NCBI GenBank assembly: GCA_039984955.1
Contig: JBDWTN010000006.1
Coordinates: forward strand, 1 to 64,000
Origin: Marinobacter alexandrii
Lineage (GTDB): Bacteria; Bacteroidota; Bacteroidia; Cytophagales; Cyclobacteriaceae
Direction of reading: 5' to 3'
DNA length: 64,000 nucleotides
This document shows, in pieces, positions 1 through 64,000 of the stretch; the first letter of the stretch is position 1, and each line of letters opens with the position of its first letter. The notes under the pieces were generated by a model. The model did not search any database. It saw nothing but the letters and a program-made list of their open reading frames with translations, and was not told where the DNA came from. Both the position numbers and the translations under genes were made by a program.

Positions 1-59
1 TTGTTTTTAAATTGTTTGATAATTCAAAAGTCCGAAAATGTGCAGCCGGAATTGAGAGT

Positions 60-90
60 GATTTTCGGATTCTAACTATTTCCGAAAATC
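60..90. repeat. Perfect 10-bp inverted repeat
   Basis: GATTTTCGGA at 60-69 is exactly complementary to TCCGAAAATC at 81-90, with an 11-base loop. A third partial copy (TCCGAAAATG) lies at 31-40. It sits beyond the 3' end of the minus-strand response regulator gene. It may be a terminator arm or a protein site; no T-tract follows it on either strand. Confidence 0.5.
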
Positions 91-157
91 ACCGAGAAAC
101 GTACGAGAGGTACTTATCGTGGTAGTACGTATTGAATTGCGAAGATTGCGTATAGCA

Positions 158-185
158 ATATCACGTAAAGAATTTTACGTGATAT
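158..185. terminator. 12-bp perfect hairpin downstream of the response regulator gene
   Basis: ATATCACGTAAA (158-169) and TTTACGTGATAT (174-185) pair perfectly around a GAAT loop. It lies 66 bases past the stop of the minus-strand response regulator gene, so a transcript end is plausible. There is no U-tract, so this is not a standard intrinsic terminator. Apart from this and the repeat at 60-90, I see nothing in bases 1-250. Confidence 0.4.
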
Positions 186-250
186 AATTAGTAGAGAAGG
201 CTTAATTGAATAGCGTAATGATATTGGAACAATAGAGACAAAAAAGTATA

Positions 251-637
251 TCAGCTTCCAAGCTGTCTCACTTGATCTTCCGAGATAGCTCTCAGCAATT
301 CTGAATGATTGATTGGTTTTGTAAAGTAACGATCAAAGCCAGCCTCAAGAAATCGTATCCGATCTTTGTCTAGCGTATAGCACGTGATTGCATACATGGG
401 AACTTCCTGATAGTCATCCTTATCTTTTAGGATACTCATAACCTCAGAACCATCCATCTGACCGCTTCCTAAATTAATATCCATAAGAATTAGATTAAAC
501 CGATCTTGAGAAGTGAAGTTCAATGCTTCTTTTGCACTAGTGGCAATGGTATTTGTAAAATCAAAAGTCAGGTCGTTGAGGATGTAATCCATCAACTTGG
601 CATTTATCTCATTATCCTCTACAGTCAAAATTTTCAT
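251..637 (-). CDS. Single-domain response regulator (CheY-like)
   Basis: This 128-residue protein is a bare receiver domain. The acidic pair is E7-D8, the phospho-acceptor is D53 in the LILMDINL stretch, and the conserved lysine is K107 in FTKPI. There is no DNA-binding or enzymatic output domain, so it probably relays phosphate to another protein or acts by protein contact. It lies 15 bases downstream of a large PAS histidine kinase on the same strand and is almost certainly its co-transcribed partner. The threonine usually found at the end of beta-4 is in the stretch YAITCYTLD. Family assignment is secure; the regulated process is unknown. Confidence 0.93.
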   Translation of the reverse strand: MKILTVEDNEINAKLMDYILNDLTFDFTNTIATSAKEALNFTSQDRFNLILMDINLGSGQMDGSEVMSILKDKDDYQEVPMYAITCYTLDKDRIRFLEAGFDRYFTKPINHSELLRAISEDQVRQLGS

Positions 638-652
638 CCAGCTAGGTTTTAA

Positions 653-2866
653 TTATTCAGATATCAGCTCAATGGCTGGTAATTTTATTTCAAATTGTGA
701 TCCTTCATTTACAACACTATGAACGACAATTGAACCTCCCATCAGTTGAATAAACTTATTTGCTATTGAAAGTCCAATCCCTGCTCCTTCGTATTTATAA
801 TTGAGACCAATGTTTACTTTTTCAAAATCCTCGAAGATTCTCTCATAGTTTGTTGAATCTATACCTACACCTGTATCCTTGATTTTGATTTCAGCCCATT
901 CTTGCTCATCAAGATTACATTCTATAGATACTTGCCCACCATTTGTATACTTGATCGCATTATGAATTACGGCATTGAGAGCAGCAGCTATCATATCTTG
1001 ATCTACTAATACAACTGCTTCGCGATCAGATTTTTGTAAAGTATAGCCCAGACTTTTTTTGTTGGCCATATGATGATAGGTATCAAATGACTTTTGAACA
1101 AGGTCATTAAGTTTGCATTCCTTGAGACGCATGTTAAGCCTCATCGAATCTAAATCACTCAAAGTGATTAGATCATTAAGTGTTTTTAATAAACGTTTCT
1201 CACTGTCTTTCTGCATTTGTAAAAGCTCGTGCTCTTCCTTGCCCAGATCTGTGGCCATTAAGAGTTCTGTTGTCCCCATGATTCCGTTTAATGGGGTTCG
1301 CATCTCATGACTTAGATTCGAAAGAATACCAGATTTTAGCCTATTGAGAGACATGGCATAATTCTTAGCTTCCTTGATAGACATTTCAGCTCTCTTCCTT
1401 TTTGTTATATCCGAGAGATTTGTTAGGACATAAGTAATCTCCTCATCTTCATTCTTAATAGGTCTGTACATGACATCCAGCCATTGCATAGATCCATCTG
1501 GCACTGGGCGTTCTATCTCTTTGCGGATTGTCATCCCTTTCATTGCTTTTTCAAACTCCTCTCTATATGGCTTCTTAAATACATCTGGCATCACATTTTC
1601 ATACTTCACCTCCTCTTTCCTCGGATTTACTCCATATTCATGTTCTATAATTTCTATAGACCGGTAATCAGCCATTAGTATGGTTCCGTTTTTACTCAAA
1701 AGTAGGCTGTAAATAAAACCATTATCTACCATAGCTTCTAAGCTATTCTTGGTTCTGGTCTTTTCTTGCTCTGCAAGTACTCGATCGTTTACATTGATCA
1801 GATTGCCCACCATACGGCTGGCTATACCTTCTTTATCCTTTTTCCTCCAGGCATGCACTTCATAATACTCATATTCTTCATGCCTGTTTTGAAGTCTGTA
1901 ATGGTTAAAGTAATGATTACCTTCTTTGTCCAGTTGATCCATATGACGCTGGTATGCCTCATCTCGATCATCTGGGTGGATCATTTTTCTAAATTCTGCC
2001 TCAGGAAGGTATTCACCTTCTCTAGACAAGCCCACCATATCTTTAAAATCTGGACTGTAGAACACCACGTCTTTCTGCAGGTCATGGTCAAACAACCCTG
2101 ACTTGATTCCTTTTAAAGCAAGTAATCTTGTCTCAGATTCCTTTTTAATTCTCTCAAGATTATTATGGAGCCGGGTACGATCAGCTGTTACACCGCATAT
2201 ATAAATAATCTTACCCTCATGAATCATTGGTTTAGCAATCGTCCGAATCCATTTACTTTTTCCTTTCGCACTTGTAATTTCTCCCGTGTAATCATACATC
2301 TCAAAATTTTCATAAAGCTTTTTGACTAGCTTGTCTATTTCATCTTTATGCTTGCCGGTATAAAAGCTTAAGGCCATTCCTGCATTTACATCTGATCCTA
2401 CTGGAAGGTCGTGGATGTTATATACTTCTTCAGACCAATAGGTTTTATCGCGAATAGGATCATAGTACCATGCTCCTGTGTTCGTAAGTTTGGACATGTC
2501 TACCAATGATAGATGTTCCTTTGCATGATCAGTCACATCAAATCCCACCAAATAGATCTCTCCTTCTTGGTATGTCAAATCGAACTGAAACGAGAATGAC
2601 TGCAAATCCTGATCTATTAGGGATATTACTTCATGGCATATTTGTCTTTCCTCTACTGCTATTTCTATTAGTTCAACAAATCTCTGTTCTTCACTATCAT
2701 GTATGAGTTTAGTAATGGGTCTCCCCACTAAGTCCTCTTTCTCAATTTTGAACCTTTTAAACCATCTATCATTTGCCTTGACCACAACACCTTCAATAGT
2801 GAGTATTGCCATAAAGACTTCAGTGCCATGAGCAAATTTTTCCAGCTCTTTGATGGTAAATTCCAT
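653..2866 (-). CDS. Soluble multi-PAS sensor histidine kinase
   Basis: The protein has 737 residues and no membrane segment. It appears to hold four PAS modules: about residues 10-115, 125-235 (a PAS_3-type fold with a GAWYYD start), 245-365 and 375-490. These are followed by a HisKA domain with the H-box SHEMRTPLNG (phospho-accepting H520) and a HATPase domain with the DTGVGI and GAGIGLSI boxes near the C-terminus. The lack of membrane spans implies that it senses a cytoplasmic signal. It is transcribed ahead of the 128-residue response regulator, with 15 bases between them. The sensed ligand cannot be read from the sequence. Confidence 0.93.
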   Translation of the reverse strand: MEFTIKELEKFAHGTEVFMAILTIEGVVVKANDRWFKRFKIEKEDLVGRPITKLIHDSEEQRFVELIEIAVEERQICHEVISLIDQDLQSFSFQFDLTYQEGEIYLVGFDVTDHAKEHLSLVDMSKLTNTGAWYYDPIRDKTYWSEEVYNIHDLPVGSDVNAGMALSFYTGKHKDEIDKLVKKLYENFEMYDYTGEITSAKGKSKWIRTIAKPMIHEGKIIYICGVTADRTRLHNNLERIKKESETRLLALKGIKSGLFDHDLQKDVVFYSPDFKDMVGLSREGEYLPEAEFRKMIHPDDRDEAYQRHMDQLDKEGNHYFNHYRLQNRHEEYEYYEVHAWRKKDKEGIASRMVGNLINVNDRVLAEQEKTRTKNSLEAMVDNGFIYSLLLSKNGTILMADYRSIEIIEHEYGVNPRKEEVKYENVMPDVFKKPYREEFEKAMKGMTIRKEIERPVPDGSMQWLDVMYRPIKNEDEEITYVLTNLSDITKRKRAEMSIKEAKNYAMSLNRLKSGILSNLSHEMRTPLNGIMGTTELLMATDLGKEEHELLQMQKDSEKRLLKTLNDLITLSDLDSMRLNMRLKECKLNDLVQKSFDTYHHMANKKSLGYTLQKSDREAVVLVDQDMIAAALNAVIHNAIKYTNGGQVSIECNLDEQEWAEIKIKDTGVGIDSTNYERIFEDFEKVNIGLNYKYEGAGIGLSIANKFIQLMGGSIVVHSVVNEGSQFEIKLPAIELISE

Positions 2867-3211
2867 TTTTCTTTTTTGGTGTCTAATAAATTTAATGATT
2901 AATCTGGCATATCCTTATTCTGTCACAAGAATCTTAATTTCATTATTAGATAAAGAAAATACAGTCGATAAGGTTTTAAACTTATTCCATTTGCAGAAAA
3001 CGCTTCGATTATATAATCAGGGTGGAATTACCGATCATTAAAGCTCATAAAGTCTATTTTTGAGACTTACATCTTAAATAATAAAGCAATCAGTTCAACA
3101 CGCAGAATTGGTATCTTACCGAATATTCAATCAAGTCAGATTGTCAGTTAATTATGTTTACACCATTGAATACAATCTGAATCTTAATTTCATTACTAAA
3201 AACCCAGAAAA
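2867..3211. other. Divergent intergenic region with a 17-bp direct repeat
   Basis: These 345 bases separate the minus-strand kinase operon from the plus-strand STAS-like gene, so promoters for both should lie here. I found no TAnnTTTG box at a suitable place. The one notable feature is an exact 17-base repeat, GAATCTTAATTTCATTA, at 2929-2945 and 3179-3195. The second copy ends 16 bases before the ATG at 3212. No RNA gene is apparent. Confidence 0.5.
2929..3195 (+). repeat. Pair of exact 17-bp direct repeats
   Basis: GAATCTTAATTTCATTA occurs at 2929-2945 and again at 3179-3195, 250 bases apart. Identity stops at both edges. One copy is close to the kinase gene start on the minus strand and the other directly precedes the plus-strand gene, as expected for a shared regulator site or a small duplication. 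Confidence 0.45.
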
Positions 3212-3610
3212 ATGACAATATCTGTGACTGAACAAATCTCAAGGGAGAAAAGCATTGAAATGAAGAAGTTTGAAAAAAAAGATAAAAGTTTTCTACACTT
3301 TGTATTTAGGAATAAGTTTACAGAAGATATGTCCACTGAGGCGACACAAGTCTGGTCAAATTTCTGCGATCTGAATAGTACAAAAAAATTCATTCACATT
3401 TGGGATTGCCAGAGTATGGGTGGCTTTGATAATAGTGCAAAAAATAAATGGATATCTCATCTGAATAAATACAAAAATCAAACAGAGAAAATCATCCTCA
3501 TTTCAGACAATATAATCATCAGAGGTGCTGGTAGAATTATGTCAAAAATATCAGACCATCACTTAAGTGTATATAGGACGTTTGAAGAAATGACCTTAAA
3601 AGAAATGTAA
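3212..3610 (+). CDS. STAS/SpoIIAA-like small protein
   Basis: This 132-residue soluble protein has no signal peptide or membrane span. Its pattern suggests a SpoIIAA/STAS-like alpha-beta fold: a beta strand (SFLHFVFRN), a strand ending in an acidic turn (FIHIWDCQSMGGF), a further strand (KIILISDN), and a helix with RGAGRIMSKI. The assignment rests on pattern only. The gene runs toward the SulP transporter gene with 40 bases between their ends. That is notable because SulP proteins normally carry a STAS domain and this one does not. The start at 3212 is chosen because an in-frame ATG follows an A-rich leader. The alternative is an unrelated hypothetical protein. Confidence 0.6.
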   Translation: MTISVTEQISREKSIEMKKFEKKDKSFLHFVFRNKFTEDMSTEATQVWSNFCDLNSTKKFIHIWDCQSMGGFDNSAKNKWISHLNKYKNQTEKIILISDNIIIRGAGRIMSKISDHHLSVYRTFEEMTLKEM

Positions 3611-3614
3611 GCCC

Positions 3615-3639
3615 TTCCTTATATATTATATAGAAGGAA
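3615..3639. terminator. Convergent hairpin between STAS-like and SulP genes
   Basis: TTCCTTATATA and TATATAGAAGGAA form an AT-rich stem with one bulged G between two genes that end toward each other. T-rich runs are modest on both sides. It is a likely bidirectional terminator, but the stem is weak. Confidence 0.4.
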
Positions 3640-3650
3640 TTACTGACTTT

Positions 3651-5357
3651 TTACGAAATCACACTCTCATCATAAGCTTCCGGGTGAGAGATAGAAACAG
3701 CATCATCAGGCTGTATACTAGAGTGGTGAGTAACTATCTTATCGTCTTTGATCACAAAAGAAAACCTAAGCTTATTAGTTTCCTCAAAACCTTTAGACTT
3801 CCAATCCAATCGGTATTGTCCGCTATCTACTTTGAAATCATTTACTTTTTGTGTGGATACCTCCTCTAAAATCAAGTGAACATCATTTTTCACAAATAGG
3901 TCACGATATAAGTTCTTTACATCTTCTTTTGTATGCCGGGTTTTGGTTGAAAAAGCGGGAATCATAATCACATCATCAGAATAGAGACCCATTAGTGCAT
4001 CTAGATCATGACTATTTATCGCGTTAGCCCATTTATTTAACACAGGAACCGCAGGTTCTTGCATTATGTCAGCATTTTCCAATGCTTCATCACTTTCAGG
4101 TTTGAATGTACCAGAAAATTGTGCTAATATCTCAGAGGTGGACTTTCCAAGTCTACGCATAAATACATATTGGATTCCTGCATGAACAAGTAGTAGAAGT
4201 AACAAACCTTCAAAAATGCCTAGCTCGAAAACAAGAAATCCGCATGCTGCTGCCATAATTAAAGCATATCTCCCTTCGGATCTAACATGCGTAATATTCG
4301 CAATCATTTTCCAACCTGAATACACCATAATGATACCTAGTGCGTATTCTGGTAAATGTTCAAGAACTGACGGGAATAGGACTACTAGTAAGAGTACAAT
4401 CGAAGTAAAGAGGTTTGATAGCTTCGTCACAGCACCAGCAACTGTATTGGTCGTACTTTTCGCTAACCCGTCCAAATTCGTCATTCCCCCAAAAAAAGTT
4501 GCTCCAAAGTTAGCTATCCAAATGGGTAATAGTCCACTATTTGTATCCGCTTTCCTTTTTCTTGGGTCCATTTTTTCAATGGCTACATGACTCATCACTT
4601 GCTCAATTACATCTATACTTCCTAGCATTAAAGCAAATCCCACCATTTTCAATAAAGTCAGAAGCGTTTGACTTTGATCCATACCATCCAGGTGTGGCAA
4701 GGGCATTTGAATTTGAAATGGAATTGAATCTATGGAGACTCTGGGCAATGGCAAGAAGAAGCTTAGTGCAAAACTGGTTACCATAATTACAAAGTATGGT
4801 AGTGCGGGCATTCGTTTTTTGTAATACTTAAAAAGCATCACAAAAAGTGCAAATGAGACAATACTTAAGGCAATTACCATCTCACGCTCCCAATTGAGCC
4901 AAGTTCCAGTTTCATGTTCTATATCATAGAGGAATGGAACAAACTTTAAGGCTATTTTCAATCCTACGCCCGCTAGCAATCCTTCCACCAAGTAATGCGG
5001 CACAACTCGTAGAATATACCTTTCCCATTTAAAACTCCAAACCAATGCTTGAAACAATGCTGTAAGCATAATTACAAATGGCATGTTTTCCATACCAAAT
5101 GAACTTACTCCAAGTGCTAATGCTGGAGCTAAACCGGCGGCCACTCCCGGCATTCCAGTATAGTTTCCAGGTCGAAATAGGTAGGTAACAAAGCTTACTA
5201 CTCCAGCGAAAATCACTGTGTAGAGCCCAGTCATAACTGGGTAATCAGACATTAAACAAATACCAATGGTGAGTGGTACGGCCATTATACCCGTTACTGT
5301 ACCTGCAAGTGCATCTCTTCTCAGATGCATAAATATATTCTTCAATCGATCATTCAT
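3651..5357 (-). CDS. SulP-family anion transporter with a C-terminal SnoaL/NTF2-like domain
   Basis: The protein has 568 residues. Residues 12-400 are a SulP/SLC26-type membrane core: an N-terminal RRDALAGTVTGIMAVPLTIG stretch, about 10-12 hydrophobic spans, and the GSIDVIEQVMSH region near residue 250. SulP proteins usually end in a cytoplasmic STAS domain. Here, residues about 438-550 instead look like a SnoaL/DUF4440 NTF2-like cone (LNKWANAINSHDLDALMGLY, then strand-rich sequence). The linker at 415-437 is acidic. The substrate (sulfate, bicarbonate or another anion) cannot be told. The opposing gene at 3212 encodes a STAS-like protein and may supply the missing function in trans; that is inference. 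Confidence 0.88.
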   Translation of the reverse strand: MNDRLKNIFMHLRRDALAGTVTGIMAVPLTIGICLMSDYPVMTGLYTVIFAGVVSFVTYLFRPGNYTGMPGVAAGLAPALALGVSSFGMENMPFVIMLTALFQALVWSFKWERYILRVVPHYLVEGLLAGVGLKIALKFVPFLYDIEHETGTWLNWEREMVIALSIVSFALFVMLFKYYKKRMPALPYFVIMVTSFALSFFLPLPRVSIDSIPFQIQMPLPHLDGMDQSQTLLTLLKMVGFALMLGSIDVIEQVMSHVAIEKMDPRKRKADTNSGLLPIWIANFGATFFGGMTNLDGLAKSTTNTVAGAVTKLSNLFTSIVLLLVVLFPSVLEHLPEYALGIIMVYSGWKMIANITHVRSEGRYALIMAAACGFLVFELGIFEGLLLLLLVHAGIQYVFMRRLGKSTSEILAQFSGTFKPESDEALENADIMQEPAVPVLNKWANAINSHDLDALMGLYSDDVIMIPAFSTKTRHTKEDVKNLYRDLFVKNDVHLILEEVSTQKVNDFKVDSGQYRLDWKSKGFEETNKLRFSFVIKDDKIVTHHSSIQPDDAVSISHPEAYDESVIS

Positions 5358-5463
5358 GATTGTTCTGTTAATTTCTTAATAAGTAAATAGGACATATGGT
5401 ATTGACTCTGTCGCAAAGGCGAGAGCAATACAGAAAAGAATCAGCTTCTAAAAAGCTTGTGAA

Positions 5464-5790
5464 CTAACAGAATGGGATTTTAAGACAGCAAAAAGCAATG
5501 AAAAGAGATACACCAGAAAGAGACTTTCGAGGAGCCTTTACTGAATACTGGTTTTGTACGTGCGAATAGAAATTAAGAGCTACCGAAGTGGATGTGGAAT
5601 CTCCCCAGCTTCCAGAAAGCAGAAGATTTTCTTTTAATTCTTCTTTTTCTTTTAATTCTTCCTTGAGTTCTCGTTCTTCCTTAGTCTCCTCCGCTTGCTC
5701 ATCAGATAGCAATAAGCTTACTTCTGAAAGGGTAATTAAACCCATCAGAATGATGGCGAGGTAATTAAGAATGTATTCTCGGCGCAACAT
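5464..5790 (-). CDS. Small membrane protein with a Lys/Glu-rich repeat
   Basis: This 108-residue protein of unknown family has one N-terminal hydrophobic span (about residues 9-29). A highly charged segment rich in KEE/ELKE units (about 32-57) probably forms a coiled coil, and the C-terminus is hydrophobic and ends in cysteines. It lies 106 bases upstream of the SulP gene on the same strand and may be co-transcribed with it. A promoter-like box on the minus strand (5836-5843) about 46 bases upstream of the start supports a real gene. No function is proposed. Being short and of biased composition, it could be a chance reading frame. Confidence 0.5.
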   Translation of the reverse strand: MLRREYILNYLAIILMGLITLSEVSLLLSDEQAEETKEERELKEELKEKEELKENLLLSGSWGDSTSTSVALNFYSHVQNQYSVKAPRKSLSGVSLFIAFCCLKIPFC

Positions 5791-5835
5791 AGGTAGTCTG
5801 CTTGTGAAGCAATTTACCTATTTATCTTATTTGGA

Positions 5836-5843
5836 CAAATGTA
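5836..5843 (-). promoter_or_regulatory. -7 promoter box for the small membrane protein gene
   Basis: Read on the minus strand this is TACATTTG, an exact match to the Bacteroidota -7 consensus TAnnTTTG. It would place the transcript start about 38 bases before the ATG at 5790. The -33 element is only a weak TTTC-like match. Confidence 0.4.
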
Positions 5844-5934
5844 TTTCGATTAGCATGTCGAAATTGACGGATAACATTAATGCATGAACATAGGTTAACA
5901 TCATGTAATCATACTATCTTCCTTTTTTTGAATA

Positions 5935-7098
5935 ATGCTTTTAGGTTTTTACTACAAATCGGCTCTTCTTGCCTTCTTCTTCGTTCAGGGAATTATATTC
6001 TCTACCTCGCTATTAATTCACTCTGTGAAGCACCGCGATGTTTCTAGCAAATGGTTAAGTTTACTGATTTTTTTGAGTTGTCTTTATGTAGCTCCATGGA
6101 TGTTGGGGCACTTAGATTGGTATGCTATGGATGGCTATCGAGAATTTCTATTCTTCGTCCCTTTCCAACAATTCTTTCTCATCGGTCCTGTTATCCTATT
6201 CTATATTAAAAGCTTGCTTGACCCTGATACCAAGGGATTAAAAAGGGAAGACTTTTTACATTTCATTCCGGCTGCTCTCTACCTACTCTATAGTTTGATC
6301 GTATTTGTAACCGATTTTCTCATTTTAGATGAATTTTATTTCTACGCAGATGGTCGGGACAAAGATTTATCCCCCTGGTATCAAATTAGTGGACTTGCAT
6401 GTATTATTACCTACACAGTCTTTGGAATCAAACTCTACTCACAATATCGTAAAGAAATCGTCAATCAGGTCAGTTATGCTGAAAATATCAAATTTGGGTG
6501 GCTTAAGAAATTCCTCATTGCCCTGTTAGTCATACTTACCATTCGAATTCTTTTCTTGATATTTTTACCTAATTGGGGTGATTTCGGTATCAAGTGGTGG
6601 TATTATTTCTTCTTTGCATGCGTTTTTTACTACATCGCACTATCAGGCTACAAGAATGCCATTCAATCATCTATTCTTTTTGAACCGGGCTGGCGATTGA
6701 TAAGTCCAGATAGAACTGAGGAAAAATTAACTATTTCAGCTCATGAAATTACCTCCTGGAAAGAAAAAATACGGGTGTTTATTGAAGAGGAAAGAGCTTA
6801 TCAAAATTCAAACCTAACACTCAGAGATGTGGCCAATTCTCTTGGCACCAATACCAGGTTAGTTTCTCAGGTAATCAATCAGGGATTCAAAATGAACTTC
6901 AATGACTTTATCAACGATTTTAGATTGAAGACCTTAAAAGTGAAACTCCAAAATGGTGAACATAAACAATTCACTCTCCTAAGTCTCGCTCTGGACTGTG
7001 GGTTTAATTCTAAAAGTACTTTCAATAGAGTATTTAAGAAAAGTACAGGACTAACTCCAAATCAATTCATTTCTCATATTGAAAGTCAAAAAGAATAG
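5935..7098 (+). CDS. Membrane-anchored AraC-family transcriptional regulator
   Basis: The protein has 387 residues. The N-terminal part, about residues 1-240, holds seven or so hydrophobic spans. The C-terminal part, about 275-385, is an AraC/XylS double helix-turn-helix: SLGTNTRLVSQVINQ is the first recognition region, and CGFNSKSTFNRVFKKSTG-TPNQF is the family signature. This layout suggests that the membrane part senses a signal and the DNA-binding part acts while tethered. The next gene, 66 bases downstream on the same strand, encodes an exported serine hydrolase and is the likely target. It is one of four regulators of this design in the window. Confidence 0.92.
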   Translation: MLLGFYYKSALLAFFFVQGIIFSTSLLIHSVKHRDVSSKWLSLLIFLSCLYVAPWMLGHLDWYAMDGYREFLFFVPFQQFFLIGPVILFYIKSLLDPDTKGLKREDFLHFIPAALYLLYSLIVFVTDFLILDEFYFYADGRDKDLSPWYQISGLACIITYTVFGIKLYSQYRKEIVNQVSYAENIKFGWLKKFLIALLVILTIRILFLIFLPNWGDFGIKWWYYFFFACVFYYIALSGYKNAIQSSILFEPGWRLISPDRTEEKLTISAHEITSWKEKIRVFIEEERAYQNSNLTLRDVANSLGTNTRLVSQVINQGFKMNFNDFINDFRLKTLKVKLQNGEHKQFTLLSLALDCGFNSKSTFNRVFKKSTGLTPNQFISHIESQKE

Positions 7099-7100
7099 GT

Positions 7101-7144
7101 GTCAAATCATTATTTGACGCGCTGGATATACTTTTTCGATCCAG
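7101..7144 (+). terminator. Two small hairpins between araC-type gene and serine hydrolase gene
   Basis: GTCAAAT (7101-7107) pairs with ATTTGAC (7112-7118), and CTGGAT (7122-7127) with ATCCAG (7139-7144). They fill the gap between the regulator and the hydrolase gene. They could be a weak terminator, or a leader structure or operator for the hydrolase gene. Confidence 0.3.
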
Positions 7145-7164
7145 ATTTGATATAAAAAATCAAA

Positions 7165-9249
7165 ATGAAAAAGCTCTTCTCGTCAATCTTAATGATTGCT
7201 AGCCTATTGGTAAATGGCCAACTTAATCATTCTCAAATCACTGAGATCGATTCTTACCTTGAAGAACTCGTTAATGATAAGGCTCCTGGAATTGCCGCAG
7301 GCATAATCAAAAATGGAGATGTCGTTTATGAAAATTATCTGGGTCTGTCGAATCTCGAACACCAAGTCAAGGTTAACTTAAAATCAACGTTCAATATAGC
7401 TTCTGTTGCAAAACAGTTTACAGCTTTAAGCATACTGAAGTTATCATTAGATGAAAAACTTGACCTTGAGGATGATACTCGAGAGTACATTTCACAGTTA
7501 TATCCTGATGTAGAGGAAATTATTCGCATCAGACATCTACTAAATCACACAAGTGGAATTCGTGATTTTTATGATCTCTTAAGCATTCAGCAGAAGCCAT
7601 GGTGGAGAGAAGAAGGACTAGACAATCAAGCGGTCATAGAAATGCTCACAAAGCAAGAAGATTTAGGGTTTAATCCTGGAAGTACTTACCTCTATAGCAA
7701 TTCTAATTATACCATACTAGCCAAGATAGTTGAAGTTGCATCAGGACAACCATTCCATGAGTACACCAAACAACTTTTTGAAGAATTAGGAATGAATCAA
7801 ACATTCTTTTTGAAAGATTATATGAATGTCATACCCCATAAAGCTAGCCCCTATGCTGACTGGGGAGATGGTGTCTGGAAAGAATACCCTATGATGACCA
7901 ACTTATATGGAGATGGATTTCTATTCACCACACTACAAGATCAATTGACTTATGAAAAAGCCATGCAGAATGCTACAACCAAAAATGAACTTTTATACCT
8001 AAGTCAACAATCAATCACGAATGCCGAAATTGTTACTTACGGATTTGGGCTTGAGCTGGAAGATCGTATAGGAAGGAAAGCAGTTCATCATTCAGGAAGC
8101 ACTGGGGCCTATCATTCCCAAATAGTCCGCTATATAGATGATGAAACGTCTATTGTAATAATGAGCAATAATGGAAAACTTTGGAGTGGGGCTATTGCAG
8201 ACAAAATATCAGAAATTATACTGCCTAAACTTGAGGATGAAAAGAAAGAGTTCGCTATCAACACAGAAGCTTTCACCAGAAACCTACCAACTAATGAAAT
8301 CACTGGAGAGTACTTAAGCCCGAAAGGAAATGTGATAAGGATAACTAAAGATGCTGAATCTTTATACTGGCAATTAGATAATAATAATCCGATACCGCTG
8401 GAATTCAAGCAAGGAAGCCTTTACCTATGGAATGCGAATGAAAGTGTGAAGATAGGATTCTCTGAATCCGCGTTTACCATACTTCAGCAAGACAAGGAAC
8501 CTAGAATCTACAAAAAGTTAGATTCATTCATTCCATCTAAAAATTACATTCATAGTCTAACTGGCACTTATTACAATGAGGAACTCGATCTAACTTTTGA
8601 TCTTTCAAAAGACAAAGATTTCAACATCATCATTTCTGACAAACAAACTGGACAAAGCGGTGCTTTGCAGATCATTCAAAAAGATCGGTTTATGTTTTCG
8701 GATTACAAGTTCAGAACAACATACGATGAAGTAAATAAGGTTTCGACATTACTTATGAGTTTCAGTAGGGCTAAAAACATTCGGTTTAGGAAAACAGATA
8801 GTAAGCTGTCTGATCAGTTAAAATACACAGAAGATGGAGGATATATTCAGGTAAGCACTATTTCTAGTGAAAGAGAAAAGGATCAAATATTGTTGACAAA
8901 GAACTACTCGAATGACAATGAAGAGTGGTCACAAATCTTTGGTGGTAAAAGCTATGATAGGGTTAGTAGCATTGAACTAACTCAGGATGGAGGATATCTG
9001 ATTGTTGGATCTACCAGTTCCGATGGTGAAGGGAATTATGATGTACTAATCATCAAGACTGATAAACAAGGTAAGAAAGTTTGGAGCGAAACTTTCGGAC
9101 AAGAGTTGAATGATTATGGTTTAAGTGCTCAGCTATTGGCAAATAATCAGATTAAGGTTAAAGGAACAAGGCAAAAGTGTGAAAGTAAAGATTTCAGTGA
9201 TTGTACGGATGAAAAGTGGATTTTCACTACACAATTAGATAGTAACTAA
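7165..9249 (+). CDS. Exported serine hydrolase (class C beta-lactamase fold) with C-terminal propeller-like repeats
   Basis: The protein has 694 residues. It has a signal peptide (residues 1 to about 18) and a penicillin-binding/beta-lactamase class C domain at about 25-350. The three expected motifs are present: S80-V-A-K83, Y177-S-N179 and H309-S-G311. Residues about 370-545 form a beta-rich domain like those that follow the catalytic domain in this family. The last about 130 residues carry repeats of the type 'DGGY.I.GSTSS.GEGNYDVLIIKTD..GK.VW..TFG', as in beta-propeller proteins. The substrate is unknown and could be a peptide, ester or D-amino-acid bond. It is probably periplasmic or at the cell surface, and controlled by the upstream AraC protein. 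Confidence 0.9.
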   Translation: MKKLFSSILMIASLLVNGQLNHSQITEIDSYLEELVNDKAPGIAAGIIKNGDVVYENYLGLSNLEHQVKVNLKSTFNIASVAKQFTALSILKLSLDEKLDLEDDTREYISQLYPDVEEIIRIRHLLNHTSGIRDFYDLLSIQQKPWWREEGLDNQAVIEMLTKQEDLGFNPGSTYLYSNSNYTILAKIVEVASGQPFHEYTKQLFEELGMNQTFFLKDYMNVIPHKASPYADWGDGVWKEYPMMTNLYGDGFLFTTLQDQLTYEKAMQNATTKNELLYLSQQSITNAEIVTYGFGLELEDRIGRKAVHHSGSTGAYHSQIVRYIDDETSIVIMSNNGKLWSGAIADKISEIILPKLEDEKKEFAINTEAFTRNLPTNEITGEYLSPKGNVIRITKDAESLYWQLDNNNPIPLEFKQGSLYLWNANESVKIGFSESAFTILQQDKEPRIYKKLDSFIPSKNYIHSLTGTYYNEELDLTFDLSKDKDFNIIISDKQTGQSGALQIIQKDRFMFSDYKFRTTYDEVNKVSTLLMSFSRAKNIRFRKTDSKLSDQLKYTEDGGYIQVSTISSEREKDQILLTKNYSNDNEEWSQIFGGKSYDRVSSIELTQDGGYLIVGSTSSDGEGNYDVLIIKTDKQGKKVWSETFGQELNDYGLSAQLLANNQIKVKGTRQKCESKDFSDCTDEKWIFTTQLDSN

Positions 9250-9323
9250 AATGAAGAATCCATTCAATACGTTTACATCGTAAATGAAATGAATCGATAA
9301 TTATTTTGGTAGTTAATAATTAG

Positions 9324-9352
9324 CCGATCCTCTTCATAGGATCGGTTTTTTT
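9324..9352 (+). terminator. Intrinsic terminator after the serine hydrolase gene
   Basis: CCGATCCT (9324-9331) pairs perfectly with AGGATCGG (9338-9345) around a six-base loop, and seven T residues follow at once. This is a textbook rho-independent terminator, 75 bases past the hydrolase stop codon. Confidence 0.93.
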
Positions 9353-9532
9353 ATGATCGGACTATCCAATACGTACTGATTTCACCATTGTCAGAAGAAG
9401 TCTGAATGCAAGAGAATTCTATCTAGTTGGCATGAAATTTTGTACGAAGCTGCGGACATTGAATCCAATACTTGGGAAATTGATCAAATTAGACTAAGTA
9501 ATGTTTAGATTTAAAGTGCCATTAGAAATTGC

Positions 9533-10390
9533 ATGGTTGAAACCAAACAAGATGAATTTTCAGAAACAGTTTTAGCAACGAAGCTGATGCCTTTTACAGG
9601 TAAGATTGCCTATCGTACCATTTACCTTTTTCTATTCAGTCTGATAATCTATATCACTTCGTCTTTGCTAGGCTTCCAGGGCTTTATCCCACTTTGGGTA
9701 ACCTGCATAATCAATACGGTATGCGCCTACTTACTATTTACACCGCTACATGAGGCTTCTCATCAAAACATTAAGGGCAAAAAACGAAAACTGAAGTGGC
9801 TAGAAAATCTCATTGGGTGGGTTTCCGGATTATCGCTAATGGCTCCTTTTCCGATGTTTAGATATCTACACATTATGCACCACGGGCATACTAATCATCC
9901 CGAAAAAGACCCTGACTATTGGGTAGCTTCTCGTAATCCCATTATGATGCTCTTGAAGTGCATGACTACTTATTTTGCTTACTATAATCATTTCAGAAAG
10001 GATCAAAAGAAGTTGTGGACAAACGTCAAAACCAGGAAAGAGTATATAGTTAGTACAACCACAATTCTGTTTATTAATGTAATCATCATCTGGTCAGGAA
10101 TAACCTTCGGATGGACATTTCCCTTACTTATCTATGTTGTCCCTGGATATTTAGCTCTTGGATTTCTTGCATTTGCATTTGATTGGCTTCCCCATCATCC
10201 GCATGATGTACAACAACGTTATCTGGATACTCGAATCATTCTGAAACCTGGTTTGAATACCATTTTAGTGAGTCAGAATATGCACCTGATCCATCACTTA
10301 TATTCAGGCATTCCATATTACCATTACGGTGATGCTTTGAAAGTTCTAGAAGCAAAACTCCAAAAAGAGGGAGCCCGTATAGAGAAATAA
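9533..10390 (+). CDS. CrtR-type carotenoid hydroxylase / fatty acid desaturase superfamily membrane enzyme
   Basis: The protein has 285 residues and about four membrane spans. The di-iron histidine boxes of the desaturase superfamily are present: HEASH, HIMHHGHTNH and, near the C-terminus, HLIHH. The contexts (PEKDPDYWV after the second box, FDWLPHHP, and QNMHLIHHLYSGIPYYHYGD at the end) resemble cyanobacterial CrtR beta-carotene hydroxylase more than acyl-lipid desaturases. The likely reaction is 3-hydroxylation of a carotenoid ring using O2; a lipid substrate cannot be excluded. No other carotenoid gene is in the window. It ends only six bases before the convergent response regulator gene. 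Confidence 0.82.
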   Translation: MVETKQDEFSETVLATKLMPFTGKIAYRTIYLFLFSLIIYITSSLLGFQGFIPLWVTCIINTVCAYLLFTPLHEASHQNIKGKKRKLKWLENLIGWVSGLSLMAPFPMFRYLHIMHHGHTNHPEKDPDYWVASRNPIMMLLKCMTTYFAYYNHFRKDQKKLWTNVKTRKEYIVSTTTILFINVIIIWSGITFGWTFPLLIYVVPGYLALGFLAFAFDWLPHHPHDVQQRYLDTRIILKPGLNTILVSQNMHLIHHLYSGIPYYHYGDALKVLEAKLQKEGARIEK

Positions 10391-10419
10391 AATCGTTTAT
10401 AGATGATTTTTAATCATCT
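10389..10419. terminator. Overlapping hairpins at the convergent gene ends
   Basis: AAAATC (10389-10394) pairs with GATTTT (10405-10410), and AGATGAT (10401-10407) pairs with ATCATCT (10413-10419). They overlap the stop codons of two genes that converge with a six-base gap. This is probably a compact bidirectional transcript end, but no long T-tract is present. Confidence 0.35.
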
Positions 10420-10798
10420 CTTCTACCATTTCGGTGGTGAGTGGCTTGATTTTAAAATCAGTAGTTATGTTATGCTCTTTGGCTCTTTCAAAATCATCCG
10501 GATTTTCGCTTGTGGTCAACATTACCACAATACTTGCTAGTTGAATGGATGGGTCAAGTCGTTTGTACGCCTCTAAAAATTCCCAACCATTCATTCCTGG
10601 CATATTGATATCAAGCAATATCAAATCTGGATTTACATTTTTAGTATCCTTAATTTCCTCAAAATAGGCTAGTGCTTTTTCAGCATCTTCAAAAACAATT
10701 ATCTCAGGGTTATCTAATGTTTTTTTAATAACCCTACTGTGAAAAAAATTATCATCCTCATTGTCATCTATGAGCATGATAGTGATTGAATTAGTCAT
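10397..10798 (-). CDS. Single-domain response regulator, last gene of the signalling operon
   Basis: This 133-residue receiver domain has acidic residues D11-D12, phospho-acceptor D63 (LILLDINMPG), the T95/T96 region (MLTTSE) and K118 in FKIKPL. It has no output domain. Its start overlaps the end of the PilJ-like kinase gene by four bases, so the two are translationally coupled and the kinase is the likely phosphodonor. The spacing between the acidic pair and D63 is longer than in CheY, as in the Rcp1-like group that pairs with phytochrome-type kinases. It probably acts by protein contact or as a phosphate shuttle. Confidence 0.92.
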   Translation of the reverse strand: MTNSITIMLIDDNEDDNFFHSRVIKKTLDNPEIIVFEDAEKALAYFEEIKDTKNVNPDLILLDINMPGMNGWEFLEAYKRLDPSIQLASIVVMLTTSENPDDFERAKEHNITTDFKIKPLTTEMVEEMIKNHL

Positions 10799-12492
10799 AT
10801 TAAGTTACTTGGTAGTGTAAAATAAAAAGTACTACCTACTCCTTCTTTGGATTTAACCCATATTTCTCCCTCGTGTAGCTGTACTATTTTTTTGCAATGT
10901 GCAAGGCCAATACCATAACCCTCATACTTGCTGGATGTTTGCACTCTTTGGAAAATTTTGAATATACGATCAAAATATTTTTGTTTAATTCCTATTCCAT
11001 TATCTGAAACAGAAAATCTCCATGAATTTTCAATCAGTTCGCAATTCACAAAAATTTGAGGTTCTTCATCGGGTTTTTTAAACTTAATAGCATTGATAAC
11101 TAAGTTTTGGAATAGCTGATTTAATTCAACTTGATACCCATTGATTTTTGGTAGGTTTTCAATTTTTAAATGAGCATTATTTTCTTCAACTATGCCCTTC
11201 AAATCCACCATAAGTTCACTCATCAAGTCATTCGTATCAATGTATTCGAGCTCTGAACTCTTTCCTAATCTAGAGTGATCCAGCAGACCCTTTATCAAAT
11301 TAGACATCCTTCTGGTAGCTCGTTTCATAGAAGATAGGTATGAAAATATAGTTTGATTCAACTCATGAGCATGGTCCTCTTCTATGACCTGAACATAGTT
11401 GGATATGGTTCTTAATGGTTCTTGTAAATCATGAGAAGCTATGTAGGTGAACTGCTCCATTTCCTTATTCTTCATTTCAATAACTCTTACTTCTTCTGCT
11501 TTCTTAAAATCGGTCAAGTCATGCGTAATATTTCCATAACCAATGATCTTCCCGGCAGCATCATTGATCGTCATTATAGTCTTACTGGCCCAAAATCGTG
11601 AACCATCTTTTTTTAGAACCCATCCTTCGTATTTAGCTACTTGGTTATTTCTTGCATCTAGCAGTAATTGTTCTGGAGTTTTTTGGATTTGAACTTCTGT
11701 AGGGTAAAAAGTACGATGATTACTACCTTCTACTTCCTCAGAAAGATAGCCTTTCAAGTTTGTGGCGCTATCAGACCAAGTCTGCACGTTACCCTCAAGG
11801 TCCATGAAAAAGATAGCGTAGTTATTTAAGCTGTTTATCACCTTGTTAAGGTTAAGGAAATCAGCTTTAGTTCGATCACCTTGTTTTATGAGGGGTCTAA
11901 AAATCAGAATAATCTCAGTTATTATAATCAATAACGTGATAGCTAGTAGGGAAAACTCTACTATCGACATTTTACTAATCCTGGCGACTGATAAATCCTC
12001 GAATAAGTTCGTGATGCTGTCCATTAGGACTAAAAAAGATTTCTCATTATCCCTTACTTTATTCGCATACATTGCTATTGAATCTCCCGATTGAGAGAAT
12101 CTCAGTGCTAGTAGTCGCTCCGATGCTATATCTATTTCTTCGAAAAGAGGATCTAATTCAATGAAGAGTTTTTGTATAGGTTCATGGTCCAAAACATCCT
12201 CATGTTTCTTAAGGTAATGATGAGCTTGTTTCCAGGAATCATGTGCTTCTGCTAGTTCTTTTTTGTACTCCTCAAATCTGACAGGATCTTCTTCATATCT
12301 TAATTGAAGAGACAGCTTAGCAATCATTTGGCTATGCATTCGCTGCTTTCCCGAGATATTAACAACAGTCGCGTCGTTTCTACTTTCGATAAGTGTCTCC
12401 TGCAGATATACCTGACTAAAAAGCAGTATTAGTGTTAATACGCCTAGCAGTAAGTAATAAATGTTCTTACGGCCGAATTTTAAAAGCTTCAA
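10795..12492 (-). CDS. Membrane sensor histidine kinase with PilJ-like sensor and PAS domain
   Basis: The protein has 565 residues. A first membrane span (about 11-30) is followed by a periplasmic all-helical region (31-175) whose start, NISGKQRMHSQMIAKLSLQ, matches the type IV pili/NarX-like 'PilJ' nitrate-sensor signature. A second span is at about 178-198. Then come a PAS domain (about 215-330), a phytochrome-kinase-type HisKA with H354 in IASHDLQEPLRTIS, and a HATPase with the GIGLAHCKKIV box. The gene overlaps its neighbours by four bases at each end. The sensed compound is unknown. Homology of the N-terminal motif to nitrate/nitrite sensors is suggestive only. Confidence 0.92.
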   Translation of the reverse strand: MKLLKFGRKNIYYLLLGVLTLILLFSQVYLQETLIESRNDATVVNISGKQRMHSQMIAKLSLQLRYEEDPVRFEEYKKELAEAHDSWKQAHHYLKKHEDVLDHEPIQKLFIELDPLFEEIDIASERLLALRFSQSGDSIAMYANKVRDNEKSFLVLMDSITNLFEDLSVARISKMSIVEFSLLAITLLIIITEIILIFRPLIKQGDRTKADFLNLNKVINSLNNYAIFFMDLEGNVQTWSDSATNLKGYLSEEVEGSNHRTFYPTEVQIQKTPEQLLLDARNNQVAKYEGWVLKKDGSRFWASKTIMTINDAAGKIIGYGNITHDLTDFKKAEEVRVIEMKNKEMEQFTYIASHDLQEPLRTISNYVQVIEEDHAHELNQTIFSYLSSMKRATRRMSNLIKGLLDHSRLGKSSELEYIDTNDLMSELMVDLKGIVEENNAHLKIENLPKINGYQVELNQLFQNLVINAIKFKKPDEEPQIFVNCELIENSWRFSVSDNGIGIKQKYFDRIFKIFQRVQTSSKYEGYGIGLAHCKKIVQLHEGEIWVKSKEGVGSTFYFTLPSNLI

Positions 12493-13133
12493 ACAAAGTT
12501 CCTTTCTACCGCATACATCACCAGTCCTGCTACATTTTTACATCCGGTTTTTTCAAGTAAGTTTCGTTTATGAGTCTCCACGGTTCGTATACTTATGAAA
12601 AGCTTATCCGCAATTTCCTGATTTGTATGTTCATTAGTAATCATCACCAAGACTTCCTTCTCCCGATCAGATAGTTCTGCTTCAAGTGTAAGCCGTTGTT
12701 TAGGTTTTCTTCCAGCGATGTTACCAATGATCGTCTTATATACTTCTGCGGAATAATGATCTTTGCCTGCAAGTACTTTTTCAATGGCTTCTACTAATTC
12801 ATTCTTGTCTGATTTCTTCAAGACATAACCGTTGGCTCCTAGAGCAATCATTTTGTTTATATAACCTGCCTCATTAAACATGGACAGCACAAGTACTTTT
12901 TGATCTGGATAGTTTTCTTTGAGGCTTTTCATGAATTCTACACCATCCATTTCTGGCATATTGATATCTGTTAAAATGATATCATATTCATTATCCTTGA
13001 GAAGCTCAAGAGCCTGCAAGCCATTTTCAGCTTCGTCTTTGATCTCAAACTTTTCATCGTTATCAAAATAAAATCTTATCCCATCTCTGATGATCTGATG
13101 ATCATCAACTAATAATAATGTGTGCATAGACAT
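12489..13133 (-). CDS. NarL/LuxR-type DNA-binding response regulator
   Basis: The protein has 214 residues. The receiver domain at 1-120 has D10-D11, phospho-acceptor D56 (IILTDINMPE) and a lysine in YVLKKSDK. The C-terminal LuxR helix-turn-helix at about 147-210 contains LSDREKEVL, NQEIADKLFISIRTVETHKRNLL and a short tail. It is the only protein of this operon with a DNA-binding output. It lies five bases downstream of the REC-PAS-kinase gene, whose HisKA_3 core is of the type that normally phosphorylates NarL-family regulators. These two form the most likely cognate pair. Confidence 0.94.
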   Translation of the reverse strand: MSMHTLLLVDDHQIIRDGIRFYFDNDEKFEIKDEAENGLQALELLKDNEYDIILTDINMPEMDGVEFMKSLKENYPDQKVLVLSMFNEAGYINKMIALGANGYVLKKSDKNELVEAIEKVLAGKDHYSAEVYKTIIGNIAGRKPKQRLTLEAELSDREKEVLVMITNEHTNQEIADKLFISIRTVETHKRNLLEKTGCKNVAGLVMYAVERNFV

Positions 13134-13138
13134 AAAAA

Positions 13139-14908
13139 TTAACTTACAGGCATTTTCACCGTTACTCGTGTCCCTTTTCCTTTTTGCGAATCAATATTTA
13201 CCAATCCATTGCTATGACGAACCCTATGAGTAATATTTTGAAGTCCATTTCCATTCAAAACCTGATCCACGGCAAAACCTACTCCATCATCCTCAATATT
13301 TAAACTAACAATCCCCCCATCTTGATGCAAATCCATTTTGACTTCTGAAGCTTCGCTGTATTTCGCAACATTGTTCAACGTTTCTTGAATAACCCGATAA
13401 ATCTGCGACTTAACGAATGGGGAAAGTTCATCTTCCGTGATTTTATAATCACTCTTGACTGTAATAGACTCGGGCATGTATCCAATCAACTTATCAATTG
13501 CATAATCCAAGCTATGTTCTTCAATCTGTTTGACTGAAATATTGTTGATCAGATAACCCAAGTCATCAATCGTTTCGTGTACCAGATTCTTGACTTTTAA
13601 TAAACCCTTATTGTCCGGTGTATTATCAGAAATTTGACTTATAAACATGGATATTCCATTCATTTTCTGACCGAGATTATCATGAAGTTCTCTTGCAAGA
13701 TCTTTACGATCTCGTTCTTGTTTGTTCATTTGATATATCTGATTTTCGTGATCTGCTGTCACATCCACTACTGTCCCGTAGTATCTCACTCCTTTATCAT
13801 CCTTATAATCAGGCCGTAGTACGACTTTGAAATGACCTATGATACTATCGTCTTTTTGATTGATATTGAACCGATGTTCGCTATGATATTCTTCATGCTT
13901 ATTGATACATCTATTGATTCCTTCAGCAAAAATATCCCGATCTTCTTCTTTGATTAACTGAGAAAATTTGCGGAAAGAAATCTTATCTCCTTCAATATTA
14001 AGGTTCATCATACGCTTAAAGTTTCCGCTGCAGCTTAATACATCTAAGTCAGCGTCATATTCAAAGCTTCCCGAACGTGTCAATAACTCTGCCTGACTAA
14101 GAATTGATTTAGCTTTTATAGTCTCCTCTAGGGAGGTTTTCTGCTTGGTGATGTCTCTGCATTCACCTACAATACCATCAACTTCTCCTTCATCAATGAT
14201 CGGCGTTTTAGTAATCTCAATAATTTTCCTGGAGCCATCATGGATAAAGTCTATTTCATATGCTACAGACTTTCCAGTAAATTTGACGAACTCATCATTT
14301 TCAATAGCCTTATCTGATATATTTTCCGGAAATATTTCTTCCTCTTTTTTACCCACTATTTCATCTGCATGGACTTTGAAAAAATCACAAAAAGCCTTGT
14401 TAACTTTCAAGTATTCCCCATCATTATTTTTGAGGAAAATCATATCAGCAAAACTGTCAAAGATGGTATCTAATATGAGGTTCTTTTCAACTAACTCTCG
14501 TTGAAACTTTTGTTTCTCCTTACTCATAGAGCACTCATGCAATGCACGCTCTATAGCTATAGGAATCTTTTTCAAATTAGATTTAAGAATGAAGTCATTT
14601 GCTCCAGCACGAAGCAAATCTGTTGCTAACTCCTCACCCACTGTACCAGATAATAGAATTACTGGTTTTGTGCTATCTAACTCGCGTATCCGCTTAATCG
14701 CGGAAAGTCCGTCATAATTTTTAAGATTGTAATCGCTGATCACAACATCAAAATGAGTCAGGTCCTCTTTTTCAAAATCTTCTTTGGTAGAGATACTCTT
14801 TAATTGATAATCAAGATTCGATCGTTTCAGCGTAAGGCTTAATAAATCGATATCATCCGGGTTATCTTCTAGATGAAGAATCTCTATTCTATCTTTCCAG
14901 GTGGTCAT
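13139..14908 (-). CDS. Receiver-PAS-PAS histidine kinase of the NarX/DesK type
   Basis: The protein has 589 residues and no membrane span. An N-terminal receiver domain (about 1-125, phospho-acceptor D59) is followed by two PAS domains (about 145-258 and 270-395). A HisKA_3 dimerization domain carries H409 in LARELHDNLGQKMNGIS, and the HATPase ends with a GNGLQNITHRV box. An N-terminal receiver in front of a kinase suggests that it is controlled by phosphate from another kinase of the operon, such as the ethylene-receptor-like kinase upstream. It then passes the signal to the NarL-type protein encoded five bases downstream. The relay order is inferred. Confidence 0.92.
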   Translation of the reverse strand: MTTWKDRIEILHLEDNPDDIDLLSLTLKRSNLDYQLKSISTKEDFEKEDLTHFDVVISDYNLKNYDGLSAIKRIRELDSTKPVILLSGTVGEELATDLLRAGANDFILKSNLKKIPIAIERALHECSMSKEKQKFQRELVEKNLILDTIFDSFADMIFLKNNDGEYLKVNKAFCDFFKVHADEIVGKKEEEIFPENISDKAIENDEFVKFTGKSVAYEIDFIHDGSRKIIEITKTPIIDEGEVDGIVGECRDITKQKTSLEETIKAKSILSQAELLTRSGSFEYDADLDVLSCSGNFKRMMNLNIEGDKISFRKFSQLIKEEDRDIFAEGINRCINKHEEYHSEHRFNINQKDDSIIGHFKVVLRPDYKDDKGVRYYGTVVDVTADHENQIYQMNKQERDRKDLARELHDNLGQKMNGISMFISQISDNTPDNKGLLKVKNLVHETIDDLGYLINNISVKQIEEHSLDYAIDKLIGYMPESITVKSDYKITEDELSPFVKSQIYRVIQETLNNVAKYSEASEVKMDLHQDGGIVSLNIEDDGVGFAVDQVLNGNGLQNITHRVRHSNGLVNIDSQKGKGTRVTVKMPVS

Positions 14909-14956
14909 AAGTTGGCTTTTGTTTTAGGTGGCTAATTTTTTTTCATATCAAACAAT

Positions 14957-15403
14957 TTAAGAATTTGGAATTTGGTTAATCAATACCCAATACATGCTTA
15001 TCTCTTTGGTAACTTCCATGAATTTTGAAAAGTTTATCGGCTTTACTACGTAACTGTTCGCTCCCAGTTCATAGCACCTTTTCAAATCACTATTCTCCTT
15101 AGATGAAGTCATGACTACTACAGGTATTTTATCTAAATTTTTGTCTTTTTTTATTCGCTCTAATACTTGAATTCCACTCAGTTTCGGGAGTTTTAAGTCC
15201 AGTAAGATGAGTTTAGGTTTTATGGTAATATCTCTGTCAGCATATTTCCCCTTGCCTTGCAAATAGTTAATAGCATCCTCACCATCCTTTAACCATGTTA
15301 TTTCATTAGCAAAATTTGAATTCTTCAATGATCTCATAGTTAATTCAGCATCATCAACACTATCTTCTACAAGCACTACCTGAACATCATTGGTCAATCC
15401 CAT
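14957..15403 (-). CDS. Rcp1-type single-domain response regulator
   Basis: This 148-residue receiver protein has E13-D14, D69 as phospho-acceptor (LILLDLKLPKLSG), T99 and K121 (VVKPINF). The extended loop before the phospho-acceptor strand and the LKLPKLSG-QVLERIK stretch are typical of cyanobacterial Rcp1 and its relatives, which pair with phytochrome-like kinases. One base separates it from the end of the upstream kinase gene, whose kinase core is of that same class, so they are a cognate pair with high likelihood. There is no output domain. Confidence 0.93.
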   Translation of the reverse strand: MGLTNDVQVVLVEDSVDDAELTMRSLKNSNFANEITWLKDGEDAINYLQGKGKYADRDITIKPKLILLDLKLPKLSGIQVLERIKKDKNLDKIPVVVMTSSKENSDLKRCYELGANSYVVKPINFSKFMEVTKEISMYWVLINQIPNS

Positions 15404-15404
15404 A

Positions 15405-17861
15405 TTAGGTCTTTTTAAATCTTAAATAAAAAGTGGCTCCTTTTCCTTCTTCTGCCTCAGCCCATATTTCACCATGGTGCGCTTTCATGATCTTGCCACA
15501 AAGCGAAAGTCCAACACCAGTTCCTTCGAATTCTGTTTCACTATGCAGTCGTTGAAATACCTGAAACAACTTATCGGAGTAGTCCATATTGAACCCAACG
15601 CCGTTATCTTTAACTGATATTACATAAGATAGTTTTTCTTCAATAGAAGAAAGAATAATATTAGGATTTTCTTCCTTCGAACTATACTTTATTGCATTGG
15701 ACAACAAATTCACAAATACTTGCGCAAGCATTTCTCTATCTCCATTTATTTGTGGAAGAGTCTCAACCGTCACTATATCCACTGAATCAAGAAATAGATC
15801 ATTCATTAGCTTTTCCACCAATTTATTCAAATCAATCTCTGAGAAATTGGCTTCATTTCTATTCATTCGACTAAATTCCAAAAGATCATCAATGAGCTCA
15901 CCCATCTTATTGCTGTTGGCAGAAATTCTACTTAAGTATTGGTTTGCTTCTGCTGGAAGTGTCTCTGCATAATCTTCTACCAAAGCTTCAGAAAAACCAC
16001 TAATAGCTCTTAGTGGTGCTCGTAAATCATGGGAAACCGAATACGAGAAAGACTCTAATTCTTCATTTGCGGTTTTAAGATCAAGGGTTCGTTGATTCAC
16101 CAGATTTTCAAGGTTTTTCCTCGATTCTATGATCTCCAATTCATAACGCTTCTTTATATCTATGTCTTGAAATAGTCCTTGTAGCTTAACTATTTCATCT
16201 TCTTCATAAATTGGCCTGCCTAATGCTCTAACCCATCTTTCATTTCCTTTTGTAGTAATGATTCTCAATTCAAGATCCCAAGAAACCTCCTCTGCAATGG
16301 ATCTATTAATAGCTTCCTGAATAATATCTCGATCATCTGGATGATAATAATTTATACCTTCTTCTACCCGAATTTCTTTTCTTGGATCTTCCTCATGAAT
16401 TTCATACACTTCATAGCTCCAAGCACACTTTCCACTGTTGAGATCTACCTCCCAAGTACCAATTTTGGCGATTGATGAAATCTCCGTAAAGAGGTTATTG
16501 AACATCTGAGCCTTTTGCTCCATAACTTTTCCTTTTTGCAGTGCCTCCTCTGTTTTCGTCAAGTCTTCCACCATGGCTAATGCATATTGATTATCTGTAC
16601 CCGGCTCTACAAGGGTCACATTTAACTTAGCAAAAACCGTATCTCCTCCCTTTGAAAAATATCTTTTCTCAATGGTATAACTATCAATTTCTTTCTCTAA
16701 CAGTTTGGTATATAATCCCCAATCTTTTTCAATATCTTCCGGATGTGTGAATTCGGTGAATGGCATTTCTGCCAGTTCTTCTTTTGAATATCCAAGGATT
16801 GTGCACAGCTGATCATTTACTAAAAAAGGCTTTCCATCACCACCAACCAACGCAATTCCAATCATTGCTTTGTCAAAAAGGTTTTCAAATCTTGCCTCAC
16901 TATCTTTCAGTCGTTTCTTAATTATCACTTCATCCGTCAGTATTTCAGTGAACATCATAATGCCTCCTACAGAACCATCTGCCTTCATCCATGGCCTTAA
17001 TTGCCAGCTTAAATAGGTAACATCATCTCCATTTCCGAAAGTGTCCAGGTCTTTTTTAAGCGTCTCTCCAGATAAGGCTTTGCGGTGGTCATCCAACCAA
17101 TTCGGCATTTCTTTGATTTCGGGAAAAATATCATAGTGTGATTTACCGATGATATCTCTTCCTACCAATCCATAATCCTCGTACCATCCATCATTAACCA
17201 TGATGTATTTCATATCCTTATCCAGCATAGCTATAGCTCCTGGTGAATATTTTACAAATAATTCAAATTGATTTTGAAGATTTTTTCTGTCATCAATCTC
17301 GGCTTGAAGCACATCCGGGCTTTTAAATTCCAGCGCTTTTGGTATCACGAACCCTAGCACAGTAGCTGTGGTTACAGACACTAAGCCTGTTAATAACTTA
17401 GAAAATCCGCTTAGACGGTACATAGGTTCCCAGAAAAGTACCACGTCAATAAGGTGGGTAAAACCGCAGAGAAGAATAAATGCACCAAACAAAGCAATGA
17501 GCCACCTGGTCCTCCCCAACTGTTTCTTTCTAATAAACCATAAAAGCATAATTGGAATAGATAGATACGCAAGGAAAATGGAGATATCCGCTGATATGTA
17601 TAACCAGCCCTCCGTCTGAGACCAATTTCCACATGTCCAGCGGGCAGGCCAGTTTTCTGTAATCAGTAATCCAGAAAAATAGGAGGTGAATGTAGGGTTA
17701 GCCACTTGATCAAGTGTAGTTGAACAAACAGCAACATTACCTGATAGATTGATGGGATCTACAGATTCCTCTAGCGGAGTTTTTGCAATTTTTTTGCTTG
17801 CAACGGAGTAATGCAAAGAAAACACCATTACAGCACTAAATAGTATTGTTATTCTTTTCAT
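15405..17861 (-). CDS. Ethylene-receptor-like membrane histidine kinase with three PAS domains
   Basis: The protein has 818 residues. A signal-like N-terminus and a periplasmic stretch with WTCGNW (about 76-80) precede a three-span membrane domain (about 85-175) that aligns with plant ETR1: SADISIFLAYLSIP and FGAFILLCGFTHLID. The key ETR1 residues all have counterparts: Asp25 is D92, Tyr32 is Y99, Ile62 is I129, and the copper ligands Cys65 and His69 are C132 and H136. The 40-residue D-to-C distance is also kept. Three PAS modules follow (about 195-320, 325-445, 455-572), then HisKA with H611 (SVSHDLRAPLRAI) and a HATPase ending in GTGVGLSLCGKI. It is first in a six-gene operon. Ethylene or copper binding is predicted, not shown. 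Confidence 0.93.
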   Translation of the reverse strand: MKRITILFSAVMVFSLHYSVASKKIAKTPLEESVDPINLSGNVAVCSTTLDQVANPTFTSYFSGLLITENWPARWTCGNWSQTEGWLYISADISIFLAYLSIPIMLLWFIRKKQLGRTRWLIALFGAFILLCGFTHLIDVVLFWEPMYRLSGFSKLLTGLVSVTTATVLGFVIPKALEFKSPDVLQAEIDDRKNLQNQFELFVKYSPGAIAMLDKDMKYIMVNDGWYEDYGLVGRDIIGKSHYDIFPEIKEMPNWLDDHRKALSGETLKKDLDTFGNGDDVTYLSWQLRPWMKADGSVGGIMMFTEILTDEVIIKKRLKDSEARFENLFDKAMIGIALVGGDGKPFLVNDQLCTILGYSKEELAEMPFTEFTHPEDIEKDWGLYTKLLEKEIDSYTIEKRYFSKGGDTVFAKLNVTLVEPGTDNQYALAMVEDLTKTEEALQKGKVMEQKAQMFNNLFTEISSIAKIGTWEVDLNSGKCAWSYEVYEIHEEDPRKEIRVEEGINYYHPDDRDIIQEAINRSIAEEVSWDLELRIITTKGNERWVRALGRPIYEEDEIVKLQGLFQDIDIKKRYELEIIESRKNLENLVNQRTLDLKTANEELESFSYSVSHDLRAPLRAISGFSEALVEDYAETLPAEANQYLSRISANSNKMGELIDDLLEFSRMNRNEANFSEIDLNKLVEKLMNDLFLDSVDIVTVETLPQINGDREMLAQVFVNLLSNAIKYSSKEENPNIILSSIEEKLSYVISVKDNGVGFNMDYSDKLFQVFQRLHSETEFEGTGVGLSLCGKIMKAHHGEIWAEAEEGKGATFYLRFKKT

Positions 17862-18195
17862 TAGGTGGTAGCTAATTCTTCGTCAAAGTATTTCAAACAA
17901 ACCGTTTTTGCAACGGTCTGCAGTAAAATGTCTCTTTGTTTAGATGAATCAATTATTTAAATCGTCTAAAACGGGTTCCATCAATTCTCTAATTATTAGA
18001 TGGTCTTCAAAGTAGTTTTCTTAACAAAAACATCAAATCCGCATATAAACATAATAATGATCTTGTGTAGATCTCGAAAGAATCAGTTTAACTAACTATT
18101 ATCCTCGTTGAATCATTCAATAATCCAGTTAAACGTCAATTTCCTTTCAAATACTGGATTTAAACTCAAACTACTCACAGAGTATTTAGGAACTA
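17862..18195. other. Region upstream of the six-gene signalling operon
   Basis: These 334 bases lie between the start of the ethylene-receptor-like kinase gene and the end of the MscS gene, both on the minus strand, so the operon promoter should be here. No exact TAnnTTTG box was found on the minus strand. Two inverted repeats near the operon start (17901-17917 and 17939-17970) are listed separately. The rest is AT-rich with no evident gene. Confidence 0.5.
17901..17970. promoter_or_regulatory. Two inverted repeats upstream of the signalling operon
   Basis: ACCGTT (17901-17906) pairs with AACGGT (17912-17917), and TTTAGATGA (17939-17947) pairs with TCGTCTAAA (17962-17970) with one wobble. 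They lie 40-110 bases upstream of the first codon of the ethylene-receptor-like kinase. They could be regulator-binding sites or leader hairpins. Confidence 0.4.
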
Positions 18196-20046
18196 CTACT
18201 TAATCTTTGGAATGGTAGATTGATTACCATCCCTTACCGCACGATAGTGCGGTGACATTATTTCAACACCAGCTTCATTGAATTTATCCTGAATATTGGC
18301 ATGAAGATCCGAATAAATTCGAGGCATTTGTTCTGGAACATCAGTGAATGCATTGAGCTGATAGGCAACATACCAATCATCTAGGCTCGTTTGTAAAACA
18401 AACGGCTCTTTACTGATATTCACTCCTTCAGTGGCTACTGCCGCCTCTACCAAAAGTTCGTGAACTTTTCGCCACGGCACGTCATAACCAATGGTAACAG
18501 AAGTGTGTAGGATTAATCCTAGTTGCTTACTGCTAGAAGTATAGTTGACTGTGTGTCCTGTAAGAATAGCTGAATTGGGGACAGTGATATCTTCATTTTT
18601 TGTTGTTCGCACTCTTGTGACTAAGAGTGTCTTTTCTACTACTTGTCCAGTTATCTCTCCTATTTTGACTCGATCTCCTAATCGAAACGGACGCATATAG
18701 GTAATAACCAATCCAGCTACAGCATTGGCAATCGCTGAAGAAGATCCTAATGAAAATAGAATCCCTAGAAACACGGAGACACCCTTAAAAATATCTGAAT
18801 CTGATCCTGGCAGATAAGGAAATATGACCACAAACATGAACGCATAAACCAGAAATTTCACAATGTTGTAGGTAGGCATAGCCCAGTCTTCATGAAATCC
18901 TATGATTTTAAGTCTACTAGATTCTATTTCTGAAGAAATAAACTTTAAGAACCGAATAAGGTACTTAGTGATAACATAAATAACAGCAATGGTAAAAGCA
19001 TTGGGCAGGTAGTTCCAAAAGGACATGAAAATGTTTTTGGCTGGACTCAAAACCCAACCCATCAATGTCTCTGCCCAATTTTTTGTAAATGGAAATAGTC
19101 CAAAAATGACAGGCAGTGAAAAGTATAGTACCACTGCAAAAAATGCCCACTTCAATATTCCAACAGTTCGAACACTTGCATCCAACTGCCTTTCCGGAGG
19201 AAGAAATTCATAGTTACGAACTTTGATCCCAGTGAAATATTTTTTCTTATTGATTACCATCCAACCTTGAAGCCCTGTAAACAGCCTATTGAGAAAGTAA
19301 ATAATCAATATTGCTACACCAATAATGAGAAACACAAGCCCTATACGTGCTGCAATATTTTTTACCGTACTTCTGTTTCGCTCAGAAGTAACGAAAGAAA
19401 CTATTCGCTCTTTATAAGCCAATGCTAGGCTCTCTTTTGATTCTCCATCTATCCACAGGGCATCCCAGTCAGAAATACTGGTTACTATAAGATTCTGGTA
19501 CATCAGATCAATCGTACCTTCTTGTTCTTCTATGTATAAAGAGTCTGAATAGAAGTAATCGTCACGAATGAGCAGTTCAATTTTCTCAGTAACATTCGCT
19601 GCTCGGGCCTCAGCCATCACAGGCCCAAGCTTAGTATATATGGTAAATAAAGAATCACCATAAGGGGTCACACTAAACCCTTTATTACTTTCTTTTAGTT
19701 TGAGAACCCTATTTTTTTGCTCAGCATTTCTGATAGAATCTCTTCGCTCTATTTCTTTGATTTGCTCTTTCAGGCTAGCCTGATTCACCTCTCCACTCTC
19801 TTGGAGTAATTGAATTCTCTTCATGAGATCTACTCGAGCAAGAGAATCTTGTTTTCTCTTTTGTCTATTGCTCAATAGCAAACGTTCATATGTACTCAAC
19901 TGCTGATTGAGACTTTCAATTCTACGTTGAACACTGTCCATTGTTGCACTGTCCAAGCTTTGTTGCCCTACGAGGTTCAAGGAAACAATTATTGACAAAA
20001 AAACAAGAAAAACGTACTTCATGTATGTATTTGATTGCACTAGCAA
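18196..20046 (-). CDS. MscS-family mechanosensitive channel with a long periplasmic coiled-coil N-terminus
   Basis: The protein has 616 residues. A signal peptide (about 8-27) is followed by a Gln/Arg/Glu-rich helical region (about 32-120) likely to form a coiled coil, then a small domain to about 215. About four or five membrane spans lie between 230 and 440. The last span and the following beta domain carry the MscS signature: LGSSSAIANAVAGLVITYMRPFRLGDRVKIGEITGQVVEK. The C-terminal alpha-beta domain ends at ISPHY-like sequence (IMSPHYRAVRDG). It opens under membrane tension to release solutes during osmotic downshock. A terminator upstream (20091-20119) shows that it is transcribed separately from the FKBP gene. 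Confidence 0.92.
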   Translation of the reverse strand: MLVQSNTYMKYVFLVFLSIIVSLNLVGQQSLDSATMDSVQRRIESLNQQLSTYERLLLSNRQKRKQDSLARVDLMKRIQLLQESGEVNQASLKEQIKEIERRDSIRNAEQKNRVLKLKESNKGFSVTPYGDSLFTIYTKLGPVMAEARAANVTEKIELLIRDDYFYSDSLYIEEQEGTIDLMYQNLIVTSISDWDALWIDGESKESLALAYKERIVSFVTSERNRSTVKNIAARIGLVFLIIGVAILIIYFLNRLFTGLQGWMVINKKKYFTGIKVRNYEFLPPERQLDASVRTVGILKWAFFAVVLYFSLPVIFGLFPFTKNWAETLMGWVLSPAKNIFMSFWNYLPNAFTIAVIYVITKYLIRFLKFISSEIESSRLKIIGFHEDWAMPTYNIVKFLVYAFMFVVIFPYLPGSDSDIFKGVSVFLGILFSLGSSSAIANAVAGLVITYMRPFRLGDRVKIGEITGQVVEKTLLVTRVRTTKNEDITVPNSAILTGHTVNYTSSSKQLGLILHTSVTIGYDVPWRKVHELLVEAAVATEGVNISKEPFVLQTSLDDWYVAYQLNAFTDVPEQMPRIYSDLHANIQDKFNEAGVEIMSPHYRAVRDGNQSTIPKIK

Positions 20047-20090
20047 TGGAATTAGGAAAGGTAGAATGGAATTTACAATAAAAATTACAT

Positions 20091-20119
20091 AAAAAAAGAG
20101 GCTAAATCATTAGCCTCTT
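20091..20119 (-). terminator. Intrinsic terminator of the FKBP gene
   Basis: Read on the minus strand, AAGAGGCTAA pairs perfectly with TTAGCCTCTT (plus-strand 20096-20105 and 20110-20119) around a four-base loop, followed by a run of seven T. It lies 25 bases past the FKBP stop codon. Confidence 0.9.
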
Positions 20120-20143
20120 CGAAGGTCTATTTACTTAGTGAAC

Positions 20144-20569
20144 CTATGCGATCTCAACTAGTTCTATATCGAAAACAAGATCTTTACCAGCTAGATCATG
20201 ATTGGCATCTACTGTGATTACTTCTTCTGAAACTGCCGTAACATTCACCTGTGTCTGATGTCCAAGATCATTTGTAGCAACCAATTTCTGTCCCACTTCT
20301 GGCTTCATTTCTTCAGGAAGTTGATCCTTAGGCACCTCTTGTATTAATTCATCTTTTCGTTCACCATAAGCTTCTTGTGAAGGTATAGTCACCGTCTTCT
20401 TTTCGTTTAATTCCATCCCATCTACTGCTTCATCAAACCCTTTAATCATTTGACCTCCACCTAGTGTAAACTCCAATGGTTCACGTCCCTCTGAAGAATC
20501 GAAAACCTCACCAGAAGTAAGTTTTCCTGTGTAATGTACTTTTACCTTGTCGTTCGCTTTAGCTTTCAT
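20144..20569 (-). CDS. SlyD-type FKBP peptidyl-prolyl cis-trans isomerase
   Basis: The protein has 141 residues with no signal peptide, so it acts in the cytoplasm. The FKBP half-domain starts with VKVHYTGKLTSGEVFDSSEGREPLEFTLGGGQMIKGFDEAVDGM. The inserted chaperone (IF) domain follows (about 66-120), and the C-terminal strand segment NHDLAGKDLVFDIELVEI is the SlyD/FkpB hallmark. The His/Cys-rich metal-binding tail of E. coli SlyD is absent. It catalyses proline isomerization and assists folding. It is a single gene with its own terminator. Confidence 0.93.
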   Translation of the reverse strand: MKAKANDKVKVHYTGKLTSGEVFDSSEGREPLEFTLGGGQMIKGFDEAVDGMELNEKKTVTIPSQEAYGERKDELIQEVPKDQLPEEMKPEVGQKLVATNDLGHQTQVNVTAVSEEVITVDANHDLAGKDLVFDIELVEIA

Positions 20570-20728
20570 TGTATTAATCGGTTTTAAAAAATCAAAATAT
20601 AATTTCTATTAAGCAATAGAAACCTCTTCTTATCTCTGAATCTATTCAACGAATTGTCAACAACAATTCATTATTATTCATTCTTTTGAAATTATTCCAC
20701 AAAGGTATAAAAATTCTAAAGGGTTATT

Positions 20729-20762
20729 TATATGTAACTACATATAATGTAATTACGTATAA
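20729..20762 (+). promoter_or_regulatory. Tandem palindromic operator upstream of the pirin gene
   Basis: TATATGTA (20729-20736) and TACATATA (20739-20746) form a perfect palindrome with a two-base spacer. A second palindromic core, GTAATTAC, lies at 20749-20756. Viewed as direct repeats, ATGTAACTACATATA (20732-20746) and ATGTAATTACGTATA (20747-20761) differ at only two of 15 bases. The sites end about 33 bases before the pirin ATG. This looks like a double binding site for a MarR/HxlR-type dimer; the regulator is not in the window. Confidence 0.6.
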
Positions 20763-20794
20763 ATATTCATCATTAAATAAAAGAAAGGAAAACA

Positions 20795-21502
20795 ATGAAA
20801 ACGGTTATTCATAAAGCAGATTCGAGAGGAACCGCCAATTTTGGATGGCTAAATAGTCAACACACATTCAGTTTTGGTCAGTACTACAACCCAGAACGTA
20901 TTCACTTTGGATTACTTAGGGTATTGAATGATGATATTGTAATTGGAGGTGCTGGATTTCCAAATCACCCCCATGACAATATGGAAATTGTATCTATTCC
21001 TCTTAAGGGAGCATTGGCTCACCGCGATAGTACTGGAACTGAAAAAGTGATTAACGTAGGTGAAATTCAAATCATGAGCGCAGGAAGTGGCATAACACAT
21101 TCTGAGTACAATGCCAGTAAAACAGATGAAGTCAACTTTTTACAAATCTGGATATTTCCTAAGGAAAAGAATATAGTACCTAGATATGATCAGAAATTCT
21201 TCCATGTTGATGATAGGAAGAACGCATTTCAAACGGTAGTATCTCCCGGCGATGATAGTGCTCTTTGGATCAATCAAGATGCTTGGCTTTCGCTTGCTGA
21301 TGTTGATACAAACAACACTATCAATTATCACATAAATAAAGAAGGTAATGGTATTTATGTTTTTGTGATTGATGGAGAAGCGGAAGTTCTGGGGGAGAAG
21401 TTAGGAAAAAGAGATGCGATGGGTATTTTAGAAACTTCATCCGTTGAAATAAAATCTAAGACAGATGCTCAGTTGTTGGTTATTGAAATTCCTATGAATT
21501 GA
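20795..21502 (+). CDS. Pirin-family bicupin protein (YhaK/YhhW-like)
   Basis: This 235-residue cytoplasmic protein has the pirin N-terminal cupin. Metal ligands expected from the family are at H58 and H60 (NHPHDNMEIVS) and H102 and E104 (THSEYN). The second cupin-like half (about 140-235) is more divergent. Bacterial relatives of this size include quercetin 2,3-dioxygenase-active YhhW, but most pirins have unknown substrates and many respond to redox or electrophile stress. The tandem operator upstream fits tight control. It is followed after 49 bases by an exported hypothetical gene. Confidence 0.93.
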   Translation: MKTVIHKADSRGTANFGWLNSQHTFSFGQYYNPERIHFGLLRVLNDDIVIGGAGFPNHPHDNMEIVSIPLKGALAHRDSTGTEKVINVGEIQIMSAGSGITHSEYNASKTDEVNFLQIWIFPKEKNIVPRYDQKFFHVDDRKNAFQTVVSPGDDSALWINQDAWLSLADVDTNNTINYHINKEGNGIYVFVIDGEAEVLGEKLGKRDAMGILETSSVEIKSKTDAQLLVIEIPMN

Positions 21503-21523
21503 TGTTGTGAATATTATTAACTC

Positions 21524-21563
21524 CGCAATCTTAATTGCGTATCATTGATCTATGGTACGCAAT
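21524..21563 (+). promoter_or_regulatory. Mutually exclusive hairpins around a start codon
   Basis: CGCAAT (21524-21529) pairs with ATTGCG (21534-21539). The same ATTGCGTA (21534-21541) can instead pair with TACGCAAT (21556-21563), which would place the ATG at 21552-21554 in the loop. The two folds cannot coexist. The first may serve as a short transcript end for the pirin gene and the second may hide the start of the next gene. Confidence 0.4.
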
Positions 21564-22241
21564 TCTGTTCTCTGCATTATGATCTTTTTATGTTCTAAAA
21601 CTTTAATTGGTCAAATACCGACCTTAAATCCATTCTTTTTTGGTAAAAATTCTTTGGTAACAAATGTTGTTCCATCTCACTTAACTTCCATTGGTCAGTT
21701 CTATGCGGATGAAGAATGGAATGCCGGAAACATTTTCCTTAAGAATGGTGATTCACTAGTCGCTTATTACATGAGGTATGACCTTGTTCGAAATCATTTA
21801 GAAGTCATTATAGATACTAAAATAGTAGCTCTAAACGGGAGCTTCATAGATCAATTTGAGTGGTTTAGTGTTCAAAGACTCAAACCTGAAAGATTTATAA
21901 ATAAGGATCATTTTCATTTTACAGAAAGCGAAGAAATTTATGGATTTTCAGAGTTATTAGAAGATGGTGAAATAAAGCTCCTAAAATCGAAGGTAGTTTT
22001 CGCACCACAAAGAGCTACTTCTCCAACATTAGTCAATAGTACTGATGAAAAAATTCAAGTGATTGAAAAATTCTTCATAGAAAAGGAAGATGTTATCTAT
22101 GAAGTCTCTGGCAGCAAGAAGAAGAACTTAGAAATACTAAACTCAAAAGAACTTAAAGAGTATATCAAGGGCTCTAACCTTCACTTCACAAATGAAAATG
22201 ACTTAAGACGTATCATCAAGTTTGTGAATGTAGATAACTAA
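21552..22241 (+). CDS. Exported hypothetical protein
   Basis: This 229-residue protein is of no family I recognise. A signal peptide (about 1-20, ending near LIGQ) directs it to the periplasm or surface. The mature part alternates short strands and charged helices. A segment around 55-100 (GNIFLKNGDSLVAYYMRYDLVRNHLEVI) resembles the strand-rich start of Bacteroidota proteins of unknown function that follow a signal peptide. A lysine-rich C-terminal part (SKKKNLEILNSKELKEYIKG) looks helical. It is transcribed in the direction of the pirin gene and ends at a shared terminator with the SusD gene. No enzymatic motif is visible. Confidence 0.8.
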   Translation: MVRNSVLCIMIFLCSKTLIGQIPTLNPFFFGKNSLVTNVVPSHLTSIGQFYADEEWNAGNIFLKNGDSLVAYYMRYDLVRNHLEVIIDTKIVALNGSFIDQFEWFSVQRLKPERFINKDHFHFTESEEIYGFSELLEDGEIKLLKSKVVFAPQRATSPTLVNSTDEKIQVIEKFFIEKEDVIYEVSGSKKKNLEILNSKELKEYIKGSNLHFTNENDLRRIIKFVNVDN

Positions 22242-22242
22242 A

Positions 22243-22268
22243 AAAGGCAACACGTAAGTGTTGCCTTT
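22243..22268. terminator. Bidirectional terminator between hypothetical and susD-like genes
   Basis: AAAGGCAACAC (22243-22253) pairs perfectly with GTGTTGCCTTT (22258-22268) around a GTAA loop, with A-runs on one side and T-rich sequence on the other. It serves both convergent genes. Confidence 0.88.
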
Positions 22269-22289
22269 ACTTTGAAGTAGTTTTTAATC

Positions 22290-23663
22290 TTATTGATTTT
22301 CTGCAAAAGGAGTAGGGAATGCATCTAATGCATTGTCTCCATCACGGTCAATTGGAAGATCACTCAATCTATTGTATCTTCTCAAATCGACCCATCTGTG
22401 ACCTTCTCCAAATAACGAATACCTACGTTGCGTAAGCATTTCATCTTCCACTTCCGCTTCGACTGCAGCATTAGCCGTAGATGCACCAAGTCCAGCAGCA
22501 GCTCTAATTATATTAAGTACCCTTAATGCCTCAGCATTGTTAGTTCCAATATTCGCTTCTGCATAAATAAGAAGCAATTCTTCATTTCTAATAATAGAAA
22601 CTGGAGCAGTATTACTTGAATACAAAGCAACTTGAAGATTACCTGAAAGTCCATCAAAGGAAATAGAAATTGGGCCCAGATCAGGATCATCTTCCGGATC
22701 AAACAAATTTGTTTTAGAGGTAACACGTGTATCTCCTCCTTCTGCATCAGCCTCAAATGACGGATGAGCCATATAACGCTGTTGGTTTGGAACATAAAAT
22801 AAAGGATTGGCAATATCATTACCTGTCAATCCGAAAACGTGTGCTGGGCCTAAATCCAAGCTCGCTGCTTCATCCAAAAATGAGTCAGTTAACAGTGTGA
22901 GTGCCCCAGCTTTATCATCTTGATATATAGCAACTCTAGCAGCTATTGCTCTATTAAATAGCGTTAATGTACCAGGTTGATCAAAACCTGCAAAGCCTCC
23001 ACTCAAAGCAAAATCAAATTCGCCTAGTGACTCATCAGCTGGCGTATCTGTATCATCTTCAAACTCACTTGCCGCATTCTGAAGCTCTGTATTTGCATCA
23101 TTTAACATTGTTCTAATCTCCGTCAATGCATTTGCATATGAAACAAATTCTCCTAAATCATCAGCATCATTTACATCTAATCTAATTCCATTAGAAAACT
23201 GTCGAGTAGCAACCATCAACAAAGCATATGCTTTCATTGTTCTTGCATATCCACGATAACCATCCAATGCTTCTGTACTTAATGTAGTTACCGAATTGTC
23301 AACTGCAGTCAACAATAGATTCGATGATTGAACAATCTTATACCAAGCTGCATAGGCACGTGTTGTAAGGAATCCGTTGTTATCTAGAGGTCCTTTTAGA
23401 ATCTCACCTGTATACCTTGGATCAACTTGAGTCAGGTCATTGTACTCTCTTCCAAGAATACTTACTGTTTGATAATGAAAACCAAGATCGTTCCGCATAA
23501 CTGCCTCAAGACCTGTAGTTAACAACCTTAAATCCTGTTGAGAGGCTCCTTCTTCAAAACTTGTGACTGTGGGAGCATTAGGATTATCTACCTCATCCAA
23601 AGTGCACGCTGAAAGCGCAACCAGGACAAATAAGAGTAATATTTTGTTATATATTGATTTCAT
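22290..23663 (-). CDS. SusD/RagB-family outer-membrane nutrient-binding lipoprotein
   Basis: The protein has 457 residues. A lipoprotein signal ends at LVALSAC (Cys about 20). The mature part shows the SusD pattern: an early conserved region with TTGLEAVMRNDLGFHYQTV, TPR-like helices including AAWYKIVQSSNLLL and ARTMKAYALLMVATRQFS, and the family-typical end RRYSLFGEGHRWVDLRRY. It caps the TonB-dependent SusC-type channel encoded 18 bases upstream and captures its ligand. No glycoside hydrolase or sensor gene flanks the pair, so the ligand, which could be a glycan or peptide, cannot be guessed. Confidence 0.94.
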   Translation of the reverse strand: MKSIYNKILLLFVLVALSACTLDEVDNPNAPTVTSFEEGASQQDLRLLTTGLEAVMRNDLGFHYQTVSILGREYNDLTQVDPRYTGEILKGPLDNNGFLTTRAYAAWYKIVQSSNLLLTAVDNSVTTLSTEALDGYRGYARTMKAYALLMVATRQFSNGIRLDVNDADDLGEFVSYANALTEIRTMLNDANTELQNAASEFEDDTDTPADESLGEFDFALSGGFAGFDQPGTLTLFNRAIAARVAIYQDDKAGALTLLTDSFLDEAASLDLGPAHVFGLTGNDIANPLFYVPNQQRYMAHPSFEADAEGGDTRVTSKTNLFDPEDDPDLGPISISFDGLSGNLQVALYSSNTAPVSIIRNEELLLIYAEANIGTNNAEALRVLNIIRAAAGLGASTANAAVEAEVEDEMLTQRRYSLFGEGHRWVDLRRYNRLSDLPIDRDGDNALDAFPTPFAENQ

Positions 23664-23681
23664 AATTATAAGTCCTTTCTA

Positions 23682-26678
23682 TTAAAATTTAATATCTAAG
23701 TGAAAGTTGATAAACTTGCTAGCAGCATATGGAGTTACCTCCACCGTATTAGCTAACACGTTATTTCCAAAGTTTGAAGCTTCAGGATCATAACTATTGT
23801 AATCGAAAATATTAACTAAGTTTCTTCCTGACACGCCTACCTTAACCTGAGATAATTGAGGAATTAAATCACTTGGAAGTGTATAAAACAATCCAATCTC
23901 TCTTAGTCTAATATATCCTGCATCTTCAATTAATGGATCAGGATTGGCAAATGCTTGACTTGCTCTATAATCACCATTACTTAATGTTCCGGAAGGATCT
24001 ATTCCAGTATCATCATAATCCCATGTAGTTCCAGCTAGATCATACAACAATGTTGTCAAGTTGATAGCATCACCACCTTTTTTCCAGTGCCATAAAAATG
24101 TTAAATCAAAGTTTCCGTAGCTGATCTGGTTAAACCAAGACATTTGAAAATCAGGCTCAGCATTTCCATAGACTGCAAACCCATCGCCATCAGGATCACA
24201 ATTATCACAATCCGCAGCGATGTAAGTCCCAACAATTTGCGTTGCACTTTCCCCCTCTTTGATTAAATAAGTTCCTAAAGAAGCTGCAAATCCACCAGTA
24301 GTGAATGAAGGAACATCAAGTTTCGTAACTGTTGACTTATTCTTCCACCATCTTACAGTTGAATTCCAGGTAATATTATCATTTTGAATAACAGTAGCAT
24401 TCAATCCTATTTCTATACCCTTGTTTTCAAGTTCCGCACCATTCACAACTCTATTAGTAAATCCTGAAGAAGGCTCATTCTGTGCCTGAAGCAATACGTC
24501 GTTGATTTTCTTGTTGTAAAGATTAACAGTTAATCCAATTCGGTTATCAAGTAATCCTATATCCGCCCCTACTTCTAACTCCGTCTGTCTTTCAGGTTCA
24601 ACATTAACATCCCCTAGGAGATTCCCAGGTGATACACCTGCATTTCCGCCAATAAACTGCGGATTTGTAAGAATGAAACGCTGATTAAATTGAGAAAATC
24701 TCCCAGCCTCACCGTAAGCAATTCTAGGTTTGAAATTATTCAGTATGTCTATATTCCAGAAATCAAACTCATGAAGATTGATCGCTAAACTTGCCTTTGG
24801 ATAATAGTATAATTTATCCGCATCTCCATTATTTGTAGACTTATCTCCTCTAATTCCCAAAGTCGCAATTAATTTATCTTGATAGTTAGCTTCTTCCTGA
24901 ATGAAGAATCCTTGATCTTCCTGTGGTGTAATGATTTGCTGTACACCCACATTTGCAGACTGACCTAGGTTGACCTGAGATCCATTAAGCCCCGTCGCAG
25001 TAGTAACAACAGTATTCTTATCAAAGTTTTGAAGGAAGTAACCTGCTTGAGTAGTCAAGCTTAATCCATTATCTAGGAAATATGAATGTACTAGTGATGC
25101 AGTCATATTATAGTTTGTATTAACTGTGCTTCCTGAAATAGAAGCTCCTCCTAAAGATGTTGTTGGTCTGAAATAAGAGATTGTTCCAGGAAATATACTT
25201 GTTGTTCTTAGAGAATATTGATCTAGTCCCCCTTGTAATACAAGTTTTAGCTGGTTATCATCCTTAGTAAGGATTTTCACATTGGTTGTAATTCCTCCAA
25301 TGTAACGATTCACTTCTTCCCTATTCGTTGTTACAGCCACTGTCTCTAATGCATTTGATCCCGCAGGACCTGCAGGATAAACTCCATCAACAGGACTCAA
25401 ATCTTGCCATGGATAAGTAAATGCCAATGCATACCCTACGGTTCTGTTTTGATTTCCGTTGTTAAAGAATCCTTTATCAGTTTGAGAATTGATGTAATTA
25501 TTGGTCACATAGATATCAATCCAATCATTGAATTTATGTCCTACATTAAGCCGTACAGATTCTTTTTCGTAACCTGTGTTGTCAACTAATCCTGGTTCAT
25601 CTTTTACCGTCAAACCAAAGAAGAAATCTGTCTTCTGATCTCCGCCAGATACTGATAACCTAGAAGTTCTTGATACTCTAACGTTATCAAATATTTCAGC
25701 TTCATAATCTCTCACTCCATTATTATTAAATGCAGCTATTTGTGCTTGCTCAACGGCATCTGTTGAAGCTGGATCATCAGAGTCTTCGAAGATTGCTCGT
25801 ATCCTATCTTCATTATATGTTCGTGTTCCCAATAGCTGAGTAGGTGATCGAAATCCAATAGTCTGAGAAAATGATGTTTGTGACTTACCACTCTTACCTC
25901 TTTTGGTAGTTATAAGAACAACACCTCCAGCAGCTCTGGAACCATAAATAGCTGCTGCAGAAGCTCCTTTGAGTATTTCAATTGATTCGATATCTTCTGG
26001 GTCAATATCTGCAATACGATTAGTCGCATCATCTTGATTCGTTGATGGCGCTCCACCTCCAGCTGCTTCAGAGACAATGTTGTTACCTAATGATGTAGTT
26101 GAGTTATCAACGTACACACCATCCACAATAAATAATGGTTGCTGATCTCCAAAAATGGAAGTCACTCCTCTTAATCGCATAGAGATACCCCCACCAGGAG
26201 CCCCTGAATTTGCTCTGATATCGGCACCCAAGAATTTTCCAGACAAGCTACCATCCAATGTAGATTGATTGGTAATACCTGTAAGTTGATCCGAGGATAT
26301 CGAGGCTACAGAATTAGCCAGGTTAGATCTTTTAACTGAAGTCGCAAGCCCTGTCACTACAACCTCATCTAGGTTGGTTACATCTGTCTTCATAGCCACA
26401 TCACCTGCTGCTGAAGCTTCTATTTCTTGACTTGAATAGCCAATTGAAGAGAATACAAGAGTTGATCCCGAAGGAACAGCTAATTCATATTCACCATTAA
26501 TCCCTGTAATAGCACCATTTGTAGTCCCTTTTACTAGTACAGTTACTCCCGGTATCGGCTCTCCATTCGAAGCATCCGTGACCGTTCCACTGACCCTTAC
26601 ATTTTGGGCCATCAGAAAACTGAAGGGAAGCACTAAGGCCAATACCAACAGTATTCTCTTAAAGTAGTTTTTCATCAT
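23682..26678 (-). CDS. SusC/RagA-family TonB-dependent outer-membrane receptor
   Basis: The protein has 998 residues. A signal peptide (to about residue 25, LMAQ) is followed by a carboxypeptidase-regulatory-like beta-sandwich (about 28-95, VSGTVTDASNGEPIPGVTVLVKG). Next come the TonB-box-like LDEVVVTG, the plug domain (about 115-240, with PLFIVDGVYVDN and the ending IEILKGASAAAIYGSRAAGGVVLITTK) and a 22-strand barrel ending in HLDIKF. A late extracellular loop carries CDNCDPDGDGF, a calcium-type Asp loop next to a Cys pair. It imports ligands using TonB energy together with the SusD-like partner. Either of two adjacent ATG codons may be the start. Confidence 0.95.
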   Translation of the reverse strand: MMKNYFKRILLVLALVLPFSFLMAQNVRVSGTVTDASNGEPIPGVTVLVKGTTNGAITGINGEYELAVPSGSTLVFSSIGYSSQEIEASAAGDVAMKTDVTNLDEVVVTGLATSVKRSNLANSVASISSDQLTGITNQSTLDGSLSGKFLGADIRANSGAPGGGISMRLRGVTSIFGDQQPLFIVDGVYVDNSTTSLGNNIVSEAAGGGAPSTNQDDATNRIADIDPEDIESIEILKGASAAAIYGSRAAGGVVLITTKRGKSGKSQTSFSQTIGFRSPTQLLGTRTYNEDRIRAIFEDSDDPASTDAVEQAQIAAFNNNGVRDYEAEIFDNVRVSRTSRLSVSGGDQKTDFFFGLTVKDEPGLVDNTGYEKESVRLNVGHKFNDWIDIYVTNNYINSQTDKGFFNNGNQNRTVGYALAFTYPWQDLSPVDGVYPAGPAGSNALETVAVTTNREEVNRYIGGITTNVKILTKDDNQLKLVLQGGLDQYSLRTTSIFPGTISYFRPTTSLGGASISGSTVNTNYNMTASLVHSYFLDNGLSLTTQAGYFLQNFDKNTVVTTATGLNGSQVNLGQSANVGVQQIITPQEDQGFFIQEEANYQDKLIATLGIRGDKSTNNGDADKLYYYPKASLAINLHEFDFWNIDILNNFKPRIAYGEAGRFSQFNQRFILTNPQFIGGNAGVSPGNLLGDVNVEPERQTELEVGADIGLLDNRIGLTVNLYNKKINDVLLQAQNEPSSGFTNRVVNGAELENKGIEIGLNATVIQNDNITWNSTVRWWKNKSTVTKLDVPSFTTGGFAASLGTYLIKEGESATQIVGTYIAADCDNCDPDGDGFAVYGNAEPDFQMSWFNQISYGNFDLTFLWHWKKGGDAINLTTLLYDLAGTTWDYDDTGIDPSGTLSNGDYRASQAFANPDPLIEDAGYIRLREIGLFYTLPSDLIPQLSQVKVGVSGRNLVNIFDYNSYDPEASNFGNNVLANTVEVTPYAASKFINFHLDIKF

Positions 26679-26835
26679 AGTAGAGTTTTTAAAAATTATT
26701 TAACAATTCGATAAAACTGTCGAAATATCCTGTAAATGACAAGAAAATCGCGTTTAAATACGGTTAAAGTAATTGTTTAAACAACAAATTGAAGGTTGGA
26801 TTACATACCCAGCATATGATCTGAGTTAATTGTGA

Positions 26836-27813
26836 TTAACTCACCTTTATAATTGTCTTCCCTAAGACATTTCTACTTTCAATCTTATGAAGTGCATAAG
26901 ACGCTTCTTTCAATGGATATTCAGAATCGATATGAGGAATAAGTTCCCCATTTTGTAATCTCAGAAATAATTCTTCAATATTTTCCTTATTCTCTTTGGG
27001 GTAGTTTCTAAAAAAGTTCCCCCAAAAAACACCTGTGATTGACGCACTTTTTAGCAATGGAAGATTCCAAGGAATGGCAGGAACAGAGCCCGAAGCAAAT
27101 CCAATTACCAGGTGTCTGCCCATTGGAGCAATAGCACGAAATGCTTGTTCGGAGTAGCCGCCTCCTACAGCATCAAATATCACATCAGCTCCCTTGCCTC
27201 CCGTTAAGTCTTTAATTCCTGACTTAAGGTTTTCAATAGTATACTTATGCAGAATGTCTGCTCCAACCTTTTTACAAAAAGCTAGCTTTTCATCTGTAGA
27301 GGTGCAGGCTATAACATTTGCTCCCAAGATTTTCCCAAGTTGAATGGCTGCTGTTCCTACTCCTCCTGAAGCTCCAAGTATGGCAAGTGTTTCCCCAGGT
27401 TGAAGTTTTGCTCGATCTTTCAAAGCATGTATCACTGTCCCGTGAGTCATAAGTACAGATGCAGCATCTCTAAAAGACACATTATCAGGAAGTTTATGCG
27501 TATTGAATGCAAAACCCTGTACTTCTTCTGCAAAACCTCCCCATGAGGTACCAGATGCCACTCGATCACCTGGTTTGAATTCAGTCACATCTGGTCCTAC
27601 TTCTTTTATAATCCCAGAAACCTCTCCTCCCGGCGAAAATGGCAAATCGGGCTGAAACTGATACTTGCCTCGTATGATTAGTGAATCGGGGAAATTCACA
27701 CCTGCATATTTAACTTCTATATTGACTCTTCCAGGTCCCGGAGGTTCTATTTTGTGATCCCTAAAAACAAGTTTCTCAGGACCTCCAAGTTCTTCAATGA
27801 GTACTGCTTTCAT
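26836..27813 (-). CDS. NADPH:quinone oxidoreductase / zinc-independent medium-chain dehydrogenase
   Basis: The protein has 325 residues. It has a GroES-like N-terminal domain (about 1-115, with PGPGRVNIEVKYAGVNFPDSLIIRGKYQ) and a Rossmann domain with the nucleotide loop AILGASGGVGTAAIQLGK at about 144-161. The zinc-binding cysteines of alcohol dehydrogenases are missing, as expected for the quinone-reductase branch (QOR/zeta-crystallin). It should use NADPH to reduce quinones or enones; the real substrate is open. It is the last gene of a three-gene operon, 13 bases after the ArsC-like gene. Confidence 0.92.
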   Translation of the reverse strand: MKAVLIEELGGPEKLVFRDHKIEPPGPGRVNIEVKYAGVNFPDSLIIRGKYQFQPDLPFSPGGEVSGIIKEVGPDVTEFKPGDRVASGTSWGGFAEEVQGFAFNTHKLPDNVSFRDAASVLMTHGTVIHALKDRAKLQPGETLAILGASGGVGTAAIQLGKILGANVIACTSTDEKLAFCKKVGADILHKYTIENLKSGIKDLTGGKGADVIFDAVGGGYSEQAFRAIAPMGRHLVIGFASGSVPAIPWNLPLLKSASITGVFWGNFFRNYPKENKENIEELFLRLQNGELIPHIDSEYPLKEASYALHKIESRNVLGKTIIKVS

Positions 27814-27826
27814 GTGTATTGCTCAT

Positions 27827-28168
27827 TCATAAAAGCGCTAGAACATTTTCAGGAGGACGACCTATGATTGCCTTATGCTTGTGAAGTACAATGGGCCGTT
27901 CAATCAGTTTTGGATGATTAACCATCGCATCAAGCCATTCATCGTCAGATAAATTTTTCCCTTTATAGTGCTCTTTAAATTCTGCCTCTCCTTTTCTAAC
28001 AAGATCCAGGGGTTTCATCTCAAGCAGGTCTATGATTTTTTTCAACTCATCTTTGGTAGGAGGGTTCTTTAAATACTCCTTTACAACAAAATCATGTCCT
28101 TCCTTTTCAATTAAGTCTAATGTTTGACGACTCTTGCTACATCGAGGATTATGGTAAATAGTAATCAT
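27827..28168 (-). CDS. ArsC-family (glutaredoxin-type arsenate reductase-like) protein
   Basis: The protein has 113 residues. The YHNPRCSKSR start holds the catalytic Cys10. Arginines in VRKGE, ERPIV and IGRPPE match the arsenate-binding positions of plasmid R773 ArsC. It could reduce arsenate with glutathione/glutaredoxin or a substitute, yet no arsenite pump or ars regulator lies beside it. Many Bacteroidota homologues are annotated only by similarity. It overlaps the acetamidase gene by four bases (ATGA-type overlap) and precedes the quinone oxidoreductase gene, so the three are translationally linked. Confidence 0.9.
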   Translation of the reverse strand: MITIYHNPRCSKSRQTLDLIEKEGHDFVVKEYLKNPPTKDELKKIIDLLEMKPLDLVRKGEAEFKEHYKGKNLSDDEWLDAMVNHPKLIERPIVLHKHKAIIGRPPENVLALL

Positions 28169-29184
28169 TTGGATAGAACTTCTTTATTAATTGACATGGT
28201 GACCAACATATGTGGTACATCTACGACCTCTGCTATTTTTAAATCCCCAGCCAAAGAACATAGCATATAAGCATCATTACCACTCAATCCATGATTTTTC
28301 TTTAGGTATTCAATCATATATCTAGTTGCCTTTTTGGCAGCCTCATCAATCGTTGTTCCGAAAGCAGTAACAGCATATACATCGTCATTCTCATATTGAG
28401 GCTCTTCGAGGCTAGAACCTTTTATAAGTTCTATCTCCACCAAAAATTTCATTGGCGCCTCTATTGCGGTACCACAAACTTCCCCTAACCCCTGTGCTGC
28501 ATGAGCATCTCCAATTGAGAATAAAGCTCCTTCAACGAAAACAGGCAAATACACAGTCGTACCTTCCACGATGTTTGGATCATCCATATTTCCGCCATTC
28601 GCCCTAGGTGGAATAGTAGATAATAATGAATCAGTATCTGGAGCTACCCCAAGTACACCAGGAAATGGTCTCAAAGGAATATTGATGCCATCCGTAAAAC
28701 GAACATTATTTTTCCCTGCCAATTCAAAAGTTTTCAAATGTGGCTCAGTATATTCTTCCGCTAGAAAACCGAAACCAGGAAGGATAGCGGTCCACCCCCA
28801 ATCTCCAATTTCAATTTTGTGAAGCGTAACAGCGATTACGTCTCCTGGCATAGCCTCATTGATAAAGATTGGACCTGTTAATGGGTGAATCGGATCAAAA
28901 CTCAGATTCATCAAATCTGAAGTATCAGAATCTATGGTAAACTGACCGTCAGTGGCCTCTTCGGTACTGATTTCCACTACTTCACCTGAATTGACTGTCA
29001 AAATAGGATCAATTGTTCGACTCCACTTGTTATGCGTCTGATCAGAGGTAAGCGTGTAATCAGCTTCTGGTACTACTTTTTCTGCTAAAGAGCTTTTATC
29101 TATCTCTACTGTGGTTGTGCAGGCAATGGTCGTAACCATTAAAATCCAGATATGCTTCTTCATATATCTATGGGTTGGTTTCAC
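28165..29184 (-). CDS. Acetamidase/formamidase-family protein with lipoprotein signal
   Basis: The protein has 339 residues. A second in-frame ATG (start at 29163) would give 332 residues and a more typical signal sequence, MKKHIWILMVTTIAC; the lipobox TIAC then anchors the protein as a lipoprotein. The rest fits the FmdA/AmdA acetamidase-formamidase fold, with DVIAVTLHKIEIGDWGW, GLGEVCGTAIEAPMKF and a metal-binding-like GDAHAAQG stretch. The family hydrolyses formamide or short amides to ammonia and acid in the cytoplasm; an exported version is less usual. It is first in an operon with the ArsC-like and quinone reductase genes and divergent from the sortilin-type gene. Confidence 0.88.
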   Translation of the reverse strand: MKPTHRYMKKHIWILMVTTIACTTTVEIDKSSLAEKVVPEADYTLTSDQTHNKWSRTIDPILTVNSGEVVEISTEEATDGQFTIDSDTSDLMNLSFDPIHPLTGPIFINEAMPGDVIAVTLHKIEIGDWGWTAILPGFGFLAEEYTEPHLKTFELAGKNNVRFTDGINIPLRPFPGVLGVAPDTDSLLSTIPPRANGGNMDDPNIVEGTTVYLPVFVEGALFSIGDAHAAQGLGEVCGTAIEAPMKFLVEIELIKGSSLEEPQYENDDVYAVTAFGTTIDEAAKKATRYMIEYLKKNHGLSGNDAYMLCSLAGDLKIAEVVDVPHMLVTMSINKEVLSK

Positions 29185-29229
29185 AAGGTTAAAGTTTTAT
29201 ACTTACTAACTTATTAAAAAATCTAACCC

Positions 29230-32124
29230 ATGAGAACCATTTACCTACTTCTCTTTTTGAGCATGTCAATTATTTTACCTGCTCAGCGTAAGAAAAAATC
29301 AAGTGAACGTCCTTCTTCGACCTCAGCGGAAGCTCGCTGGGAGGGCTACCAACAACGCTTAGAGCTTGAAAAAAACTCTTTAGTTAAAAATGTCCCATTC
29401 AGAAATGCAGGCCCGACAGTCATGAGTGGGCGTGTAGTAGATTTAGCTGTAGATCCAGATAATCCTTCACACTTCTATGCTGCATATGCATCTGGTTCGC
29501 TATGGGAAACGAAGAATAACGGTACTTCCTTCGAACCTATTTTTGATAATCAGATTGTTATGACCATTGGAGATGTAGAAGTGGACTGGGAAAATGATAT
29601 TATTTATGTTGGTTCAGGAGAAAATAATTCCAGTCGATCATCCTACTCTGGATATGGAATGTTCAAATCCTCAGACAATGGAGAGAACTGGGAAAGTATC
29701 GGCTTAGGTGAAACACACCATATCAGCCGCATCCTTATCCACGCTTCGAGCCCCAACACTATCTGGGTAGCAGCACTCGGGCATCTTTATTCCGAAAATT
29801 CTGAGCGCGGTGTATATAAGTCCACTGATGGAGGAAATACATGGAACAAGACTTTATTTGTAAATAACAGGACCGGAATTGTCGACCTAATTATGCATCC
29901 CCAAAATCCCGAAATATTGATAGCGGCAGCCTGGGAAAAAGATCGAAAAGCATGGAATTTTGAAGAAGCCGGACCTGGCACTGCCATCTATCGATCAGAA
30001 GACGGAGGAAGTAACTGGTCTGAAATTTCTGATAATTCTGGATTCCCTGATACTGACGGGACTGGTCGCATAGGTCTTTCTTTTGCTCCTTCTGATCCCA
30101 ATATTGCCTATGCCATACTAGACAATCAAGACAGGAGACCGAAAGAAAGTGATGAAGATGAAGGCTTGAGCAAAGATGAGTTAAGAGGTATGAGCAAGCA
30201 AGAATTCATGACCCTTGAAAACAAGGACATTAACAAGTTCTTGGATAACAATGGTTTCCCTCGAGAATACAATGCTGTAGACATTAAAAAAGATGTAGAG
30301 GCAGGTAAAGTTAAACCGCTTGACTTAGTTGTATACACAGAAGATGCCAACTCCCTCCTTTTTGACACGCCGGTCAAAGGTGGTGAAATGTATCGATCCA
30401 ATGATGCAGGTAAAACCTGGACAAAAACGCATGAGGATTACATTGAAAGCATGATTTTCTCCTATGGTTATTACTTTGGTCAGGTACGTGTAGATGCTCA
30501 AAACCCTGATGTAATATATACCATGGGCGTGCCTATTGTTCGTTCGGAAGATGGTGGCAAGACGTTTAAAAGTATCAATGAAAGCAATGTACACGTGGAT
30601 CATCATGCCATTTGGATCAATCCTAATAATCCTCGACATCTGATTTTAGGAAATGACGGAGGCGTATACATAAGCTTTGATACTGGAGAAACATGGACAA
30701 ATTGCAACTCACCTTCTGTTGGACAGTTCTATTCTATTGCTATAGATATGGCCAAGCCTTACAATGTATATGGAGGGCTACAGGATAATGGTGTATGGAA
30801 AGGTCCAAGTACCTATGAGTATTCGAGAAGCTGGTATCAGGAAGGTCGCTATCCATATGAAAGAATAATGGGGGGTGATGGCATGCAGGTAGCAATCGAT
30901 ACAAGAGATAATGAAACGGTTTACACAGGTTATCAATTTGGAAACTACTTTAGAATTAACACGGAAATTGGGGATAGAAAATATATCACCCCAAGACATA
31001 AACTAGGCGATGCACCGTACCGATGGAATTGGGAAGCGCCCATTGCTCTATCCAGCCATAATCAAGACATTGTCTATTTCGGAAGTAACCGATTCCACCG
31101 CTCCATGAATAAAGGAGAGAGTTTTGAAACCTTGAGCAAAGACCTTACAAAAGGTGGAAAAAAAGGAGATGTGAGTTATGGAACGCTCACTACAATTTCT
31201 GAGTCACCGATCACTTTTGGATTGATTTACGTGGGGAGTGATGATGGATTGATTCACAAATCAAAAAACGTAGGTGATAGCTGGACGAAAATAACAAATG
31301 GACTACCTAATGATTTTTGGGTGAGCACTGTGGTAGCTTCTTCTCATAAAGAAGGACGAGTCTATGCTTCTTTCAACGGTTATCGATGGGATAATTTCCA
31401 AGCGATGGTTTATGTCAGTGATAACTATGGAAGTAGCTGGAGAAATATCTCAGCCAACCTTCCAATGGAACCGGTAAATGTGGTGAAAGAAGATCCCGAA
31501 AATGAAAACATTATCTATGTTGGAACAGATCATGGGGTTTATGTTTCTCTAGACGGAGGTAGCAGCTATCAGGCTTTTGCAGAAGGGTTGCCAAATACGC
31601 CCGTTCATGATTTAATCGTACATCCAAGAGAAAAAGAACTCGTATTGGGTACACATGGACGAGGCATATATATTGGGGATGTTTCGATTGTTCAACAACT
31701 TAATAATACAATTATTGCCAAAACGCTTCATGCATTCCCGATAGACGATATCACATTCAGCACACGCTGGGGTAGAAAAACCTGGGCATGGGGAGATCTA
31801 ATTGAAGCCAAGACGAAAGTGGCTTTCTATTCCAATGGAAATGGAAATGGAAAAGTGGAGATAGTCTACAAAGATCAGGTAGTAAGTAGTATGGATATCC
31901 CTGCTGATAAAGGGCTTAACATACTTGAGCTTCCATTGGAAACAGATGAATCATTTAAAGACCTGCTGGAAGATGAACAGAAAGAAGACTACAAAGCAGC
32001 CGAAAATGGGGATTACCATTTAGTCTCAGGCGAATACACAGTGAGAATAACAGTGGGTGGCACCAATGTAGAAACACCTCTCACCATCAAGAAGCCAAGG
32101 GAAAGACCTGGCAGGAAAGAATAA
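29230..32124 (+). CDS. Exported sortilin/VPS10-type Asp-box repeat protein
   Basis: The protein has 964 residues. It has a signal peptide (to about residue 18, LPAQ). The body is a large multi-bladed beta-propeller with at least nine Asp-box repeats, S-x-D/N-x-G-x-T/S-W (for example SSDNGENWES, STDGGNTWNK, SEDGGKTFKS, SLDGGSSYQA). Such proteins are often labelled 'glycosyl hydrolase' or 'VPS10 domain-containing', but the repeats alone do not prove enzymatic activity. The last about 120 residues form a beta-rich domain and a basic tail (KKPRERPGRKE) rather than a T9SS sorting sequence. Its role may be peptide or glycan binding at the surface or in the periplasm. Confidence 0.9.
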   Translation: MRTIYLLLFLSMSIILPAQRKKKSSERPSSTSAEARWEGYQQRLELEKNSLVKNVPFRNAGPTVMSGRVVDLAVDPDNPSHFYAAYASGSLWETKNNGTSFEPIFDNQIVMTIGDVEVDWENDIIYVGSGENNSSRSSYSGYGMFKSSDNGENWESIGLGETHHISRILIHASSPNTIWVAALGHLYSENSERGVYKSTDGGNTWNKTLFVNNRTGIVDLIMHPQNPEILIAAAWEKDRKAWNFEEAGPGTAIYRSEDGGSNWSEISDNSGFPDTDGTGRIGLSFAPSDPNIAYAILDNQDRRPKESDEDEGLSKDELRGMSKQEFMTLENKDINKFLDNNGFPREYNAVDIKKDVEAGKVKPLDLVVYTEDANSLLFDTPVKGGEMYRSNDAGKTWTKTHEDYIESMIFSYGYYFGQVRVDAQNPDVIYTMGVPIVRSEDGGKTFKSINESNVHVDHHAIWINPNNPRHLILGNDGGVYISFDTGETWTNCNSPSVGQFYSIAIDMAKPYNVYGGLQDNGVWKGPSTYEYSRSWYQEGRYPYERIMGGDGMQVAIDTRDNETVYTGYQFGNYFRINTEIGDRKYITPRHKLGDAPYRWNWEAPIALSSHNQDIVYFGSNRFHRSMNKGESFETLSKDLTKGGKKGDVSYGTLTTISESPITFGLIYVGSDDGLIHKSKNVGDSWTKITNGLPNDFWVSTVVASSHKEGRVYASFNGYRWDNFQAMVYVSDNYGSSWRNISANLPMEPVNVVKEDPENENIIYVGTDHGVYVSLDGGSSYQAFAEGLPNTPVHDLIVHPREKELVLGTHGRGIYIGDVSIVQQLNNTIIAKTLHAFPIDDITFSTRWGRKTWAWGDLIEAKTKVAFYSNGNGNGKVEIVYKDQVVSSMDIPADKGLNILELPLETDESFKDLLEDEQKEDYKAAENGDYHLVSGEYTVRITVGGTNVETPLTIKKPRERPGRKE

Positions 32125-32148
32125 TAGTCGGACTTAGATATTGAATAA

Positions 32149-32274
32149 GACCGTTTCGAAAGTTTCATTCTGAGGAACGAAGAATCTATAAGTATTGGTA
32201 ATTAGTTATCAAAAATTTGAAAGATTCTTCACATGCGTTCAGAATGACAATCCTTTAAGGTTTTCGAAACGGTT
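32149..32274. repeat. Long imperfect palindrome, likely an intergenic repeat element
   Basis: The outer arms ACCGTTTCGAAA (32150-32161) and TTTCGAAACGGT (32262-32273) are perfectly complementary. Inside them, TCATTCTGA pairs with TCAGAATGA and GAAGAATCT pairs with AGATTCTTC. The whole 126-base unit can fold into one long hairpin. The inner sequence (TCATTCTGAGGAACGAAGAATCT-like) resembles short dispersed palindromes common between genes in Bacteroidota. It probably also ends transcription of the sortilin-type gene. No second copy was noticed in this window. Confidence 0.7.
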
Positions 32275-32286
32275 CTTTTACGTCCA

Positions 32287-32333
32287 TTTGTGTAAGTGAA
32301 TGCTTACGTATATATTTGTAAGCAAATACTTAC
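32287..32333 (+). promoter_or_regulatory. ArsR-operon promoter with two palindromic operators
   Basis: TTTG (32287-32290) and TATATTTG (32311-32318) are spaced by 20 bases and match the Bacteroidota -33/-7 promoter. Two copies of GTAAG-N6-CTTAC flank and overlap it: 32292-32307, between the two boxes, and 32318-32333, from the last base of the -7 box to the base before the ATG. The sites are 26 bases apart. Binding of the ArsR dimer at either would block transcription, so autorepression is very likely. The leader would be only about 10-20 bases. Confidence 0.85.
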
Positions 32334-32699
32334 ATGTTTAACATGAGTGCAAGACGAGACGTATTTCAAGCAATTGCTGATCCCACCAGACGGGAGATCA
32401 TCAGCTTACTCTCTGAAGAGCCTATGAATTTGAATGCTTTGGCTGATCAGTTTGAAATAAGCAGGCCGGCCATTTCTCAACAAATCAAGGTATTACAAGA
32501 GTGCGGATTAGTTGAAGTCTCTCAACAAGGGCGTGAACGGTTTTGTAAAATTCAACCGGCCAGTCTCGTTCCAGCATTTCTGTGGATTGAGCAATATCGT
32601 AAGCTATGGGAAGATCGTATTGACTCTTTCGAAGATTATTTAATGAAATTAAAGGCAAAACCATCAACAGATGTCACAGACAAACGACGCACAAAATAG
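32334..32699 (+). CDS. ArsR-family winged-helix repressor
   Basis: The protein has 121 residues. A winged helix-turn-helix (about 10-90) starts with the typical ARRDVFQAIADPTRREIISLLS and carries the recognition helix RPAISQQIKVLQECGLV. There is no metal-binding CxC motif, so this belongs to the metal-independent group that is commonly paired with SRPBCC/AHSA1 genes. ATG codons at 32334 and 32343 are both possible starts; the family usually begins at the second (MSARRDVF). The next gene overlaps it by 29 bases. The operator sites in its promoter indicate autorepression. Confidence 0.93.
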   Translation: MFNMSARRDVFQAIADPTRREIISLLSEEPMNLNALADQFEISRPAISQQIKVLQECGLVEVSQQGRERFCKIQPASLVPAFLWIEQYRKLWEDRIDSFEDYLMKLKAKPSTDVTDKRRTK

Positions 32700-33183
32700 A
32701 ACCATCACTATCCAACGCACATTCGATGCTCCCATAGCGCTTGTCTGGAAAGCATGGACTCAAGCAGAACATATTGTGAAATGGTGGGGGCCGAAAGGAA
32801 TGGAAACAGACATTGTGTTTCATGAATTTAAAGTCGGTGGAAAATGGAAATACATTATGGCTATGCCAAATGGACATGACTTCATTGCTGAAGGAGAATA
32901 TCAGGAAATCAATGAGCCAAATAAACTTGTAACAACAGCCAACTTCCTACCTATGACAGAAGGCGTGACGATGGAAGTATTGTTAGAAGCGAATGGCAAT
33001 CAAACAGACTTTACATTCAACGTCATACATCCTACAGAAGAGTATAAGCTTCAGCAAGAAAAAATGGGTGTATACAACGGGTGGGGATCAGTATTCAACC
33101 AGCTGGCAGAATTCCTGGCTAATCAAGTTATCAATCAATATCAACAACAAAATAAGACAGAAAATGAAGACAATGACATGTAA
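32671..33183 (+). CDS. SRPBCC/AHSA1-domain protein
   Basis: This 170-residue protein has an SRPBCC (START-like, AHSA1) hydrophobic-pocket fold: the start ITIQRTFDAPIALVWKAWTQAEHIVKWWGPKGMET, the middle FHEFKVGGKWKYIMAMPNG, and a terminal helix YNGWGSVFNQLAEFLA. Proteins of this type next to ArsR regulators form a very common two-gene unit of unknown substrate; ligand binding or detoxification has been suggested. The gene starts inside the ArsR gene (29-base overlap) and overlaps the following small gene by 20 bases, so the three are translationally coupled. Confidence 0.93.
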   Translation: MSQTNDAQNRTITIQRTFDAPIALVWKAWTQAEHIVKWWGPKGMETDIVFHEFKVGGKWKYIMAMPNGHDFIAEGEYQEINEPNKLVTTANFLPMTEGVTMEVLLEANGNQTDFTFNVIHPTEEYKLQQEKMGVYNGWGSVFNQLAEFLANQVINQYQQQNKTENEDNDM

Positions 33184-33391
33184 CCAACTAGGAGGAGCTT
33201 GTGATTTAGAATTCCGTGCTGATACATTTGAAGAAATGGCTGAACAAAGTAAGCAACATGGTATGGAAATGTATCAAAAAGGAGACGAAGCTCACTTAAA
33301 GGCCATGGGCGAAATGCAGGAACTCATGAAATCCCCAGAAAAAATGCAAGAGTGGTTTGAAGGCAAACGGAAAGAGTTTGAGGCTTTGTAG
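33164..33391 (+). CDS. Small DUF1059-like protein, third gene of the ArsR operon
   Basis: The protein has 75 residues, starting at the ATG at 33164 inside the end of the SRPBCC gene; a longer upstream reading frame lacks plausible protein sequence. It begins MKTMTCNQLGGACDLEF, with two cysteines, followed by a helical, charged body (FEEMAEQSKQHGMEMYQKGD...) that recalls DUF1059-type small proteins. The role is unknown. The 20-base overlap with the upstream gene shows that it belongs to the operon and is likely regulated by ArsR together with the SRPBCC protein. Confidence 0.8.
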   Translation: MKTMTCNQLGGACDLEFRADTFEEMAEQSKQHGMEMYQKGDEAHLKAMGEMQELMKSPEKMQEWFEGKRKEFEAL

Positions 33392-33977
33392 CGACAAACT
33401 AAAGTACAAAGAAAAGGATGTGTTAGTCTTACTTATGCGTAACCATGCGTTACAATTAGACTAATGAACTCTATTTCGGACTAATAAATGTGAAACCTGA
33501 ATTTGACCAATTCTTTAAAAAGAAAAGTTGAAAGGAAAAGTGTAAGGAAATATTGACTTAATCGGATTGTCTTACTCGATTATCAAAACTGAAAGCATGT
33601 GATCTATGTCTCTTACAAGCGTGAGCTTATTATTGTTAAGCGAAAGAAACATTTAACAACCCTTTTCTATCTGTATAATCTATTTTCTTCATTCTTAGAT
33701 TAATAGGGTATTCTAAACCTATTCTTGCCTTGAGCTGGTATTGTAGTGAATCAAGCTTAAATAAATGTAGTCAGGCAACCATTCTAGTCAAACACTCATC
33801 CTTACAATATGACTAATAAGAATGGATTGCTTCCGGTGGTTATTTTGTTTTATCAGATGGTCTTATTTCATTTTACTGAGAAAACCGCATTTCTTAGTAA
33901 AACAATTTTTCCCTATTCCAAAGAGAGAAAGTAATCATAACTTTGGTCAATCCTTACACAATTAACTCTCCTGAAAA
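33392..33977 (+). other. 586-base intergenic region upstream of the second AraC gene
   Basis: No convincing gene or RNA is seen. TTAGTCT (33423-33429) and AGACTAA (33458-33464) enclose GTAAC/GTTAC, giving a nested hairpin just after the small gene that may end the ArsR operon. A promoter box is at 33938-33945. The remainder is AT-rich and featureless to me. Confidence 0.45.
33938..33945 (+). promoter_or_regulatory. -7 promoter box for the second AraC gene
   Basis: TAACTTTG matches the TAnnTTTG consensus exactly, 33 bases before the TTG start at 33978. No good TTTG is found at the -33 position. Confidence 0.45.
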
Positions 33978-35072
33978 TTGGATGAAACCATATTAAATTT
34001 TATCACTCTTATCAGTGGAGTTTTAGGATATTTCTTATGCCTTGCGTTGGTAACTACGTCTTTTTATAAAAGTCGAGCAAACAACTATCTTTCTCTATCA
34101 TTATTCCTGTTAATAAGTTTAACTTTTCTAGGTAGCTGGTATGATAAAGAAGATCCCATTTTAGATTTTCTAGGTCTTATAATGTCAGAATATCTTGTTG
34201 CTGCTACGCTATTCACCTACTTTCTCATCCAAATTGAACATAAGTATCTAAAAGCAAAATGGTATAAGTGGCTTTACGCTCCATTCATTAGCTCTGTTAT
34301 CATAGAAATTATTCTTCATCTAGATACTGTTTTCCATCTTTACGATTCAGATTTTGCCTTAGTAGTAGACTACATTAAGCTCACTACAGTGTTTGGCTAC
34401 AACTTGTTCTTAATCTTTTGGGGAAGGCATTTAGTAAAACAATCGTACACGATCTCAAAAGAGAAAAAAAGGTGGTTACTAAAATTAAACTTTTTCATTA
34501 TCTGTATTATTGCTTGTTGGCTTTTAGCCAATATAGAGATCGGTTTTTCTGAGTCGGAATATGGTGCAGATTTCTTGAGAATTCTCCTATCGCTTTTATC
34601 TTGGTGGATATTATACTATGGCGTATTCAAACTACAAATAATAGTTCAAAAAGATGAAATACATCACTATTTAGCTTCTAAAAAAGGAATTAACACAAGG
34701 ACCAAAAGAACAATAAATGAAACCACCGTTTCTAAAATTGTTATGCAGCTATATGCGTTAATGGATGAGGAAGAATTATTCAAAGATCCTTTTTTAAGTA
34801 GGTCAGATTTGGCAATCAGATTGGGAACAAATGAAAGCTATTTATCTCAGATTATAAACCAAGAAACCAATAAAAGCGTTGTTCAGTTTGTAAATGAATA
34901 CCGAGTTAAGGCTGCTCAGGATATACTACACAATCCGGTGTTTAATAAATATTCCGTCGACGCTATTGGAATGGAAGCAGGTTTCAAATCTAAAAGTGCT
35001 TTCTACAAAACATTTAATTCCAGTTTAGGAATGTCTCCAGGAACCTTTAGAAAGCTTAAAAAAGCGTCCTAA
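33978..35072 (+). CDS. Membrane-anchored AraC-family regulator (second copy of this design)
   Basis: The protein has 364 residues and starts with TTG; no in-frame ATG fits better. About seven hydrophobic spans occupy residues 8-225. The AraC DNA-binding domain at about 265-362 includes LAIRLGTNESYLSQIINQETNKSVVQFVNEYRV and AGFKSKSAFYKTFNSSLGMSPGTFRKL. The next gene, about 100 bases downstream, is an exported serine hydrolase of the beta-lactamase fold, the same arrangement as at 5935-9249, which points to an ancient duplicated unit or convergent grouping. The signal is unknown. Confidence 0.92.
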   Translation: MDETILNFITLISGVLGYFLCLALVTTSFYKSRANNYLSLSLFLLISLTFLGSWYDKEDPILDFLGLIMSEYLVAATLFTYFLIQIEHKYLKAKWYKWLYAPFISSVIIEIILHLDTVFHLYDSDFALVVDYIKLTTVFGYNLFLIFWGRHLVKQSYTISKEKKRWLLKLNFFIICIIACWLLANIEIGFSESEYGADFLRILLSLLSWWILYYGVFKLQIIVQKDEIHHYLASKKGINTRTKRTINETTVSKIVMQLYALMDEEELFKDPFLSRSDLAIRLGTNESYLSQIINQETNKSVVQFVNEYRVKAAQDILHNPVFNKYSVDAIGMEAGFKSKSAFYKTFNSSLGMSPGTFRKLKKAS

Positions 35073-35176
35073 TTCGAGAAATTCATTCGTTTCAGGACTT
35101 CTTCCATCTCGAAATCAACTTTTCATTTTGTTGTGAAACCTACATTCGCAGTAGGTAAATCAAAAAAAACAAAATC

Positions 35177-36547
35177 ATGAAGAGAGTAAATTCCATATTA
35201 TTACTTCTATTGGTGTCATTAATTTTTAGTTGTACAAATAGTCAATCGAAAATAACCTATGCAAATACGGTTACCACTTTTAAACAATATGTTGGTGAGT
35301 ATGTGTATGAAGCAATAGGAGTTACAATAAGTATTTATACAAAAGCAGAAGAGAATGATAATCAACTCTATTTTTTCTTAACAGGAGAAGGAGAATTTGA
35401 ATTAATTGCAATTGGAGAACACCAATTTTCCTTAGGGGGAGAAGAAGAATTTAAAGTAGAATTTAAGAACTCAGAAAATGGCGTTTTTAATGAATTATTT
35501 CTAATACAACCTCAAGGAACAGTAAAAGCAGTTCGTAAGGAAAAGGCAGAAATTAGAATTGATGATCTAGCTACCATTGACGAGAACCTTACGGCACGAG
35601 GATTTTCAGGAGTTGTTTTAGTCGCACAAAATGACAGTATCCTATTTAACAAAGCCTATGGAAGAAAAAATAGTCAAGAGAATGGACTCAATGATATAAA
35701 TACTGTTTTTAGTATTTGCTCTATTACAAAACAGTTTACTGCTGCCGGAATTCTAAAATTATCCATGCAAAACAAAGTTTCTCTTGATGACAAGCTATCA
35801 AAATACTTTCCCACTGTTCCAGACGACAAAAAAAACATCACCATTCATCAGTTACTCACTCATTCTTCTGGTTTAGTTGGTGAGATAGGAGATGATTATG
35901 ATGCCATTACAGAAGCAGCGTTTCTAAACCAAGTATTTAGTAGTGAACTGATAAATCCTGTTGGCACAGCATTTAATTATTCTAATGTAGGATATAGCTT
36001 ACTTACTTTAATCATTGAAAAAGTGAGCGAAATGGATTATGAAACCTTTTTAAATGCAGCCATTTTTAAACCCTCTAAAATGAATCATACGGGTTATGTA
36101 ATTCCAAATTGGGGTACTAATGAAGTTGCAAACGGTTATTCAGAAGGTGCTGAAGCTAAAAAACCTAATGAAGAGAATTGGAGTGAACAAGGGCCGTACC
36201 TTAATCTCAAAGGAAATGGAGGTATTCTATCAAGTGCCAGTGACATGTTACTTTGGAGCCAAGCGATACGAGACCATACAGTACTTGATGAGGCAACAAC
36301 ATCTAACTATTTGTATCCTCATTTTGAATATAACGATGGACGTGCTAATTATGGATATGGCTGGTGGATTGAAAACAATGATTTAGACAATAAACTAGTT
36401 CGTCACGATGGTGGGGGTAATTTGTTTGTTTCAGACCTATGGATGTATCCTAAAAAAGAAATTACAATCATTGTACTTAGTAATACGCAAGATATATATG
36501 CCTTGTCTATTGCAAGAAAAATATCAAATTTTTTACTAGCAGAGTAA
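35177..36547 (+). CDS. Serine hydrolase lipoprotein (class C beta-lactamase fold)
   Basis: The protein has 456 residues. The lipobox LIFSC places the lipidated cysteine at C19. An N-terminal small domain (about 25-125) precedes the catalytic domain (about 130-455), with S182-I-T-K185, Y268-S-N270 and H410-D-G-G in place of the usual H-S/T-G. These are features of the penicillin-binding/beta-lactamase-like peptidases and esterases grouped as 'serine hydrolase'. Compared with the other serine hydrolase of the window, the order of domains is reversed: the extra domain is at the N-terminus here. It is probably regulated by the upstream membrane AraC protein. Confidence 0.9.
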   Translation: MKRVNSILLLLLVSLIFSCTNSQSKITYANTVTTFKQYVGEYVYEAIGVTISIYTKAEENDNQLYFFLTGEGEFELIAIGEHQFSLGGEEEFKVEFKNSENGVFNELFLIQPQGTVKAVRKEKAEIRIDDLATIDENLTARGFSGVVLVAQNDSILFNKAYGRKNSQENGLNDINTVFSICSITKQFTAAGILKLSMQNKVSLDDKLSKYFPTVPDDKKNITIHQLLTHSSGLVGEIGDDYDAITEAAFLNQVFSSELINPVGTAFNYSNVGYSLLTLIIEKVSEMDYETFLNAAIFKPSKMNHTGYVIPNWGTNEVANGYSEGAEAKKPNEENWSEQGPYLNLKGNGGILSSASDMLLWSQAIRDHTVLDEATTSNYLYPHFEYNDGRANYGYGWWIENNDLDNKLVRHDGGGNLFVSDLWMYPKKEITIIVLSNTQDIYALSIARKISNFLLAE

Positions 36548-36769
36548 AAGGACTAAACCTGACAACACCTATTCAAGGCTTTTAAGCTCATGTTTGTTTG
36601 GTGTTAATCCATTAAAACTCAATTGTAAAGCATTCAAATTAGCTATAACAATCAATCTATACTTTTTGAAGTAAAGATCCCTCAATGTATCGCCAAGCGA
36701 AATAAATAAACTAGGCTAAATGCTATTGAAAATTTTGTGAAATCAACACATTTTAAATAAACAGTAACA

Positions 36770-38053
36770 ATGAAAAATATAACACTATTATTATTTTTTG
36801 GGCTCAGTCTTTCATCTATTGCCCAAAATATCAAATACTTTAGACATCTAAGATACAATCATGTTTCCCCATTTATTGAGCTAGTAGGGACTCATCCTAT
36901 AGATGGTAATACTGCTAGTAAAACCTCTCACTACATTTTTAAATATGATATGAATGGTAGAATGTCTGAAATAATAAATAATCACTATCATACAGAAAAA
37001 AAACACCCTCTAGCTTCAATAGGCTCACATAAGGTTGTTTTTTCATATGAAGATGCCAAAGAAATTAGAACGTTTTATAACGCTGATAACACAAGAACCA
37101 GAAATGATAGAAAAGTATATAAAGAAGTTTACATATATGATGAAAACAATGTAAAAAAACAACTCAATTTTTACGACTTAGACGATAAACCTATGAAGTC
37201 TAATTGGAAAATAGCTGAATATCAATGGCAACAAACATCAAAATACATTGTAGAGAAACGGTATAATTTAAAAGGAAATTTAGTAAACATATCACCCTAT
37301 TTCCCATTTGGCATTACTGGAATAGTGCTGGATGAAAATGGAATTCCAAAAGGGCATTATAACTTGAATGAACAACTAGAGATTACAGAAAATAAGCATG
37401 GAATAGCATCTTATCAAGACACATATGATGAAATTGGAAGTCATATAAAATATACCTATCACGATAAAGAAGACAACTTAGCTATGAATCAATGGAATTA
37501 TGCTGTTGGTGAAAAGTTATATGATAGACTAGGAAACAATATAAAGCTTAAGCTTTACGATGCTGAAAATAAACTTCTCCGCACTGAAAATATATATTCA
37601 AATGCTTCAATAAAGGAAGATGCAGATTCAAATACTTCGATAAAAGTAAGTCCAATCGCTTCTAAAGAGGATTCACTCGAAATAAAGAAAAGATCTTTAG
37701 GTTATTTAATAGCACTTGAAAAGATGAAACCCAAACTTATGGATACGGTTTTAAATGATAATCTCAACAAGATAACTATTGACTATAATAGAATCAGAGC
37801 CAAAGAATATGGAAGAGCTACTAGTAAAAAGCAAATGATCGAATTCGCAAGAAGTTGGAATAGATCCGGAAATAGATTTCCAAAAAATCCAACCAATACA
37901 ATTGAGATTCTTGATATCTATAATCGCATTGCTACTGTAAAAATTTTCTCTGACAATTGGGTTGAATATTTACACTTAATAAAACTAGATAATAAGTGGG
38001 AAATCATGAATATACTTTGGCAGCATCGAGATGTATCAAAGTATGAGAGGTAA
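36770..38053 (+). CDS. Exported protein with a C-terminal lumazine-binding/NTF2-like domain
   Basis: The protein has 427 residues, with a signal peptide (to about residue 18, SIAQ). The central part (about 50-290) has loose repeats with Tyr-Asp and Lys-Leu-Tyr-Asp (FKYDMNGRMSE, YIYDENNVKKQL, KLYDRLGNNIKLKLYD) like those of YD or MORN-type exported proteins. The last about 115 residues, ending IATVKIFSDNWVEYLHLIKLDNKWEIMNILWQ, look like a putative lumazine-binding (Lumazine_bd_2) NTF2-like cone. The DNA is visibly AT-rich. No catalytic residues can be named. It is a separate unit 222 bases after the serine hydrolase gene; that gap holds only a weak AACACC/GGTGTT hairpin. Confidence 0.78.
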   Translation: MKNITLLLFFGLSLSSIAQNIKYFRHLRYNHVSPFIELVGTHPIDGNTASKTSHYIFKYDMNGRMSEIINNHYHTEKKHPLASIGSHKVVFSYEDAKEIRTFYNADNTRTRNDRKVYKEVYIYDENNVKKQLNFYDLDDKPMKSNWKIAEYQWQQTSKYIVEKRYNLKGNLVNISPYFPFGITGIVLDENGIPKGHYNLNEQLEITENKHGIASYQDTYDEIGSHIKYTYHDKEDNLAMNQWNYAVGEKLYDRLGNNIKLKLYDAENKLLRTENIYSNASIKEDADSNTSIKVSPIASKEDSLEIKKRSLGYLIALEKMKPKLMDTVLNDNLNKITIDYNRIRAKEYGRATSKKQMIEFARSWNRSGNRFPKNPTNTIEILDIYNRIATVKIFSDNWVEYLHLIKLDNKWEIMNILWQHRDVSKYER

Positions 38054-38280
38054 AATAAATATACCATAACATATGTACTTCATTGCCTTAGGCATGGTTT
38101 GTTTCATGCGAACCGATACCTTATTTAAATTCGGTTTATAAAATTTCACCGAACTCAAGGGTTTATGTCAAAAGCATCTAACAAACACTATTATCCATAA
38201 GCTAACTGGGCTATTTGCAAAGGCTTATAGTAACAGGTACTTTTAATAGATATTTGAAAAGTTCAACTTACGGATGATAG
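38054..38280 (+). other. Highly structured intergenic region before the LAS-type peptidase gene
   Basis: Several inverted repeats overlap here: GCCT/AGGC near the start, AACCGA with TCGGTT, and TTCGGT with ACCGAA. A large palindrome whose arms are at 38176-38201 and 38267-38293 follows. No promoter of the TAnnTTTG type was found. The density of structure is unusual for this window. Confidence 0.5.
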
Positions 38281-38293
38281 TTGGACGCTAGAT
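38176..38293 (+). repeat. attC-like imperfect palindrome
   Basis: The left arm starts with ATCTAAC (RYYYAAC type, 38176-38182) and continues with ACTATTATCCATAAG (38187-38201). The right arm has CTTACGGATGATAGT (38267-38281), which overlaps GTTGGAC (GTTRRRY type, 38280-38286), and ends at TAGAT (38289-38293). The inner 15-base arms pair with one wobble and one mismatch, and the outermost five bases pair perfectly. Size, core boxes and position just before a coding region resemble integron attC sites. No integrase is in the window and no second complete site was found. Confidence 0.45.
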
Positions 38294-39111
38294 GTAATTT
38301 GAGCAACTTGAAAAAACCTCTCTTTTTTCTACTTCACCTAGGTTTAATTCTACTTCTAACAGTTTCGACTCAAGTAGGAGGAATTATCTACTTTCTAGTC
38401 CTTATTCTAGCACTTACTCTCAAACTCTCACGAGCAGCTTCAATAGCAATATTTCTCGGGATTTATGTGTTATCAACTTTTTTAGTAATTCCACTAATTG
38501 CACCAATTTTCGGAAGGACTGCCCTACCCTTAACTGGAAACTTGCGACCTCTCAACTTCGGAACTTGTTTGCTCAACAGGCACTATGCAACTCCAGAATT
38601 GAAAAATCAAATGGAAACTATCTGCGACAAACTAGCGGCTAAATTTAAAGGCACTTCCACTAAATATCTTGATGCCAATTTTCCCTTTGTTAATGAATTT
38701 CCCTTGTTTCCTCATTTGAGCCACAATGATGGAAAGAAACTTGATTTAGCATTCTTCTACAATATTGATCACAAACGAACTAACAAAGCACCCAGCTTTA
38801 TTGGATATGGAGTATATGAAGATCCAAGAAATGGAGAATCTGACTATCCAACTGACTGTAAACAAAGTGGCTATTGGCAATATGATCTCTTATCCTCAAT
38901 TGTACCGCAATGGAATAAAAACAGATACAAACTTGATATCGATCGAACAAGAGAACTCATCAGGCTATTGGCTGAGGACGAATTGACTTCTAAAATTTTC
39001 ATTGAACCGCATTTGAAACAGAGATGGAAGCTCAATAAATACGACAATATCAGATTTCATGGATGTCAGTCAGTAAGACATGATGATCACATTCATACCC
39101 AGATCAAATAA
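38281..39111 (+). CDS. Membrane-anchored LAS-type zinc peptidase (MepA/M15-like)
   Basis: The protein has up to 276 residues. The frame has no ATG start; TTG codons at 38281, 38299 and 38308 are the candidates, and the later ones are more likely because the first lies within a palindrome. Two or three membrane spans (about 12-80) precede an extracytoplasmic domain. That domain has H148-x6-D155 (SHNDGKKLD) and H270-I-H272 near the C-terminus, the metal-binding layout of LAS enzymes such as murein endopeptidase MepA and D-Ala-D-Ala peptidases. It probably cleaves cell-wall peptides. No signal for lipidation is seen. Confidence 0.75.
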   Translation: MDARCNLSNLKKPLFFLLHLGLILLLTVSTQVGGIIYFLVLILALTLKLSRAASIAIFLGIYVLSTFLVIPLIAPIFGRTALPLTGNLRPLNFGTCLLNRHYATPELKNQMETICDKLAAKFKGTSTKYLDANFPFVNEFPLFPHLSHNDGKKLDLAFFYNIDHKRTNKAPSFIGYGVYEDPRNGESDYPTDCKQSGYWQYDLLSSIVPQWNKNRYKLDIDRTRELIRLLAEDELTSKIFIEPHLKQRWKLNKYDNIRFHGCQSVRHDDHIHTQIK

Positions 39112-39245
39112 AAAAAAACGTCTAACCTGTATACAAGGATTCATAAATCAACGTATATCTAGCTACCCATAAATATTTTATACATAGTACTATGCATTAC
39201 ATAATAATGACTTATCATTGTGTGAAATAGATACTGGAAAAAGAA

Positions 39246-40469
39246 ATGAGGATTTTGAAAAAACTGTTATTCGCTATTGCTAGTATATTACTTATAGCCA
39301 TCATATCTGTCGCATTAATTAGTCGAGTCAAAGGAGTCGGAATACGAGTGGCTGATGGGCGATATTTAGGTTATTCTGGAGCAACATCAGAGTGGCTATT
39401 CCTCGGATACCCAAATATCCCAGTGCGTAGAGATGGTCCATATGTGTTGAATGAAGGAGCGAGCCGCTTTGCTCTCTATATTCATGGAGATGGCAACATG
39501 CCTTCAAAAGCGCTTAAAAAGGATGTAACAAATGAAATTGAGGTGATTGTAGATAATGCTAAAGGCACTCGGTTTATAGTTCCACTTCGAAACAGCTATC
39601 AACGCTCAGCATTAAACATTCCTAGTCCTGAACGTCTGTTTGCCATTTCAGACTTAGAGGGTGAATTTGACGTCATGGTCAATTTATTGCGCGCAAACCA
39701 TGTAATAGACGACTCTCTAAATTGGAGTTATGGAGCAGGTCATTTAGTGCTAATCGGTGACATGGTGGATCGGGGCAATAATGTGGTTCCTTTATTGTGG
39801 CTGCTTTACAAATTAGAAGCTGAGGCAAAAAGAGCTGGTGGGAACATACATTATGTCTTGGGGAATCATGAACGCTACTTGTTAGATGGAAGGACAAAAT
39901 CAGTCGCTCCTAAATATTATGGAACCTATCGAGTTTCAGGAATGTCCCAACAGGAGCTATGGTCGGAGAATTCAGAACTCGGACGCTGGCTAAGAAGTAA
40001 ACCTGTCATGATTAAAATTGGCAGTACGCTATTTGTCCATGGTGGTGTTTCGCCTATGGTATTAAACTCACACTCAACATTGCAATCTATTGATGAAGAA
40101 GCAGGAAAAAACTTTTTCACCGGTGACGTAATTCGGAGAACAGTGGACGGCAGTGTGATACATGACGCTACTGGAGTTATATTCTATCGAAATTTAGCTC
40201 AGGATATGAGTGCACATAATATTGGTGAAAAAGCGACAGATAAGCACGTAACGAGTGTTTTGAAAGAATTTAATGTTGACAGAATAGCGATTGGGCATAC
40301 ATTAGCGGAGCATATCGGATCAGATTATGAAGGCAAAGTTATCCGGGTAGATGTAGATCATTCTGCTGGGATAAGTGAAGGCTTATTGATAGAAAATGAT
40401 TCATTGTGGCGCGTAGATAGTGGAGGAAAGAAGTTTCCACTGGAACAAGTTCAAAATCTTATGGACTGA
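39246..40469 (+). CDS. Membrane-anchored PPP-like metallophosphoesterase (Shewanella-like phosphatase type)
   Basis: The protein has 407 residues. A single N-terminal membrane span (about 7-25) anchors a calcineurin-like phosphoesterase domain (about 125-390). Motifs are SDLEGEFD (D136), GDMVDRG (D172, D175, R176), GNHE (N207, H208) and, later, FVHGGVSP and IGHT. Motif I reads D-L-E-G rather than the usual D-x-H-G, so the first metal ligand pair is altered. The group is similar to the Shelph phosphatases, which act on phosphoproteins. The catalytic part is predicted to be outside the cytoplasm. It is a single gene, with 134 bases upstream and 161 bases downstream. Confidence 0.87.
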   Translation: MRILKKLLFAIASILLIAIISVALISRVKGVGIRVADGRYLGYSGATSEWLFLGYPNIPVRRDGPYVLNEGASRFALYIHGDGNMPSKALKKDVTNEIEVIVDNAKGTRFIVPLRNSYQRSALNIPSPERLFAISDLEGEFDVMVNLLRANHVIDDSLNWSYGAGHLVLIGDMVDRGNNVVPLLWLLYKLEAEAKRAGGNIHYVLGNHERYLLDGRTKSVAPKYYGTYRVSGMSQQELWSENSELGRWLRSKPVMIKIGSTLFVHGGVSPMVLNSHSTLQSIDEEAGKNFFTGDVIRRTVDGSVIHDATGVIFYRNLAQDMSAHNIGEKATDKHVTSVLKEFNVDRIAIGHTLAEHIGSDYEGKVIRVDVDHSAGISEGLLIENDSLWRVDSGGKKFPLEQVQNLMD

Positions 40470-40630
40470 GTAATCGCTACCTCTCACAAATGGCGAAAAT
40501 GTTCATATAGTTTATCCAGATGGTCACCTTCATCATACCATGGTTTTAGCAAATTCGAACCTCAGACTACAGCTTGAAACTGATTTACAAATCCGCTATT
40601 TTAGAAGAAACTAAATAAGTCTAGAAGCAA

Positions 40631-41083
40631 ATGGCAGAATCAATAGCTTATTATGAATTTGAAGATTCTGATTTCGATTCACTTCTGCACATGAGTCAAA
40701 AGCTCTGGACAGGTTTTGATGAAGATGCTCTGAAAGAATTATTGATTAAAACCAGTAAGTCAAACAATCAAAAAATTTGGATTGCGCGAGCTTACGGAAA
40801 AAGAGCTGGATTTTCTATTTTCTCAATTAGGACTGACTATGTTGAAGGAGCAGAAAAAACACCTACAGGATATCTGGAAGGAATATTTGTAGAACAAGAA
40901 TTTAGAAAACTAGGAATAGCAAAAGAGTTCGTTCAACTTGGAGAGAAGTGGTGCAAGGAAAGGGGTTGTAGACAAATTGGTTCAGATACCTGGTTAACAG
41001 ACACAAAATCAAGAGACTTTCACAAAAAGGTTGGTTTTTGGGAAGAAGATGAACTAGTTCATTTTTTGAAGGATATTAAATAG
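40631..41083 (+). CDS. GNAT acetyltransferase resembling aminoglycoside 6'-N-acetyltransferase AAC(6')
   Basis: The 150-residue single-domain GNAT protein has an acetyl-CoA loop in the stretch EFRKLGIAKEFVQ. The segment DYVEGAEKTPTGYLEGIFVEQ, followed by ERGCRQIGSDTWLTDTKS-DFHKKVGFWEEDELVHFLKDI, resembles the AAC(6')-I family closely in layout (YVEG..., LEGI-V, SD, H-ALGF-E). AAC(6') enzymes acetylate aminoglycoside antibiotics, but chromosomal relatives may have other amine substrates. It is a single gene in an accessory-looking stretch. Confidence in the fold is high and in the drug substrate moderate. Confidence 0.88.
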   Translation: MAESIAYYEFEDSDFDSLLHMSQKLWTGFDEDALKELLIKTSKSNNQKIWIARAYGKRAGFSIFSIRTDYVEGAEKTPTGYLEGIFVEQEFRKLGIAKEFVQLGEKWCKERGCRQIGSDTWLTDTKSRDFHKKVGFWEEDELVHFLKDIK

Positions 41084-41167
41084 ATAAAAGTAAACTACTC
41101 TTTAGGTAAGATCTATCAAAGACTTGTTTTTACAGCGGTTAAACCTCTATTTCAAACATATTTAGAC

Positions 41168-42406
41168 TTATTCTTTTATCAAACGCTTAGTTAATTTCCC
41201 TAATTCAGTTTCGATAGTAACAAAATAAACTCCTGAATTCATTTTACTTAGATCCAGTTTTCTTGTTGAGTTGTCCACCTTGGATAACTCAGAACCTGAA
41301 ATATCGGTAATGGAAATTGATAAAATCTGCTGGTTATTACTTAAACTGAGATATGTCACACCTCGCGCAGGATTCGGATATAATTTAAAACTAAATGCTT
41401 CTGTATCAGCACCCACACCAGTAATCAGGTTTGGATCCCTATCCCAATTGTAGACAATATTTCTTACCATATTTCCTGATGTGGTCAAATCATTGGCTGA
41501 CCAATTCCCATTAGTATTTGAACCCGGTCTTAAAGCAGATGCTCCTTCATTTTTATCATTGAGAGCCCAATTACAATGACTGATATTGTTTTCTTGAAGA
41601 AAGTCCATCCAAAGCTGTGTTTCAGATGCATCTACACTACCATCACCATTTGCATTGACAGCTCCCCATTCAGTAACCATGAGCGCTATTCCATTATTTA
41701 ATGCTACCTGAGCTTTATTTCTCAGCGATTGACCATGTGTCCCAGCATAGAAATGCAGTGTATAAGCAATATTGGAATAACCCATTATCGGATTGTTAGA
41801 AGCGATATCAACATCTTGTGACCAAGTAGAAGTACCTACAATGATTAAGTTATCATTATCAATAGCTCTAATCGCAGCAATAACAGCTTCTGCATATGGT
41901 TTGATTGAATTCGACCATGATGTTGTATTCAAAGGCTCATTGTAAATTTCATAAATCACATGCTCATTATCCCCGTAAAGAGTCGCCATCTCTTCAAAAA
42001 ACGCTATCGCCTCTTCTTCGTAATCTTCTGCGTGATGAGAGTGCCAATCAATGATTACATAAATACCCAAATCAATAGCGGCATCAACAACGGTCTTTAC
42101 TTTCTGGCTGTTCGAGGCATCTGAAAGGTATCCGCCATTTTCGTCAACTCCCATAGCTGCTCTAACAATAGTTGTATTCCAATCAGCATGTAGCCACTCG
42201 ACTACAGCAGGTTTATAGAAATCTTCTCCTCCCCAACCTGTATTGCTCCAAAACAAGCTATTTCCCGCGAACGAAACTGCTTGCCCATCCTTGTTAACTA
42301 TTTGATTTCCCATTACAGATAATGCACCATGAGTCTCAACTGGTGTTTGGGCTACACCGCCAAAAAGGATACAAATGGTGCATAGAAATGTGATCAATAC
42401 TTTCAT
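41168..42406 (-). CDS. GH5 endoglucanase-type glycoside hydrolase with T9SS sorting domain
   Basis: The protein has 412 residues. A signal peptide (to about residue 20, VAQ) is followed by a TIM-barrel GH5 domain (about 25-315) with the acid/base E157 in YNEP and the nucleophile E246 in VTEWG; WHSHH (121-125) and HFYAGTHG (218-225) line the site. A linker leads to the type A T9SS C-terminal domain (about 335-412: LYPNPARG, ISDISG-like, GVYFVTIETELGKLTKRLIKE). It is thus exported by the type IX system and fixed to or released from the cell surface, where it probably cuts cellulose or a related beta-1,4-glucan. It is a single gene. Confidence 0.94.
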   Translation of the reverse strand: MKVLITFLCTICILFGGVAQTPVETHGALSVMGNQIVNKDGQAVSFAGNSLFWSNTGWGGEDFYKPAVVEWLHADWNTTIVRAAMGVDENGGYLSDASNSQKVKTVVDAAIDLGIYVIIDWHSHHAEDYEEEAIAFFEEMATLYGDNEHVIYEIYNEPLNTTSWSNSIKPYAEAVIAAIRAIDNDNLIIVGTSTWSQDVDIASNNPIMGYSNIAYTLHFYAGTHGQSLRNKAQVALNNGIALMVTEWGAVNANGDGSVDASETQLWMDFLQENNISHCNWALNDKNEGASALRPGSNTNGNWSANDLTTSGNMVRNIVYNWDRDPNLITGVGADTEAFSFKLYPNPARGVTYLSLSNNQQILSISITDISGSELSKVDNSTRKLDLSKMNSGVYFVTIETELGKLTKRLIKE

Positions 42407-42619
42407 TTTTTGTGAGTTTGATTGAGAGAGGTTACTAGTTCTTACTTAAAATTAAAGGGTATTTTGATTAGAAACCAACACATATTTCAAGTACCTCAAT
42501 TAAAACCAGAAGCAAGTCTACAATAAACAATAACTCTTACGTATAAGTTTTAGAAGTAAAGGACTCATATCTACTTCATCCATCTAAACGAATCGCTCCT
42601 TCCAAAATCAGAAAAAAGA

Positions 42620-42627
42620 TATATTTG
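42620..42627 (+). promoter_or_regulatory. -7 promoter box for the third AraC gene
   Basis: TATATTTG is an exact match to TAnnTTTG, 25 bases before the ATG at 42652. No TTTG is seen about 20 bases upstream of it. Confidence 0.5.
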
Positions 42628-42651
42628 ATTCTCTAATCATTCAATAGCTGC

Positions 42652-43830
42652 ATGCTCCTCCTCTTCCCTGTTTTTAATCTTTATGGATCCTCTCTTTTAA
42701 TTCTTTCTTCGCAAGGATTAATCTTCAGTTTTCTACTCTTTAAGCGCTATTATCAACAACGAAATACATCTGACCTATTGTTGGGTTTGATTCTGATAAT
42801 CACTTGCTACCACCAGACCGCCTACACCATTGGCTTCATGGATTGGTATGACACATACAGAACAACGAAGATTAATTATTACCTGGTGGATCTTTCGTTG
42901 GCGCTGGCTCCCCTCCTTTTCTTTTACATTAAATCGATCATACAGCCAGATTTCAAACTTAAGGACATTAATCTTTGGCACTTTGCGCCAGTGCTTATTT
43001 ATATGCTCATCAAACTTTTCGTTTGGATTTATGATGCTCAACAAGATGGGTTTCATGAAGTCCAGAACGGGCCTATGGTTATGCAGTTTGAGTGGAAGTT
43101 TTTGAATCCTTTTCTGTTTCTTTTCAGAACGATTCAGATGCTTTTGTATCTCGCATTCTCTTTTCAAATATTCTTTGCCTTTCGCGAAAAGATTAAACAC
43201 TACTTTGCCAACACCTACCGCCTTGAGCTCAGGTGGCTTCAAAACTTTCTATTTGCTTATAGTTTTTTGTATTTATTCTATAGTATTCAGATTGTTGTTA
43301 ACGAAATGATTATCGATTTGAGCTGGAAGCAAAAATGGTGGTTCTATTTATTATCCGGCATTACCATTATTTATGTAGGTATCAAGGGGTTTTTCACTGA
43401 AATCTCAGAGCTTAAAAGTGTAGATTTCGGAACATTTAAGCTCCCAAAAAATGAACCTTCTCGAACTGTGAAAAAAGAATCGGTGGATCAATTTTCAGAA
43501 AAGAAAGCATTAATCAATAATTATTTTGAAGACCATAAACCCTACCTAGACTCTGAACTTACATTGATTAGTCTGGCCAGCAGACTAGATATGTCGAGGG
43601 AAGAATTGTCTGATATTATCAACCAGGGGTTCGAGTCTAGATTTAATGACTTTATTAACTCCTATCGCATAAAGGAAACTAAAAGACTTATCCTTGAAGA
43701 CAAGCACAAGACACTATCACTTCTGGGGTTAGCATTCGAAGCAGGATTTAACAGCAAGGCTACTTTTAATCGAGCTTTCAAAAAATCAGAAAATCAATCT
43801 CCTTCAGAATACCTTGAATCAATGACTTAA
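42652..43830 (+). CDS. Membrane-anchored AraC-family regulator (third copy)
   Basis: The protein has 392 residues. Seven or so membrane spans (about 5-250) are followed by an AraC domain (about 285-390) with LASRLDMSREELSDIINQGFESRFNDFINSYRIKETKR and AGFNSKATFNRAFKKSENQSPSEYL. It is closest in appearance to the regulator at 5935: the same membrane topology, and the 'INQGF...RFNDFIN' recognition region matches 'INQGFKMNFNDFIN' there. It sits 103 bases upstream of the DoxX::S41 fusion gene on the same strand, which is its presumed target. Confidence 0.92.
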   Translation: MLLLFPVFNLYGSSLLILSSQGLIFSFLLFKRYYQQRNTSDLLLGLILIITCYHQTAYTIGFMDWYDTYRTTKINYYLVDLSLALAPLLFFYIKSIIQPDFKLKDINLWHFAPVLIYMLIKLFVWIYDAQQDGFHEVQNGPMVMQFEWKFLNPFLFLFRTIQMLLYLAFSFQIFFAFREKIKHYFANTYRLELRWLQNFLFAYSFLYLFYSIQIVVNEMIIDLSWKQKWWFYLLSGITIIYVGIKGFFTEISELKSVDFGTFKLPKNEPSRTVKKESVDQFSEKKALINNYFEDHKPYLDSELTLISLASRLDMSREELSDIINQGFESRFNDFINSYRIKETKRLILEDKHKTLSLLGLAFEAGFNSKATFNRAFKKSENQSPSEYLESMT

Positions 43831-43932
43831 AACAGGTCTCAATTCATGAATTGATCCCCATACACACCATCTGAGACGCTTTCGATATACGTCATCCCGA
43901 TTTTTGAGTCATCAATTTAAAATTCAAAACTC

Positions 43933-46260
43933 ATGATGAACATTATTGAAAAACTTACACAAACAAATCCTCAGTCAAATAGATTAGCAGATGTAATGGT
44001 ATCTATTCCACGTATCGTATGTGGATTGCTACTTGCCTTTGATTTTGGGGCATCCAAATTTGGTGTTCCATGGTCTTCCAACAACCTACCTTTTCTGGGA
44101 ATACCAGAGTGGTTTGTAGAGGACATTGCCACCTTCGGTGGGTTATTTGCGGTGGCTCCATACTTCTTTGCCTGGATGGCGGCTGCAAGTGAAACTATTG
44201 GAGGTCTATTACTAGCGCTTGGCTTAAAAACACGTTTCGCTTCATTCCTCATTATGTGTACAATGCTGGCAGCTATCATTTTCCAACAATGGGATAATGG
44301 ACTATGGAATATGCTCCCTGCTGCCGGCTTCCTCTGGGTCAGCACGTACAGTCTCGTGATGGGGTCAGGAAGATTCGGCTTGGATCATTTGCTGAGCAAA
44401 GTCATAAAAAGAAGAAGGTTAATGCATATTCCCATAGGTCAAATCAAACTAAAGACCTCTGTCCCAAAAACTCTTTCCATAATCTTTTTAGCAGGTGTTT
44501 CTCTCACAAATTGCTCGTTGTTTGCTCAAGAGCGAAAGGTCACAATCAGTGTAGATATGAGTAGGATAAATCATATAGAAAATGTGGGAGTTAAGGGAAA
44601 TATTAAGCCCCTTTCCTGGGAAAAGGCATACCCACTTTTAGATGAAGATGGAGATGGAATTTATACTGCTGAGATAGTCTTCAATAGCTCAGATAGATAT
44701 TTCAGATTCAAGTTTGTTAATGATGGTCAAATGGAATTGGAAGGATCAGACAATCGAATCTTATGGTTTAAAGATGAGCCCATATCGAAGACATATATTT
44801 TCAATGAATTTGAATACTATGATGAAGGTAAATTCAAGCAGCTCATATACACAGAAGAGCAAATAAAAGAAGATGTAGCTGTCTTAAAGAAGATCATTCA
44901 ATACGTTCATCCTGCTATTTACAAATACAGAGATTCTGTTTCTCTACAAATCGATTTTCAACTACTAGAAGACGAGATGATCGCTCAGCCCGATTTAAGA
45001 AATGCTTATAAAGCTGTTTCAAAATTCGCAGCTACAATCAAATGCAGTCATACATTCACCAACCCATGGAACCAAGGAGCTACCATAGAAAAAGCTATGT
45101 TTTACCAGCCTGATAAACTGCCATTTACTTTCAAAAGGATCGGCAAAAGACTATTCATTGATAAGAATGCATCCGAAAATAAAAAGCTAACACAAGGCTT
45201 GGAAATTCTATCCATCAATGATAACTCTACAGAAATCATCCTAACATCCTTAGCACAATATGTCACTTCAGATGGAAATAATTATGAGAAGAAACTCGAA
45301 CGTCTATCTCTTGCAGGAACAGAGAAGTTTTCATTGTTTGACATCTTCTTTCCATTAGAATTTGGAAGTAAAGAAACATTTGAGCTTGAACTTAGAGATA
45401 ATCAATCTGGAAAGATTCTGCATGAAACAGTGAAAGCAACCTCCAAAACTAATCGAACCAAAACCCTAAAAGAGCGATATCAAAACTTGGAAATAAGCTT
45501 GAGGGACGGCTGGAACTTCAAACTCATAAACGATGAGGTTGGCATCTTGACCATCAAATCTTTTGCCGTGCAAAGAAATGAATTTGATTGGAAAAAGATC
45601 ATTGACGAGGCTTTTGAAGAATTAAACACCAACCAAACCCCTAACCTAATCATAGACATTCGCGAAAATGAAGGAGGGCAAGGAGAAGTTGGTGAATACA
45701 TTATCGAGAGGGTTATTCAAAAGCCCTTTACTGCTCCTGCCATGCAATCCTCCGTTAGATACTTATCCATCCCGGAGGAATTCAAAAAACACATGAATAC
45801 CTGGGCGAAATTTCCTTATGACTTCAACGGAAAAGTAGGTAAGAAAAAGGATGGCAAATACATGCTCAAACCAAAATACACCGTAGCTGGTAAAACATAC
45901 AAACCCAAAAAGAATGGTTACAAAGGGAAAGTTTTTCTCCTCACAGGTGCTTCCAACAGCTCTGCAACTCATCTTATGGCTGCATATGCAAAACAAGTTG
46001 AAGGTGTAACGTTGGTCGGTCAAGAAACAGGTGGGAATCAATTGGGAACTAACGGAAGCTTTATGTTCTTTCTCAGACTACCAAATACGAGAGTAGAAAT
46101 TGATATTCCAGTGATCAATATGTTTGTTCCACCTGTATCGGGAGAGGCAAAAGATGGTGGAATTGTACCTGATGTTTATGTTGAAAAGAGTTGGAAAGAT
46201 CTCGTTAGTGGAAATGACCCAGAATTAACGAAAACGCTAGAATTGATTAACAAAAATTGA
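43933..46260 (+). CDS. DoxX-like membrane domain fused to an exported S41-type peptidase
   Basis: The protein has 775 residues. Residues about 20-150 form a four-span DoxX domain with the family's GLLLALGLKTRFAS stretch. At 164-199 a second hydrophobic segment (start M164, ending SLFAQ) looks exactly like a signal peptide, now internal. Residues about 200-295 form a beta-sandwich with DEDGDGIYTAEI, like a glycogen-binding-type module. Residues about 305-770 are an S41 (C-terminal-processing-like) peptidase with LIIDIRENEGG (572-582) and the nucleophile region GASNSSAT (S677 likely). It is probably a fusion of two formerly separate genes. Oxidoreductase-membrane and protease functions are family-level guesses. 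Confidence 0.88.
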   Translation: MMNIIEKLTQTNPQSNRLADVMVSIPRIVCGLLLAFDFGASKFGVPWSSNNLPFLGIPEWFVEDIATFGGLFAVAPYFFAWMAAASETIGGLLLALGLKTRFASFLIMCTMLAAIIFQQWDNGLWNMLPAAGFLWVSTYSLVMGSGRFGLDHLLSKVIKRRRLMHIPIGQIKLKTSVPKTLSIIFLAGVSLTNCSLFAQERKVTISVDMSRINHIENVGVKGNIKPLSWEKAYPLLDEDGDGIYTAEIVFNSSDRYFRFKFVNDGQMELEGSDNRILWFKDEPISKTYIFNEFEYYDEGKFKQLIYTEEQIKEDVAVLKKIIQYVHPAIYKYRDSVSLQIDFQLLEDEMIAQPDLRNAYKAVSKFAATIKCSHTFTNPWNQGATIEKAMFYQPDKLPFTFKRIGKRLFIDKNASENKKLTQGLEILSINDNSTEIILTSLAQYVTSDGNNYEKKLERLSLAGTEKFSLFDIFFPLEFGSKETFELELRDNQSGKILHETVKATSKTNRTKTLKERYQNLEISLRDGWNFKLINDEVGILTIKSFAVQRNEFDWKKIIDEAFEELNTNQTPNLIIDIRENEGGQGEVGEYIIERVIQKPFTAPAMQSSVRYLSIPEEFKKHMNTWAKFPYDFNGKVGKKKDGKYMLKPKYTVAGKTYKPKKNGYKGKVFLLTGASNSSATHLMAAYAKQVEGVTLVGQETGGNQLGTNGSFMFFLRLPNTRVEIDIPVINMFVPPVSGEAKDGGIVPDVYVEKSWKDLVSGNDPELTKTLELINKN

Positions 46261-46268
46261 TAGGTAAT

Positions 46269-46299
46269 GATGCGCACTGATCACAGGTTGGTGCGTATC
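46269..46299. terminator. Convergent hairpin between S41 fusion and EF-hand genes
   Basis: GATGCGCAC (46269-46277) pairs with GTGCGTATC (46291-46299) with one wobble. It lies between two genes that end toward each other, so it probably ends transcription in both directions. T-tracts are short. Confidence 0.45.
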
Positions 46300-46850
46300 T
46301 ATTCTTCTGTAGATTTACTCCAATCTCCAAAAATCCAATTACCAGCAGCATCAGCATCCGAAGAATGAAAGAAATCTTCAAACGCCTTAACCAGCTCTCC
46401 CCCACTTATTTTACCATCTCCATTTATATCCAATAAGTCAAATGCCTTTTTTGCAACTGACATATAAAGGCCATATGCCTTAAACATATCCAAATACTCA
46501 CCTTCATCTATATGGCCATCACCATCTTGATCAAATAAGGAGAATAAGTAAGTGGACGATTGATTTACATAATCATTCGGTTGGGAAAGAACCACATCAT
46601 CAAAAAACTTCAGCCACTCTTCTAAAGAAATTTCCGCTTCCACTTTATCTATGTCCTTCAAGATTTGAATGAATAATCCGTGAGCTTTAAGTCTCAGTAA
46701 TAAACGCTCACGAGAATTCTCTCTATACCCGATAATGGTACTTACCGTGTTACCCACTCTTTCGAAATCATCCTGTTCCAGAATCTCATTCCCATTATAG
46801 TCCAGGACATTGAAAAAATGAGAGAGTTTTTGCTTTTGTAAATCTGTCAT
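46299..46850 (-). CDS. Four-EF-hand calcium-binding protein (calerythrin/sarcoplasmic-type)
   Basis: The protein has 183 residues with no signal peptide, so it is cytoplasmic. EF-hand loops: residues 17-28 (DYNGNEILEQDD, atypical last residue), a degenerate one near 66-78 (DIDKVEAEISLEE), and two canonical loops at 107-118 (DQDGDGHIDEGE) and 141-152 (DINGDGKISGGE). The spacing and the GNWIFG ending resemble bacterial calerythrin and invertebrate sarcoplasmic calcium-binding proteins more than single EF-hand bacterial proteins. Its likely role is as a calcium buffer or sensor. It is a single gene convergent with the S41 fusion gene and divergent from the fourth AraC gene. Confidence 0.92.
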   Translation of the reverse strand: MTDLQKQKLSHFFNVLDYNGNEILEQDDFERVGNTVSTIIGYRENSRERLLLRLKAHGLFIQILKDIDKVEAEISLEEWLKFFDDVVLSQPNDYVNQSSTYLFSLFDQDGDGHIDEGEYLDMFKAYGLYMSVAKKAFDLLDINGDGKISGGELVKAFEDFFHSSDADAAGNWIFGDWSKSTEE

Positions 46851-46937
46851 TCGCGGAGTATTTGAGTGGAAAGTTAATATTTGCTTCTGAATCTTTTAGA
46901 TTGTAACATAATATCTCTTTTTAAGTAGACCATAGCT

Positions 46938-48023
46938 ATGGAATTCGGAATTGTAGAAATAATTCTCTTAACGAGCTTGATCAATTCAATCTTCTTTCTG
47001 GGACTCATCCATTTAAACCCCAAAAGATACAGTCAGGTCAATCACGCTTTGGTCATGTTCATCTTCCTATCCTCAGTAAACTTTGCTAGTTGGATTGTAC
47101 TCCCTTATTGGGTTGAAGAATATGAGTGGATTTGTCTAGATCGATTTCCCGTGGTTTTCTTTCTCGGACCCTACATTTATATGTTCTCTACCGCATTATT
47201 TGGTAAATCAGACGCCAAGGACAAAAACTACAAAATATTTATTGGAGGATATTTAGATGTGTTGATTACAATCTCATTATGGATATACATCTACTTTTTT
47301 TCCTTTGAAGATAGGTTTGAGCTTCTCTTTGATACACTCACCTTACTCATTTACGAAACCTTGGCCATTTTACATACAGGGTATTTCGTATATCTCGCAA
47401 TCAAGCATTTCATGAATGGGAGTATTAACATTCCGAGATTAAGGCATGTATTTATCCTAATCGTTGTTATCTATTTCTTATGGGTAGGAACATTTCTAGC
47501 AGATGCTGCAGTTTATCCATCCCAATTACCCGATACTGCATTCTATCCTACATGGATGTTGATGGTATATCTAAACTTTTATTTAGCTTATCATTTCATT
47601 CTAAACCCAACAAAGTCAGTTTCGCTAATAACTTCAGATAAAAAGCTTGCTTCAACGAAAACGCTTGATTTAGCCTGCAATTTGAAAGAAATCATGCTAG
47701 AAAAAAGACTCTATAGAAAACCTGATTTATCTCTCTCTTTCATTGCAGCTGAATTAAATACTTCATCAAACTCGCTTACAGAAGTTCTTAAGGAGCATTT
47801 TAGGCTCACCTACTACGATTTTATAAATGAATATAGGATTTTGGATATAGTAGAGAGGTTTAAGAATGGAGATGATAGGAAATACACCATAAAGACTATT
47901 TCTGAAGAAGCTGGTTTCAGGTCGAAAACCACCTTCATCAAGGCTTTCAAAAAGGAAACCGGTATGCTCCCAAAAGAATATTTAAGTTCAGTTCAACAAA
48001 AAGGAAGTCCAACTGAGCTCTAA
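46938..48023 (+). CDS. Membrane-anchored AraC-family regulator (fourth copy)
   Basis: The protein has 361 residues, with about seven membrane spans in residues 5-225. The AraC domain (about 250-352) has FIAAELNTSSNSLTEVLKEHFRLTYYDFINEYRI and AGFRSKTTFIKAFKKETGMLPKEYL. It directly precedes the cadherin-repeat lipoprotein gene on the same strand (72 bases to the preferred ATG), which repeats the regulator-plus-exported-protein theme of the other three. The sensed signal is unknown. Confidence 0.91.
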   Translation: MEFGIVEIILLTSLINSIFFLGLIHLNPKRYSQVNHALVMFIFLSSVNFASWIVLPYWVEEYEWICLDRFPVVFFLGPYIYMFSTALFGKSDAKDKNYKIFIGGYLDVLITISLWIYIYFFSFEDRFELLFDTLTLLIYETLAILHTGYFVYLAIKHFMNGSINIPRLRHVFILIVVIYFLWVGTFLADAAVYPSQLPDTAFYPTWMLMVYLNFYLAYHFILNPTKSVSLITSDKKLASTKTLDLACNLKEIMLEKRLYRKPDLSLSFIAAELNTSSNSLTEVLKEHFRLTYYDFINEYRILDIVERFKNGDDRKYTIKTISEEAGFRSKTTFIKAFKKETGMLPKEYLSSVQQKGSPTEL

Positions 48024-48095
48024 TTGAACATTTTCAAGCCTCCAAAGCTTCAAAATGACTTATTCACTGATTTAGTTTTGAAACTAAAACTCATC

Positions 48096-49376
48096 ATGTA
48101 TAAGTATCTTATTCCTTTAATCCTTCTCTCTTCTTTGACATTACTGGTCAGTTGTGGGGAAGATGAACCTACCAATAATCCTCCATCAATTAGCGATCGG
48201 TCTTTTAGGATCCCAGAAGAGATTGAAACTGGAGAAAGAGTTGGATTTATTTCAGCATTTGACTTAGAAAATGATCCACTTACCTATGCAATCATTTCAG
48301 GCAATATCGATAATACATTCGCGCTCAATTCATCAAGTGGTGAACTGACTATACGTTCCAATGAAAAAATTGATTTTCAGGTAACTAGTCAATACACTTT
48401 GACAGTAGAAGCCAGTGATGGTAAATCTAGTGTATCAGCACTTATTACGATCAATGTAGAAGAGGCCAATCGTGTACCGTTGATTAATGAACAGACCTTC
48501 AGTCTATCCGAAAATGCAAGCGTGGGACTAGAAATTGGAATGATCATAGCTACAGATCCTGAAGGAGATGAACTTGAATATACTATTCTCGGTGGTGATG
48601 TAGATGAGTTGTTTGATCTAGATTTGGAAAGTGGGGTACTTACACTCATTTCTACTGAGAAGTTGGATTTTGAAACGACGGATTCTTACATAATCACCAT
48701 TTTAGTTGAAGACTCTGAAGCGCTTGTCTCTTCTGCTCCTATTACAATCAACATTCTTGATGCTGATGAACCCAATCTCTCTTTTGAGCTCGCTGGTAAT
48801 AATTTCACAATAGAAGATGGATTGATACGTGAATTTGGTGTTGTGTCGAGCGTGAGTTCCTTTCATTATGCCAGAACCTTTGCCCTAGCTGATGGAGAGT
48901 ATTCATTTAGTGAAGCGTCAGGTGATTTTGTTGTCAATGGAGGAACAGTTGGTGTGTTTGGAGTTCTCTTTTCAAATGCTCTTTTCTCCTTCAAACCAGG
49001 AGAGTTTATCTATGCTGATACCGCTACAACACAGGCTAGCGACTTTATAGGTAAAGATTTTATTTACTCAAGTGCAATTATCATTGATGGCAATAACGAT
49101 GGGAGTGTCGGTGTAAACGAGGAAGATATTGTTTATCGTGTTACCGGGGGTTCTATAAAGGTAATCTCCAACGGAGCGAACCCTCCAACACTAAATTATA
49201 ATGTAGAGGTAACGCTTTATGACGTGGCTACCAAACAGTTCGTACATACTGTTAAAGCTGACCTTCATTTTGAATATTCCGGTGATTATAAGTTTAGTGA
49301 TGAAAGAGCAAGAGGTTCAGGGCGGTTAGAAACAGAAGATATTAACCATGGCATAGAATTTAACAGTAACAAATAG
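48096..49376 (+). CDS. Lipoprotein with cadherin-like repeats
   Basis: The protein has 426 residues from the ATG at 48096. A longer frame opening with TTG right after the AraC stop would put 24 odd residues before the signal sequence and is rejected. The lipobox LLVSC anchors it. Two cadherin-like domains (about 30-125 and 126-225) show the calcium-binding pattern: DLENDPLTYAI, FALNSSSGELTI and DFQVTSQYTLTVEASDG, then ATDPEGDELEYTI and DFETTDSYIITILVED. The last 200 residues form a beta-rich domain of unknown family, with a DGNNDGSVGVNEED calcium-like loop. It is probably a surface adhesion or binding protein. Confidence 0.85.
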   Translation: MYKYLIPLILLSSLTLLVSCGEDEPTNNPPSISDRSFRIPEEIETGERVGFISAFDLENDPLTYAIISGNIDNTFALNSSSGELTIRSNEKIDFQVTSQYTLTVEASDGKSSVSALITINVEEANRVPLINEQTFSLSENASVGLEIGMIIATDPEGDELEYTILGGDVDELFDLDLESGVLTLISTEKLDFETTDSYIITILVEDSEALVSSAPITINILDADEPNLSFELAGNNFTIEDGLIREFGVVSSVSSFHYARTFALADGEYSFSEASGDFVVNGGTVGVFGVLFSNALFSFKPGEFIYADTATTQASDFIGKDFIYSSAIIIDGNNDGSVGVNEEDIVYRVTGGSIKVISNGANPPTLNYNVEVTLYDVATKQFVHTVKADLHFEYSGDYKFSDERARGSGRLETEDINHGIEFNSNK

Positions 49377-49404
49377 GGCTTTAAGCTCCAACCAGCTAAG
49401 TACT

Positions 49405-49430
49405 AGACCACATTTATGATGTGGTCTTTG
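49405..49430 (+). terminator. Terminator after the cadherin lipoprotein gene
   Basis: AGACCACAT (49405-49413) pairs perfectly with ATGTGGTCT (49419-49427) around a five-base loop, then TTG and a T-rich stretch. It overlaps the 3' end of the convergent aroQ gene. Confidence 0.75.
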
Positions 49431-49845
49431 CTTTTACTAGTTCTTCGATAGCTATGGCATATCCTTCTAAGCCCATACCATTGGTGGAGCCAATGCACAC
49501 ATCTTTCACATAGCTTACTTGTCGGAAATCTTCACGTTCAGCAAGATTTGATATATGTACTTCAAAAACTGGCGTTTCAATTCCGGCAATAGCATCTCTC
49601 AGGGCAATGCTTGTATGTGTGTATGCTCCGGGATTAAAAACAATTCCGTCGTAGCTAAAACCTACTTGATGCAGTTTATCGATTAGTGCTCCTTCGTGAT
49701 TTGATTGAAAATATTCGAGCTTGCAATCTGCAAATAGGTTTTTCAGTTCTTTGAAAAAATCTTCAAAAGTCTGACTTCCATAGATTTCGGGTTCACGTTT
49801 ACCCAATAGGTTTAAGTTGGGTCCGTTTAAAATAAGTATTCGCAT
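49414..49845 (-). CDS. aroQ: Type II 3-dehydroquinate dehydratase
   Basis: This 143-residue dodecameric-type enzyme carries out the third step of the shikimate pathway, 3-dehydroquinate to 3-dehydroshikimate. The N-terminus MRILILNGPNLNLLGKREPEIYG is the family signature with the catalytic tyrosine (Y22) at its end. Also present are SNHEGALIDKLH, VFNPGAYTHTSIALRDAI (substrate Asn/His region) and FEVHISNLAEREDFR. Length is normal. It is transcribed divergently from xerD with 57 bases between the starts and is a single gene. Confidence 0.97.
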   Translation of the reverse strand: MRILILNGPNLNLLGKREPEIYGSQTFEDFFKELKNLFADCKLEYFQSNHEGALIDKLHQVGFSYDGIVFNPGAYTHTSIALRDAIAGIETPVFEVHISNLAEREDFRQVSYVKDVCIGSTNGMGLEGYAIAIEELVKAKTTS

Positions 49846-49902
49846 ATGAAATTCTGTAACGCTAATTTAGAGTGTTAAAATGACGTTTTAAAAAGCAACA
49901 CC

Positions 49903-50802
49903 TTGTCCTGGAAAACATATACTAAGCAATTCAAGAATTACCTCAAACTAGAACGTTCATTGGCACAAAACTCGGTGGATGCTTACATAGCTGACATATC
50001 CAAGCTTCAGCAGTTCTTGGATATCAAAGAACGTGATACTCCTCCTACCAGAATCATCCAACAAGATCTTATCGACTTTCTTGAATTTATCACCGAACTA
50101 GGTATGTCTGCCTACACTCAGGCAAGGATGGTGTCTGGACTCAAGGCTTTTTTCAAATTCCTGATCTATGAAGAAGTTATTACAAAGGATCCTTCAGAAT
50201 TATTAGAAGCCCCAAAACTTGGCCGCAAGCTTCCAGACACACTAAATCTACCTGAAATAGAAGATTTATTCGACGCAATAGATATGTCTTCACCTGAAGG
50301 TCAGCGTAATCGAGCTATGTTAGAAACATTGTATAGTTCTGGATTACGGGTCTCAGAACTTATCAATCTTAAGATCAGCAATATTCACGAAGACATAGGA
50401 TTCTTAAGAGTTATTGGAAAGGGTAGCAAAGAAAGGCTGGTACCTATTGGTCGATCAGCATTGAAGCATATAAAAATTTTTAGGGATGATGTACGTGTCC
50501 ATATAGATGTAAAACAAGGCTTTGAAGATCACCTATTTGTCACCAAGCGTGGGAAAGCGATCAGTCGGGTGATGGTATTTATGATCATAAAAGACCTGGC
50601 CGCTAAAATTGGATTAAAGAAAAATATAAGTCCGCACACATTTCGTCATAGCTTTGCAACACACTTGATTGAAGGGGGTGCAGACTTACGCGCAGTGCAG
50701 GAAATGTTAGGGCATGAATCCATTACTACCACAGAGATTTACACTCACCTTGATCGGGATTATTTGAAGCAGGTCATTACCCAATTCCATCCTAGAAGCT
50801 GA
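49903..50802 (+). CDS. xerD: Tyrosine recombinase XerD
   Basis: The 299-residue protein starts with TTG; no ATG is in frame nearby. It has an N-terminal SAM-like core-binding domain (about 1-90) and a catalytic domain with all active residues: R149 (SSGLRVSEL), K173 ([10 protein letters not shown]), H245 and R248 ([10 protein letters not shown]), H271 ([10 protein letters not shown]) and Y280. It resolves chromosome dimers at dif during division, together with FtsK, which is encoded two genes downstream. Context with pyrD and ftsK and no att sites argue for the housekeeping recombinase rather than a phage integrase. Its stop codon overlaps the pyrD start by one base. Confidence 0.93.
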
Positions 50803-51833
50803 TGTATAAAATCTTAAAACCTCTCCTCTTTTTTCTTTACTCTCCCGAAAAAGCTCATAGGATCACTACCAGCCTACTCCACTTTCTCTTAAAACTGCCG
50901 TTTGGCAAGAGTCTGATTCGTAGTATGTTCCATTTTGAGGATCACAGACTCGAACGAGAAGTATTTGGTTTGAGATTTAAGAACCCAGTTGGACTTGCCG
51001 CAGGATTTGATAAAAATGCGGAGCTCATTGATGACTTTTCCAATCTTGGGTTTGGTTTTATTGAAATAGGCACGCTAACTCCAAAAGGTCAGCCTGGGAA
51101 TCCTCAACCAAGGTTATTCAGACTTCCGCAAGATGAAGCGTTGATTAACCGAATGGGATTTAATAATGATGGCGTAGATGAAGCAATTGAAAGACTTAAA
51201 AATCGAAAGTCCGACATCCTCGTTGGAGGAAATATCGGAAAGAACAAGATTACTCCCAATGAGAATGCTTTAGAGGATTATCTCATATGCTTTGAGAAGC
51301 TATTCGATTATGTAGATTATTTCGTTGTGAATGTAAGCTCTCCCAATACACCGGGACTTAGAGAACTTCAAGAAAAAGAACCACTATTGAAGCTACTTAA
51401 GGCATTGCAAGATGAAAATAATAAAAAAGAAACCGCTAAGCCACTCCTTTTAAAAATTGCACCTGATCTATCAGAATCTCAACTCGATGATATCATTTCC
51501 ATCACAAAAGAACTCGATCTGGATGGATTAATTATCTCAAACACAACTATCGACCGATCAGGATTGTCAACCAAAGTAGAAAGTGTCGAAGCTATTGGCG
51601 CTGGAGGTTTGAGTGGCAAACCAGTCTTTGAAAAATCAAATAACGTACTGAAATATATAAGAAGGCATCTTCCACACGTTCATATTATTGCTGTGGGTGG
51701 TATACATTCAGCCCAAGATGCAGTAGAAAAAATACAAGCAGGAGCCAATTTGGTTCAAATTTATACCGGCTTGGTATATGAAGGACCGGCTCTAATTAAA
51801 AAGATCAATAAGGAACTACTTAAGCATGTTTGA
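50802..51833 (+). CDS. pyrD: Dihydroorotate dehydrogenase (quinone), class 2
   Basis: This 343-residue FMN enzyme oxidizes dihydroorotate to orotate in pyrimidine synthesis and passes electrons to membrane quinones. Class 2 features: an N-terminal amphipathic helical extension (about 1-45) for membrane contact; the FMN-binding [20 protein letters not shown]; the catalytic serine in [14 protein letters not shown]; and the C-terminal [34 protein letters not shown]. Translation is coupled to xerD by the TGATG overlap. Another pyrimidine gene, pyrF, is about 4 kb downstream in the same direction. Confidence 0.97.
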
Positions 51834-51860
51834 TCCCCGCTGAAAACTCCATTATTTTTG
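51829..51860 (+). promoter_or_regulatory. Promoter of the ftsK gene
   Basis: TTTG (51829-51832, overlapping the pyrD stop) and TATTTTTG (51853-51860) are separated by 20 bases and fit the Bacteroidota -33/-7 consensus. The -7 box ends 12 bases before the ftsK ATG, so the transcript would have a leader of only a few bases. Confidence 0.7.
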
Positions 51861-51872
51861 GACATATAACCT

Positions 51873-54413
51873 ATGGCACAAAACACTTATAAGAAGAAGA
51901 GCGAGAAGAAGGAGAAAGCAAGTATTAAGTTCAACTTCATCACCGATCGAAAATTCCATCTATTCATTGGATTTTCACTTCTATTGATTTCACTATTTCT
52001 TGCGGTTTCATTTATTTCTTACATGAACGCAGGGCAAGCAGATCAAAGTGTGGTGGAAGCGTTCACAAATACAAACATCAAGGACTCAGGAGTAGAAGTT
52101 CAAAATGCTTTTGGATTGATTGGAGCTATTGCAGCACATTACTTCATTTTTCTATGGTTCGGTATTGCAGCTATGCTAATCCCCCCATTTCTCTTTATTG
52201 TAGCATACAAAATCATCTGGAGCAAAACTCTTATTCCTATAACTAAGTCTTTCAATTTTGTCGTGTTTTATCTGGTATGGACCAGCCTCGTGATGGGCTA
52301 TTTTCTCCTTTCACAGGAGGAGACATCCATGTGGGGATTCTTAAGTGGTGGCATTGGATATGAACTGGCAATGATCGCTCAAAGTTTGATGGGTTGGGGA
52401 GCAATTCTATTCATTGTATTCTTATTCGTGGTGTTTAATATGTTCTTCTTTGACATCACCCGTGTACCTGCATTCAGTAGAGCATCCGTTTCTTTCGATA
52501 ATCTTATCAATCAAATAAAGTCTTTAATCCCAGAGAAAAAACCTAAAGAAGCTAAAACTGCAGACATCAATTCTGTTCTAGACCAGATCAAAAAAGAGGT
52601 AGAAGACGAAGATGCTAGTAAAGATGAATCAGAAACCTGGGTAGTTAAGAAAATTCCTACCAAACCAGTATCCAAAAAAGAAAAAGCAGATCCTGAGTTT
52701 ACAATCGATCTACCTGAGTTCAAAAAAGAAGAACCACTTCCAAAAGAAGTTGAAGAGAAAATATTCGCACCTAAAGAAGAAAAATCTTTTATCCCCTCTA
52801 CTCCAGAAGAGGAACCTATAGTTAAAAACGAAGAACTTGAAGACTTATCCTTTGAGGTCGAACAAAAAGAATTTGAAGAAGAGGTTAAAGAGGAATCTGT
52901 CAACTACGACCCTACACTCGATCTTCCTAGATATAAATTCCCTAACTCTTCATTGCTGATAGAATACCCTGAGAAAGAGCTGACAGTTACTAAAGATGAG
53001 TTAGAAGCTAACAAAGATCGAATCATTGAAACACTTGTCAACTTCAAGATCGGAATCTCCAGTATAAAAGCAACCATTGGTCCTACTGTAACGCTTTATG
53101 AAATCGTGCCAGAAGCTGGTGTCAAAATTTCTAAGATTAAAAATCTGGAAGATGATATCGCTTTAAGTCTTGCTGCCCTCGGGATTAGAATTATCGCCCC
53201 TATTCCAGGAAAAGGTACTATTGGTATTGAGGTGCCTAATAAAAATAGAGAGATGGTAGATGCTCGATCCGTGATCACTACCGGCAAATTCATGGAAAGC
53301 AAAATGGACTTACCCGTTGTTCTTGGTAAGACCATTTCTAATGAAGTGTTTGTAACCGATCTTGCCAAAATGCCTCACCTATTGATGGCAGGAGCAACTG
53401 GACAAGGTAAGTCGGTAGGGTTGAACATCATACTTACTTCTTTGCTTTACAAGAAACATCCATCGCAGTTAAAGTTGGTTCTGGTCGATCCAAAGAAGGT
53501 TGAATTAACCCTTTTTAATAAGGTAGAGAAACACTTTCTTGCCAAGCTTCCGGATAGTGAAGAGCCTATCATCACCGATACTTCTAAAGTAGTAAATACG
53601 CTTAATTCCTTGTGTATTGAAATGGATAATCGCTATGATCTCTTGAAAAGTGCCGCATGTAGAAATCTGAAAGAATACAATAAGAAATTTACAGAGCGAA
53701 AACTCAATCCAAATAAAGGACATAGATTCCTTCCTTACATTGTACTTGTCATAGATGAATTGGCTGACTTGATGATGACTGCTGGAAAAGAAGTAGAAAC
53801 ACCGATTGCTCGTCTAGCTCAACTTGCCCGGGCTATCGGGATCCATCTAATTGTAGCAACTCAAAGACCTTCCGTAAACGTAATTACCGGTATTATCAAG
53901 GCAAACTTCCCTGCCAGACTTTCATTCCGAGTAACATCCAAAATTGACTCTCGTACCATTCTGGATGCGGGCGGTGCGGACCAATTAATTGGAATGGGAG
54001 ACATGTTGCTCTCGATGGGTTCTGACATGACACGGTTACAATGTGCATTCGTCGATACACCTGAAGTAGAAAAAATATGTGAATTTATTGGTGAACAAAG
54101 AGGTTATGATGATGCTTATCTATTACCAGAATATGTTGCAGAAGGTGAAACTGGCATTGGTGAAGTGGACTTATCTGATCGGGATGCTCTTTTTGCAGAT
54201 GCAGCTCGTCTCATTGTTATTCATCAGCAAGGGTCTACTTCGTTAATCCAGCGTAAAATGAAATTAGGTTATAATAGAGCCGGACGTTTAATTGATCAAC
54301 TTGAGGCAGCAGGAATTGTGGGTGCTTTTGAGGGTAGTAAGGCTCGCGAAGTACTAATACCTGACGAACATAGTTTGGAACAGTTATTGTCTGAAATCGA
54401 AATCAAATACTAA
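51873..54413 (+). CDS. ftsK: DNA translocase FtsK
   Basis: The protein has 846 residues. Four or five membrane spans (about 30-205) anchor it at the septum. A charged, Glu/Lys-rich linker follows (about 215-345). The motor has an alpha/beta region (about 355-520), the Walker A loop GATGQGKSVGLN, Walker B (IVLVIDELADLMM) and IVATQRPSVNVITG. The C-terminal gamma winged helix (about 785-846, with IQRKMKLGYNRAGRLIDQLEAAGIV) reads polar DNA signals and activates XerD. It pumps DNA and helps decatenation and dimer resolution at division. It belongs with xerD and pyrD in a conserved neighbourhood. Confidence 0.97.
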   Translation: MAQNTYKKKSEKKEKASIKFNFITDRKFHLFIGFSLLLISLFLAVSFISYMNAGQADQSVVEAFTNTNIKDSGVEVQNAFGLIGAIAAHYFIFLWFGIAAMLIPPFLFIVAYKIIWSKTLIPITKSFNFVVFYLVWTSLVMGYFLLSQEETSMWGFLSGGIGYELAMIAQSLMGWGAILFIVFLFVVFNMFFFDITRVPAFSRASVSFDNLINQIKSLIPEKKPKEAKTADINSVLDQIKKEVEDEDASKDESETWVVKKIPTKPVSKKEKADPEFTIDLPEFKKEEPLPKEVEEKIFAPKEEKSFIPSTPEEEPIVKNEELEDLSFEVEQKEFEEEVKEESVNYDPTLDLPRYKFPNSSLLIEYPEKELTVTKDELEANKDRIIETLVNFKIGISSIKATIGPTVTLYEIVPEAGVKISKIKNLEDDIALSLAALGIRIIAPIPGKGTIGIEVPNKNREMVDARSVITTGKFMESKMDLPVVLGKTISNEVFVTDLAKMPHLLMAGATGQGKSVGLNIILTSLLYKKHPSQLKLVLVDPKKVELTLFNKVEKHFLAKLPDSEEPIITDTSKVVNTLNSLCIEMDNRYDLLKSAACRNLKEYNKKFTERKLNPNKGHRFLPYIVLVIDELADLMMTAGKEVETPIARLAQLARAIGIHLIVATQRPSVNVITGIIKANFPARLSFRVTSKIDSRTILDAGGADQLIGMGDMLLSMGSDMTRLQCAFVDTPEVEKICEFIGEQRGYDDAYLLPEYVAEGETGIGEVDLSDRDALFADAARLIVIHQQGSTSLIQRKMKLGYNRAGRLIDQLEAAGIVGAFEGSKAREVLIPDEHSLEQLLSEIEIKY

Positions 54414-54431
54414 GAAGAATTTAAGAACTCA

Positions 54432-55058
54432 ATGAAAAAGCTCATAATCGCATCTTTATCTCTATTTCTACTGATAAACGTAAATGCACAGTATGATCCA
54501 TCTGCATTAGCAGTACTTGATGCCATGAGCAGCAAGTACAAGAATGTAGAAGCCTTCAAAGCTTCATTTTCTCAACAGCTAACAAATGAAAGTGCTGGGT
54601 TAGACGAAACCATCTCAGGAAACATCGCTGTGAAAGGAGATATGTACGTATTGGATGTTGCAGGTCAACGAATTTTCAATGATGGTACAGATATGTACAA
54701 TTATAACCCTGAGATTCGAGAAGTAACCATTAGCTCATATGATCCTGAAGATTCAGAGATCACGATCGGCAATATTTATGAAATATATAAAAATGGGTTT
54801 AAATATGCCTTGAGTGAAACAAATGCAAGTGGTGATAGGCTAATCGAATTAGATCCAGAAAGTAGAGACAAAAGCTATTTTAAAATACGAATGACCATCA
54901 ATGCTCAAGATGAATTGAAGTCATTTACAGTTTTTGAAAGAACAGGCAATAAATATGTCTACTCCATTAATGCATTCACACCTAGTGATCTGAATGACAG
55001 TTACTTCACATTTGATGTAGCTAAATATCCTAACGTAGAGGTCATTGACTTCCGGTAG
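54432..55058 (+). CDS. LolA-like outer-membrane lipoprotein carrier protein
   Basis: This 208-residue protein has a signal peptide (to about residue 20, NAQ), so it is periplasmic. The LolA-type half-barrel is supported by AVLDAMSSKYKNVEAFKASFSQQL, SGNIAVKGDMYVLDVAGQRIFNDGTDMYNYNPEIREVTI and the late strand YFTFDVAKYPNVEVIDFR. LolA ferries lipoproteins from the inner to the outer membrane. In Bacteroidota several LolA-fold proteins exist, so identity with the true LolA is likely but not certain. It is only 18 bases downstream of ftsK and co-transcribed with it. Confidence 0.88.
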   Translation: MKKLIIASLSLFLLINVNAQYDPSALAVLDAMSSKYKNVEAFKASFSQQLTNESAGLDETISGNIAVKGDMYVLDVAGQRIFNDGTDMYNYNPEIREVTISSYDPEDSEITIGNIYEIYKNGFKYALSETNASGDRLIELDPESRDKSYFKIRMTINAQDELKSFTVFERTGNKYVYSINAFTPSDLNDSYFTFDVAKYPNVEVIDFR

Positions 55059-55059
55059 A

Positions 55060-55088
55060 TTGCATTCTCAAGAAAAAGTTTACCTTTG
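55060..55088 (+). promoter_or_regulatory. Promoter of the RRM-protein gene
   Basis: TTG (55060-55062) and TACCTTTG (55081-55088) are spaced by 18 bases and match the Bacteroidota promoter pattern. Transcription would start about 40 bases before the ATG at 55137. The leader is very T-rich, which may matter for translation. Confidence 0.65.
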
Positions 55089-55136
55089 CTGCGTTCAGAA
55101 CAAGTCTGTACGCTTTTTAATATTTTATTTTTTTTA

Positions 55137-55382
55137 ATGAACATTTTCGTAGCTAAGCTTAACTATGCAACTTCAGAAGACGCATTGAGACAAGCATTTG
55201 AAGAATTCGGAACAGTAGATTCCGCTAAAGTTATCATGGACAGAGACACTCAGAGATCTAAAGGTTTCGGTTTCGTTGAAATGCCAAATGATGACGAAGG
55301 TAACCAGGCTATTTCAAGCCTAAACGAAACAGAATTAGATGGTAGAACCATCGTTGTAAAAAAAGCTAACCCAAGAGGTTAA
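55137..55382 (+). CDS. Small RRM-type RNA-binding protein
   Basis: This 81-residue protein is a single RNA recognition motif. RNP2 is IFVAKL at the N-terminus and RNP1 is KGFGFVEM; both carry the aromatic residues that stack on RNA bases. The ATG at 55137 is preferred because the upstream 17 codons do not resemble RRM sequence. Single-RRM proteins (Rbp family) are abundant in Bacteroidota and cyanobacteria, where some are cold-induced or act as post-transcriptional regulators. A promoter and terminator of its own make it a single-gene unit. Confidence 0.95.
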   Translation: MNIFVAKLNYATSEDALRQAFEEFGTVDSAKVIMDRDTQRSKGFGFVEMPNDDEGNQAISSLNETELDGRTIVVKKANPRG

Positions 55383-55424
55383 GCACAAGAACAGATTCTA
55401 AGTTTTTTTGAATTTTATATAATT

Positions 55425-55456
55425 GCTCGTGTGGAATCTTTTCCGCACGAGCATTG
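55425..55456 (+). terminator. Terminator of the RRM-protein gene
   Basis: GCTCGTGTGGAA (55425-55436) pairs with TTCCGCACGAGC (55441-55452) with one G-T wobble around a TCTT loop, followed by TGTTTT. It is a strong 12-bp stem. Confidence 0.85.
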
Positions 55457-55495
55457 TTTTATATAATTGTTACGTACACATAAAATTTTATTGAT

Positions 55496-55711
55496 TTGGC
55501 TAGACCTGCAACTACTCCGGTAAAACTTAAAGACGGATACTATATAGAACTCCGACACAAGGGTGAAAGAAAAGGAATCAAACTGAGAAGTGATACGATT
55601 CCAGAATTGCACCAATCCATCAAAAAGTACCAGAAGCTTTATGACATCCACTTCTATGGAGAAGTAAAAAAAGGAAAAGTTATAAATGATAAGCTTCCAG
55701 AGCTTAAATAA
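55496..55711 (+). CDS. Small basic hypothetical protein
   Basis: This 71-residue lysine-rich soluble protein starts with TTG. The beginning (ARPATTPVKLKDGYYIELRHKGERKGIKLRSD) consists of two short strands with a basic turn, followed by a helix (IPELHQSIKKYQKLYD). I have an impression of it as a recurrent small Bacteroidota protein, but cannot name a family. It has no signal peptide. A strong terminator lies before it and another after it, as expected for a separate unit. The opposite-strand frame at 55415-55651 was judged a shadow. It may bind nucleic acid, judging only by charge. Confidence 0.65.
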   Translation: MARPATTPVKLKDGYYIELRHKGERKGIKLRSDTIPELHQSIKKYQKLYDIHFYGEVKKGKVINDKLPELK

Positions 55712-55773
55712 TTAAACGCTTTTACTATTTGTTTGACGTCACTCCTTTTAGGAGAGTACGAAACCCATATCCT

Positions 55774-55810
55774 CAGGCTAATTTATTCTTAAATTAGCCT
55801 GAATTTTTAT
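55774..55810 (+). terminator. Terminator upstream of pyrF
   Basis: CAGGCTAATTT (55774-55784) pairs perfectly with AAATTAGCCTG (55791-55801), then AATTTTTATT. It ends the small-protein transcript nine bases before the pyrF ATG, so it must also lie in or next to the pyrF leader. Confidence 0.88.
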
Positions 55811-55819
55811 TATTAAAAC

Positions 55820-56629
55820 ATGACCCGCCAACAGCTTTTTGAAAACATTACAAAGAAGGAATCCTTTCTTTGCATAGGTCTGGATACGGATATTCAAAAA
55901 ATTCCTGAACACCTACTCACAGAAAAGGATCCAATCTTTGAATTCAACAAGCAAATCATTGATGCTACCCACAAGTATGCAGTAGCCTACAAGCCAAACA
56001 CCGCATTTTATGAGGCTCAGGGTGCAAAAGGATGGGAATCACTTCAGAAGACTCTTGAGTATATTCCAAAAGATATTTTCACTATAGCAGACGCAAAACG
56101 AGCTGATATTGGGAATACATCTGCCATGTATGCGCGTGCCTTTTTCGAGAACATGAACTTCGATTCTGTCACAGTAGCACCCTATATGGGATCAGATTCA
56201 GTAAAACCTTTTCTAGGTTTTGACAATAAGTGGGTCATCATTTTAGCTGCTACAAGTAATCCTGGAGGCTCTGATTTCCAACACCTGACTGTTGATGGAG
56301 ACAAATTCTACGAAAAAGTTATCAAAACTAGTCAAGAGTGGGGTTCTGAAGACAGCATCATGTATGTCGTAGGAGCTACCAGACCAGAAGCTCTAAAAGA
56401 AATCAGAAAAATTATTCCAAATCATTTTTTACTCATCCCAGGAGTAGGGGCCCAAGGTGGTGATCTAAAAACAGTTTGTGAAAATGGCCTGAACAAAGAA
56501 TGCGGCTTACTTATCAACTCATCCAGAGGAATTATCTATGCTGATGGTGGTCAGCATTTTGCGAAAGAAGCTGTCAGAGAAGCTGAAAAGATTCAAGCAG
56601 AAATGGCTAAAATCCTTAAAGGATTATAG
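55820..56629 (+). CDS. pyrF: Orotidine 5'-phosphate decarboxylase, type 2
   Basis: The 269-residue enzyme converts OMP to UMP, the last step of pyrimidine synthesis. The catalytic [20 protein letters not shown] stretch with its lysine and aspartates is the type 2 (PyrF_2) signature. [17 protein letters not shown] at the start and [13 protein letters not shown] and [12 protein letters not shown] at the end bind the phosphate. Length fits the type 2 group. It is followed by DUF2851 and a membrane protein gene on the same strand, 30 bases away, so they may share a transcript. Confidence 0.97.
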
Positions 56630-56659
56630 AGCAAATCGTATCTTAGAAGGAAGTTACTT

Positions 56660-57928
56660 ATGGACGAACTCTTCCTCCACTACATCTGGAAATATCAAAA
56701 ATTCAATCTGACCGATTTATCAGTATCAGATGGGCAATCATTAAAGGTCTTCTATCAAGGAAATCACAATCAGGATTCTGGGCCAGACTTTGCGGAAGCT
56801 CGAATAAAAATAGGGTCAATAGAATGGGCTGGACAAGTAGAAATTCATATCAATTCTTCGGATTGGATCCATCATAAACATCAAAATGATCCAGCATACA
56901 AAAATGTAATCCTTCACGTCGTTTGGACAAATGATCAAGAAATATTAATCGAGGGACAACCAATTCCGACACTTGAGCTTAAATCAATCATAGATTTAGA
57001 TTTAATCGAAAAATATAAGCGGCATATCCAATCAACAAACGAAATTCTCTGCTCTGATCAGTTTAGTTCTGTTCCGCAACTAACTAAAAGTAGTATGCTT
57101 GATCGAGTCTTGGTTGAACGGTTGATGGAAAAATCTGACAGAATCTTACATCGATTGAAGGAAAACAAAAATGATTGGGAAGAAGTCACTTACAAAACCC
57201 TTGCTGAAAATTTTGGATTTTCAACGAACAAAGAAGCTTTTAAAAGACTTACCGATCTTCTGTCCTTCTCTGTTTTAAAAAAAATTCTTCCAAAAGCTTT
57301 AGAAACTGAAGCTCTTATTTTTGGTCAATCTGGATTTCTAGAAGGTGAAGGTGATGATTATAAGAAAAAACTTCGCTCTGAGTACGATTTTATAAGCAAG
57401 AAATTCCAACTACCTGACACAATGGTACAAGCACAATGGAAGTTTGGAAAACTAAGGCCAGACAATTTTCCGACTGTAAGGTTGTCTCAGTTTGCTTCAT
57501 TGCTACATAAACATTCGCAACTATTTACTTTTTTGACCCAAACAGAAAGTATGGATGTTTTAAAAAAGAAACTGGTTGTTTCAGTATCCAGCTATTGGCA
57601 AGATCACTATGATTTTGGGAAGCCTAGAAAAAAACCGATCGAAACCATAGGAATCAGCTCTTTTGAAAATATTCTAATCAATACTGTAGCTCCCCTGCTA
57701 GCTGCGTATTCCAAGTATACAGATGAGCAGAAATTTATAGATCGAGCAGTTGAATTGCTCGAATCGCTTTCTCCTGAAAGTAATCGGATTACAAGAAAGT
57801 GGGAACCGCTTGATCAAAAGGCAAAAAATGCCTTTGAATCACAAGCTCAAATCCATCTTTTTAAGAATTACTGTCAAAAAAAGAGATGTCTTCAGTGTAA
57901 TGTAGGTGTGAAAATACTAAGTAAATGA
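56660..57928 (+). CDS. DUF2851-family protein
   Basis: This 422-residue cytoplasmic protein belongs to a Bacteroidota-typical family of unknown function. Characteristic parts: the start ELFLHYIWKYQKFNLTDL, then HNQDSGPDFAEARIKIGSIEWAGQVEIHINSSDW, VILHVVWTND, a central FGFSTNKEAFKRL, and RPDNFPTVRLSQFASLL. A cysteine-rich end (NYCQKKRCLQCNVG, four Cys counting one further apart) may bind metal. The early strand-rich acidic/His segment (E-HINSSDWIHHKH) has some nuclease-like character, but no active site is established. Its end overlaps the next gene's start by four bases. Confidence 0.9.
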   Translation: MDELFLHYIWKYQKFNLTDLSVSDGQSLKVFYQGNHNQDSGPDFAEARIKIGSIEWAGQVEIHINSSDWIHHKHQNDPAYKNVILHVVWTNDQEILIEGQPIPTLELKSIIDLDLIEKYKRHIQSTNEILCSDQFSSVPQLTKSSMLDRVLVERLMEKSDRILHRLKENKNDWEEVTYKTLAENFGFSTNKEAFKRLTDLLSFSVLKKILPKALETEALIFGQSGFLEGEGDDYKKKLRSEYDFISKKFQLPDTMVQAQWKFGKLRPDNFPTVRLSQFASLLHKHSQLFTFLTQTESMDVLKKKLVVSVSSYWQDHYDFGKPRKKPIETIGISSFENILINTVAPLLAAYSKYTDEQKFIDRAVELLESLSPESNRITRKWEPLDQKAKNAFESQAQIHLFKNYCQKKRCLQCNVGVKILSK

Positions 57929-59100
57929 TCTACTGGCTTATTCACATATTGATTTTGGGGATCCTTTCTTTCGCAGGGTTTAGGTTTATTAAAAGTACCA
58001 TTCCCCCATTTATCTACTGGACTGCTCTCTCGTTGAAACTAATTGCCGGATTGATTCTTGGCTATATTTTCTTTGAATATTATGAATATGGCGATACAAT
58101 TACCTTCTTCGAAGTTGCAAAAAATTCTGACACGATAGGATTTGCAAACCAGCCCAGAGATCAATTTTTTGTTAAGCTCATTCGTCCAATCGTACTAATT
58201 TCAGGCAATTCCTATTGGATCACATCTCTTTGGCTGTCGTTAATCAGTTTTCTATCAAGTTGGTATACAACCACCGTAATTGTTAAACTATATCCGAATA
58301 TTAGATTCGTGGTTATGGTCTGTTTCCTATTTATTCCATCCACCGTATTCTGGTCATCTGGAATGATGAAAAACACACTGGCATTCGCGAGTATGTCTAT
58401 TTTGATTGCTTTTATTTTAAGATTCTATAGAAACCATAGTCTTACTATTTTCAATATCCTATTAATGATCCTATCAGGATTCCTCCTTTTCCATCTTAAG
58501 CATTACCTATTTATCTCAGTTCTGCTTTTTGGAGGCATCTTATTATCCCTTCATTTTTTCATTTGCAATAAAGGATTCTCAAGGTGGATAATACCAATAT
58601 CCATTGGAATGGTATCCATCGTTTCAACACAGTTCATTCACCCCTACTTAACCTTTAATCGTATTCCACAGACCCTTTACGAAAACAACCGTACCATTAT
58701 TTTAAACTCTGATGTTGAAGATCGTCTGAATTTAGTTGTTGAAAATGATTCATGGACGGCACTTATAAGCCAAGTACCAAGAGCACTTCATATTGGTTTA
58801 TTTAGACCAAGCATATTTGATAAGACTCCATCATTGGGGTGGGTCCACAAAATTGAAAACCTAATTCTAGCTACACTCATAAGTCTGAGTATACTTCTTC
58901 TATTAAAACTTAGATTAAAACCTGACTGGCCTCTGTTAGTTGCAGCCTTGAGTTGTATTCTTTTATTAGCTGTTATGCTTCCTCTTTCGTCACCTAATTT
59001 GGGAACTCTCGTAAGGTACAAGAATGCTTATATGCCTTATTTATTCTTAATAAGCAGTATTCTACCCTATCGTTTCCTAACTTCTCAAACGGTCGATTAA
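57925..59100 (+). CDS. Multi-span membrane protein of unknown function
   Basis: The 391-residue protein has about ten hydrophobic spans across its length and a loop with FNRIPQTLYENNRTIILNSDVEDRLN near residues 250-275. The pattern (WITSLWLSLISFLSSWYTT..., PSTVFWSSGMMKNTLAFASM) recalls membrane glycosyltransferase- or EpsG/Wzy-like proteins of polysaccharide synthesis. This is a topological impression only. A four-base overlap with DUF2851 and the NeuD-type acyltransferase gene just downstream would fit an envelope or glycan role. Confidence 0.8.
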   Translation: MIYWLIHILILGILSFAGFRFIKSTIPPFIYWTALSLKLIAGLILGYIFFEYYEYGDTITFFEVAKNSDTIGFANQPRDQFFVKLIRPIVLISGNSYWITSLWLSLISFLSSWYTTTVIVKLYPNIRFVVMVCFLFIPSTVFWSSGMMKNTLAFASMSILIAFILRFYRNHSLTIFNILLMILSGFLLFHLKHYLFISVLLFGGILLSLHFFICNKGFSRWIIPISIGMVSIVSTQFIHPYLTFNRIPQTLYENNRTIILNSDVEDRLNLVVENDSWTALISQVPRALHIGLFRPSIFDKTPSLGWVHKIENLILATLISLSILLLLKLRLKPDWPLLVAALSCILLLAVMLPLSSPNLGTLVRYKNAYMPYLFLISSILPYRFLTSQTVD

Positions 59101-59104
59101 TTGC

Positions 59105-59112
59105 TAATTTTG
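59105..59112 (+). promoter_or_regulatory. -7 promoter box for the NeuD-type gene
   Basis: TAATTTTG is an exact match to TAnnTTTG, 21 bases before the ATG at 59134 and just after the stop of the membrane protein gene. The -33 element is poor. Confidence 0.45.
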
Positions 59113-59133
59113 CGGCTTTAACACATAAAGGAC

Positions 59134-59769
59134 ATGGAGAAACCCGTAATCATTTTAGGATCTACAGGACTAGCAAAAGCAGCTCTTGAAATATTTAATT
59201 CCAATAGCATAGTTGTTTATGGCTTTCTGGATGATGATGAGAAAACACATAATAGCGAAATAAACTCAGTTACGATACTTGGATCAACGGATGATCATGG
59301 TTTCACTAAACTCATTGGCCAAAAATGTGAGGCTTTTGTGGCTACTGACGATAATAAACTGAGGAAGAAGTATGTAGAATATCTCAACGAAACCCGAAAG
59401 ATTATGCCAATGAACGCAGTTCATCATTCGGCATCAATATCGGATTCTTTTGGGATTGGACATGGAAACTTTGTTAATGCTGGTGCTGTATTGTCGAATG
59501 ATTCTAAAATGGGAAATCACAATGTGATTAACTCAAAAGTAATAATCGAACAAGAGGCAGAAATTGGAGATTTTGTTCAAATTGGTGCCGGGTCTATCAT
59601 CAATACTAAAGTGAAGATCGAGAATGAAGTATTCATCGGATCAGGGGTAACCATAGTTGCTGGAGTCAAGATTGAAAAGGGGGCTCGAATAGGTGCAGGA
59701 TCAGTGGTTGTAGGTGATGTAAAGAAGGGGCAAACTGTGTTCGGAAATCCCGCAGTGGAAGTGAAGTAA
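59134..59769 (+). CDS. NeuD/PglD-type sugar O- or N-acyltransferase
   Basis: The protein has 211 residues. The N-terminal Rossmann-like domain (about 1-75) starts PVIILGSTGLAKAALEIF and includes GFLDDDEKTH. The rest is a left-handed beta helix of hexapeptide repeats (for example IGHGNFVNAGAVLS, IGDFVQIGAGSIIN, GARIGAGSVVVGDVKKG), ending VFGNPAVEVK. Such enzymes transfer acetyl from acetyl-CoA to amino sugars or sialic/legionaminic acids in capsule, O-antigen or protein glycans. The catalytic histidine is probably in NAVHHSASIS. No further sugar-synthesis genes are nearby apart from the membrane protein upstream. Confidence 0.92.
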   Translation: MEKPVIILGSTGLAKAALEIFNSNSIVVYGFLDDDEKTHNSEINSVTILGSTDDHGFTKLIGQKCEAFVATDDNKLRKKYVEYLNETRKIMPMNAVHHSASISDSFGIGHGNFVNAGAVLSNDSKMGNHNVINSKVIIEQEAEIGDFVQIGAGSIINTKVKIENEVFIGSGVTIVAGVKIEKGARIGAGSVVVGDVKKGQTVFGNPAVEVK

Positions 59770-59787
59770 GAATTACCTTACGGCTGT

Positions 59788-60405
59788 ATGAAATCCAAAA
59801 GCTTAATCCTTCTCTCCTTACTGGTACTCCATAGCTGCGTTCCAGAAGGACTAATGAGAACATGGAGCACTACAGAAGATTATGATCGTCAGTTCAATAG
59901 CATTCTTGTCATGGGACTCATAAACAATGTGAACTTAAGGAATGAAGTAGAAAACGAGGTGGTTACAACAGGGGGAAAAGCAGGGCTAAAATGTGTCAAT
60001 GGGATGTCTATGTTTCCGCCTGAACTCGGAAAGCCATTTGAAGATGTAGAAAGAGCAAAAGAGCGAATGAGAAACAATGGGTTTGATGGAGTGATAACAG
60101 TAGCCCTAGTTGATATAAAAGAAGAAAGATATGTTCCACCTCAAACAGGTTACTCGCCTCTGGTTTATTACAATCGTTTTGGAAATTATTTTTTTAGAAC
60201 CTATGATCTTGTCTATCAGCCAGGATACTTCACTCAAGACACAAAATACTTTATAGAAACTAACTTTTACGAGTTAAGAGAAGGCAAACTCGTTTGGTCA
60301 GGTCGTTCTACTGTTTTTACACGAGAAGAATTAAACAGCTATTTGGCTAATTATTCCAGAGGCCTTTTCAAAGAATTAAAAATGGAGGGAATCATTAACA
60401 ATTAA
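59788..60405 (+). CDS. Hypothetical lipoprotein
   Basis: This 205-residue protein has the lipobox LVLHSC (lipidated Cys at about 17). The mature region has alternating strands and helices: FNSILVMGLINNVNLRNEVENEVV, then ERAKERMRNNGFDGVITVALVDIKEERYVPP, a Tyr-rich segment (YYNRFGNYFFRTYDLVYQPGYF) and a closing strand pair with ELREGKLVWSGRSTVF. The layout resembles DUF4136-type outer-membrane lipoproteins. The function is unknown. It lies 18 bases downstream of the NeuD-type gene and is probably co-transcribed. Confidence 0.82.
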   Translation: MKSKSLILLSLLVLHSCVPEGLMRTWSTTEDYDRQFNSILVMGLINNVNLRNEVENEVVTTGGKAGLKCVNGMSMFPPELGKPFEDVERAKERMRNNGFDGVITVALVDIKEERYVPPQTGYSPLVYYNRFGNYFFRTYDLVYQPGYFTQDTKYFIETNFYELREGKLVWSGRSTVFTREELNSYLANYSRGLFKELKMEGIINN

Positions 60406-60419
60406 TCCCCTCCATTTTT
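60379..60419 (+). terminator. Terminator overlapping the lipoprotein stop codon
   Basis: AAAATGGAGGG (60379-60389, within the last codons) pairs with CCCTCCATTTT (60408-60418), followed by TA. The 18-base loop includes the stop codon. It ends the NeuD-lipoprotein transcript. Confidence 0.75.
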
Positions 60420-60461
60420 ACAACAAAAAATCATTAGATTCAATTTAATCATTGACGAAAA

Positions 60462-60824
60462 ATGGAAAAACAATCAATCGTTATCTTATTCATGCTCTCA
60501 ATAATTCTTCTTGGGAATACCTCCTTCAAACCAGTTCAGACCTCAAAAACAAAACTATATGTAACTGTGATCGATGGATCCGGTAATCAGATAGAAGATG
60601 CCGCTATCACGATTTATACATCCGAAGATGACTACAAAAACAATGCAAACAAGCTGATAGAAGGTAAGACAGACAAAAAAGGGAAATTTCAATTCAAAGG
60701 ACTTGGAATCAGGTCTTACTTTCTTGACGTACGGAAAAATGCGATGAATAATGACGGTGAAGATGTACAAACAGGCTTGCTTTCGGAAGGAAAGATTAAC
60801 AGAGTGATTGTTGTCATAAAGTAA
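60462..60824 (+). CDS. Small exported protein with a prealbumin/carboxypeptidase-regulatory-like fold
   Basis: The protein has 120 residues, with a signal peptide (about 1-25). The mature part is a single beta-sandwich of the CarboxypepD_reg/SpaA type: KLYVTVIDGSGNQIEDAAITIYTSEDDY, GKTDKKGKFQFKGLGIRSYFLDVRK, and a final strand RVIVVIK. Such modules usually act in protein binding or stability. No attachment motif is visible. It is a single gene about 85 bases before trhO. Confidence 0.85.
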   Translation: MEKQSIVILFMLSIILLGNTSFKPVQTSKTKLYVTVIDGSGNQIEDAAITIYTSEDDYKNNANKLIEGKTDKKGKFQFKGLGIRSYFLDVRKNAMNNDGEDVQTGLLSEGKINRVIVVIK

Positions 60825-60863
60825 GTATTAAAACAGTAATCTGACTTTTTTAGCAAAAGAAAT

Positions 60864-60871
60864 TATTTTTG
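60864..60871 (+). promoter_or_regulatory. -7 promoter box for the trhO gene
   Basis: TATTTTTG matches TAnnTTTG exactly, 40 bases before the ATG at 60911. A run of T lies near the -33 position but without a clean TTTG. Confidence 0.45.
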
Positions 60872-60910
60872 TGATGTATTAACACCCTGCTGAAACAGGG
60901 CTTGGTTATT

Positions 60911-61879
60911 ATGGAAGAACATTACGTACTACTCTATTACTGCTATAGTAAAATTGATGACCCTGAAGAGTTTAGGGAACAGCATCATACCCTTTGTTTA
61001 GATCTCAATCTTAGAGGACGCATCATAGTTGCCAAAGAAGGCCTCAATGGAACCGTTTCTGGCACCCAAGAATCATGTGAAAAATACATGAATACCATCA
61101 CCAGTGACCCTCGGTTCTCTCATACTGAATTCAAGGTTGACACCAACGATCATCCTGCATTTGAAAAAATGCACGTCCGTGTAAAACCAGAAATCGTCCA
61201 TAGTTCACTGAACCATGTTGATCCTACAAGCAAGACAGGCAGGTACATTGAACCTGATGAATTTAGAGAAATTCTAAAGGAAGAATCTGAGGATACTATC
61301 GTTCTCGACGTACGCTCAAACTATGAGCATATGATCGGTAAGTTTAAAAATGCAATTACACTTGACATAGATAACTTTCGTGATTTTCCTGAAAAAATAG
61401 AGGAACTTAAAAAGTTTAAGGATAAAAAGATTGTAACGTACTGTACAGGTGGTATTAAATGTGAGAAAGCAAGTGCCTACCTATTGGAACAAGGGTTTGA
61501 AAATGTTCACCAACTTCATGGAGGAATCATCAAGTATGGATTAGAAGCTAAGGGTGAAGATTTCGAAGGCAAATGCTATGTCTTTGATAATCGAATTGTG
61601 AAAGAAGTGAATACGATCAATCCAACAGTTGTGTCCAGATGCCATGTTACTGATGAACCATGTGATAGAATGGTGAACTGTGCTAACCCTCATTGCAATA
61701 AACACATTCCTATGAGTGAAAAGGGTGCTGAAATTTACAATGGTAGTTGCTCTGAAGAATGCATGAACAATCCTGATACTCGTCCATACGATGGAACTGG
61801 ATTCTATCAGAAGAAAATGAATGGATATAATCCATATAAGGGGTCAAAGCGAAAGTTTGCCTCTCAAGATAGTGATTAA
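60911..61879 (+). CDS. trhO: tRNA uridine(34) hydroxylase (rhodanese-like)
   Basis: The protein has 322 residues from the ATG at 60911; a TTG nine bases upstream is less likely. It has an N-terminal acylphosphatase-like UPF0176 domain (about 1-95, with AKEGLNGTVSGT) and a rhodanese domain (about 120-215) with the catalytic C178 in TYCTGGIKCEKA, the TrhO/YceA signature. A Cys-rich C-terminal part follows (RCHVTDEPCDRMVNCANPHCNKH), with cysteines that may bind metal. The enzyme adds oxygen to U34 of tRNAs as the first step of 5-(carboxy)methoxyuridine formation. It acts in the cytoplasm. Confidence 0.95.
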   Translation: MEEHYVLLYYCYSKIDDPEEFREQHHTLCLDLNLRGRIIVAKEGLNGTVSGTQESCEKYMNTITSDPRFSHTEFKVDTNDHPAFEKMHVRVKPEIVHSSLNHVDPTSKTGRYIEPDEFREILKEESEDTIVLDVRSNYEHMIGKFKNAITLDIDNFRDFPEKIEELKKFKDKKIVTYCTGGIKCEKASAYLLEQGFENVHQLHGGIIKYGLEAKGEDFEGKCYVFDNRIVKEVNTINPTVVSRCHVTDEPCDRMVNCANPHCNKHIPMSEKGAEIYNGSCSEECMNNPDTRPYDGTGFYQKKMNGYNPYKGSKRKFASQDSD

Positions 61880-61953
61880 CTTTTCATAACTTAAGCTCAT
61901 CAAAGTAGTTTCTCATTACCTTTAAGAAGCTTTAGTAATTTGACTATCACCTT

Positions 61954-62814
61954 ATGCCTCATACTTATTCTGAGACTGACTTAATTCTTAACCCGGATGG
62001 GAGCGTATATCATTTAAGTCTTCGACCAAAAGATGTATCGGATAAGATTATCGTAGTGGGTGATCCGGGAAGAGTGCATAGAGTTTCTCGTCACTTTGAT
62101 TCGGTTGAATTTGAAATGAACAAGCGTGAGTTCATTACTCATACTGGAAAATACAAAGGAAAACGCCTCACTGTCATCAGCTCAGGGATGGGTACAGACA
62201 ATGTGGAAATCCTTATGACCGAGTTGGATGCTTTGTTCAATATTGATCTGGTGCAAAGGGAACCCAAAGCACGTAGAAAAAAGCTTCAGATTATCCGTAT
62301 AGGGACATCTGGCACCATTAGAGATGATATAAAGATAGGAAGCCATCTTGCTACGGAATATGCCATTGGGCTTGATACCATTATTCAATTCTATGAGTAT
62401 AAACATCGAGGTATCGAAAAGCAGATCATCAAGAAGCTTCGTGAAGAACTTGACTTACATTATACGCCTTATTGTTTCAAAGGGTCTACTACCCTTTTCG
62501 AAAAGTTCAAAGATTGTACAATCGCAGGGAATACAGTGACTTGTCCTGGATTCTACGCCCCTCAGGGAAGAGAAATACGTATGCCCATTCGATACAAAGA
62601 CATCATTGAAAAGATGCAATATTTTCATGAAGAAGGTATCTGGTTAACAAACTTAGAAATGGAAACCGCGGGGTACTACGCTTTTGGTAAACTCCTAGGA
62701 CATGAGATGTTGAGTTTAAATGCAATCATGGCCAACCGTATCAAAGGACAGTTTGTTAAAGATCCCAACAAGGTCATAGACGGACTCATTCAGAAAGTTC
62801 TGGATCGAATCTAG
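61954..62814 (+). CDS. Nucleoside phosphorylase (uridine phosphorylase-like)
   Basis: This 286-residue protein is of the PNP/UDP phosphorylase fold. IIVVGDPGRVHRVSRHFD carries the phosphate-binding Asp-Pro-x-Arg loop. TVISSGMGTDNVEILMTEL is the family's second motif, and IIRIGTSGTIRDDIKIGSH holds the phosphate-binding Arg-Ile-Gly-Thr-Ser. LTNLEMETAGYYAFGKLLGHEMLSLNAIMANR contains the Glu-Met-Glu ribose contact. It splits a pyrimidine or purine nucleoside with phosphate; the base specificity is not clear from sequence alone. It is a single gene 75 bases after trhO. Confidence 0.93.
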   Translation: MPHTYSETDLILNPDGSVYHLSLRPKDVSDKIIVVGDPGRVHRVSRHFDSVEFEMNKREFITHTGKYKGKRLTVISSGMGTDNVEILMTELDALFNIDLVQREPKARRKKLQIIRIGTSGTIRDDIKIGSHLATEYAIGLDTIIQFYEYKHRGIEKQIIKKLREELDLHYTPYCFKGSTTLFEKFKDCTIAGNTVTCPGFYAPQGREIRMPIRYKDIIEKMQYFHEEGIWLTNLEMETAGYYAFGKLLGHEMLSLNAIMANRIKGQFVKDPNKVIDGLIQKVLDRI

Positions 62815-62980
62815 CTTCTTTTATACGTTTTAGATCTTTTCTATTAAAGAATACTTATTCTTAGAACTACTCACAGCATTCGTCCCTTTAGTCGATTTTC
62901 GCTCTATTTTCATCTACTTTATTATCATTTGCTAAAAAAATCAGCGATATTTATTCTATATCATCAATCTGCTGAATCTT

Positions 62981-63457
62981 ATGATGCCTTTTTTTAAGAA
63001 TTTTGCAATAATCTTGTTTTTGTTCGCTTGCCCTTTTTCATCCAATTCTCAAGAGTTTATCTCCGAGGATGAAATAACCATTAATATATTAAAGTGGTAC
63101 TACGATCAATATCCAAATGGGGAAACCATTTCATGGAGTAGTAGTAGTGTAAATAACGTGGATGTACTAAAAGTTAAGTTCAATTATAATGAAAACGAAT
63201 ATACCGCAACGTATAGTTTGAAAGGCAAACGCCTATCGGAGACAGTTAAAATCGAGAATATCCCTATCACTGTGACCAACTACTTGTATGATAATTATGC
63301 CAAGTTTAAAATCAAGTCTTTCTTAAAAAGAATAGACTTTAAAGCCAATGAAACTTCTTATGAGGTGGAAATTAAATCAAAAGAAGCTGGTCTTGAACGA
63401 ATTGTTTTCGATACAAACTTTCAAAGAGAGACAAATCAGGTTTTAACATCTAACTAG
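62981..63457 (+). CDS. Exported PepSY-like hypothetical protein
   Basis: The protein has 158 residues. A signal peptide (to about residue 23, SNSQ) is followed by two similar halves of about 60 residues, each a helix followed by strands (ITINILKWYYDQYPNGETISWSSSSVNNVDVLKVKFNYNENEYTATY, then TVTNYLYDNYAKFKIKSFLKRIDFKANETSYEVEI). This is the pattern of the small PepSY-like or beta-lactamase-inhibitor-like periplasmic proteins of Bacteroidota. The function is unknown. It ends eight bases before the convergent small gene. Confidence 0.78.
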   Translation: MMPFFKNFAIILFLFACPFSSNSQEFISEDEITINILKWYYDQYPNGETISWSSSSVNNVDVLKVKFNYNENEYTATYSLKGKRLSETVKIENIPITVTNYLYDNYAKFKIKSFLKRIDFKANETSYEVEIKSKEAGLERIVFDTNFQRETNQVLTSN

Positions 63458-63465
63458 AATAACTA

Positions 63466-63732
63466 CTACTTGAATATAGTTTTGAAAGCACGTCGTATCT
63501 CTACCGCTGCTTCGTTTAAATGCATCTTTGCTTGTTCCCATTTCTCCCCAGATTGAGTATTCTGATCTTTGAAGTCTTTCTCAATCTTTTCCTTACGTAG
63601 TTTCAATTTCTTGATTCTTTCCTCCATCTCATCCGTCACCTTATTTCCTGTCCTTTTCGTCTCTGCGATAAGACCATCTATTTTCTTTCCTAGCTCTGCT
63701 AGTATATCCTCTACTTTTCGTTTCTCGCTCAT
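63466..63732 (-). CDS. Small helical hypothetical protein
   Basis: This 88-residue protein is very rich in Lys and Glu, and entirely helical by appearance (VEDILAELGKKIDGLIAETKR, EMEERIKKLKLRKEKIEKDF, EKWEQAKMHLNEAAVEIRRAFKTIF). It has no signal peptide or membrane span and probably forms a coiled coil. The family is not recognised; similar stress-type small proteins are found in many Bacteroidota. It lies 23 bases downstream of the glycoside hydrolase gene on the same strand and may be co-transcribed. Confidence 0.75.
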   Translation of the reverse strand: MSEKRKVEDILAELGKKIDGLIAETKRTGNKVTDEMEERIKKLKLRKEKIEKDFKDQNTQSGEKWEQAKMHLNEAAVEIRRAFKTIFK

Positions 63733-63755
63733 AGATTATTAATTAGAACAGAAAT

Positions 63756-64000
63756 TTAATCGTTTTTTCCATACCACCTAGCAATCACCTCTTCCGCAGG
63801 TTTATTCTGTGGAGTCCACTCTGTTCCGCGCCAATTTCCATACTTTTCACTGAAGTGCCACTTCCATAAAAAGCCTCCTGCAAACCACTGCTCATCGCTT
63901 AGGGCCTGGTATGTAGCTTCATATGAATCTGCTTGAATTTGATGATTGGAATTACTTTCTGATTTATCAACCTCCCAATGTTTTCCCGCTGCTCCATTGG
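63756..64000 (-). CDS. C-terminal part of a GH113-like glycoside hydrolase (5' end outside window)
   Basis: Only the last 81 residues are present; the stop codon is at 63756-63758. The visible end contains QIQADSYEATYQALSDEQWFAGGFLWKWHF, GTEWTPQNKPAEEVIARWYG and a short tail. The WFAGGFLWKW strand followed by the 'TPQNKPAE-VI-WYG' ending resembles the last barrel strand and helix of GH113-like TIM-barrel mannanases and of the related glycoside-hydrolase-like proteins. There is no T9SS tail, so it is not a T9SS type A substrate. Activity cannot be judged without the missing catalytic part. Confidence 0.6.
   Translation of the reverse strand, partial: NGAAGKHWEVDKSESNSNHQIQADSYEATYQALSDEQWFAGGFLWKWHFSEKYGNWRGTEWTPQNKPAEEVIARWYGKND

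Follow-up and report, generated by a model that had tools for sequence, protein, structure and literature searches.

A single gene of Marinobacter alexandrii joins a DoxX membrane protein to a beta-sandwich and an S41 peptidase, with a signal-peptide-like stretch kept at the junction, and it belongs to a group of genes in which the DoxX protein of an AraC-associated cassette is fused to a secreted partner. The gene occupies an uninterrupted frame of 775 codons at 43933-46260 on the plus strand of the window, the whole 64,000-nucleotide stretch of DNA that was analysed. Such a fusion had been proposed in the initial annotation and it is borne out by the single frame, by Pfam matches to DoxX and S41 that both exceed their cut-offs and by a full-length match in a genome of a different genus of the same family (G154). 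The companion proposal, that the old signal peptide is retained inside the protein, also stands: M164 is encoded by the ATG at 44422, S195 to Q199 read SLFAQ and the sequence is still signal-peptide-like. We judge it somewhat better than an even chance that this former signal peptide continues to serve in export of the protein's C-terminal half and is then cut, which would make the product a polyprotein of a membrane protein and a secreted protein. The regulator that precedes the gene, and the parts of the gene itself, are as follows.

42652-43830, plus strand: AraC-type regulator with a hydrophobic N-terminal half (Pfam HTH_18, hydropathy), ending 102 bases ahead of the fusion gene.
43933-46260, plus strand: fusion gene for DoxX, internal signal, beta-sandwich and S41 peptidase, 775 amino acids (open frame, Pfam, full-length 67% homologue in G154).
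43933-44403, plus strand: DoxX domain, residues 1-157 (Pfam), resembling the stand-alone DoxX proteins of about 160 amino acids of the KFGxPW subfamily.
44404-44448, plus strand: basic junction linker, residues 158-172 (IKRRRLMHIPIGQIK), identical in G154 at 12 of 15 positions.
44422-44424, plus strand: internal ATG (M164); G154 has CTT, with TTG one codon earlier.
44467-44529, plus strand: core and cleavage motifs of the internal signal, residues 179-199 (KTLSIIFLAGVSLTNCSLFAQ), with a candidate type I site after A198 and a candidate lipobox cysteine, C194.
44530-44817, plus strand: beta-sandwich of predicted CBM20-like fold, residues 200-295 (model pLDDT 89; Foldseek match to CBM20 of STBD1, E 3.2e-5; weak AMPK1_CBM match below cut-off).
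44818-46257, plus strand: S41 peptidase region, residues 296-775 (Pfam; candidate catalytic H373 and S677 invariant).

The protein of G154 matches residues 2-774 at 67% in a single frame with zero stops. In the alignment 111 of 157 positions are identical in the DoxX domain, 12 of 15 in the linker and 331 of 479 in the S41 region. Over codons 158-171 the two proteins share 12 of 14 residues, and eight of the 12 base differences are silent; this conservation of linker residues through silent change argues that the junction is translated and selected as protein. Values of pN/pS (0.40 for codons 153-175, 0.28 for codons 176-200 and 0.21-0.33 for the domains) indicate that purifying selection runs through the junction, with a strength that is rough because synonymous sites are saturated in this comparison. 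The full-length fusion was found in two of 390 genomes of the family, a sample drawn from a larger group, the two being the window's own genome and G154; a search of 59 relatives returned a full-length match in the window's own genome only. In a genome of the same genus (L006) a stand-alone DoxX protein, 51% identical, terminates in ...GSGKFGIDYFISEK where the DoxX domain of the window ends.

Both domains are recognised by Pfam: DoxX (PF07681) at residues 66-117 (7.8e-11, 42.9 bits against a cut-off of 23.6) and Peptidase_S41 (PF03572) at residues 536-750 (7.2e-17, 61.9 bits against a cut-off of 24). H373 and S677, which by their motifs are the candidate catalytic residues, are invariant in all 16 aligned S41 proteins, the window's included. 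In E. coli Prc a lysine lies about 25 residues past the catalytic serine, forming a Ser/Lys dyad. A C-terminal processing peptidase of this kind was considered for the window and rejected: residue 702 is asparagine and the NCBIfam prc model (TIGR00225), which has a cut-off of 218.6 bits, scores 24.9. Assignment to the HvfX family RiPP maturation proteins (NF050144) was also rejected, at 32 bits under a curated cut-off of 80. A model of the full-length protein is of fair quality (mean pLDDT 68.8), and in Foldseek it comes closest to 4ghn and CPAF, presumably peptidase structures without a DoxX part, which share the fold at 13-17% identity; residues 160-194 have pLDDT below 50, so this model gives nothing reliable on topology. 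The beta-sandwich (about residues 200-295) has Pfam matches that are all below cut-off. Modelled alone (99 residues, mean pLDDT 89), it resembles in Foldseek the CBM20 of STBD1 (E 3.2e-5), CBM41 and the glycogen-binding module of AMPK beta (E 0.0011), which makes it a candidate starch-binding-like module of the CBM20/CBM48 type, with a sequence that lies below the Pfam cut-offs.

The view in the initial annotation that two genes had been joined behind an AraC gene agrees with what is found elsewhere in the phylum, where the two kinds of gene occur separately and are accompanied by the window's AraC subfamily. AraC proteins in ten of 51 loci match that of the window at E 1.1e-101 or better, many of the 51 being too short to hold an upstream gene and others having more distant AraC genes or none. 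The ten lie beside a separate DoxX gene (L067, L099, L100), a sandwich-S41 gene (L059, L061, L066), a DoxX-GIN fusion (L108-L110) or the other S41 fusion (L037). At L064 (Saprospiraceae), L065 (Chitinophagaceae) and L067 (Flavobacteriaceae) an AraC gene accompanies a stand-alone DoxX of about 160-180 amino acids and a separate small sandwich lipoprotein; the AraC gene is divergent at L064, and one extra gene lies between DoxX and the lipoprotein at L067. Stand-alone sandwich-S41 proteins with their own signal peptides, and AraC adjacent or a few genes off, are encoded at L059 and L061 (Saprospiraceae) and L066 (Maribacter algarum). Where relatives have a separately translated secreted gene downstream of DoxX, the two are set apart by a short gap or overlap. 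Exported proteins of about 160-180 amino acids, alike by eye, are encoded after DoxX or in the same cassette at L067 (5492-5977), L136 (just after DoxX) and L066 (2582-3100). The window itself contains a second AraC-type regulator (46938-48023), 33% identical to the first across 98 C-terminal residues and with an N-terminal half that is hydrophobic by eye.

The distribution of the DoxX subfamily was followed with a DoxX profile search at E 1e-28 or better. Genomes with a match came from samples of the order (18 of 390), the phylum (14 of 395), genus g40 (18 of 120), family f43 (three of 92), family f26 (26 of 269) and another order (nine of 268); these samples overlap, and those of the order and phylum include the window's genome. 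Across 75 loci, among which named-genome loci and the remainder may in places represent the same organisms, DoxX mostly stands alone, and then usually with a separate sandwich lipoprotein. Such a lipoprotein is present at 41 loci, its domain beginning 40-573 bases past the DoxX stop. Another 18 loci have no sandwich lipoprotein within that reach (L120 has one farther off); in five of these (L097, L098, L124, L145, L146) a separate GIN match begins 13-61 bases past the DoxX stop, and at L119 and L123 a separate GIN match lies about 500 bases past it.

At the other 16 loci DoxX is fused to a secreted partner. The partner is the sandwich lipoprotein in 11 cases (nine in g40, L096 and L150), a GIN/DUF2807 protein in three (L108-L110, of which L108 alone was run against Pfam) and the sandwich-S41 protein in two (the window and L037); these classes were set by reading the sequences, since the S41 profile also contains the sandwich and so cannot separate the two. 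The nine g40 fusions (L084, L086, L087, L088, L090, L093, L095, L111, L115) have a complete internal lipobox, L093 being counted as fused on a frame that is open from a methionine ahead of the DoxX domain through the end of the sandwich. The three in-frame DoxX-GIN fusions are from family f43 and lie behind an AraC gene of the window's subfamily. At L150 (reverse strand) the DoxX domain is split over two frames and the lipobox cysteine is lost, so that this gene has probably broken down, unless the assembly is at fault here. All 26 DoxX loci in family f26 are unfused. On a DoxX tree of 42 rows (15 fused and 27 separate, with L118-L150 left out) the fused or separate state requires seven changes, of which at least five are forced by well-supported branches; each change may be a gain or a loss, and the branches that lead to L095 and L096 are long. 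Support is 100/99 for the pairing of the window with L037 and 100/98 for the GIN fusions.

DoxX and the sandwich-S41 protein do each occur separately in relatives, the comparison that the initial annotation had called for, but an adjacent unfused pair was not clearly present at any of the 75 loci, most of which reach only about 1,500 bases beyond DoxX, and the S41 profile could not tell S41 from sandwich by score. Loss of a stop codon is therefore unsupported as the joining event for this pair. Genus g40 is the only one with both states. In nine other g40 genomes DoxX and the lipoprotein are two overlapping genes in different frames, with an overlap of 14 bases between the lipoprotein ATG and the DoxX stop (11 in L116); in the fused loci the frame is changed relative to these split forms and the lipoprotein ATG is gone.

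In the window the sequence between DoxX and the sandwich runs from a basic linker (IKRRR) through a hydrophobic core to L-T-N-C, followed by S-L-F-A-Q. The window and G154 both retain L-T-[NS]-C and A-Q-E at the end of the signal, while the lengths of their cores differ by four residues, and the distance from C194, or from the G154 cysteine, to the sandwich equals that in stand-alone lipoproteins. The lipobox has the pattern [LIV]-[ASTVI]-[GAS]-C, with which the LTSC of G154 agrees and the LTNC of the window disagrees at -1. The residue preceding the cysteine in 42 stand-alone cassette lipoproteins is serine in 19, glycine in 12, alanine in eight and asparagine in three, which makes the LTNC of the window unusual, though not unheard of. 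Among the g40 fusions, L-P-[GS]-C-V-Q is kept in nine of nine, which are mutually related and not nine independent trials. Mean column entropy in the g40 lipobox (-3 to 0) is 0.19 bit in nine fused genes and 0.23 in nine split ones, so that fused genes conserve it as well as separate ones do. The linker ahead of the signal, by contrast, varies (1.96 fused, 1.92 split); the hydrophobic core gives 1.13 and 1.36, and positions +3 to +60 give 0.80 and 0.49 (ungapped columns). The VQ that follows the cysteine is conserved in fused and split genes alike. The three DoxX-GIN fusions retain an internal hydrophobic stretch ending in AQ ahead of the GIN domain.

We suggest the following scheme. The fusion gene would have been made from an AraC-associated cassette of DoxX with separately exported sandwich, GIN or S41 proteins. 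One chain would be translated; DoxX would insert in the membrane and the basic IKRRR stretch would remain inside, while the old signal peptide would re-enter the Sec route and take the sandwich-S41 half through the inner membrane. Most probably the signal would then be cleaved. Signal peptidase I, acting after A198, is the likelier enzyme, and lipoprotein signal peptidase, acting before C194, the less likely one; the S41 peptidase would come free in soluble or lipid-anchored form, and DoxX would stay behind in equal amount. Topology, cleavage, proteolytic activity and the role of the fusion protein are all things that we infer: export from the arrangement and the positive charge ahead of the core, and cleavage from the cleavage motifs conserved here and the conserved internal lipobox of g40.

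The former signal peptide may instead stay uncut, a tentative reading to which we give roughly one chance in four. DoxX proteins are expected to have four spans, and an uncut signal would form a fifth, by which the S41 half would be tethered next to DoxX on the periplasmic side of the inner membrane. Residues 180-198 are hydrophobic enough for such a span (19-residue Kyte-Doolittle mean of 1.71), and the lipobox cysteine is missing from two fused relatives, L096 and L150, so that the anchor may occur as well. There is a parallel in the MerC-bufferin chimaeras, described in PMC12452194 as predicted five-span proteins with a periplasmic bufferin domain. The retention of A-Q-E and of a lipobox-like cysteine in both S41 fusions speaks against an uncut span, as does the intact lipobox of all nine g40 fusions, which favours cleavage; the hydrophobic core of G154 (LFIVLLL) is short, and fits a cleaved signal better than a membrane span.

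It is improbable that the gene yields two products, the DoxX-S41 protein and a separate S41 precursor begun at the internal ATG at 44422. That ATG is in frame, has a purine-rich stretch upstream (AGAAGAAGG) and stands ahead of the signal-peptide-like sequence, and G154 has a TTG one codon before the corresponding place. The codon for M164 is, however, CTT (leucine) in G154, so that separate translation from this ATG is no shared feature: the internal start that the initial annotation pointed to is present in the window but not common to the two fusions. Of 15 fused genes, only the window, L093 and L095 have an in-frame ATG that lies 12 or more residues ahead of the cysteine (ahead of AQ in the GIN fusions); the other 12 lack one, and GTG or TTG occurs in some fused genes. 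That two genes were falsely joined by an error in sequencing or assembly, or by a frameshift peculiar to this strain, is very improbable indeed: a TAATG stop/start overlap does lie in another frame at 44420-44424, directly after five A, where a one-base homopolymer indel might be sought, but G154 lacks the TAATG and keeps the protein junction, with linker residues conserved through silent changes in a full-length frame from another genus, which contradicts the concern about sequencing error raised in the initial annotation.

Export and cleavage of the former signal peptide, our preferred reading, could be extended from the window to the cassette as a whole. We put at about even the chance that its DoxX is a repeated fusion acceptor, to which three kinds of exported partner have been joined in frame, usually with loss of the partner's start and with the export signal (in one genus a complete lipobox) kept under selection. 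Lipoproteins and proteases would then arise as the C-terminal parts of a polytopic membrane precursor, from which signal peptidases would release them, Lsp among these where the lipobox is internal. If cleavage at the internal signals does take place, the genes encode bacterial polyproteins that ordinary signal peptidases set free, and their design fixes DoxX and the secreted partner at a ratio of one to one; they would also offer a test case for whether Lgt and Lsp accept a lipobox distant from the N-terminus. The role of the DoxX family is poorly known, and the fact that it has been fused repeatedly to different secreted neighbours suggests a joint function with them in the envelope.

An internal signal within a membrane precursor is, as a principle, already known. 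FbcH of Bradyrhizobium is the precursor of cytochrome b and cytochrome c1; it differs from the fusion in the window in that its products are respiratory subunits and it has no DoxX, S41 or lipobox. For another species, PMC6256036 speaks of tandem genes that are separate. The Streptomyces Rieske protein (PMC13186574) is respiratory, uses a Tat signal and has no DoxX fusion. The MerC-bufferin chimaeras resemble the window in fusing a small membrane protein to an exported product, with five predicted spans and the exported domain outside, but there (PMC12452194) the membrane protein is MerC rather than DoxX and the product is a RiPP precursor rather than a peptidase. Closer in sequence are the stand-alone proteins of Saprospiraceae L059 (48%) and M. 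algarum L066 (50%), which have sandwich and S41 in the same order, their own signal peptide and the same AraC subfamily nearby, and differ from the window in having no DoxX joined. Among the titles and abstract openings listed in searches of open-licence PMC papers, none describes a DoxX-S41 fusion, a DoxX protein joined repeatedly to various exported neighbours or an internal lipobox kept in fused genes.

Two further genes flank the AraC and fusion genes in the window, both on the minus strand. The gene at 41168-42406 encodes a glycoside hydrolase of family 5 that carries a sorting tail for the Por secretion system, and that at 46299-46850, convergent with the fusion gene, encodes repeated D-x-D-x-D-G motifs that are EF-hand-like by eye.
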